From positions 1 through 35,830 of the IMG/VR virus record IMGVR_UViG_3300006921_000058: a DNA stretch of 35,830 bases. The stretch is one strand, 5' to 3'. The DNA comes from a virus. The first letter of the stretch is position 1, and each line of letters begins with the position of its first letter. The notes under the pieces were generated by a model, which was given only the letters and a program-made list of their open reading frames with translations, searched no databases and was not told the origin of the DNA. Shown piece after piece: positions 1-35,830 of this stretch. The position numbers were made by a program, and so were the translations under genes.

Positions 1-1
1 A

Positions 2-118
2 GAAGCTGGTAATGACGTTATATTTAAAAACGTGCAACCAGGAACAGTTGTAGGTGATAAAACACCTATGTTAGCTACTAAATTAAAAGTTGGTACAGAT
101 TGCGTAGCTATATATTAA
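2..118 (+). CDS. C-terminal end of an unidentified phage protein (partial)
   Basis: An open frame enters from the left edge and ends at TAA 116-118, giving the last 38 residues, which finish in TDCVAIY. The piece is too short to place in a family. Its alternation of short hydrophobic and glycine/threonine-rich stretches would suit a beta-rich virion protein, but that is only an impression. It lies 35 bases upstream of the next gene on the same strand, so it probably belongs to the same transcript. The start lies outside the window. Confidence 0.6.
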   Translation, partial: EAGNDVIFKNVQPGTVVGDKTPMLATKLKVGTDCVAIY

Positions 119-153
119 AAAAAACCAACAACAATTAAATTAAATTAAATAAA

Positions 154-423
154 ATGGCAAATATAAAAAACAGGATGCGTGGTAAAATTACCAAAGCAGA
201 ACTAGATAAAATTCAACTAGAACAAAATAAAGTAAACTCTATACTAATGGAGTTAGGTTATCTTGAGTCAAAAAAACACTCACACCTACATCAACTAGCA
301 GATGCTAATGTTGTTATAGACGGTACTAAAAAAGATTTACAAGATAAATACGGACACATAGATATTAACCTCACTACTGGTGAGTGGAAAAGAAACGAAG
401 ATGTCAGTGATAAGAAAGATTAG
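154..423 (+). CDS. Small helical hypothetical protein (89 aa)
   Basis: I do not recognise a named family. The protein is charged and mostly helical by composition, with a probable coiled-coil stretch at residues 14-50 rich in Lys, Glu, Leu and Gln, and a polar C-terminus. The ATG at 154 follows a leader made of repeated ATTAA units with no Shine-Dalgarno, like the other starts here. Its end overlaps the next gene by 23 bases, which suggests translational coupling. It ends in TAG, which is rare in this window. It lies in the small-gene cluster ahead of the terminase, so a packaging or assembly role is possible but not shown. Confidence 0.7.
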   Translation: MANIKNRMRGKITKAELDKIQLEQNKVNSILMELGYLESKKHSHLHQLADANVVIDGTKKDLQDKYGHIDINLTTGEWKRNEDVSDKKD

Positions 424-625
424 TATAGGTTCTGATTATAAAAATGATGCAATGCATTATTCTTTAGATCAAGAAGTTTATGGTGGTCATACAATATCTA
501 ATATTTTGTTTGACGATAAAGATAACTCATATAATATTTTTATAACTAAATCTAACGAAGTACTTCCTTGGAAAAAGTTTAATAATAATATGGCTATATC
601 TGTTGAATACGATCTTAAATATTAA
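401..625 (+). CDS. Conserved-looking small phage protein (74 aa)
   Basis: The N-terminus MSVIRKISIGSDYKNDAMHY resembles, from memory, a small protein common in marine podovirus genomes just upstream of a GroES-like gene; it has no assigned function. I chose ATG 401 over the in-frame GTG at 380 because the conserved-looking part begins at MSVIRK and ATG is otherwise used throughout. It overlaps the previous gene by 23 bases and its stop codon shares one base with the ATG of the next gene at 625. This chain of overlaps marks a tightly coupled set of genes. Composition suggests a small beta-rich fold. Function unknown. Confidence 0.7.
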   Translation: MSVIRKISIGSDYKNDAMHYSLDQEVYGGHTISNILFDDKDNSYNIFITKSNEVLPWKKFNNNMAISVEYDLKY

Positions 626-1218
626 TGAAAAGCTTGTATAGCTTTATTGTCAAACCTCTTAAATCAAGATATGACAATATAAGAAAAGTAGGTGATAAAA
701 CACTTATTATTAATACCACTATAGAAAACCACCTATTTGTGAGCAAAGAAGCAGTTGTTGTGTCTATACCAGCTGCTTATAGCTCACCTATTAAAGTTGG
801 AGATAAGTTATATGTACATCATAACTTGTTTAGAAGATGGTACGATCAAAAAGGTAAAGAACGTAATAGTGCAACTTATTTTAAAGACAACTTATATTTT
901 TGTGCACCTAATCAGATATACATGTATAATGGTAAAGCTTTTAATGACTATTGCTTTATTTCACCAGTGCATGATACAGATCGTTTTAACACGCTAAAAG
1001 AAAAACCTAACGTTGGTATAGTTAGATATAGCAATAGTTCCTTAGAAGACGTAGGAATAACACCTGGAACACTTGTAACGTTTACGCCTAATTCAGAGTT
1101 TGAGTTTGTTATAGGTGATGAACGACTTTATTGTATGAAATCAAATAATATAGCTTTAACTCATGAAAACAAAGGAGACGAGAAAAAATATAATCCAAGC
1201 TGGACGAAAAGCAGTTGA
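625..1218 (+). CDS. GroES-like co-chaperonin candidate, two tandem domains (197 aa)
   Basis: Two GroES-like segments are visible. The first, about residues 1-103, has a VVVSIP strand, the turn KVGDKLYVHHNLF near 58-70, and a closing strand around YFCAPNQIYMY at 91-101. The second, about 110-180, repeats the plan with GIVRYSN, GITPGTLVTFTPNSEFEF near 144-161 and a closing strand at LYCMKSNNIAL. Phage co-chaperonins such as T4 gp31 replace host GroES so that GroEL can fold the capsid protein, and a place just ahead of the packaging and head genes suits that role. A typical mobile loop is not obvious. The last 56 bases overlap the next gene in another frame. The call rests on pattern resemblance only. 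Confidence 0.55.
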   Translation: MKSLYSFIVKPLKSRYDNIRKVGDKTLIINTTIENHLFVSKEAVVVSIPAAYSSPIKVGDKLYVHHNLFRRWYDQKGKERNSATYFKDNLYFCAPNQIYMYNGKAFNDYCFISPVHDTDRFNTLKEKPNVGIVRYSNSSLEDVGITPGTLVTFTPNSEFEFVIGDERLYCMKSNNIALTHENKGDEKKYNPSWTKSS

Positions 1219-1435
1219 TGAGTTAGTTAAAGTTGCTAAAGAGCCTATAGTAGATACAGGTGAAGATATAAGCGCTGATAGATTAAAGAACGCTGCGGCA
1301 ACTAAAAAACTTTGTATTATGGATGCTTTTGAAATACTACAGCGTATTGAAGAAGAAGAAGCTATATTAAATGGCGAAGATAAAACAAAAGAAGTAAAGT
1401 CATTTAAAGGTTTTGCAGAAGGGAGAAGCAAATGA
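1163..1435 (+). CDS. Small protein upstream of large terminase; possible small terminase (90 aa)
   Basis: The protein is short, helical and charged. It has a basic N-terminal helix (RKNIIQAGRKAVDELVKVAK), a second helix around KNAAATKKLCIMDAFEIL, and an acidic stretch before the C-terminus. It starts inside the preceding gene (56-base overlap) and its stop overlaps the terminase ATG at 1432. Position and size suit a DNA-recognition small terminase subunit, but no helix-turn-helix is clear, so that role is inferred from context only. No other ATG lies in frame upstream of the conserved-looking helix, so 1163 is the most credible start. Confidence 0.6.
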   Translation: MKTKETRKNIIQAGRKAVDELVKVAKEPIVDTGEDISADRLKNAAATKKLCIMDAFEILQRIEEEEAILNGEDKTKEVKSFKGFAEGRSK

Positions 1436-3654
1436 TTTATGAACAAACTCTTTGTAAAGAAATAAAAGACGTTATTAATCCCAAGATATTAGCTAAAAAT
1501 AATAGATTTAAAAAGTGGGAATATGGTTATAACGTAGAGTATGATTTTGTAGTAATAAGTAAAACAGGTAAAATTGGAACAATCATTGAAATACAAGGTC
1601 TCCGCATTGCTCTACCAGCAGCAAGTGAACCGTTTAAACGAAGCAAAAAACAAGAGGAACAACGGTGGGAAAGATTTGAATACCCAAAAGAGCTACAACG
1701 AATTAAAACAAGATTTGACTGGGAAGAATACTCGTTAGATTTTAAAGAAAAATGGTACGATTATATTGATAATGAATTTACTAGACGAGAGCAAGGATTT
1801 TGGTTTTGTAACAATGGTGTTGATACTTACATTACTGGCACTCATTACATGTACTTGCAGTGGTCAAAAATTGACATTGGAGCACCAGAATACAGAGAGT
1901 CAAATAGATTATTCTTTATATTTTGGGAAGCCTGTAAAGCGGACCATAGGTGTTACGGAATTTGTTATCTTAAAAACAGACGATCTGGATTTAGCTTTAT
2001 GGCAAGCTCAGAACTTGTTAATCAAGCCACAATATCCTCAGACTGTAGATTTGGTATACTCTCTAAATCAGGTGCTGATGCTAAAAAAATGTTTACGGAT
2101 AAGGTTGTACCAATATCTGTTAACTATCCATTTTTCTTCAAACCAATTCAAGACGGTATGGACCGGCCAAAGACTGAGTTGGCATATAGGGTTCCAGCAT
2201 CCAAGCTTACTAGAAGAAAGATAGAAAGCAATGAACAGCTTAAAGAACTAGACGGACTTGATACAACTATTGACTGGAAAAATACAGGTGACAACTCTTA
2301 TGATGGTGAAAAGCTAAAAATACTAGCTCATGATGAAAGTGGTAAATGGGAAAGACCTGATAATATATTAAACAACTGGAGAGTTACAAAAACTACATTA
2401 AGACTTGGTTCTAGAATCGTAGGTAAATGTATGATGGGCTCGACTTCAAATGCTTTAGACAAAGGTGGAGACAACTTTAAAAAACTATACTACAATTCAG
2501 ACGTTACAAAAAGAAATAAAAACGGACAAACAACTTCTGGGCTCTATAGCTTGTTCATACCTATGGAGTGGAACTACGAAGGATTCATGGATTCTTTCGG
2601 ACTACCTATCTTTACAAACCCAAAAGATCCAGTCAAAACAATTGATGGTGGATATATTACAACAGGAGTTATACAACACTGGAACAACGAAGTTGATGGA
2701 TTAAAAGCAGATCAGGACGCTTTAAATGAGTACTACAGGCAATTTCCAAGAACTGAAGCTCATGCTTTTAGAGATGAAACTAAAGATAGTTTATTTAATT
2801 TAACTAAAATATATCAACAAATAGATATTAATGAAGAGTTAAACAATATATCTTCTGTAGCACAGGGAAGTTTTCAATGGTTAAATGGAGTTAAAGATTC
2901 TCAGGTAGAATTCTATCCAAACAAAAACGGTAGGTTTCTTGTTTCTTGGGTTCCACCATTAAAACTACAAAATAATATAATAATAAAAAATGGAACTAAA
3001 TATCCAGGTAACGAACATATTGGAGCTTTTGGCTGTGACTCTTACGATATTAGCGGTACTGTTGATGGCCGCGGCAGTAAAGGAGCACTTCATGGATTAA
3101 CTAAGTTTTCTATGGATGATGCGCCATCTAATCATTTTTTCTTAGAATATATAGCTAGACCTCAGACAGCTGAAATATTCTTTGAAGATGTATTAATGGC
3201 TTTAGCATTTTATAGTATGCCAATACTTGCTGAAAATAACAAACCAAGATTATTGTATTACTTAAAGCGTAGAGGTTATAGAGGTTTTAGTATGAATAGG
3301 CCTGATAAAATTTATAATAAATTATCTGTAGCTGAAAGAGAAATAGGTGGCATACCTAACTCAAGCGAAGACATTAAGCAAGCACATGCTGCTGCGATTG
3401 AATACTACATTGAAAATCATGTTGGCCAACTTGAAACAAAAGTAGGAGATATGTATTTTCAAAAAACTTTAGATGACTGGAGTAGGTTTAATATTAATAA
3501 TAGAACTAAATATGATGCTTCTATTAGTTCAGGATTAGCCATAATGGCTTGTAATAAAAACAAGTATAGACCAGTTCCTACTAGAGTTAAACAAGATATT
3601 AACTTAGGAATACGTAGATATAATAATAAAGGATCCTTTTCACAAATAATATAA
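1432..3654 (+). CDS. terL: Terminase large subunit, ATPase and nuclease (740 aa)
   Basis: This is the DNA packaging motor. The ATPase half shows a degenerate Walker A at residues 181-189 (KNRRSGFSF), with Phe where Lys is usual, a Walker B ending in Asp301-Glu302 (KILAHDE), and a coupling-type motif GSTSNALDKGG at 336-346. The RNase H-like nuclease half starts at IGAFGCDSYD near 530-539, with Asp536 a likely metal ligand. The length of 740 residues is large for a terminase but usual for podoviruses of Bacteroidota as I know them. The portal gene follows three bases after the stop, the classic terL-portal order. A GGGAG sequence precedes the start, one of few Shine-Dalgarno-like sites here. 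Confidence 0.9.
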   Translation: MIYEQTLCKEIKDVINPKILAKNNRFKKWEYGYNVEYDFVVISKTGKIGTIIEIQGLRIALPAASEPFKRSKKQEEQRWERFEYPKELQRIKTRFDWEEYSLDFKEKWYDYIDNEFTRREQGFWFCNNGVDTYITGTHYMYLQWSKIDIGAPEYRESNRLFFIFWEACKADHRCYGICYLKNRRSGFSFMASSELVNQATISSDCRFGILSKSGADAKKMFTDKVVPISVNYPFFFKPIQDGMDRPKTELAYRVPASKLTRRKIESNEQLKELDGLDTTIDWKNTGDNSYDGEKLKILAHDESGKWERPDNILNNWRVTKTTLRLGSRIVGKCMMGSTSNALDKGGDNFKKLYYNSDVTKRNKNGQTTSGLYSLFIPMEWNYEGFMDSFGLPIFTNPKDPVKTIDGGYITTGVIQHWNNEVDGLKADQDALNEYYRQFPRTEAHAFRDETKDSLFNLTKIYQQIDINEELNNISSVAQGSFQWLNGVKDSQVEFYPNKNGRFLVSWVPPLKLQNNIIIKNGTKYPGNEHIGAFGCDSYDISGTVDGRGSKGALHGLTKFSMDDAPSNHFFLEYIARPQTAEIFFEDVLMALAFYSMPILAENNKPRLLYYLKRRGYRGFSMNRPDKIYNKLSVAEREIGGIPNSSEDIKQAHAAAIEYYIENHVGQLETKVGDMYFQKTLDDWSRFNINNRTKYDASISSGLAIMACNKNKYRPVPTRVKQDINLGIRRYNNKGSFSQII

Positions 3655-3657
3655 TAA

Positions 3658-6039
3658 ATGACGAAAATTACAAACACTTATAGTTCTTTTCCAGATCAGG
3701 TAGTACCTGATGAAGCTAAGCAAAGCATGGACTATGGCCGCCAAGTTGGAATGGCTATTGAAGGTGATTGGTTTAGTGGAACTAGATCTGGAGTTGAAAA
3801 CAGGTTTAATAGCAATTACAATAACTTTAGATTACGTAGATTATACGCTAGAGCAGAACAACCAGTTCAAAAATACAAAGATGAACTAGCTATTAACGGT
3901 GATTTAAGTTACTTAAACTTAGACTGGAAGCCAGTTCCAATTATACCTAAGTTTGTAGATATAGTGGTTAACGGTATGGATGACAAGCTTTATGATATTA
4001 AAGCTTTTGCACAAGATCCAGAGTCAAGACGTATGAGGTCTAAATACGCAGAAGACATATTGAGAGATATGCAATCAAAAGAATTTTTAGCAGAAATACA
4101 AAGTGTATTAAGCATGGACTTATTTAATACTAATAAGCCAGAAGAATTACCAGAGACTAAAGAAGAACTTGATCTTCATATGCAATTAAGTTACAAGCAA
4201 GCAAGTGAAATAGCTTGTGAAGAAGCTATTAACAACACTTTAGAGTTTAATAGATATAACTTAAAGAAAAAACGTGTAATAGAAGATCTAGTAGTATTAG
4301 GTATTGGAGCTGTAAAAACTAACTGGAATAAAGCTGAAGGTGTTAAAATTGATTATGTAGATCCTGCTAAACTAGTATACTCCTACAGTGAAGACCCAAA
4401 CTTTGAAGATCTTTGGTATGTAGGTGAAGTAAAAGCGTTGTCGCTAGCAGACTGCAAAAAACAGTTTCCTAACTTAACAGGTGATGAACTTCAAAAGCTT
4501 CAAGACTATCAAGGTAATGGAAACTTTTTATATAACCGTAACGGTAAAAGAGATGGTAATTATATTTATATACTTTACTTTGAATACAAAACTTTTAGTG
4601 AGCAAGTTTTTAAAATTAAAAAAACCGCTACAGGTTTAGAAAAAGCTTTAGAAAAGCCAGATACTTTTGCACCAGATGAAAACGATAATTTTGATAGAGT
4701 CAGCAGGTCTATTGAAGTACTTTATAGCGGAGCTAAAGTTTTAGGTTATGATATGATGCTAAAGTGGGAAATGGCTGAAAACATGACAAGGCCAAAATCT
4801 AATTTAGTTAAAGTAAATATGAATTATAATATTTGCTGTCCTAAGATGTATGGCGGTAGAATAGAAAGCTTAGTTAGTCGTATGACTGGATTTGCAGATA
4901 TGATACAGTTAACTCATTTAAAAATACAACAAGTAATATCTAAAGTAATTCCTGATGGTGTATACTTAGATGTTGATGGTTTAGCTGAAGTTGACCTAGG
5001 AAATGGCACTACTTACAACGCTAAAGAAGCTTTAAACATGTATTTTCAAACTGGTAGTATACTAGGTAGATCAATGACTACCGAAGGTGATCCTAATCCA
5101 GGTAGAATACCAATACAAGAACTTGTTAAAAGCGACGGTGGTGGAAAAATACAGTCTTTAATATCTACTTATCAGTACTATTTACAAATGATAAGAGATG
5201 TAACTGGACTTAACGAAGCTAGAGATGGTAGTATGCCAAACTCAGACTCGTTGGTAGGTTTACAAAAACTTGCAGCTGCAAACTCTAATACTGCCACAAA
5301 ACATATATTAAATGCTTACTTGTATTTAACAGTTAGAACTTGTGAGAACATAGTATTAAGAACGTCTGACAGTATTGAGTTTGAATTAACAAAAGAAGCT
5401 TTAAAAAATAGCATATCAACATGGAACGTTGGACAATTAGAAGATTTATCAACTATACATTTATATGATTTTGGTATTTACTTTGATCTAGTTCCAGATG
5501 AAAAAGAAAAAGAGCAATTAGAACAAAATATACAAGCAGCTCTTCAGTCAGGCAGTATAAATCTTGAAGACGCAATAGACATTAGGCAAGTTAGAAACTT
5601 AAAGCTAGCTAATCAAATGATTAAACTAAAACGTAAAAAAGCTGCAGAAGCTGCACAAGCTGCTAACTTAGCTAATATACAAGCTCAAGGACAGGCTAAC
5701 GCTCAAGCAAGTGAAGCTTCAGCTCTTGCAGAAGTTCAGAAATCAGAAGCTCAACTAGATACTAAACTTAAGTTTGAAAAAGGTAAGTCTGGTTATGAAA
5801 TAGAAAGAATGAGAGTTGAGTCACAAATTAAACGTGAATTAATGGAATTAGAGTTTAACTACAATATGCAGTTAGGCCAACAAAAAATAAATACAGAAGC
5901 TGATCGTGAACAAGAAATTGAAAACAGAAAAGATAAAAGAACCAAGATAGTAGGCACTCAACAAAGTGCTATTGCTGATCAAAAACAAAACAACTTATTA
6001 CCCATAAATTTTGAACAAAATCAAGATTTAAATATTTAA
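3658..6039 (+). CDS. Portal protein (793 aa)
   Basis: The dodecameric portal forms the DNA entry vertex of the head. Position directly after terL, length near 790 and the segments LYARAEQPVQKYKDE (about 61-75) and VPIIPKFVDIVVNGMDD (about 92-108) match large podovirus portals, including crAss-like ones as I recall them. The C-terminal part, about residues 650-770, is a long Ala/Gln/Lys/Glu-rich coiled coil that could form an extended barrel reaching into the head. The start at 3658 is preceded only by A/T. The next gene begins 21 bases after the stop, behind an unusual TATAT leader. Confidence 0.85.
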   Translation: MTKITNTYSSFPDQVVPDEAKQSMDYGRQVGMAIEGDWFSGTRSGVENRFNSNYNNFRLRRLYARAEQPVQKYKDELAINGDLSYLNLDWKPVPIIPKFVDIVVNGMDDKLYDIKAFAQDPESRRMRSKYAEDILRDMQSKEFLAEIQSVLSMDLFNTNKPEELPETKEELDLHMQLSYKQASEIACEEAINNTLEFNRYNLKKKRVIEDLVVLGIGAVKTNWNKAEGVKIDYVDPAKLVYSYSEDPNFEDLWYVGEVKALSLADCKKQFPNLTGDELQKLQDYQGNGNFLYNRNGKRDGNYIYILYFEYKTFSEQVFKIKKTATGLEKALEKPDTFAPDENDNFDRVSRSIEVLYSGAKVLGYDMMLKWEMAENMTRPKSNLVKVNMNYNICCPKMYGGRIESLVSRMTGFADMIQLTHLKIQQVISKVIPDGVYLDVDGLAEVDLGNGTTYNAKEALNMYFQTGSILGRSMTTEGDPNPGRIPIQELVKSDGGGKIQSLISTYQYYLQMIRDVTGLNEARDGSMPNSDSLVGLQKLAAANSNTATKHILNAYLYLTVRTCENIVLRTSDSIEFELTKEALKNSISTWNVGQLEDLSTIHLYDFGIYFDLVPDEKEKEQLEQNIQAALQSGSINLEDAIDIRQVRNLKLANQMIKLKRKKAAEAAQAANLANIQAQGQANAQASEASALAEVQKSEAQLDTKLKFEKGKSGYEIERMRVESQIKRELMELEFNYNMQLGQQKINTEADREQEIENRKDKRTKIVGTQQSAIADQKQNNLLPINFEQNQDLNI

Positions 6040-6043
6040 TAAC

Positions 6044-6060
6044 TTATATTATATTATATT
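6044..6060 (+). promoter_or_regulatory. TTATAT-repeat translation leader of the scaffold gene
   Basis: The 17 bases directly before the ATG at 6061 are a pure A/T repeat built on TATAT. The identical 17 bases precede the ATG at 9086. There is no Shine-Dalgarno. It probably acts as an unstructured ribosome landing site, as A/T-rich leaders do in Bacteroidota. A promoter role cannot be excluded. Confidence 0.4.
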
Positions 6061-7236
6061 ATGTCAAAAGTAAAAACAGAGGCAGAGGTGGATTCAAAGC
6101 AACCTCTCAAAATGAAAAGAAAACCTGGTAGACCTAAAAAGTTAACACAGGAAAAAAAAGTAACTAAATTAGAAATAAAAGAAGATGCCGTTCCAGAGCA
6201 AAGCACAGGAGTCGTGGATGCGAATAAACAAACCAAAGATGTGGAAAAAGTGGAGGAGAGAGCATCCGAGCCAAGACTTGAAGAAATTACCAAAGAGGTC
6301 GAAAACAAAGATGAGAACAAAGAGCTCGAGGTAATACATGAAAAACCAGTAAAAGAAGAAGCTAAAGAGTTAGAGAAAAAAGCTCAAGAAGCTATTAGAG
6401 ATGAAAGAGTTTCTGGTACTGAACTACCTACAAATGTAGAAAAACTAGTTACTTTCATGAAAGATACAGGTGGAACTGTAGAAGATTACGTTACTTTAAA
6501 TAAAGATTATAGCAAGTATGATGACAAACTACTTGTAAGAGAATATTATAAAAAAACTAGACCGCATCTAAATGATGAAGAAGTTAGCTTCGTAATGGAA
6601 GATAACTTTTCTTATGATGAAGAAGCGGACGAAGAAAGATTTGTACGTAAGCAAAAGCTTGCATACAAAGAAGAAGTTGCAAAAGCCAAGAACTTTTTAG
6701 AGCAAATGAAAAGTAAATATTATGATGAAATCAAGTTGAGGCCATCTGTTACTAACGAGCAGAAAAAAGCTATGGACTTTTTCCAACGATACAACCAAGA
6801 ACAACAACAAATAACAGAAAAAAGAAATGAGTTTGTAAACAATACAAAAAACTATTTTCAAGAACAATTCAAAGGTTTTGAATTTAATGTTGGAGAAAAA
6901 GCTTTTAGATACAGCGTTTCAAACCCACAAGAAATGATAAACACCCAAACGGATGTTTCTAAATTTATTAGTAAATTTACTGATAAAGAAGGAAATATTA
7001 CTAATATGGAAGATTATCATAAGGCAATTTATGCAGCTAGAAATGCAGATAGATTAGCGCAACATTTTTACGAGCAAGGTAAAGCCGATGCAACTAGAGA
7101 TGTTATAGCAAAATCTAAAAACATTAATAATGAAACAAGGCCGGTAGCTACTGAGTCTACTATGCCTAATGGCTGGAAAGTAAGAGCCGTTACTGGAGTT
7201 GATAGTTCAAGGTTGAAAATTAAGAAAAAATCATAA
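6061..7236 (+). CDS. Head scaffolding protein candidate with AT-hook-like motif (391 aa)
   Basis: The position between portal and major capsid protein, high charge and lack of a hydrophobic core in the first 130 residues fit a scaffolding or head-assembly protein. An AT-hook-like KRKPGRPKK lies at residues 19-27, followed by a Glu/Lys-rich disordered region to about residue 125. The rest is helical with a probable coiled coil near residues 190-270, and a basic tail. The first 290 bases use GAG, GTG, GTC and CTC codons much more than the neighbours, hinting at a different origin or selection for this segment. No protease motif was seen. The scaffold role is inferred from place and composition. 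Confidence 0.6.
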   Translation: MSKVKTEAEVDSKQPLKMKRKPGRPKKLTQEKKVTKLEIKEDAVPEQSTGVVDANKQTKDVEKVEERASEPRLEEITKEVENKDENKELEVIHEKPVKEEAKELEKKAQEAIRDERVSGTELPTNVEKLVTFMKDTGGTVEDYVTLNKDYSKYDDKLLVREYYKKTRPHLNDEEVSFVMEDNFSYDEEADEERFVRKQKLAYKEEVAKAKNFLEQMKSKYYDEIKLRPSVTNEQKKAMDFFQRYNQEQQQITEKRNEFVNNTKNYFQEQFKGFEFNVGEKAFRYSVSNPQEMINTQTDVSKFISKFTDKEGNITNMEDYHKAIYAARNADRLAQHFYEQGKADATRDVIAKSKNINNETRPVATESTMPNGWKVRAVTGVDSSRLKIKKKS

Positions 7237-7250
7237 TAAAAAAATAAAAC

Positions 7251-8726
7251 ATGAGTTTATCAGGAGGTGCTTTCCCTGCATCAATTAAGCCAATGCCAAA
7301 TCAGGTTACCGTACAGGATAACTATATTGATTTTGCTGACGCAAACTTTGATACATGGGCACAACAATATCTACCAGAGCTTTATGAGCAAGAGGTAGAG
7401 AGATACGGAAACAGAACATTAGCTGGTTTCCTACGAATGGTTGGCGCTGAAATGCCAATGACATCGGATCAAGTAATTTGGTCTGAACAAAATAGATTAC
7501 ACATTGCATATGATAATTGTGCTGTAGCAGCTGGAGCTGGTTCACTAATTACAATTACTATTACGCCTGGTGCAGATAACCCAGCTACTTCAGCAATTAG
7601 AGATGGTAACACTATCTTAATTACTGATAACGCTACAGGTTTATCTTCTGCTAAAGCTTTAGTAACTGATAGAACTTCTGGTGTAACTACTAACGGTTAT
7701 ACAATTGATTGTATTTTATACGAAACAAATGCTGCTGGTGTACCTGCCGCTATTACTGGAGGTACTTGTAGTGTATTCGTATATGGATCTGAATTTCCAA
7801 AAGGAAGTAACGGAATGACTGGAGCTATTGAGCCAGGTTTTACGAGATACTTTAATTCACCAATTATCTTAAAAGATAATTACGAATTAAGTGGATCTGA
7901 CACTGCTCAAATAGGTTGGATTGAAGTTGCTACTGAAGACGGAACATCTGGTTATTTATGGTATCTAAAGTCTGAGTCTGAAACAAGATTAAGATTTGAA
8001 GATTACTTAGAAATGGCTATGGTTGAAGGTGAGCTTCAAGCTAACACAGTAGCTTTTGGTGCTAATTTTGGACCAGGTGGTGCTGCTCAAAATATCAAAG
8101 GTTCTGAAGGTTTATTTGCTGCTATCGAATCAAGAGGTAATGTATACTCTGGTTTTGCTGGTGCTGCTGCTCCTGGTTCAGGTGCATTAGGAGATTTCGA
8201 TGAGATCTTAAAGCAATTAGATAAGCAAGGTGCTATTGAAGAAAATATGTTATTCTTATCAAGACAAACTGCTCTTGATTTTGACGATATGTTAGCTGCT
8301 ACAAATGGTGGTTATGCTTCAACTAACGCTGCTTCTTACGGTTTATTTGATAACGAAGCTGAAATGGCACTTAACTTTGGTTTCTCTGGTTTCAGAAGAG
8401 GTTCTTATGACTTCTATAAAACTGACTGGAAATACTTAAACGATGCTACTACAAGAGGTATGTCTAATGCTATTGATGGTGTTATGATACCTGCTGGTAC
8501 ATCTACAGTATACGATCAAATGTTAGGATCAAATATCAGACGTCCTTTCTTACACGTAAGATATAGAGCTTCTGAAACTGAAGATCGAAGATTTAAAGCG
8601 TGGATCACTGGATCTGTTGGTGGTGCTTACACTACTGATTTAGATACAATGAGAGTTAATTTCTTATCTGAAAGATGTTTAATTACACAAGCTGCTAATA
8701 ACTTCGTGTTATTTAAAGGAGCTTAA
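7251..8726 (+). CDS. Major capsid protein (491 aa)
   Basis: The position after the scaffold candidate, a length near 490, and composition (glycine-, alanine- and threonine-rich with little charge clustering) support the capsid call. The N-terminal region has a long helix around ELYEQEVERYGNRTLAGFLR (about 46-65), similar to the N-arms and spine helices of HK97-fold capsid proteins. A segment near residues 90-180 rich in Thr, Gly and Ile could be an inserted beta domain. Codons in the second half look selected for strong expression, with GCT-, GGT- and TTC-rich runs. The next gene starts 30 bases later, and a strong terminator follows that gene, so the pair forms a capsid expression unit. Confidence 0.8.
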   Translation: MSLSGGAFPASIKPMPNQVTVQDNYIDFADANFDTWAQQYLPELYEQEVERYGNRTLAGFLRMVGAEMPMTSDQVIWSEQNRLHIAYDNCAVAAGAGSLITITITPGADNPATSAIRDGNTILITDNATGLSSAKALVTDRTSGVTTNGYTIDCILYETNAAGVPAAITGGTCSVFVYGSEFPKGSNGMTGAIEPGFTRYFNSPIILKDNYELSGSDTAQIGWIEVATEDGTSGYLWYLKSESETRLRFEDYLEMAMVEGELQANTVAFGANFGPGGAAQNIKGSEGLFAAIESRGNVYSGFAGAAAPGSGALGDFDEILKQLDKQGAIEENMLFLSRQTALDFDDMLAATNGGYASTNAASYGLFDNEAEMALNFGFSGFRRGSYDFYKTDWKYLNDATTRGMSNAIDGVMIPAGTSTVYDQMLGSNIRRPFLHVRYRASETEDRRFKAWITGSVGGAYTTDLDTMRVNFLSERCLITQAANNFVLFKGA

Positions 8727-8756
8727 TTATTTATTAACATTTAAAATATAGAAATT

Positions 8757-9026
8757 ATGGGACACATAAAATTAGCAAAAGCTAGTGGTCAATTTGATGT
8801 GGTATCTGCCGATGGTGTAGGTTCAGTTAAGTTAACATCAAACAAAGTAGTTATAGGATATATAGCTAATAAAGAAGTACAAATAACTGGTGCTTCTAAC
8901 TTAACAGCTACAGATGTTTTTACTGTTGTAAAAGCTATCGACGTAATGGAAGGGGCTACTGGCCCAGCTCCATTAGTAGAGTTAAGTTCTAAAGTTACTG
9001 CTACAGATATTGAAGCATTATCTTAA
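8757..9026 (+). CDS. Small capsid-companion protein, possible head decoration (89 aa)
   Basis: This is a small, beta-rich protein by composition, with alternating Val, Thr, Ala and Ser and no cysteine. It directly follows the capsid gene and lies ahead of the terminator at 9038-9066, so it is probably made in large amounts with the capsid protein. Location and size fit a decoration or capsid-stabilising protein, but I recognise no family motif. The ATG at 8757 is preceded by an A/T-rich leader. Function is inferred from place only. Confidence 0.6.
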   Translation: MGHIKLAKASGQFDVVSADGVGSVKLTSNKVVIGYIANKEVQITGASNLTATDVFTVVKAIDVMEGATGPAPLVELSSKVTATDIEALS

Positions 9027-9037
9027 AAAACAATAAT

Positions 9038-9066
9038 AAGATCCCGCTTCGGCGGGGTCTTTATTA
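9038..9066 (+). terminator. Intrinsic terminator with UUCG tetraloop after the capsid unit
   Basis: Bases 9038-9047 pair with 9052-9061 in a 10-bp stem containing one T-G pair and a GC-rich core, closed by the extra-stable TTCG loop at 9048-9051. A T-rich tract follows. It is the most GC-rich short stretch in the area. It would end or reduce transcription after the capsid and 89-aa genes. Confidence 0.85.
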
Positions 9067-9068
9067 AT

Positions 9069-9085
9069 TTATATTATATTATATT
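9069..9085 (+). promoter_or_regulatory. Second copy of the TTATAT-repeat leader
   Basis: These 17 bases are identical to 6044-6060 and also directly abut an ATG (9086). Here the repeat sits just downstream of a terminator, so it could belong to a transcript that reads through or starts in this gap. No convincing promoter was seen. Confidence 0.4.
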
Positions 9086-9877
9086 ATGGAAGAAACAAAA
9101 ACAAAAAAGGCTCCAGTCAAGAAGGCTGCAGCTAAACCAGTAGATAACTGGGAATACAAAGATAGAAACTATTACTTAGTAGGTAATAAAACACCGTTAA
9201 CATATACTATACCAAGTAGACATTCTAAAAGATACCCTTTAGTATGGTTTGATCCAGAGCAAGGATATGAAAGAGAAATGAGATATGCTACTAATATGAA
9301 AAGTATATTTGTTGATGAACAAAAAGGAGCAGCTACGTTAAAACATGTAATGTTTAATACTGGGCATTTATTTGTTCCTAAAGAAAAAAGAAATTTACAA
9401 GAATTTTTAGATAAACACCCTCACAAAGGTGTTATATTTCAAGAGTTTGATCCAATAATAGAAGCAGAGGATCAGTTTGAAGATTTACAATATGAAATAC
9501 AAGCTATGAATATGGCTTATGAAATGGATATTGAGCAAGCTGAGGCAATATTAAGAGTAGAGGTTGGATCATCTGTTAGTTCTTTATCATCTAAAGAGCT
9601 TAGAAGAGATTTATTGTTATTTGCAAAAAGAAATCCAGAGTTATTTATTAACTTAGCAAATGATGAAAATGTAATTCTTAGAAATTTTGCTATCAGAGCT
9701 GTTGAAGAAAGAATAATAGACCTTTCACAAGATCAAAGAAGCTTTACTTGGAAAAGCAATGGTAGAAAATTAATGAATGTTCCGTTTGATGAAAATCCAT
9801 ATTCAGCTATGGCCGCTTGGTTTAAGACTGATGAAGGTATGGAAGTTTACAAATCAATAGAGAAAAAATTCAAATAA
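9086..9877 (+). CDS. Structural protein candidate with Lys/Ala/Pro-rich N-terminus (263 aa)
   Basis: I do not recognise a named family. Residues 1-18 form a basic Lys-Ala-Pro tail. Next comes a compact domain with TYTIPSRHSKRYPLVWFDPE near residues 39-58 and repeated aromatic and charged residues. The second half, from about 120, is helical and acidic, with EIQAMNMAYEMDIEQAEAIL near 137-156. The gene is flanked by two hairpin terminators, so it may be controlled separately from the capsid unit and from the tail genes. The place between capsid and connector genes suggests a head or head-completion protein. This is inference from context. Confidence 0.6.
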   Translation: MEETKTKKAPVKKAAAKPVDNWEYKDRNYYLVGNKTPLTYTIPSRHSKRYPLVWFDPEQGYEREMRYATNMKSIFVDEQKGAATLKHVMFNTGHLFVPKEKRNLQEFLDKHPHKGVIFQEFDPIIEAEDQFEDLQYEIQAMNMAYEMDIEQAEAILRVEVGSSVSSLSSKELRRDLLLFAKRNPELFINLANDENVILRNFAIRAVEERIIDLSQDQRSFTWKSNGRKLMNVPFDENPYSAMAAWFKTDEGMEVYKSIEKKFK

Positions 9878-9892
9878 CAAGTGATTATAATT

Positions 9893-9917
9893 AAGGGTAG
9901 TTTATGCTACCCTTTTT
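9893..9917 (+). terminator. Hairpin terminator ahead of the connector genes
   Basis: AAGGGTAG (9893-9900) pairs with CTACCCTT (9907-9914) in a perfect 8-bp stem around the loop TTTATG, and more T residues follow the stem. It lies in the 51-base gap after the 263-aa gene. Confidence 0.75.
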
Positions 9918-9928
9918 AAAATATTAAA

Positions 9929-10675
9929 ATGGCAATAAACGTAAACACTGTATATACTACTGTTCTTACTATTCTTAATAAAGAACAAAGAGGTTATTTA
10001 ACACCGTATGAGTTTAACAAACTTGGTACTCAAGTACAATTAGAAATATTTGAAAGTTACTTTGAAAACTTAAATCAAATGTTAAGACAACCTAGTAACG
10101 ATACAGAATACGCAAACAGAGTTAAATTGCTACAAGAAAAAATAGCTACATTTGAAACACAAGCCACTGCAACTGTAGCCTTATCCGGTATATTCGGTCA
10201 AACAACATTACCTGCTGATAATCATAGATTTGGTATGTTAGAATATACAGACAGTGCTAAACTTCCAGTAGAAGTTGAAAAATTATCACGTCATGAATTT
10301 TTACAAGCTAGACGTTCTCAGTTAACATCACCTACAAGCAGTCACCCAATATGTTATTTGGAGGGAAATACATTAAATATATTACCAGGTATAGCTACAG
10401 CAGCTGCTAACGCCGGAAACGGTACAGGTGCTCAAAGCTATATTATAGAATATGTTAAAAAACCAGCTGATCCAGTTTGGGCTTTTACAGTTAACAATGT
10501 AGGTGGATATGTGTATGCTTCTGGTTCCTCTACTGATTTTGAAATATCAGACGTAGATCAAACTGAGCTTATATTAAAAATATTAATGTACGCTGGTGTA
10601 ATAGTAAGAGATAACGAAATAATATCACAAGCTGCTCAAGCAGCGGTAGCTCAAGATTCACTAGAACAAATGTAA
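9929..10675 (+). CDS. Head-to-tail connector / ring protein candidate (248 aa)
   Basis: The N-terminal helix region LNKEQRGYLTPYEFNKLGTQ at residues 16-35 is a pattern I associate with virion connector proteins of Bacteroidota podoviruses. A helical stretch to about residue 75, a beta-rich middle and a helical C-terminus (LILKILMYAGVIVRDNEII, about 214-232) follow. In podoviruses, adaptor proteins at this place bind the portal and receive the tail hub. The ATG at 9929 follows TTTTTAAAATATTAAA, without Shine-Dalgarno. The next gene starts six bases after the stop. The connector role rests on order and this motif resemblance. Confidence 0.6.
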   Translation: MAINVNTVYTTVLTILNKEQRGYLTPYEFNKLGTQVQLEIFESYFENLNQMLRQPSNDTEYANRVKLLQEKIATFETQATATVALSGIFGQTTLPADNHRFGMLEYTDSAKLPVEVEKLSRHEFLQARRSQLTSPTSSHPICYLEGNTLNILPGIATAAANAGNGTGAQSYIIEYVKKPADPVWAFTVNNVGGYVYASGSSTDFEISDVDQTELILKILMYAGVIVRDNEIISQAAQAAVAQDSLEQM

Positions 10676-10681
10676 TAAATT

Positions 10682-11917
10682 ATGCCAAACAAAACAGCAG
10701 CAACAATTCCACTAACAGAAAACGATCAACAATACTATGCGGGTCAATATGGTCCTATAGAAAATGAGTCAGGTAACGTGCAGTTGGTTTGGAGTTTTCC
10801 AGACTTAAATACTACACTAATTAGTAACTATGACGATGTTAGTTCAGGCGTTCAAGTTAGAGATACAGGTAATTTTAAAGTTCACGTATTAGCTACGGCT
10901 ACAACTATACCTTCTGACAGTAACCAAGTACCTGTTCAAAATATAGCAGTAACTGACACTACTAACAATACTATTATATTAAAAAATATACAAGGCTCAG
11001 CTCCCGCTAACGGTCAGTTTATTTTTTTACAATTAACTGATATAGCTACAGGTGACAATTACGGTAGTTATAGTTACTTGACATTAAACGATATTATAAG
11101 CAACTTTCAACTAGCGTACACGGGTGATGGTCAAATATTAACAAAGGTAAGTAGAACTCAACTATTGTTTCACACAAGAAGAGCTATGCAAGAATTATCA
11201 TATGATATTTTAAAAGCTTACAAATCTCAAGAACTAACTGTACCAACAAACTTAACAGTGCCAATACCTAAAGATTATGTTAATTACGTTAGAGTAGCTT
11301 GGGCTGATAACTTAGGGCTATTACACACTATATATCCACTATGGGGACTTAGTGGTAATCCTGACGAATTACCTATTCAAGATGGCGCAACTGGCGTACC
11401 TAGTCAAAGTTCTTATGGAACTAACCTAGAAGCTTCACAATCTATAATAGAAGACAGATGGAAAGACGCTAACGACAGGCAAGTAGTAGGAGATTATGAT
11501 CCGTTTGATGATAGTGGTGTTTATAACTACCAGTGGTACAAGCAAGCTTATGGAGGTAGATACGGATTAAACCCTGAAACAACACAAAGAAATGGTTGGT
11601 TTAGCATAAACCAGAGGACAGGTATGTTTACGTTTAGCGCTGGCTTAGTTAGCCAAGTTATACAACTAAGTTATATATCAGATGGCTTAAGTATTGACTT
11701 TAATAGTATTGTTCCTAAACTAGCTGAAGAAGCTTTTTATGCTCAGATACTATATAGAGTTGCTATGACTAGAAACGATGTTGATGGAAATACAAAATCT
11801 TTTCTTAAAAGAGATTCTTATGTAAAAACTAGAAACGCTAAATTAAGACTATCTGAATTAAAAATAGATGAAATAGTTCAAATATTTAGAGGTCAATCTA
11901 AATGGATTAAACATTAA
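10682..11917 (+). CDS. Tail tubular / ring structural protein candidate (411 aa)
   Basis: A signature-like stretch HTRRAMQELSYDILKAYKSQ at about residues 164-183 is followed by LPIPKDYVNYVRVAW-type beta strands, which resembles ring or tail-tubular A-like proteins in podoviruses of Bacteroidota. The first 140 residues are beta-rich and may form a separate Ig-like or adaptor domain; the C-terminal part is helical and basic. The gene sits between the 248-aa connector and the 1463-aa tail protein, with six-base and five-base gaps, so it belongs to the neck/tail set. No enzymatic motif was seen. Confidence 0.6.
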   Translation: MPNKTAATIPLTENDQQYYAGQYGPIENESGNVQLVWSFPDLNTTLISNYDDVSSGVQVRDTGNFKVHVLATATTIPSDSNQVPVQNIAVTDTTNNTIILKNIQGSAPANGQFIFLQLTDIATGDNYGSYSYLTLNDIISNFQLAYTGDGQILTKVSRTQLLFHTRRAMQELSYDILKAYKSQELTVPTNLTVPIPKDYVNYVRVAWADNLGLLHTIYPLWGLSGNPDELPIQDGATGVPSQSSYGTNLEASQSIIEDRWKDANDRQVVGDYDPFDDSGVYNYQWYKQAYGGRYGLNPETTQRNGWFSINQRTGMFTFSAGLVSQVIQLSYISDGLSIDFNSIVPKLAEEAFYAQILYRVAMTRNDVDGNTKSFLKRDSYVKTRNAKLRLSELKIDEIVQIFRGQSKWIKH

Positions 11918-11922
11918 ATTAA

Positions 11923-14900
11923 ATGGCTCAAAGAAAATTTAACCATACATTTACTCAGTCTAAGATGAATAAAGACTTAGACGCTAGACTATTAGCTAAT
12001 GACGAATATAGAGATGGTCAAAATATTTCTGTTTCTAGATCAGAAGGATCTGATGTAGGTGCGTTAGAAAATATTTTAGGTAATTTACTTTTTAACCAAT
12101 TAACTTCAGATACTTCAGGAGCTACAACAGCGGTTTCTTTATTACAATTTATAGGTTGGTATATAAGTGAAGACACTAATAAAGTTTATATATTTGCAAC
12201 TGACTTTCAAGATAGTTCATCAGATCAAATATCTTTATTTGCTTCACCAAATAGTTCACACAAGATAATTGTAGCAGATTTAACATCTAACACTGTAAAC
12301 ACTATTGTTTCTGGTAGATTCTTAAATTTTTCATATAATAGTCCAATACTTGACTCTGCTATGATAGAAAATCAACTGTTCTGGACAGACAATAGAAATC
12401 AACCGCGTATTATAAATGTTGAAACTGCTGAGTCTAATCCTAACTATTACTTTCACGAAGACCATATATCTTTAGCTAAATATTATCCTCATAAGCCAAT
12501 ACAACTTTTTGAGGAGTACTCACAATCTGCTTTTCTTACTACAACAACAGCTGGAAGAGTTGAAGGTTATATTACATTTGATTCTATATATCCTTACTTT
12601 CTGTTTGACAAAAGTGTAATGAGTGCTGCTATGATAACCGCGCTTGAAGATAATATTGGCTTGCAAGGCTATGTTAAAGGTAATGATAATAACACTTGGG
12701 AGTTTAAAGTAGCATATGTTCAAACGTTAACTAGTTATCCAAATGATCCGTTTACAAGTGGTACTGCTTTAGCTGTTTTTATTGATAGAGATATAAGCGC
12801 TCAAGTAACTACACAATCAGATCCTGATGGAGCTACGTTTAACTATACAGTTTATTTTGTAGACCAAACATCGAAAGATGTATCATCTCCGTGGTTAAGA
12901 GAAGATCAAGTTAAACTTAAACTTGATAGTGTTAGCTCTAGCTCAGGTGGATATGTTTATACTAGCGGTGCTACTGGAAATTATGACTATGCACAGGCAT
13001 TATATATGTTTGGTACGCGATCGCCTTATAACTATTTAGAAAAAGTAACAGGTGGTGGTGATTGGGAACCATTCCAAATAGCAAACCATTTTCCTAAAAA
13101 CACTGGTACAGCAGCGATAGGTTATCCTAGAATAACACATCCTGGTTTAGATCCTAACAGATATTACGTAATAACAGATGTTTATGATCCAGCAGCAGCA
13201 GCTAAAGGTTTTCAAGTTAGCGAGCTTAGCGGATTTGTTGGAGGTACTTTAACACCTATAAATTCTAATCAAATATTTTCAGCAGGTGATGTTGTTACAG
13301 TTCATTGGCCTAACAAGTATTATAATTACAACTTTCCAGGAGATCAAAAATTTTTAGAAGACAAGTTTGTAAGATTTTCATATAGGTTTAGATATGACGA
13401 TGGACAGTGCTCTGTAATAGCTCCTTTCACTCAAGAAGTTTTTATACCAAAACAAAAAGGATATTTTTTAAAAGAAGTTGGTAGACAAAAAAGTAGTGGA
13501 ATAGATGATAATAAATATATTCCACAAGAATATAAGGCAGGTCAAAATACCATAGTTGACTTCATGGAAAATGAAATTACAGAAGTTAAACTAAGAATAC
13601 CTTGTGAATATGCAATAAACACTTTAGCTAACAATTTAAAAGTAAAAGAAATAGAGATATTATATAAAGAATCTATGGGTTTAAGTATTAAAGTAGCAGA
13701 AACTTTAGACATAAATGATACTTCTATAACCTCTAACTCAACTAATTTTTTAGAATATATATATCAATCTAAGCAGCCAATTAAAACTCTTAGATCTGCT
13801 GAAACTACTAGAGTTTACGACAATGTACCTGTAAGAGCTAAAACACTAACTTCGTCAGGAAATAGAGTTATATTAGGTAATTTTTTTGATAAGCATAGTT
13901 CACCTGACAGCTTAGCGTATTATGTTTCTGCTGGTAGAAAACTAACACCAGGCAGCACTTCGCAAAATCCGTCAAACAATATAAGCAGTAATTTACCAGG
14001 TAAGTTTAGCAATGTATCATATCCTAATCATAGTTTAAAACAAAATAGAACATATCAAGTAGGTTTAATACTACAAGACAGATATGGCAGATCATCTGAT
14101 GTCATATTATCAAAATTTACTGATACTAATTTTACTTTACAAACAGGTACGTTTGCTGATGATCCACAAACTTTTGGTGGGTCAACACTATTCCACGGTT
14201 ATTTACCTTCTGTAACAGAGCCTTTAACAGCTAGTCCAGCTAGTAAAAATGTAGTTAATTCTGGTATTGTTAACTGGCCAGGTGATTCATTAAAAGTTTT
14301 ATTTACAGAACAAATACCTCAAACAATTAGTTATGCAAGTGGTTACCCAGGTTTATATGAAGATCCTTTAACTACTACTACTATAAGTGCAATTGATACT
14401 AATAACAGTACGATTGATGTTCCAACTGGCGGAGCTAGAGACTCAGCAAAACCAGGTGACATTTTAAAATGGACAGCTTCAAATGTAAATTACGAAATAG
14501 TTTTACAATATGTAGCTATAAATATTCAAGGAGGTGGCACAAACAGATACGGTGTAATTAATCAAGACGGCAGCGATGTAGCTGTATATCCTGCAGTTGG
14601 ACAAGTTGTAGATTTTATTAGCGCTGGAAAAGCAATGGGTTGGTATAGTTACAAAGTTGTAGTAAAGCAGTTAGAACAAGATTATTTTAATGTTTATTTA
14701 CCTAGTTTACTAAATGGAACACCAGTTATCAAGCCGTTTGACTTAACATGTACTTTCGTTAATGCTAGCAATAAGGTTACAGTAGATGCTTTAACAGGTA
14801 TAGAAAATTTAACTTTTCCCTTGTTAGAAGGTATGAAGGTAGTTACGCCAGGTGGTAAAACTTATTATATAAATAATATTTTAAACTTTACTACGTTTGA

Positions 14901-16314
14901 ATTAACTTCAGTGGCTACAGCAAGTGAAGCTAGTGTAGAAGCTACTTTTAGCACTGAGGCTAGCAGTGGAGTTTTAAATGTTACAACACTATTAACTGAT
15001 AACGCTAACAAGGTACCACCAGCTTTAAATGAAACAACTCCTGTACAACAGCAATACTCTACCAGCAATGTAGAACTAATACCTAGATTAGCCGAGTTAA
15101 GTAGTTCTTTTATTACAGATCGACCTTATTATTCCTCTGCTACAACTGCTTCAGGCCCTGTATTTCCAGGAATACAAACACTGAAAGTACAATCAATTGG
15201 AAATTTTGAAAGTTTATTTAGAAGAGGCAGTTTTAATGGCTTATACAACGCAGATACAGATCCACCAACTGCTATTATTCAAAATACGTTTAACTTAGGT
15301 TCAGATTCAACAATTGCTAAGCCTTCTTCTGAGTCAGAGACTTTACCTGCTATATATGAAACTAATCCAACTTTAAGTAACATAGAAATATACTACGAAA
15401 CAAGCACATCAGGTACCGTAAAAGAATTAAACACTTTAATAAGAGATAATTTAACAGTACCAACTCAATTTGTAACATACCCAGGAAGTGGCACTGGTAC
15501 ATCCCCTTTGAGTACTGTTAGTTTTAATGAAAGTTTAACTTACTCTCAAACCGCTACTATAGTTAAGTTTCAAATAGTAGATCAAAATGGTAATTTAGTA
15601 TCTTATGCAAATGCAGAAAACTTTAATTTAGGCACAGCTACTTATCAAAATGGCACTTCAATTAGCGCAGCTCCATTTACTGTTACTCAATCTGCTGATG
15701 CAGGCGAACAAGCTAATAGTGTTTATTTACTAAAACCAACAGCTACTAATCCAATGTATAGTTCTGGTAATGCTGGCTTAGACAATGTTAATTTTAATGT
15801 TAATTTTAATTTTCTTCAATTTGGTATATTACCAGTACCGTATAGTATAAATTTAAATACGTTTGTAAACAATATAGCTCCAGTATTTAGAGTTTCTAGA
15901 GTTAACGCGGCTGGTACTGTTTACTATGTTACAAGTGGTCTAGGAACTGGTGCGCCTGTTTCACCTGGTCCTACTAATTGGGGTAATGCTGATGGTACTA
16001 ATAGTACTAAAAGTAGAGCAACAAATGGCTCTAGTATTCAAGCTTCAGGGAATGTAAGCTCTAACTTAGGTATTAGTTGGAAATTGTTTGTTAAAGGAGG
16101 ACCTCTCCCTTCAACGTTTGTAGATGCTAGTTCTGTAGAAGGATTAGGATTAAGCTTAATAGTAGAAGGAGATTATTGTAATTTAAGTGTTGGTAAATAC
16201 GTCGAAGAGTACGTAACTGGAAATATAAATGTAGAAATAAGAGCTGTAGACCAGAACGGCAATGGATTATCAACAGTAATATCTCAGTTTGATATAAGAT
16301 TATTAGAAGATTGA
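11923..16314 (+). CDS. Large tail hub / stabilisation protein (1463 aa)
   Basis: The N-terminus has KMNKDLDARLLANDEYRDG (residues 14-32), followed by a Ser/Glu/Gly segment and DVGALENILGN. This opening is, from memory, typical of the tail-hub or stabilisation proteins of crAss-like and related podoviruses, functionally like T7 gp12 or P22 gp10. The rest is almost entirely beta-rich, with many Thr, Ser, Asn and Gly repeats, as expected of propeller and Ig-like domains; a stretch near residues 500-650 is more charged and helical. Asn/Phe-rich repeats occur near residue 1290. No lyase or depolymerase motif was recognised. Confidence 0.7.
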   Translation: MAQRKFNHTFTQSKMNKDLDARLLANDEYRDGQNISVSRSEGSDVGALENILGNLLFNQLTSDTSGATTAVSLLQFIGWYISEDTNKVYIFATDFQDSSSDQISLFASPNSSHKIIVADLTSNTVNTIVSGRFLNFSYNSPILDSAMIENQLFWTDNRNQPRIINVETAESNPNYYFHEDHISLAKYYPHKPIQLFEEYSQSAFLTTTTAGRVEGYITFDSIYPYFLFDKSVMSAAMITALEDNIGLQGYVKGNDNNTWEFKVAYVQTLTSYPNDPFTSGTALAVFIDRDISAQVTTQSDPDGATFNYTVYFVDQTSKDVSSPWLREDQVKLKLDSVSSSSGGYVYTSGATGNYDYAQALYMFGTRSPYNYLEKVTGGGDWEPFQIANHFPKNTGTAAIGYPRITHPGLDPNRYYVITDVYDPAAAAKGFQVSELSGFVGGTLTPINSNQIFSAGDVVTVHWPNKYYNYNFPGDQKFLEDKFVRFSYRFRYDDGQCSVIAPFTQEVFIPKQKGYFLKEVGRQKSSGIDDNKYIPQEYKAGQNTIVDFMENEITEVKLRIPCEYAINTLANNLKVKEIEILYKESMGLSIKVAETLDINDTSITSNSTNFLEYIYQSKQPIKTLRSAETTRVYDNVPVRAKTLTSSGNRVILGNFFDKHSSPDSLAYYVSAGRKLTPGSTSQNPSNNISSNLPGKFSNVSYPNHSLKQNRTYQVGLILQDRYGRSSDVILSKFTDTNFTLQTGTFADDPQTFGGSTLFHGYLPSVTEPLTASPASKNVVNSGIVNWPGDSLKVLFTEQIPQTISYASGYPGLYEDPLTTTTISAIDTNNSTIDVPTGGARDSAKPGDILKWTASNVNYEIVLQYVAINIQGGGTNRYGVINQDGSDVAVYPAVGQVVDFISAGKAMGWYSYKVVVKQLEQDYFNVYLPSLLNGTPVIKPFDLTCTFVNASNKVTVDALTGIENLTFPLLEGMKVVTPGGKTYYINNILNFTTFELTSVATASEASVEATFSTEASSGVLNVTTLLTDNANKVPPALNETTPVQQQYSTSNVELIPRLAELSSSFITDRPYYSSATTASGPVFPGIQTLKVQSIGNFESLFRRGSFNGLYNADTDPPTAIIQNTFNLGSDSTIAKPSSESETLPAIYETNPTLSNIEIYYETSTSGTVKELNTLIRDNLTVPTQFVTYPGSGTGTSPLSTVSFNESLTYSQTATIVKFQIVDQNGNLVSYANAENFNLGTATYQNGTSISAAPFTVTQSADAGEQANSVYLLKPTATNPMYSSGNAGLDNVNFNVNFNFLQFGILPVPYSINLNTFVNNIAPVFRVSRVNAAGTVYYVTSGLGTGAPVSPGPTNWGNADGTNSTKSRATNGSSIQASGNVSSNLGISWKLFVKGGPLPSTFVDASSVEGLGLSLIVEGDYCNLSVGKYVEEYVTGNINVEIRAVDQNGNGLSTVISQFDIRLLED

Positions 16315-16348
16315 GTAAATTAGTTAATGAAATAAGTGATTATATAAT

Positions 16349-18262
16349 ATGGCAAATACACTACCATTAATAGAAGTAGATTACTATAATTCTATTTGGA
16401 ATAAAAGAATTTTAACGCCTCAACCAGTGAAGCAGATAGGAACATCAGATGCAGTACCAGGCGGTACTGGATCAGCTGCTAATTTAGGTACATGGCCACT
16501 TAACAATGTATTTGCGCCACCATTAACATTTAATCCTGCTTTTGTTACAGACGGTCCTAGTACTGTTAGTGCTACTGAATCTGTTAGTCCACAAAATTTC
16601 TATGTTGAAGAAATGTTTATTAGAGGCGGTTTTAATAATAACTCTATGTCTTATGGTGTTAGAGCTTATTTAGATGAAGAAGAGCCAAGACAACAGCATA
16701 GATTTAATACTTTGATACATTCAGGTATATTTAATTCTAGAACAGGTATAAACAGAACTAATGAGTTTCCTGTAGGAACTAATATAACTAGATCAACAAA
16801 TCCTCAGTACGGTTCAATACAAAAAATATATGCTGATGAAAACGATGTAGCTGTATTACAAGAAAACAAATGTAGTAGAGCTTTAATAGATAAAAATGCT
16901 ATATACAACGCTGAAGGTGGAGGAAGTGTAACAACTTCAAACACTGTAATAGGTGAAATAGTGCCTTACGCTGGTGAATATGGTATAAGTAAAAATCCAG
17001 AATCTTTTGCAGTATATGCTTTTAGAAAGTATTTTGTTGATAGAAATAGAAATGCAGTATTAAGACTATCTGGTAATGGCATAACTGAAATATCAGAATA
17101 TGGTATGCGTGACTGGTTTAGAGATAATCTATCTACAATGAATGATGATTATACAAATGAGTATACTCAAGATTTAAATATAACTAATATTAATACTTCT
17201 CAAGGTAATAATGTAAGTTTTTTTCAATTTGGCTCTGGTAACGATTTAAAGTCTAGTATAATACCTGGATCTAAAATATTTTGGTCTCAAGATGCTGGAG
17301 TTTCTTACATAGATACTACAGCTACCGCGTTAGGTTCTGGAAGTATAGGATCAGGTTCAAGAGTTTTATACACAGATAAAGTGTTAGACAGTTCTTTCAT
17401 GGACCCAGGAAATAATGGTAGATTAAAGTTAATAGCTCCGTATAGAAGTAGAGCTTATGGTGGTTGGGACGCTTATAATAAGCAATATATTATTTCATTA
17501 CAGTATAATAACACTAGATCTGGTCAAAATACCGACGCCTTACCTAACCGTGATACTACATTTTATACTTTAGGTTTTGATGATTCTGTTAATGGGTGGC
17601 CAAGTTTTTATAGTTATATGCCTACTGCAATAGGTAGTTTAAAAAACCAAGTGCTAACACTTAACAATCAACCTTACGCACCTGGTGTTTACTCGGGCTC
17701 TCCTAGTCAGTTAACTGGCTTGTATACGCATTATGCAGTGTCAAGTCCTCATGGATCTTTTTATGGCACTAGTAACGCTTCTACAGTTTCAATAGTAGCA
17801 AACTCTCAACCTTCACTACAGAAAAACTTTTTAACAATAGATTATGAAGGAGATAGTGGCTGGAAGGCTAGTGTAATAACATCTGATCAAACAGGTAAAA
17901 ATATAAATAGAACAACAGGTGGCGCTTTATCAGGTGGTTTTAGTTTTAGTAACGACAATGCTAACATTGTAAATAGTTACGTAGAAGGAGCATATGATAG
18001 CCTAGGTAACTTAGGCACTGCAGCTAACCCAATAAACACCCCTTTATTAAGAGCTGGTTTTGATAGAAAAGAAAATAGATACGTAGCAAACTTTATTAAT
18101 AATTCAACACAAGCTCCAGGTGAAATTATATTTGGTAATAGTATTAGCGGGTTAAAAGGTTATTATTTAGATATAACATTTAGTACCGATACCAGTACTG
18201 ACCCAGGTGGCATGAAGGAATTATACTCAATAGGAGTAAACTACAATGTATCTTCAATTTAA
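16349..18262 (+). CDS. Second beta-rich tail structural protein (637 aa)
   Basis: The sequence is beta-rich throughout. It has a distinctive segment YFVDRNRNAVLRLSGNG near residues 228-244, of the kind found in tail-hub or nozzle proteins, where one blade-like strand unit is followed by YGMRDWFRDNL. The protein is rich in Asn, Gly, Ser and Tyr, poor in Cys, and lacks a signal peptide. It follows the 1463-aa hub protein, and the two may together make the short tail. A receptor-binding role is possible but not supported by a motif. The ATG at 16349 follows GATTATATAAT, again A/T-only. Confidence 0.6.
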   Translation: MANTLPLIEVDYYNSIWNKRILTPQPVKQIGTSDAVPGGTGSAANLGTWPLNNVFAPPLTFNPAFVTDGPSTVSATESVSPQNFYVEEMFIRGGFNNNSMSYGVRAYLDEEEPRQQHRFNTLIHSGIFNSRTGINRTNEFPVGTNITRSTNPQYGSIQKIYADENDVAVLQENKCSRALIDKNAIYNAEGGGSVTTSNTVIGEIVPYAGEYGISKNPESFAVYAFRKYFVDRNRNAVLRLSGNGITEISEYGMRDWFRDNLSTMNDDYTNEYTQDLNITNINTSQGNNVSFFQFGSGNDLKSSIIPGSKIFWSQDAGVSYIDTTATALGSGSIGSGSRVLYTDKVLDSSFMDPGNNGRLKLIAPYRSRAYGGWDAYNKQYIISLQYNNTRSGQNTDALPNRDTTFYTLGFDDSVNGWPSFYSYMPTAIGSLKNQVLTLNNQPYAPGVYSGSPSQLTGLYTHYAVSSPHGSFYGTSNASTVSIVANSQPSLQKNFLTIDYEGDSGWKASVITSDQTGKNINRTTGGALSGGFSFSNDNANIVNSYVEGAYDSLGNLGTAANPINTPLLRAGFDRKENRYVANFINNSTQAPGEIIFGNSISGLKGYYLDITFSTDTSTDPGGMKELYSIGVNYNVSSI

Positions 18263-18268
18263 TTTAAT

Positions 18269-18676
18269 ATGAATATAAGAAAGTTAACAGAAGCTGATTA
18301 TACAGCTTTAGAAAAATGGTGGAAAGCTTGGAACTGGCCACCTATTGAAAAAGATTTTCTACCAGAAAATGGTACTGGTGGACTAATGGTACAAGCAAAA
18401 GACGGTACGCCTATCGTTGCGGGTTTTTTATATATGACAAACTCTAAGGCAGTTTTATTAGAATGGATTATATCTAATCCAGAATATAGAGAAACTGACA
18501 GAGATACAGCTATAACAGCCTTAATAATGGGAGCTGAAGCTGTAGTGTTAAACGCAGATAAAAAATATATGTTTACTATTGGTAGAAACCAAAAATTAAT
18601 AAACAAGCATAAAGAATTAGGATGGCAAGTAGACGAAAAGCCTTCTTACGAGATAGTTAAAAATTTAAAACAATAA
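18269..18676 (+). CDS. GNAT-like acetyltransferase-fold protein (135 aa)
   Basis: The opening MNIRKLTEADYTALEKWWKAW matches the first strand-helix of GNAT N-acetyltransferases. A central hairpin (PIVAGFLYMTNSKAVLLEW) and the helix after NPEYRETDRDTAITALI follow in the right order and spacing. The usual acyl-CoA loop (R/Q-x-x-G-x-G/A) is replaced by YRETDRDT, so cofactor binding may be altered or lost. It sits between a tail protein and an internal-virion candidate, with gaps of six and two bases. It could modify a virion or host protein, or serve as a structural fold; the sequence does not decide. The length of 135 is a little short for the family. Confidence 0.6.
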   Translation: MNIRKLTEADYTALEKWWKAWNWPPIEKDFLPENGTGGLMVQAKDGTPIVAGFLYMTNSKAVLLEWIISNPEYRETDRDTAITALIMGAEAVVLNADKKYMFTIGRNQKLINKHKELGWQVDEKPSYEIVKNLKQ

Positions 18677-18678
18677 GT

Positions 18679-19362
18679 ATGGGAGTTATGACTGGCTTAG
18701 CTATTGCTGGAACAATAGCAGGAATTACATCAAACGCTATAGCAGCTAAAAAAGCTAAAGATGGAGCTGCTGAGGCAGCAGAAATAAAAAATGCTGAGCA
18801 AGCTGCATTAGACGCTTTAGTAGCAGAAAGACCTGCGTTTAAAAACCCATATGAAAACATGACTAATCAGTTTGCTAATCTAGATAATCCTTATGCTAAT
18901 TTAACTGTAGCTACTGAAGCTTTTAAAATGCAAGCTGAACAAGCTGATCAAGCGTTGGCAAATAGTTTAGATGCCATGATGGAAACAGGTCAAGGAGCTG
19001 GTGGAGCAACAGCATTAGCTCAAGCGGCATTAGAAAGTAAAAGAGGTATTGCTGCTAGTATACAAGCTCAAGAAACACAAAACAAATCTTTAGCAGCTGA
19101 AGGAGAAGCTAACATGCAGAAGTTAAAAGCTGAGGGTGCTCAAAGATTAGATGAAATGAAAGCTAAAGGTAATCAACTTGAACAACAAGATGCTATTAGT
19201 TTTCACGAAGCTAAAATGGACAGAACTGCTAAATTGTTAGACAACGCTGCTCAAAACGAACAAGATCAAATGGCCGCTAGAAGCGCTGCGATCATGGGTA
19301 TAGGTAATGCTGCTGTATCAGGAGCAGGAAGTATAATGAAAGGTATAGAAGCCGACCAATAA
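18679..19362 (+). CDS. Internal virion / DNA-ejection protein candidate (227 aa)
   Basis: The N-terminus (about residues 4-24) is a Gly/Ala/Ile-rich hydrophobic segment of the glycine-zipper kind, followed by long Ala/Glu/Gln/Lys-rich helices with coiled-coil character through about residue 195. A second small glycine-rich hydrophobic stretch lies at the C-terminus near 205-220. Proteins like this, for example the small ejection proteins of P22 and T7, are carried in the head and help form a channel through the host envelope. It heads the three-gene set 18679-29740, which all look like internal virion proteins. The call is inferred from composition and place. Confidence 0.55.
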   Translation: MGVMTGLAIAGTIAGITSNAIAAKKAKDGAAEAAEIKNAEQAALDALVAERPAFKNPYENMTNQFANLDNPYANLTVATEAFKMQAEQADQALANSLDAMMETGQGAGGATALAQAALESKRGIAASIQAQETQNKSLAAEGEANMQKLKAEGAQRLDEMKAKGNQLEQQDAISFHEAKMDRTAKLLDNAAQNEQDQMAARSAAIMGIGNAAVSGAGSIMKGIEADQ

Positions 19363-19371
19363 AATGTAAAT

Positions 19372-21231
19372 ATGAGTTTTAAAAATCCACAAAGAATAAT
19401 AAACAAACAGTTTGACGCTTTTATTGCAGGTGGTAATAACGTTACTAAAAGCATAGCGCCTGATATAGCTACAATGCAGAAGCATATAGCAGAGCAAAAA
19501 AAATATACTAAAGAGCTAGAACAAAGAGACCAACAACAAGGATTTAAATTAAGATCAAGTTTAAATGAACTTACTACTACTGGTAATAGAGTGTTAGATG
19601 AAAACATACAGGTTTTTTGGAATGAACAAGTGGATAACTATTTTCAAATTAAAAATGCTATGCAAGACGGTACTATCACCAAACAAGAAGGTAATAGAGG
19701 TTTAGCTAAGATAATGGCATTAGTACCACAGTTTAAAAGACAAGTGCAAATAATAGGTGCACAAGCAGCAGCATTTAAAGATGACGCTGCTAACGGTAAT
19801 GTATCTTCAGTAGGTTCTATAGAAAATAAAAGTTTTTTAAAGCGCGCTGGAGATGGTGGAAACATAGGCATAGTAGAACGTGGTGGACAGTTGTACTTCT
19901 ATGCGCCAGCAGAAAATGGTGAGCCAGAAGCTATGATAAATGGTAATGAGTTATTAACAATGGAAAACTCAGGTCAAAACATGTACCAAACAAAACCTAA
20001 CTTAAGTGAAACAGGTGATAAGATATTCAACGCAGAAATAGAACCAGATAGTAATACTAGTGATTTTGTTACATATGAAACTTTTAGAAAAGGCGATCCT
20101 AATCCTATAAATGGTAAGCCTATGAATAACTTAGAAGACGGTAAAGTATATACATATAGAACTATAGTACCTGACAAAAGAGATGGAGCTATAGAAAAAC
20201 TTACAAATAGTCCAGCTGTTGCTAATTTAATTAACAACGACAACTTGATGAAAAGAGTTTGGCAAGATGAAATACCTGATGGAGAGTTTAACGAAGAAAC
20301 ACAAGAATGGGAGCCGCCAAATAGTATAGGTGCTATAGCTGCAAGATTGGACTTAGACCCTAACATGTTTAAAGATGGTTGGCATGAGTTTACTGAAGAC
20401 ATGGACGAAGATCAAATAGCAGAATTAAATAAAAACCAAAACGCTATTATGAGTTCTTATCTAGGAACTAAGTTTTATAATGATAACGCTACAATGGATA
20501 ATGTTGTTAAGTTTGTTAAAGAAGAAGTATTAACAGCTAATACTAAAAACGAAAAAACAGGTGAACCATATTATATGGATGTTATAAACGATACTCTGAT
20601 GTTCTTTGAGAATCCAATGGAAAATGAAAAATTGATGTTAAATCATAGTATTAATGTAGGCGGTAAAAATTATAACATAGCTAAAGTAGAAGTTGATGGA
20701 GATAATGTAATATTAAAAGATGAAGACTACAAAATAAAAATAGATGGAGAAGATGGCGAGCAAACTGACCAAGTAGTTTATAAAACTATCGGCACGTTTA
20801 ATATGAGAGATGAAAAGTCTCAACTAGCATTAGCCCAAGCCTTACAAAAAGCTTCAGCTGGCAATAACAAAGAGAACAACCAAGTTGTAGCAATGTTTAG
20901 AAGATTATACCCTGAGGTTTACAACAGAAGGAAAAAACAACAACAAGCTCAAGGTCAAACTTTTAACACAACTAACACAGCTGGTGGTGGTGTTTTTAAG
21001 GATTTGAAAGCATTTGAAGCTTGGAAAAGTAACAATCCTCTAAGTAAAGAATCTAAAGAACAATTTTCTGTACACCCTGATATAATAGCAGCTCATGAAG
21101 CTTTGTCAAGAGCTAAAAGTGATGGTGATAAAGCTTTAGCAACAGAACTAGAACTTGAGTTTAAAGAAATAGAATACAGAGTATATAAAGAGTTGTTAGA
21201 TCAACAAATCATGAATAACTTACAGCAGTAA
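19372..21231 (+). CDS. Internal virion or cargo protein candidate (619 aa)
   Basis: There is no recognised catalytic motif. Residues 1-120 form long charged helices with Lys/Glu/Gln and likely coiled coil. The middle, from about 150 to 350, is mixed and acidic, with several Asp/Glu-Asn-Gly turns. The C-terminal third is helical and charged. The size and position between a small ejection-type protein and the 2835-aa giant suggest one of the ejected internal proteins. The next gene begins one base after this stop codon, so translation is probably coupled. Confidence 0.55.
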   Translation: MSFKNPQRIINKQFDAFIAGGNNVTKSIAPDIATMQKHIAEQKKYTKELEQRDQQQGFKLRSSLNELTTTGNRVLDENIQVFWNEQVDNYFQIKNAMQDGTITKQEGNRGLAKIMALVPQFKRQVQIIGAQAAAFKDDAANGNVSSVGSIENKSFLKRAGDGGNIGIVERGGQLYFYAPAENGEPEAMINGNELLTMENSGQNMYQTKPNLSETGDKIFNAEIEPDSNTSDFVTYETFRKGDPNPINGKPMNNLEDGKVYTYRTIVPDKRDGAIEKLTNSPAVANLINNDNLMKRVWQDEIPDGEFNEETQEWEPPNSIGAIAARLDLDPNMFKDGWHEFTEDMDEDQIAELNKNQNAIMSSYLGTKFYNDNATMDNVVKFVKEEVLTANTKNEKTGEPYYMDVINDTLMFFENPMENEKLMLNHSINVGGKNYNIAKVEVDGDNVILKDEDYKIKIDGEDGEQTDQVVYKTIGTFNMRDEKSQLALAQALQKASAGNNKENNQVVAMFRRLYPEVYNRRKKQQQAQGQTFNTTNTAGGGVFKDLKAFEAWKSNNPLSKESKEQFSVHPDIIAAHEALSRAKSDGDKALATELELEFKEIEYRVYKELLDQQIMNNLQQ

Positions 21232-21232
21232 T

Positions 21233-24200
21233 ATGTACGAAATAGAAGGCGTAAAGATAACTAGAGAACAACTAGAAGCTGAAGCTAAAAGAAGAGGTAT
21301 AACTTTTGAAGCTCTACTAGCTGCTAACAAAGGCAAGATAGTAGAAGTTGACGAGAACGGAGCGCCTATTCTGCAAGCTGAAATTGTTGAAGAGCCAATA
21401 GTTGAGACTCAAGATCCTAGACTTTTATCAATTCAAGAGCAAGATAGATTTGCTGACTCAATAATGAATCCAGCTAAGTATGATCCTGCAAATGTAAAGT
21501 ATGAAAGCCCAAAAGGCCAAATGGTTATGGGGCAGCCTGTACTTTCAGGTGGCTTTGAAGTTGAAAACATTGCAGGTCCTGATTTTACCCCTATAAATAC
21601 AGAAGAACTTGAAGCTTTAAAAGCTGCAGAAGGGTATGACAATAGTATCGCTAGTTATAATAAAAAGATACAAGAGATAATGAACATGCAAGGCGTATCT
21701 CAAGCTGATAAATTAAAACTAGTAAACGAAGAGCCTTTACCTAAGTTTCAAGAGCAACAAACATATCCAGGAGTTTCTGGTTATAAAGAACCTCAAGGAT
21801 TACTTGCTGAAACAATAGAAGAAAAACCAGAACTAGTTGAAAACGAGTACTTGATGACAAATAAAAGAAATCAAGTTAATGAAATTATAGGTCCAGTTGG
21901 TAATGAAGAGATGGTATTTGGCGAAACAGACGCTATACAAACTGACAAAGAGCTAGAAGAAAAAGCTGCTGAATCTTATATTTCTATGAGACAAAATGAT
22001 CCTATAATAAAAGCTAGATTAGAAGAATACAAAAAAATGTATCTTCCTAATGTTGAAGCTTATATGAACGATCTTGTAGATAAAGGTACTTATGACACTA
22101 GTACTCAAGCAGGTGTTAATGCTATGCAACAGGCTGTTAATACTTATTACGCTAATTTAATAGAACAAGCAATGCAGCAAGACAACGCTGTAAATATTCA
22201 AAGTAATAAAATAGCTGAATTAATAGAGCAAGAACTTGGCAACAAACAAGTTGCTATGGGTAGAAATAAAAGTAAATTTTATAGTTTTTTTGATCAAGTA
22301 CAATCTTATATAAAGCCTCTTCCTCTACCTGGAATAACAAAAACTTTTTTAACAGGAAGTGTTGATTTTGCAGAAAGCTTAGCTGTTAACGTTGCAGACT
22401 TCACATTCGATATGGGTAACACTATTGGAGCTCAAGTAGATGGTATGCAGATTAAGGCTAATAAAGAGGCTCTTGCTAAACTTCAAGATCTTAGAGACAA
22501 AGGAGGAAAAGACGATGATGAAGTTACTATAGAAATAACAAATCCACTTGGACCTTCCTATCCCCCTATATCACAAACAGGAACTATATTTGGTCTTGAA
22601 CTAAAAGCTGGATCAAACAAAATGCGAGGTACTGAATCTTTGCTAGAAAACATCGATCAAATTGAAGAGTTTGAAGGTTTTCAAAATTTATCAAAGAAAG
22701 CTAAGTTCACTGACGGTATATCTTTTTCAGATTTAACAATAGCTTTAGGTCAATCTTTACCACAAATGGCAGCTGTTACGCTAGGCACTGGTGCCGCTAT
22801 GATACCAGGAGTCGGTCCAGTTGCAGCTGGTGTAGTAGGAGCTATGGGTCAAGTTGCTGCTACTAGTTATTTCTATGCTGATGAATATATGAATGCTGTA
22901 AAGCAAGGTATACTAGATAATCCAGATGAATATCCAGGTGGTGATACTAAAGAAAATATGCTTAAAGCTATTGAAAGCGGTGAGTTTGACAATGTAGCTC
23001 AAGATATAGCTATGGCAGGTACTATGAGTTTACTAGAAAGAATTGGTGCTAAAGGTCAATTAAAAGCTGCTCAAGCCGTGTTTAAAAAACATGGCATTAA
23101 AAACGGTGTTAACAAAATGTATTACGATGGTGTAAAACATTATTTAGATAAAGTAAAAATAAATGCTGTTAATTTAAATAGATCAGGTAGGAACGAGCTT
23201 ATAACTGAGTTTTTTCAAACTGGACTTTCTCAAGTTAATAAAGGTATTAAAGGTGAAGGTGGTATTAATGATGCTTTAAGATTTGTAGAACCTGAAGAGT
23301 TATTAGAAGCTTCTTTAGCTGGTTATTCTATGGGTGTTGCTTTACCTTTTGCTGGAAGTATTAAATCACAGGTTTCAGATCCTATAAATTTAGCTAAAAA
23401 TTATGTTAAAGAATTTAATTTTAAAAAGCCTGCATCTAATATAACTAGAACAGAAAAGTTTTTTGCTGAATTAAAAGAACAAATAAAAAAGAAATACTCT
23501 GATACTGACGGTAACATAATTAAGAAAAAAGAATATCAAGATGAAATAGCTAGATTATCAGCACTAAGGAATGCTGGTATTAAAATGCCTATAAACTTTA
23601 GTAAAATACAAAGACAAGAAGCTACAGATCTTATATTAGAAAAAGATAATTTACTTAAAGAAAACGAAACTATACTACCAGAATTTCAAAATGATAACAA
23701 AGCTAGAATAAATCAAATAAATAAAAGATTAAATGATTTAGCCGAAGTTGAAATACAAACAAGAGGTGTTGCGGATGTTACTACTCAGTTAGATGACGAC
23801 ATCGTAGATACATTTTTAACTTTTGATACTTCAAAAGAATTACAAGAGTGGTTAGAAAGTAAGAATATTAAAGACGCTGAAAAAAGATCACAACAAAGAG
23901 GATTATCTTTAAACATAGATGGTGTAGAATATTCTATTCAAAATAATGAAAAAAATTCTAAAGATGGTTTCTTTTCAGGGATGCATGAAACATTACATAA
24001 GTTTCTTAAAAACACACTAAAAACTAATCCTGAAGTTGTTTTTCCAATAGCTAAAATATTAAAGAAAAGATTAGTTGAGCTGCAAAAAGATCCTAGAGTT
24101 AGTAAAGAAGCTTTAAAATCACTAGATAATACTTTACAACAATATAAAGACGATGAAAGCGTAACTAGTAGAGAAGAAGCTGAAGAGGTAATTACTTTAT

Positions 24201-27200
24201 TTAGTGAGTTTGCTAACAAAGGTCTTATACCTTTTGAGTCTAAAAGGTTTCAAGGTTTTAGAGACGCTACTAGAAGATTAATGCAAGAATTACCAGGTGC
24301 TAAAAACTTAAAGTTTAAAAATGAATTAGACGTGTTTAATTTTATAAAGGATTATAACAAGTCTATACGTAAAGGAAGGTTTACTAGAGCTCAAGTAAGG
24401 GCCGCTAGAGAAGGCATAGACATAGGAGAAGATATACAACAAGTTGCTGATGCAGAAGAAGCAGCAAGACAACCTAGTGATAGAGATTTAAAGCAAGCAA
24501 AAGATATTGCTATTGATGAGATAATAGAAAATAAAAACACTAACGACGAAGGCGTTCAAACAGAGTTAGCTTATCAATTTTATGACGACGTTCTTAGATA
24601 TATAAAATCTGGAAGATTTAAAATAAACGGTGTACCTGTAATTGAAAATCCTAAAATAGCAGGTGTTATAGATGAAGATGGTTTTAGAACAGAAGGAGCT
24701 GTTACTATAGAAGATTTAGCAATGGATATAATTCTTTCTGATAGAGGAGTAAAAGGTATTGTAGCTGAATACTTTAAAAAGCCTGTTAATGAAAGAGGTA
24801 CTTTAGGACAGTTTGTTGGTGGAGGTAAATTTGATTTATATAGAGCTACTGAAATAGCAGCTAAAACTCTAGGCATGCAGTCTCAGGAGATTCAACAAGA
24901 AACAACTGAGGATTTTAGCAAAGCAGAAAAACCATCGTTAAGAAAAAGTATGCTAGATTTGTCTGAAGAAATAGAGCAGCAAGAAGATGTAGAAGCTTTA
25001 GCTACAGACATGGCAGAAGCAGCTAGTAAAATATTAAAAGGTAAAATAAAAGCACCAACATCAAAAGACTTTATTCAAGACTTACAAAAACAATCTAGTG
25101 ATCTAGCTTTTAAAAGAGTTAAAAAATTAATGGGTACACCAAAGTCAGAGCAGTATACTAAGTTTATAGAAGATTATGCTTTAGCTATATTAAATAAAAC
25201 AGCTCAGACTACATTAAACAAAAGGTTTAACCAGCTTACTGAGCCTGTAATAGATCCAGAAACTGGCAAGCAAGTTAGAACATTGACAGATGAATCAAGA
25301 GCTGAAGGATCAAGAGTTAAAAATCCTTATGCTGGTAATCCTAAAAGACGATTAAAACCTGATCTAGATGTTCAAGACATGTTAGAGTATTTTACACCTG
25401 AAAAAGGAAGAAGAGATGCTAAACAGAATACGCTAGCAGAAGTAGCTGCATTTGAATTTATTGTAGATGCTATGCCTGAAGCTCTTAAAACACAGCTAGA
25501 TGATGGTACTACTATTGCTGAAAGAAGAGCAGAGTTATTTGGACAAGATGTTGTTAATGCAGAAATAGCTTACATAGCTAGAGAACTAGGTAGAGGGGTA
25601 GATTATAAAGCCGCTAAAAATATTGTATTACCTGCTGAACTTGCAGAAGAGTTTGACGCTGTTAAAGATCAAATAGTTCAAGCAGCTCAAGAATATGGTA
25701 TTGGTATTGATGAAGAATACACTGAAGGTTTTTCTCAAGCAATTGAAGGTGTTGATCCTAGAATTACAGAATCAATAGTAGATATAATGTTTACTGAAGA
25801 CCCTGACTTAGCTACAGGTGGTGAGTTTGTAAAAGGATCTATAGAATCTTTAGAAGCAGCAGGTTTTCCAGAAGTTGCAGCTGAAATAAAAAATAGAAAT
25901 CTTATAGCTGTAAGCAATAGAAAAGGAATTAGAGTTATAAATGAAGCACCAGCAAAAAATTTAAATAAACTTGGTCAAACAATTACTAAAAGTTTACTAG
26001 ATAATAGATTAGTAAAATCTTGGAATAAAACTTTAGACTTTTTAGGATATTCTAACAGATTATTGAACGCTGCAAAGGAAACTTTAAACAAAGCTACCGG
26101 TCAAATAGAGCAGGGTCCTTTCTATGTTGACAGATTAAAAGCTCAAGGATCAAGTTACACAAACGAGTCTCAAGTAAAAGATATTGTTATTTCAGATATA
26201 AAACCAATGAATAAGAGTTTTGGTTATATGCAAAAGTTTAGTAAAAAAGTTTTTTCTACTGTTAGCTTAGAATCTAAATTAGCTATGGTTGAAAAAGAAA
26301 GAAATATAATTGAAGCAGCTGGTATTGCTAATAAAAAAGTTTTAAGTAAGTTAGTTTTAGCAATGCAAAAAGATCTAGCATCTGGTAAAAGAATTACTAA
26401 GTCTCAAGTGTATCAGTTTTTTCAACTACAAACAGGTGTAATAAAAGGTTTAAGAGCTTTAACTAGTCTTGATTATCTTTACTTAATAGAAGGTAACCAA
26501 TGGATTGAAGGTAAAGTAAGACCTAAAAAATCTACATTTTTAGAACTTAATGAAGAACAACAAGAAGCTAAACTACAAGAATTTATTAACGAGTTTCCTG
26601 AGTTTAAAGGTAGATATGATATAAGATTACAACAGAAGTTAGATCAAGGATTAGAATTTGTAGAGGCAAGATATGAAGCTGCATTTAATCCTACTCTTTC
26701 TGCTTATAGAGATTTAAAAACGAAAGGAGAGCATTTAGTACCTAATTCAGTTACTATGCTTGAATTATTTGATGGTGTAATTAGAAACAATTTAGATCAA
26801 GCTAAGTTAGATCAAATACTAGCTGGTCATGGTCAGTTCTTTGGGCCTAATTATGTTGCTGATCTTTTAGATAGTAAAGGTATTGAAGGCGGTAAAAAGA
26901 CAGGACTAACTAGTCAAGAAGGTATATTTAGATTAAGTAAGTTTTTAAAAAATAGACCTGACATAAGCAATAACATCTATGCTCCAAACGGAAATAAAGC
27001 TTTTCAAGAAATAGTAAATACAGAAATATTTTTTAAAGCTTCTGAAGATCTTAACAACTCTATAAAAGAAGCTAAAGATATTGATGTTGATATGCTTAAA
27101 GCTTTAGATGTAATACAATTTGACGAAGCGCCAAGCATGAACCAGGTGTTACAAAAAGCTAAGATAATAGATGATGCTTTAAAAATAGCTAGAAATGTAA

Positions 27201-29740
27201 ACGCTCCTATTAAAAAAATTAGAGTATTTGATTTTGATGATACACTTGCTACAAGTAATAACATCGTAATAGCCACTAGTCCTGATGGTACTACAACAGA
27301 GTTAAATGCAGAAGAGTTTGCTGAAAAAGGAGCAGACTTAAAAAATCAAGGTTACACAATGGACTTTAGTGATTTTAATAGAGTAACTGATGGTGGTCGT
27401 GGTCCTTTATTTAAAGTAGCAGAAAAAATTAGAAATGCAAGAGGTAATGAAGATCTTTTTGTATTAACAGCAAGAGCACCTGAATCTCAAGGAGCTATAT
27501 ATGATTTTTTAAAATCACAAGGATTAGAGTTTAAGAAAGAAAACATAGTTGGTTTAGGTAATTCTACTGGTGAGGCTAAAGCAAATTGGATAATTAGTAA
27601 AGCTGCTGAAGGTTATAATGATTTTTATTTTGCAGATGATGCAATACAAAACGTTAATGCAGTAAGAAAAGCACTTGATGTTATTGATGTTAAGTCACAG
27701 GTTCAGCAAGCTAAAATGAAATTTGCTAAAAATATTGATGTTGACTTTAATAAGATAATTGAACAAAAAACAGGTATTGCTGCTGAAAAAGAATTTAGTG
27801 AAGCTAAAGCTCAAGTAAGAGGTGCTAATAAAAATAAATTTCAATTCTTTATACCTTATTCTGCAGAAGATTTTCAAGGTTTAATATATCCTCTACTATC
27901 TAAAGGCACTTTAGGTGACGCTCAAATGGCTTGGTTTAAAACGCATTTATCTGATCCTTATGCTAGAGCAATGGAAAACCTATCGCAAGATAGACTTAAC
28001 CTAATGAATGATTTTAAAACATTAAAGAAAAAGTTAAACGTTCCTAAAGACTTACAAAAAGAAACTGAAAGTGGCTTTTCAAATGAACAAGCAGTTAGAG
28101 TTTATTTATGGAATAAACAAGGTTTAGATATACCTGGTCTTTCAAAAACAGATACAAAAGAATTAGTTAAGCAAGTTGAAACAGATCCTACTTTGCATGA
28201 GTTTGCAGATCAAATTAGTACTATAAATAAAGATCCTTATACTAAGCCCGATAAAAGCTGGTTAGCTGGTAGTATAACTTCTGACTTACTAAGAGGTTTA
28301 AGACAGGTTAAGCGTCCAAAGTACTTAGAAGAGTGGCAGCAAAATGCTGATTTAATATTTAGCGAAAAAAATCTTAACAAGCTTGAAGCTGCTTATGGTC
28401 CTAAGTATAGAGAAGCTATGGAAAACATACTTAAACGTATGAAGTCAGGTAGCAATAGAGTTGGTGAAGCAAGTAGGCTAGGTGGTACAATACTTAACTA
28501 TATAAATGGATCTAACGCTGCTATAATGTTCTTCAATACTAGATCTGCTATACTACAGACAATATCAAGTATAAACTTTTTAAATTGGAACTTTAATAAC
28601 CCATTAAAAGCAGGACAAGCATTTGCTAATCAACCTCAATACTGGAAAGATTTCATGACATTGATGAACTCAGACTTTTTAAGAGATAGACGTAATGGTT
28701 TAAGAATAAATATAACTGAATCTGAAATAGCTGACGCTGCTAAAACATCTAAGAACAAAGCTAAAGCAGCTATGGCATACATATTAGAAAAAGGTTATCT
28801 ACCTACACAGTATGCTGACAGCTTTGCTATTGCAACTGGAGGAGCTACGTTTTACCGTAATAGAATTAAAGATCTAGTTAAAAATCAAAACATGTCTGAA
28901 GCTGATGCTGAGAAACAAGCTATGCGAGAGTTTAGAGAAATATCAGAAGAAAATCAGCAATCAAGTAGACCTGATAAAATATCACAACAACAATCTAGTG
29001 ATGCTGGTCGTTTAATACTTATGTTTGCTAACACACCTATGCAATATGCTCGACTACAAAAAAGAGCTATTCAAGATTTAGCTAATGGAAGAGGTGACTC
29101 AAAAACTAACGTTAGTAAGTTAATTTATTATGGCGTTGTACAGAATATTATATTTAACTCTTTACAACAAGCTATGTTTGCTATAGGATTTGGAGATGAT
29201 GATGAAGAAAAAGACGAGAAAAGAGTTACAAGAACATTAAACGGTATGCTTGATTCTTTATTAAGAGGTTTAGGTATAGCTGGCGCTACCACGTCTATAG
29301 TTAAAAACTTTTTAGCTGACATATACGAAAGATCAGGTAGAAAAAGACCAGAATATGTAGACTCTGTATATGAATTGTTAAGAATATCTCCGCCTATAGG
29401 TAGTAAAATATCTAAAGTAAGACAAGCTGCATTTATGTTTGATAGTAAGAAAAGACGTAAAGAAATAATGGACATGGGCTTTAGTATTAAAAGCCCAGCA
29501 TTTATGGCTTTTGCAAAAGTAGTATCTGCTACAGCTAACATACCTCTTGATAGAGTATTACAAAAGTTTGATAATATAGAAGGTGCTCTAGGTGAAGATG
29601 CTGAGACATGGCAAAGAATAGCAATGCTAGCAGGTTGGCCTAAATGGGATATACAACCTGATGGTAAGAGCGAAGATAAAAAGAAAAATAAAAAGAAAAT
29701 TAATATTAAAAATGTAAAACTTAAAAAAAGAAGCATATGA
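21233..29740 (+). CDS. Giant multidomain internal virion protein with zincin and HAD motifs (2835 aa)
   Basis: At 8.5 kb this is the largest gene here. A hydrophobic Gly/Ala/Val segment lies near residues 503-545, and a second membrane-like stretch near 2628-2651 (LIYYGVVQNIIFNSLQQAMF). A zincin motif HETLH sits at 918-922, with acidic residues Glu981, Glu982, Glu984 and Glu985 downstream as possible third ligands. A complete HAD phosphatase signature spans about 1997-2140: DFDDT at 2000-2004, LTAR at 2078-2081 and ADDAIQN from 2134, with Asp2135-Asp2136. The C-terminal part (FANTPMQYARLQKRA near 2597) resembles giant or polyvalent proteins of marine phages from memory. It is probably ejected with the genome and may act on the envelope and host molecules. 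It lacks a DxDGD polymerase motif, so it is not a virion RNA polymerase by that test. Confidence 0.75.
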   Translation: MYEIEGVKITREQLEAEAKRRGITFEALLAANKGKIVEVDENGAPILQAEIVEEPIVETQDPRLLSIQEQDRFADSIMNPAKYDPANVKYESPKGQMVMGQPVLSGGFEVENIAGPDFTPINTEELEALKAAEGYDNSIASYNKKIQEIMNMQGVSQADKLKLVNEEPLPKFQEQQTYPGVSGYKEPQGLLAETIEEKPELVENEYLMTNKRNQVNEIIGPVGNEEMVFGETDAIQTDKELEEKAAESYISMRQNDPIIKARLEEYKKMYLPNVEAYMNDLVDKGTYDTSTQAGVNAMQQAVNTYYANLIEQAMQQDNAVNIQSNKIAELIEQELGNKQVAMGRNKSKFYSFFDQVQSYIKPLPLPGITKTFLTGSVDFAESLAVNVADFTFDMGNTIGAQVDGMQIKANKEALAKLQDLRDKGGKDDDEVTIEITNPLGPSYPPISQTGTIFGLELKAGSNKMRGTESLLENIDQIEEFEGFQNLSKKAKFTDGISFSDLTIALGQSLPQMAAVTLGTGAAMIPGVGPVAAGVVGAMGQVAATSYFYADEYMNAVKQGILDNPDEYPGGDTKENMLKAIESGEFDNVAQDIAMAGTMSLLERIGAKGQLKAAQAVFKKHGIKNGVNKMYYDGVKHYLDKVKINAVNLNRSGRNELITEFFQTGLSQVNKGIKGEGGINDALRFVEPEELLEASLAGYSMGVALPFAGSIKSQVSDPINLAKNYVKEFNFKKPASNITRTEKFFAELKEQIKKKYSDTDGNIIKKKEYQDEIARLSALRNAGIKMPINFSKIQRQEATDLILEKDNLLKENETILPEFQNDNKARINQINKRLNDLAEVEIQTRGVADVTTQLDDDIVDTFLTFDTSKELQEWLESKNIKDAEKRSQQRGLSLNIDGVEYSIQNNEKNSKDGFFSGMHETLHKFLKNTLKTNPEVVFPIAKILKKRLVELQKDPRVSKEALKSLDNTLQQYKDDESVTSREEAEEVITLFSEFANKGLIPFESKRFQGFRDATRRLMQELPGAKNLKFKNELDVFNFIKDYNKSIRKGRFTRAQVRAAREGIDIGEDIQQVADAEEAARQPSDRDLKQAKDIAIDEIIENKNTNDEGVQTELAYQFYDDVLRYIKSGRFKINGVPVIENPKIAGVIDEDGFRTEGAVTIEDLAMDIILSDRGVKGIVAEYFKKPVNERGTLGQFVGGGKFDLYRATEIAAKTLGMQSQEIQQETTEDFSKAEKPSLRKSMLDLSEEIEQQEDVEALATDMAEAASKILKGKIKAPTSKDFIQDLQKQSSDLAFKRVKKLMGTPKSEQYTKFIEDYALAILNKTAQTTLNKRFNQLTEPVIDPETGKQVRTLTDESRAEGSRVKNPYAGNPKRRLKPDLDVQDMLEYFTPEKGRRDAKQNTLAEVAAFEFIVDAMPEALKTQLDDGTTIAERRAELFGQDVVNAEIAYIARELGRGVDYKAAKNIVLPAELAEEFDAVKDQIVQAAQEYGIGIDEEYTEGFSQAIEGVDPRITESIVDIMFTEDPDLATGGEFVKGSIESLEAAGFPEVAAEIKNRNLIAVSNRKGIRVINEAPAKNLNKLGQTITKSLLDNRLVKSWNKTLDFLGYSNRLLNAAKETLNKATGQIEQGPFYVDRLKAQGSSYTNESQVKDIVISDIKPMNKSFGYMQKFSKKVFSTVSLESKLAMVEKERNIIEAAGIANKKVLSKLVLAMQKDLASGKRITKSQVYQFFQLQTGVIKGLRALTSLDYLYLIEGNQWIEGKVRPKKSTFLELNEEQQEAKLQEFINEFPEFKGRYDIRLQQKLDQGLEFVEARYEAAFNPTLSAYRDLKTKGEHLVPNSVTMLELFDGVIRNNLDQAKLDQILAGHGQFFGPNYVADLLDSKGIEGGKKTGLTSQEGIFRLSKFLKNRPDISNNIYAPNGNKAFQEIVNTEIFFKASEDLNNSIKEAKDIDVDMLKALDVIQFDEAPSMNQVLQKAKIIDDALKIARNVNAPIKKIRVFDFDDTLATSNNIVIATSPDGTTTELNAEEFAEKGADLKNQGYTMDFSDFNRVTDGGRGPLFKVAEKIRNARGNEDLFVLTARAPESQGAIYDFLKSQGLEFKKENIVGLGNSTGEAKANWIISKAAEGYNDFYFADDAIQNVNAVRKALDVIDVKSQVQQAKMKFAKNIDVDFNKIIEQKTGIAAEKEFSEAKAQVRGANKNKFQFFIPYSAEDFQGLIYPLLSKGTLGDAQMAWFKTHLSDPYARAMENLSQDRLNLMNDFKTLKKKLNVPKDLQKETESGFSNEQAVRVYLWNKQGLDIPGLSKTDTKELVKQVETDPTLHEFADQISTINKDPYTKPDKSWLAGSITSDLLRGLRQVKRPKYLEEWQQNADLIFSEKNLNKLEAAYGPKYREAMENILKRMKSGSNRVGEASRLGGTILNYINGSNAAIMFFNTRSAILQTISSINFLNWNFNNPLKAGQAFANQPQYWKDFMTLMNSDFLRDRRNGLRINITESEIADAAKTSKNKAKAAMAYILEKGYLPTQYADSFAIATGGATFYRNRIKDLVKNQNMSEADAEKQAMREFREISEENQQSSRPDKISQQQSSDAGRLILMFANTPMQYARLQKRAIQDLANGRGDSKTNVSKLIYYGVVQNIIFNSLQQAMFAIGFGDDDEEKDEKRVTRTLNGMLDSLLRGLGIAGATTSIVKNFLADIYERSGRKRPEYVDSVYELLRISPPIGSKISKVRQAAFMFDSKKRRKEIMDMGFSIKSPAFMAFAKVVSATANIPLDRVLQKFDNIEGALGEDAETWQRIAMLAGWPKWDIQPDGKSEDKKKNKKKINIKNVKLKKRSI

Positions 29741-29895
29741 GACATAGATCATCCGCAATACCAATGACTAAGTATGAAACGCCTATGGCGTTGAAAGATG
29801 CTTGTTATTACAAAGCTAAAAAAGCACATAAAGTTTTTCCATCAGCTTATGCTAGTGGTATGATAGCTAAATGTAGAAAAAACAAAGGTAAATGA
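29737..29895 (+). CDS. Small virion-associated-type protein (52 aa)
   Basis: The frame starts at the ATG overlapping the giant gene's TGA (ATGA) and ends by ATGA overlap with the next gene. The product is basic, with a motif region ACYYKAKKAHKVFPSAYASG (residues 22-41) and KCRKNKGK at the end. From memory, SAYASG plus KCRK is a recurring pattern in small proteins of marine phage structural operons. Function is unknown. Two cysteines (23 and 46) might pair or bind metal. The double ATGA coupling and recognisable motif make it a real gene despite its size. Confidence 0.75.
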   Translation: MRHRSSAIPMTKYETPMALKDACYYKAKKAHKVFPSAYASGMIAKCRKNKGK

Positions 29896-30422
29896 TTTTA
29901 AAAGACTTTGACTACAGTAAGTTTAAAAAAACAAAGCCACCTAAGGATAATTCTTTAGAGACGTTTAAAGAAATACAGTCCATCAATAAGCTTAGGCAAG
30001 ATGAAAAGTTTGTCAAAGATCATGATGATATATATGACGCTTACGTTAGCGTTGTAGGTAAGGAAGATGGTGAGCAAATAAAAGAATTAATCAACGACTC
30101 AAACGATGTAATACTTAAATTAAAAAAGTATTTTAATAGACCAAGACCTAAAAAATTAGCTAAGAATTTTGGAATAAAATTAGAAGATATAGAACTTGAT
30201 TCTATGAAAACACCTTCATATCCTTCTGGACATTCTGCTCAAGGATATTTAATAGCTGAAATATTAAAAGATAAATACCCTACAAAGTCTGCAGAGCTAG
30301 ATAAAAAAGCAAAAGATATTTCTGATAGTAGAAATATAGCTAGAGCTCATTACAAATCAGACAGTGATTTTGGTAAGAAAATAGGTTTAGACATGGCTAA
30401 ACACTTAAAAGGTAATGTATGA
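29892..30422 (+). CDS. PAP2-family phosphatase, soluble (176 aa)
   Basis: All three motifs of the type 2 phosphatidic acid phosphatase / class A acid phosphatase family are present: K-x6-RP at residues 76-84 (KLKKYFNRP), PSGH at 111-114, and SR-x5-H-x3-D at 146-157. His153 would be the nucleophile, His114 the acid, and Lys76, Arg83 and Arg147 would hold the phosphate. There is no signal peptide and no clear membrane segment, unlike cellular lipid phosphatases, so a soluble enzyme like the acid phosphatases is more likely. The substrate is unknown: lipid phosphates, nucleotides or pyrophosphates are possible. It is coupled by ATGA overlaps to genes on both sides in the late block, so it may be virion-packaged. 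Confidence 0.85.
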   Translation: MILKDFDYSKFKKTKPPKDNSLETFKEIQSINKLRQDEKFVKDHDDIYDAYVSVVGKEDGEQIKELINDSNDVILKLKKYFNRPRPKKLAKNFGIKLEDIELDSMKTPSYPSGHSAQGYLIAEILKDKYPTKSAELDKKAKDISDSRNIARAHYKSDSDFGKKIGLDMAKHLKGNV

Positions 30423-30949
30423 AAGCAAAATTAAAATGGCACGACTCAGATGCTCCAGACGCTAAAGGTAAGTTTAAAGAACTTGGCGCGGAAGAATTAG
30501 CTAAATGGGTTTACAAAACTAGAAAAGGTAATGCTCAAAAAATTAACGGCGCTTTTGTACAGCAAAAAAACTTTAATAAAAAAAGACCTGCCTACGCTGC
30601 TAAAATGGAAAGAGCTAGAAAAATAGCTATGGAAATGGCAGATAAAGAAAAAGGTAAATCTATGGCTATGTATGCTAGATCAAACTCTCCATTAGCTGCA
30701 GTTAGAAAAACTAAGTCTGGTGCTAATTTAAAAAGATGGTTTAAAGAAGAGTGGAAAGATGAGAAGGGAAACGTTTGTGGATCTGAAAAGAATAAAAATA
30801 CTAAAGTATGTAGACCGTCTAAAAGAGTTAATAGTGAATCACCTAAGTCTTGGGGTGAAATGAGTAGTAGTGAAAAAAGAAAAGTAACAAGAGCTAAAAA
30901 GAAAGTTGGTATGGGAAGAAGAAGAGATTCTTCTAGTAACGTATCATAG
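30419..30949 (+). CDS. Basic two-part protein with DUF5872-like C-terminus (176 aa)
   Basis: The N-terminal half opens with LKWHDSDAPDAKGKFKELG and continues to RKGNAQKINGAF, a pattern I know from small structural proteins of marine phages. The C-terminal part, about residues 104-165, shows LKRWFKEEWKD, a Cys-Gly at 120-121, CRPSKRV at 131-137 and a PKSWGEM motif, which fits DUF5872. That domain has no known function. The protein is very basic, with an Arg/Ser tail, suggesting DNA contact. It ends in TAG and is the last gene of the + block; the frame stays open for 18 codons after the TAG. Confidence 0.7.
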   Translation: MKAKLKWHDSDAPDAKGKFKELGAEELAKWVYKTRKGNAQKINGAFVQQKNFNKKRPAYAAKMERARKIAMEMADKEKGKSMAMYARSNSPLAAVRKTKSGANLKRWFKEEWKDEKGNVCGSEKNKNTKVCRPSKRVNSESPKSWGEMSSSEKRKVTRAKKKVGMGRRRDSSSNVS

Positions 30950-30992
30950 GAACATAAAAAACTGGGCACCATACCCAAAGTTCCTGTAACCA

Positions 30993-31029
30993 AAAAGGGG
31001 AAGTCGTAATGACCTCCCCTTTTATTATT
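30993..31029. terminator. Bidirectional terminator between convergent blocks
   Basis: AAAAGGGGAAGTC (30993-31005) pairs with GACCTCCCCTTTT (31011-31023), 12 of 13 pairs, around a five-base loop. The + strand then reads TATTATTTT, and the A-rich left flank gives a T tract on the - strand. It lies where the two convergent blocks meet, so it can stop transcription from both sides. Confidence 0.85.
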
Positions 31030-31080
31030 TTAACTTTTACAGTATTCGCAAATACCGCCTAAACACAGCGGACACATCAT
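31030..31080 (-). CDS. Possible four-cysteine micropeptide (16 aa)
   Basis: A tiny frame reads MMCPLCLGGICEYCKS and stops at TAA 31032-31030, just before the terminator. The cysteines form C-x2-C-x4-C-x2-C, the spacing of a minimal zinc knuckle. It lies 10 bases after the stop of the 52-aa membrane frame on the same strand, with the A/T-rich leader AAAAGAT before two adjacent ATGs. Length alone gives weak support. The compact cysteine pattern and position are the reasons to list it. Confidence 0.3.
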   Translation of the reverse strand: MMCPLCLGGICEYCKS

Positions 31081-31090
31081 ATCTTTTAAT

Positions 31091-31249
31091 TTAAAATTTT
31101 ATACTTATTCCAAAAGATAGAACCACAACTCCGCTAGCTATAGCTAACTCGTTTGGTCCTAGCTTTGGTTTTTGTTTATGCCATAGCATATTGCCAGCAG
31201 CAAAAGACATCAACGAGATGCCTCCTATTATTGCTATTTTCTTTGTCAT
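31091..31249 (-). CDS. Small two-helix membrane protein (52 aa)
   Basis: The frame starts with an ATGA overlap on the nrdJ stop codon. Two hydrophobic stretches lie at about residues 4-22 (KIAIIGGISLMSFAAGNML) and 34-49 (LAIASGVVVLSFGISI), joined by a short basic loop HKQKPKLG. This layout is a hairpin in the membrane, seen in small holins and many phage microproteins. No lysis enzyme is nearby, so a holin role is only a possibility. The exact coupling to nrdJ and the clean hydrophobic pattern support it as a gene. Confidence 0.6.
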   Translation of the reverse strand: MTKKIAIIGGISLMSFAAGNMLWHKQKPKLGPNELAIASGVVVLSFGISIKF

Positions 31250-33108
31250 GTTATTTCACATGCGCCTCCTACGCAAGCTAATTCCCCAGCCAAATCAGTT
31301 TCATCATCAACCTCTACTATATCTGTAAGATTAACATCAGTTAAACTTTTCATCATAGTTTCGTATTTAGATTTATCTATATCTTCAAATGGAGCTTGAG
31401 TATATGTACCACCATCGTAAGGTAAGACAGATAGCCCATTATAATAATCCCTATTGTCCCACATCCACTTACCTGCTTTAGGCCAGTCATCTTGCTTTAA
31501 GCTAACAGTAGCTGAAACATTATGAGTATTACTACCACGCTTGTGACCTGGTCTTACCCATTCAGTAGCTACTTTTTTTATACGCTCAAGCAAGTCAAAT
31601 GGTGACTCAGTTCTAAGTATAGCGTTAGCTGGAGCTTTTTGAGGTATACTAATAACAGCAGTGTCATGAGGTCTAAAGTATTCATCTTCAATTAAGTCAG
31701 GGTGGTTTTCAACTAAGTACTTATACATACTTTCGTTTTTACCAACTCTAACTCTACGTACATAATAATCATTATGCCATGCATGAATACCAGATGAAGT
31801 TCCTAATGCCAGAGATGTCGTCCCAGCAGGCTTCACGGTTGTACATCTTGCAGCTGTTTTAATACCTATTTTTTTAGCTGTTTGTTTGTTTTTGCTTACT
31901 ACTATATCTGCAGCTTCCGTCATATCCAACTGCAGCACAGCGGCAGAGCCTATTCCTGTCATTGATACACCTATAAGGGCGTCCTTCTCTGTCGTATCTT
32001 TCCATATGTCTCTTAAATAATGAAAGTCAGTGTAACCTGCTTGTAATGTACCTATAAAAGAAGCAGCTCTACACCTATCGTTAAAATCAATTTGATCAAC
32101 TATGTCGCTAGCGTTTACCTCACATAGGTTACAAAACTGAAAAGGTCTTAATGCTATTTCGCAACAAGGATTTGTACCCCAGTCTTTATCATTGTTAAAA
32201 TAAATACCTGGTTCACCTGCACCTGATAGCTCAATACGTTTCCATAGGTCCATAAAAAACCCTTTGTTTATTTTATGCCTCATAAGTACAGCTGAATTAT
32301 TAGCTCGACCTCTTTGGGGTGATTCTTCCCACCAGTGGCCAGACTTACAACCTATCATTGCTTCATCGTCAGCAGAAAACAAACTAATCAACGCAGCTCT
32401 ACGTATACCACCTGCTAACACAGCGTCTGCTATGTGACAAACAATATCATGAGCTTGCAATGTAGTTAATTTGTCTCCGTCTTCTACATCTTGCAATATT
32501 CCTTGTATTTTTACAATACACTCTTTCAAAGGTTGTGGACCTGGAGCTTTACCACCAGACGTAACTAGTTGAGCTCCCTTTGGTCTTATATCAGAATAAT
32601 CAAACATGATCTTAGATGATCTCTTAGAGCCCATATAAGATGTTATTAATATCTTTATTGCGTCAGCCCATCCTTCAATACTGTCACCAATTAAATGTCT
32701 TCTAGTTCTTTTACTATAAGGTTGGTTAACCGCGGGTAGTTTACCAACATGATGTCGTTGAACTGAATACCCCACGCCTGTACCACCTAGTAATAAGAAC
32801 ATTATTTCATGAAAACACTCAGTGCTATCAATAGGTAAATAAGCACAATTATAAACTCGATTAGGCGAGATTTCAATTGGCTTACCTCCAAATTGTAATG
32901 ATCGCATAGACGGTAAAACCTTCTTTTCATATACAAATTTATAAGCAGCTTCAATTTCATCAACAAGTTTAGGATATTTTTTAATATGCATATTCTTGTT
33001 TCTAGTAACTAATTCTTCCCATGTCTCTCTACGATTTAACTCAGGTACGTACTTAGCATACTTCATGTAAACAGTTATATCACTTAGTATCTTGTTGCTT
33101 ATCTCCAT
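31246..33108 (-). CDS. nrdJ: Class II adenosylcobalamin-dependent ribonucleotide reductase, monomeric (620 aa)
   Basis: This enzyme makes deoxynucleotides, using coenzyme B12 to form the radical, with no oxygen need. The RTPR-type core is complete. NPCCEI at 313-318 gives Asn313, thiyl Cys315 and Glu317. Cys88 (in YNCAYLPID) and Cys326 match the active-site disulfide pair. The C-terminal swinging-arm cysteines are Cys612 and Cys617. These match Lactobacillus RTPR N406/C408/E410, C119/C419 and C731/C736 in spacing. At 620 residues it is shorter than RTPR (about 739). RTPR-type enzymes act on triphosphates, so it would yield dCTP directly. It overlaps the 71-aa gene by 29 bases and the membrane gene by ATGA. 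Confidence 0.93.
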   Translation of the reverse strand: MEISNKILSDITVYMKYAKYVPELNRRETWEELVTRNKNMHIKKYPKLVDEIEAAYKFVYEKKVLPSMRSLQFGGKPIEISPNRVYNCAYLPIDSTECFHEIMFLLLGGTGVGYSVQRHHVGKLPAVNQPYSKRTRRHLIGDSIEGWADAIKILITSYMGSKRSSKIMFDYSDIRPKGAQLVTSGGKAPGPQPLKECIVKIQGILQDVEDGDKLTTLQAHDIVCHIADAVLAGGIRRAALISLFSADDEAMIGCKSGHWWEESPQRGRANNSAVLMRHKINKGFFMDLWKRIELSGAGEPGIYFNNDKDWGTNPCCEIALRPFQFCNLCEVNASDIVDQIDFNDRCRAASFIGTLQAGYTDFHYLRDIWKDTTEKDALIGVSMTGIGSAAVLQLDMTEAADIVVSKNKQTAKKIGIKTAARCTTVKPAGTTSLALGTSSGIHAWHNDYYVRRVRVGKNESMYKYLVENHPDLIEDEYFRPHDTAVISIPQKAPANAILRTESPFDLLERIKKVATEWVRPGHKRGSNTHNVSATVSLKQDDWPKAGKWMWDNRDYYNGLSVLPYDGGTYTQAPFEDIDKSKYETMMKSLTDVNLTDIVEVDDETDLAGELACVGGACEIT

Positions 33109-33295
33109 TGCTTTTTTCTTTTACTTTTTCTTTTACTTTACCCAAAGCATTGTCGTAATCAGACATCTGCTTCATCGTTTCTAACGTACCAAAAGATACT
33201 GTTCTTAAATATTCAACTTCACTATACAAATGCTGAACAACATTTGTTAATGATTGAACTTTGTTTTTCATTTCTATTAAAGTTTGTTCTTTCAT
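33080..33295 (-). CDS. Small coiled-coil protein (71 aa)
   Basis: This is a helical, charged protein with heptad-like spacing from about residue 5 to 35 (KVQSLTNVVQHLYSEVEYL) and a Lys/Glu-rich tail. There is no catalytic motif. It starts by ATGA overlap with the 44-aa gene and overlaps the start of nrdJ by 29 bases, so it is translated as part of the same chain. It may be an oligomerising or accessory protein. I do not recognise the family. Confidence 0.6.
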   Translation of the reverse strand: MKEQTLIEMKNKVQSLTNVVQHLYSEVEYLRTVSFGTLETMKQMSDYDNALGKVKEKVKEKSNGDKQQDTK

Positions 33296-33426
33296 CTTCC
33301 TTGTCCTATATATTTTTTCTTGTAATTCACACTTGTTTTAGAATTAGATGTTCTACATTTACTGTGAATACCTGGTCTTTTTTTACGGGTTTTTACCCGA
33401 TACGGTGATAATGTCAGTTTCGCCAT
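33292..33426 (-). CDS. Tiny basic protein with GQGR tail (44 aa)
   Basis: The frame starts at ATG 33426 inside the 64-aa gene (44-base overlap, different frame) and ends by ATGA overlap with the 71-aa gene. The product has 14 Lys/Arg and no Asp/Glu, with RPGIHSKCRTSNSKTS in the middle and NYKKKYIGQGR at the end. From memory this basic ending, near KKYRGQGR, recurs in tiny proteins of Bacteroidota phages. The strong charge suggests nucleic-acid binding. Its precise coupling and the recognisable ending support a real gene. Confidence 0.7.
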   Translation of the reverse strand: MAKLTLSPYRVKTRKKRPGIHSKCRTSNSKTSVNYKKKYIGQGR

Positions 33427-33577
33427 ACTCTTTACTATATTTAATTAAATCTTTATATTTTAAATAACCTTTACTTTGTATGCTCCAGTCTATAAACTGT
33501 TGAAGTTTACGTCTAGCATACATACGTCTTGCTATATCTTTCTTTTCCCAAGAATTAAGTTCACGGTTTCGTCGCAT
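33383..33577 (-). CDS. Small basic helical protein (64 aa)
   Basis: The N-terminus is Arg/Lys-rich with the helix SWEKKDIARRMYARRKLQQF (about residues 9-28), followed by a second helix around YLKYKDLIKYSKEYGE. No family is recognised. It overlaps the end of the resolvase gene by 46 bases, which is long; the ATG at codon 19 (base 33523) would remove the overlap and is an alternative start. A nucleic-acid-binding role is plausible from charge only. Confidence 0.5.
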   Translation of the reverse strand: MRRNRELNSWEKKDIARRMYARRKLQQFIDWSIQSKGYLKYKDLIKYSKEYGETDIITVSGKNP

Positions 33578-33984
33578 TCTTTTTGATTTTGTGGTTTATA
33601 TAACGAATACTTTGGCATTTTATAAGCGATATATTTTTTAAACAACTTCCAGCGTATTGGGAAAGACTCGTTAGGTCTACCCTTACATTCAATGATGAAG
33701 TTATCTCCAATAAAATCAGGCGTATAACGAAGGCCACGTATTTTTTTATCTCCTCTATCTTTGAACTCTCCTTTAGAGTTCGCTTGTCTTTCATAACATT
33801 TATTTTTAAAGTTAAAAGAAGGGACAAGCTCGTAAGTTTGTCCCTCGTATTTAGCTTTTATCTTAGCTTTTTTTAAAGCTATGTACATATATTTTTCAAG
33901 ACCTGACTGAAACATTATACCGTCATGCTGAACCTTTTTAGATCTAACAGGACCGCGTTTTTTATACTGGCGAGATCGCATCAT
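33532..33984 (-). CDS. T7 endonuclease I-type Holliday junction resolvase (150 aa)
   Basis: A PD-(D/E)XK nuclease is clear. SGLE gives Glu30, RYTPDF gives Asp90, and IIECKG gives Glu99 and Lys101, matching T7 gp3 Glu20, Asp55, Glu65 and Lys67 in order and near spacing. An insertion of about 25 residues lies between the first helix and TPDF. T7 gp3 resolves branched DNA during packaging and helps degrade host DNA. The length of 150 is typical (gp3 has 149). The start overlaps the preceding MazG-like gene by 23 bases. Codon 2 is also Met, so translation could begin there. Confidence 0.85.
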   Translation of the reverse strand: MMRSRQYKKRGPVRSKKVQHDGIMFQSGLEKYMYIALKKAKIKAKYEGQTYELVPSFNFKNKCYERQANSKGEFKDRGDKKIRGLRYTPDFIGDNFIIECKGRPNESFPIRWKLFKKYIAYKMPKYSLYKPQNQKECDETVNLILGKRKI

Positions 33985-34285
33985 CCCAGTCTAATTGAGC
34001 ACTGCTGCTGCTAAATGCCGCGTGATCTGCAGCTTTAATAGCATCAGCTACTAACTTATCATTAAGCTCTTCTTTAGCAGCTTGAATATATAGAATAGCG
34101 TCCATTAACTCTTCTTGAACATCGTTTAAATAGCCAGCTAAATCTTTATGCTTGCCAGTTCTTTCATCGTGTAGTGTTCTACCGTACTTAGCATAGCCAA
34201 CATCAGAACGTTTAACAAACTTGTCGCAGACTCTTTCTACAACAGGATCTCTGAATAATATAGTCTTACTTTTCATCCTTAACAA
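33962..34285 (-). CDS. MazG-superfamily pyrophosphohydrolase-like protein (107 aa)
   Basis: The stretch AGYLNDVQEELMDAILYI (about 50-67) carries Glu58-Glu59 and Asp62 in the all-alpha NTP pyrophosphatase pattern (E-E-x-x-D), after a KYGRTL segment typical of phage dNTP pyrophosphohydrolases. A second acidic helix follows around residues 71-75 (KEELND). Such enzymes cut dNTPs to dNMPs. The second metal-binding helix pair is less clear than in full MazG, so partners or a dimer may complete the site. It overlaps the upstream MazG fusion gene by 20 bases and the resolvase gene downstream. Start choice between 34285 and 34276 is open. Confidence 0.65.
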   Translation of the reverse strand: MLRMKSKTILFRDPVVERVCDKFVKRSDVGYAKYGRTLHDERTGKHKDLAGYLNDVQEELMDAILYIQAAKEELNDKLVADAIKAADHAAFSSSSAQLDWDDAISPV

Positions 34286-35120
34286 ATGTTCCGTTAACCA
34301 TTTTACCAGTACGTTTAGATATTACTTCGTATGCTGCGTCTATACACTCTTCAATTGTTGTACCACCAAGATGAGCCATATTAGTCAACACTACTACCAT
34401 ATCGCCTATAGCATCTACAAACTCAGGTTGATCATCTTTAAGTACAGCACGACCTAGTTCACCAGCTTCTTCCATTAGTTTACAGAACTGAGTCTTCTTA
34501 TCACCTTTAGTATACAAGCCTCTTTCACCAGCCCAGTCTCTTATTTTTTGAAACCTTTCGCTTTCTGAACTATCATACCTCCAATTGCCATTAGAATTAG
34601 ATCTACTACCAATTTGATCAAAATATTCTTGATAAGCATCTTTTTGTTTTTGTACTTGGAAGTACTTAGCAAATGCTTTATTATATATATAACATCTCTC
34701 CATTGTATATTGAGATGTTGTTACATTCTTCATTATCCACTTTATAGTTTCCATGTTAATTTCAAATGTGCCGTGTATTGTTTCCCACGTTTTACCCATA
34801 TTATCCATTAACCTACCTTTTAATTTTGTAGCTGGACAAGGGAACGTAGAAGTCTGCTCTGTCGCGTTTATGTGCATTGTATTAGATTTTATTTTATTAA
34901 TATATAGATCTTTATATTTTTGTCTGTCAACTCGATAGCCATAAGACTGTTGAAGTTCTATCTCGCGGTCAGATATGTAATTAATATCTGTGCTTTGATC
35001 TAGAACTTCTATTTCGTCTAAGTCGTAGCCTTGCTGGTCAACAACTCTGGATATAAGATCACGTGTAACACCTATTTTTTTACCCGGTATATGGTATAAA
35101 TAATAATTTATTTTATCCAT
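34266..35120 (-). CDS. GIY-YIG-like domain fused to MazG-type pyrophosphohydrolase (284 aa)
   Basis: Residues about 188-278 form a MazG domain with EEAGE at 217-221 and EFVDAIGD at 233-240, giving Glu218, Glu221, Asp236 and Asp240 as metal ligands; it would hydrolyse a (d)NTP to the monophosphate and PPi. The N-terminus, about 5-70, follows the GIY-YIG plan: YYLYHI, then KKIGVT at 14-19, Arg25 and an acidic DREIELQ at 51-57. The Tyr of YIG is Lys, so nuclease activity is uncertain. The middle (100-165) has an unassigned domain with KTWETIHGTF and RCYIYNKAF. It overlaps the upstream TS-fold gene by 8 bases, so the two are translated together. Confidence 0.75.
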   Translation of the reverse strand: MDKINYYLYHIPGKKIGVTRDLISRVVDQQGYDLDEIEVLDQSTDINYISDREIELQQSYGYRVDRQKYKDLYINKIKSNTMHINATEQTSTFPCPATKLKGRLMDNMGKTWETIHGTFEINMETIKWIMKNVTTSQYTMERCYIYNKAFAKYFQVQKQKDAYQEYFDQIGSRSNSNGNWRYDSSESERFQKIRDWAGERGLYTKGDKKTQFCKLMEEAGELGRAVLKDDQPEFVDAIGDMVVVLTNMAHLGGTTIEECIDAAYEVISKRTGKMVNGTFVKDEK

Positions 35121-35799
35121 ATGTTCTAGCTCTTGATGTTAATGTATTTTGTTCTGGTAACTGATCATCGTAAATATGTAAGTTATGTGCAAAATGATAA
35201 TACGTACCAACATCATAACCCGTGCGTTTAGAGACCATCTCTTGCAGTTTACTGAATTGATATTGATCATTGCAGAAACCAAACCAAAGATCATTAGATC
35301 GCATCGTAACGCACATATTTAATTTATTATTTAACACTGTAAATTGTACGGCATAAGTACAAGGCGTATCGTGTCTGTATCTGGTAATTTCTTTACCATC
35401 ATATATAGATACACAAGCTTGTCTTGTATTAGGATTTTCCTTTAACATAGCCACAACTTTATCTAATTGATAACCTCTTTCCCACTGATAACCATAGTTA
35501 GAGTTAACTCTACCATTACCATCAGACATATCCTGCCATATTTTAGGTATCTTACCATATATTTCACCAAGCTTAGCTGTAGATGGATCACCTGACAAAT
35601 ACCATTGCCATTCAGCTTCAGCATATTCAACATTGAAGTTTCTAGCTTCATTAGTTATCATGCGATCTGTAGGATTTTCAATAGTAAAGCCTTGATTAAA
35701 CATTGCTTTTGTATTGTCGAATCTTTCTCCTTCATACGATATAACGCCATAGTAAAAGTCAAAAGCTTCGCTTGCGTTTTTAAATGTTAATTGTCTCAT
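35113..35799 (-). CDS. Thymidylate-synthase-fold enzyme, probable dCMP hydroxymethylase (228 aa)
   Basis: TS-fold residues are intact: catalytic Glu63 (EWQWYLSGD), PKIWQ at 85-89, Cys147 in DTPCT, Arg167 in MRSND, and His208/Tyr210 in LHIY. The decisive site, Asn177 in E. coli TS, is Asp178 here (WFGFCND, 172-178), as in T4 dCMP hydroxymethylase (Asp179, FGFRND). The stretch NSNYG at 99-103 also matches T4 gp42 from memory. The expected reaction is dCMP plus methylenetetrahydrofolate to 5-hydroxymethyl-dCMP. Length 228 is close to gp42 (246). It heads the - block as far as the window shows and overlaps the MazG fusion gene. Thymidylate synthase is the alternative; the Asp argues against it. 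Confidence 0.8.
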   Translation of the reverse strand: MRQLTFKNASEAFDFYYGVISYEGERFDNTKAMFNQGFTIENPTDRMITNEARNFNVEYAEAEWQWYLSGDPSTAKLGEIYGKIPKIWQDMSDGNGRVNSNYGYQWERGYQLDKVVAMLKENPNTRQACVSIYDGKEITRYRHDTPCTYAVQFTVLNNKLNMCVTMRSNDLWFGFCNDQYQFSKLQEMVSKRTGYDVGTYYHFAHNLHIYDDQLPEQNTLTSRARTYG

Positions 35800-35830
35800 T
35801 TAAATAATACTTTAAAATGTTTTAAGTCAG

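Follow-up and report, generated by a model that had tools for sequence, protein, structure and literature searches.

Bacteriophage T4, in which 5-hydroxymethylcytosine (hmC) is proven, needs a phage-encoded kinase for 5-hydroxymethyl-dCMP (hm-dCMP), and its EndoII cuts cytosine-containing host DNA. In metagenomes, the phenotype-linked MetaGPA survey associated thymidylate synthase (TS)-type enzymes with Asp177, together with a MazG/PRA-PH partner, with modified-cytosine DNA (PMC8670742). Residues 177 (Asn to Asp) and 147 were the top two positions tied to modified-cytosine contigs, TS domains co-occurred with PRA-PH (PF01503), and DNA ligase domains constituted another core (PMC8670742).

Here we analyzed a window of 35.8 kb that corresponds to the complete IMG/VR record IMGVR_UViG_3300006921_000058, a genome fragment. 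Structural genes occupy its plus strand, and the minus strand at the right end carries a block of genes which probably supplies hm-dCMP for the phage genome. The ORF coordinates of the earlier note agree with those recomputed by us, and its description of the frames as mostly overlapping is correct: consecutive genes overlap by 8, 11, 23 and 46 bp, followed by an 87-bp gap and a final overlap of 29 bp. The order primase/helicase, p82, TS, MazG, p107, nuclease, RNR (ribonucleotide reductase) is shared by the great majority of some 100 related contigs, a recurrence far beyond chance, and the gene block is real. Elsewhere in the window, a giant virion-region protein of 2835 aa (21233-29740, plus strand) contains a HAD/polynucleotide-kinase-phosphatase-like stretch (aa 1986-2171; phrog_415, E-value = 1.3e-6), and a gene for a PAP2/PhoC-like phosphatase (29892-30422, plus strand) lies between the structural genes and the block.

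The TS-fold protein of the block has 228 aa (35113..35799, minus strand; PF00303, E-value = 1.3e-30). In an alignment with E. coli ThyA, T4 gp42 and MilA, Asp178 (codon 35266..35268, minus strand) occupies the position of E. coli Asn177, which bears out the earlier proposal of a TS fold with Asp at the base-recognition site. The same alignment places Cys147-Thr148 (35356..35361, minus strand) at the nucleophile and at the position of E. coli His147; this Cys-Thr pair is shared with T4 gp42 and MilA, whereas ThyA has Cys-His. The best matches in the PDB sequence search are CMP-5-hydroxymethylase (5b6d, 6.6e-22) and T4 gp42 (1b49, 3.8e-19), both scoring above every true thymidylate synthase, and hhalign relates gp42 to the 228-aa protein with a probability of 99.6%. 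The Cys-Thr pair and the Asp are kept in all 80 scored relatives, these being the first IMG/VR relatives fetched, one of which (L044) has no Arg before the conserved Asp. The C-terminus of ThyA has a role in methylation; according to the alignment its closing segment is absent from the 228-aa protein, as would be expected if hydride transfer were unneeded. With CMP and dCMP hydroxymethylases as the nearest structures and the Cys-Thr plus Asp signature, the assignment of the enzyme as a predicted dCMP hydroxymethylase, which the earlier note had already put forward, is well supported by sequence.

The next gene (34266..35120, minus strand) encodes a protein of 284 aa in which a GIY-YIG-like domain, overlooked before, is fused to a MazG pyrophosphohydrolase, a candidate dCTPase. 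The fusion matches PF03819 (1.1e-4) and PF01503 (2.1e-4), both just above the cut-off, as well as phrog_1992 (1.6e-33), and its AF2 model has a pLDDT of 77. The N-terminal domain (aa 1-62; 34935..35120, minus strand) has a beta-beta-alpha-beta-alpha arrangement in this model, with Tyr9, Arg25 and Glu53 invariant. Its Pfam matches, all with weak E-values, are to T5orf172 in 12 of 18 members, MUG113 in nine of 18 and GIY-YIG in three of 18; no GIY-YIG chain was among the matches listed in a fold search with the whole fusion model, where matches to the MazG domain filled the list. The latter domain (aa 186-271; 34308..34565, minus strand) adopts the MazG fold in the predicted model and contains the EExxE motif. 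Structural alignment (VIA-align) gave Z-scores of 10.1 to 1vmg (82 aligned residues, rmsd 2.1), 9.6 to the MazG-like protein of cyanophage S-2L (7ody) and 8.9 to mouse dCTPase (6sqz). Profile comparison of the fusion with T4 gp56 and DenA detected no similarity, which does not exclude analogy. A dCTPase role of the MazG domain is plausible, given its conserved pairing with TS and the co-occurrence in MetaGPA; the substrate itself cannot be read from sequence.

The earlier note had counted two MazG proteins in the block. The 284-aa fusion qualifies by PF03819, PF01503 and its modelled fold, but the second, 107-aa protein (ORF 33962-34285) lacks such support: sequence searches found no match to Pfam or PF18909, and profile comparison with the true MazG gave a probability of 1%. 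It is a small helical protein, likely starting at the ATG at 34276 (33962..34276, minus strand), that matches phrog_11184 of unknown function (6.8e-7) and is modelled by AF2 as all-helical, at low confidence (pLDDT 66). Then follow a DUF1064/Holliday-resolvase-like nuclease of 150 aa (33532..33984, minus strand; PF06356, 1.3e-8; phrog_190, 3.8e-11), a small ORF of 64 aa for which family searches yielded no match (33383..33577, minus strand) and one of 71 aa that is kept ahead of the RNR (33080..33295, minus strand). The RNR (620 aa; 31246..33108, minus strand) is of the AdoCbl-dependent, RTPR type, as proposed before: it matches phrog_367 (2e-129) and, with 5e-82 and a score of 276 that is under the curated cut-off of 340, TIGR02505. 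Its only PDB match is the RTPR of L. leichmannii (1l1l), with which the cysteines of the NPC..CNL and C-terminal CxxxxC motifs align, so that the window RNR is, by sequence, an intact class II enzyme. Its identity to the RNR of Microcystis phage Mel-JY01 is 68%, and to those of Vibrio and Oceanospirillum phages about 60%; other phage RNRs are much more distant, a pattern that suggests transfer between phages.

To assess conservation, we considered 104 distinct related TS genes, 103 of them with room downstream. MazG directly adjoins TS in 98 of the 103 loci; in four of the remaining five it lies within about 1.3 kb, and in one (L054) there is none. The pair spans at least two unrelated phage backbones. 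The RNR varies more: class II was detected in 45 of the distinct loci, and 38 have NrdB/NrdA of class I instead; for example, NrdB and NrdA stand at the site of the class II RNR in one sister phage (L022:3402-6350). Thus, the RNR class is exchangeable and the TS-MazG pair nearly constant, and the scheme can do without B12; the 'B12-driven' label of the earlier note describes an incidental feature. On the second backbone, the operon consists of a 315-aa phrog_13881 protein, a 303-aa unknown protein, a PALP enzyme, an Asp-type TS and then the GIY/MazG fusion (L064:5402-8814, L139:4491-8479, L175:5312-8657), and it looks like a hypermodification route.

Genes that might complete the pathway were sought in six relatives of 62-68 kb, which are probably complete genomes (overlapping ends of 143, 348 and 172 bp in G003, G015 and G016, respectively), all classed as linear in IMG/VR. 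They encode primase-helicase, ERF, exonuclease, ligase and sigma factor. None has a match to DNMK (PF21448), cytidylate kinase (PF02224), carbamoyltransferase, or DNA polymerases of families A (PF00476) and B (PF00136), and no glycosyltransferase candidate is present among their early genes. In these six relatives, the expectation that a kinase gene and, as far as the early genes go, glucosylation genes would lie outside the window is therefore not borne out. The missing hm-dCMP kinase, which T4 needs, counts against the pathway. The named terminase relatives are all flavobacterial phages, infecting Flavobacterium, Cellulophaga, Tenacibaculum and Maribacter, and support the Bacteroidota host suggested previously for this marine phage.

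From the gene content, residues and gene order that were observed, the following scheme can be envisaged. RNR, of class II in the window and of class I in sister phages, would make deoxynucleotides, the MazG domain of the fusion would cut dCTP to dCMP, and the Asp178 enzyme, as its residues and relatives strongly indicate, would hydroxymethylate dCMP. In place of the phage kinase and polymerase that were not found, host nucleotide kinases would have to raise hm-dCMP to hm-dCTP and the host replicative polymerase to insert it. Such a modification would protect the phage DNA against type II restriction by the host. A further, speculative role for the GIY-YIG-like domain and the DUF1064 nuclease would be to cut host DNA, which contains cytosine, in the manner of T4 EndoII. 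The fullest version of this scenario, a widespread marine flavophage clade free of kinase and polymerase that replaces cytosine by means of host enzymes, uses one fusion both to cut host DNA and to remove dCTP, and escapes the pressure of type II restriction, is at present doubtful.

The block could also serve ordinary dTMP supply, with the enzyme acting on dUMP, MazG turning dUTP into dUMP and RNR giving dNTPs. RNR, MazG and TS genes are commonly clustered in phages for this purpose, and structures in our fold-search list show the MazG-like protein DR2231 with dUMP analogues bound. However, Asn and His/Ala are replaced by Asp178 and Thr148 throughout the family, and the C-terminus is missing, which makes this explanation highly improbable. 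Another possibility is that the enzyme methylates dCMP and that 5-methylcytosine takes the place of cytosine in the phage, a situation known from Xanthomonas phage XP12. The change of Asn177 to Asp alone makes TS methylate dCMP, and the MetaGPA selection recovers both 5mC and 5hmC spike-ins (PMC8670742). Since the nearest solved enzymes are hydroxymethylases, and the closing segment of methylating TS is missing, we consider methylation unlikely.

Alternatively, hmC might be made and then decorated with a sugar or another group by genes unrecognised here. In seven loci of the other backbone, the TS-MazG pair lies behind the 315-aa, 303-aa and PALP genes, and the 315-aa protein has a weak match to T4 beta-glucosyltransferase; this is a Pfam match only, which the PDB profile search did not confirm, and we rejected the protein as a glucosyltransferase. 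None of the three genes turned up in window-type loci, the early genes of the long relatives offer no candidate, and a sugar-transferase-like ORF noticed by eye in G009 and G012 is in the tail region only. Decoration is quite improbable.

A possible genomic footprint of modification was seen in the frequency of GATC. Among 33 enzyme carriers of the window's backbone, the observed/expected ratio is 0.87-1.59 (median 1.19), compared with a median of 0.21 among 18 related non-carriers, and the C-free palindromes AATT and TTAA are equal between the two groups. In larger terminase-based sets pooled by clade, the ratios are 1.00 (window-like) and 1.18 versus 0.17 for MW202828-like and 0.22 for elemo-like phages, with AATT/TTAA nearly alike. 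Many of the MW202828-like and elemo-like phages (L273-L351, L352-L398) contain few GATC sites or none, against an expectation of 20-90, and many show near-zero CATG, CTAG or GGCC. Of 26 contigs searched for TS (mostly sister-type, with three window-type fragments), a single one encodes it, with Asn at the site and a GATC ratio of 0.04. Contig names reveal that enzyme-carrying and GATC-avoiding phages occur in the same metagenome samples. This comparison comes down to a single clade set against others and includes many fragments, so that host differences could explain it. Moreover, GATC is also depleted in T4 (0.25-0.44 in 24 kb sampled), in Bacteroides phage BF486P2, which has a related enzyme (0.07), and in carriers on other backbones (L024, L064, L139), and palindrome avoidance was rejected as a diagnostic of modification. 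The absent GATC avoidance in the clade supports cytosine modification but cannot prove it. If the reading is true, full cytosine replacement extends to common marine phages of Bacteroidota, which would manage it with fewer genes; the ability of host kinases and polymerase to sustain the pathway becomes testable, and the clade-wide lack of GATC avoidance would be a footprint of base modification searchable in metagenomes.

The locus thus resembles several known systems. T4 has a dCMP hydroxymethylase with Cys148-Thr-Asp179, an RNR and a dCTP-cutting partner of the kind expected here, and its GIY-YIG nuclease DenA adjoins nrdB. By contrast, the six long relatives yielded neither a dNMP kinase nor a DNA polymerase of family A or B, and their early genes no glucosyltransferase; the block has MazG rather than a gp56-like sequence, the GIY-YIG-like domain is fused to this MazG, and the RNR is of class II or I. 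The terminase is shared with flavophages of Elemovirus, Pachyviridae and Pervagoviridae, Elemovirus also having a similar portal and structural gene order, but no Asp-type TS was found in the long relatives examined, and most avoid GATC strongly. Bacteroides phage BF486P2 and its kin, which likewise have a Bacteroidota host, possess the closest isolate enzyme (46% identical), annotated as deoxycytidylate 5-hydroxymethyltransferase; they differ in having no homolog of the window's MazG, two TS-fold genes and strong GATC avoidance. The MetaGPA contigs have a carbamoyltransferase, which the six relatives lack, and share the TS residue signature, the PRA-PH/MazG partner (the window MazG matches PF01503) and, in relatives, DNA ligase (PMC8670742). 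This match of TS residues and PRA-PH is the strongest outside support for our reading, and it also limits novelty, because those contigs already show the same combination. Our literature search found no report connecting this clade with hmC; the core idea of cytosine replacement is known, and this gene assembly is a novel variation on it.
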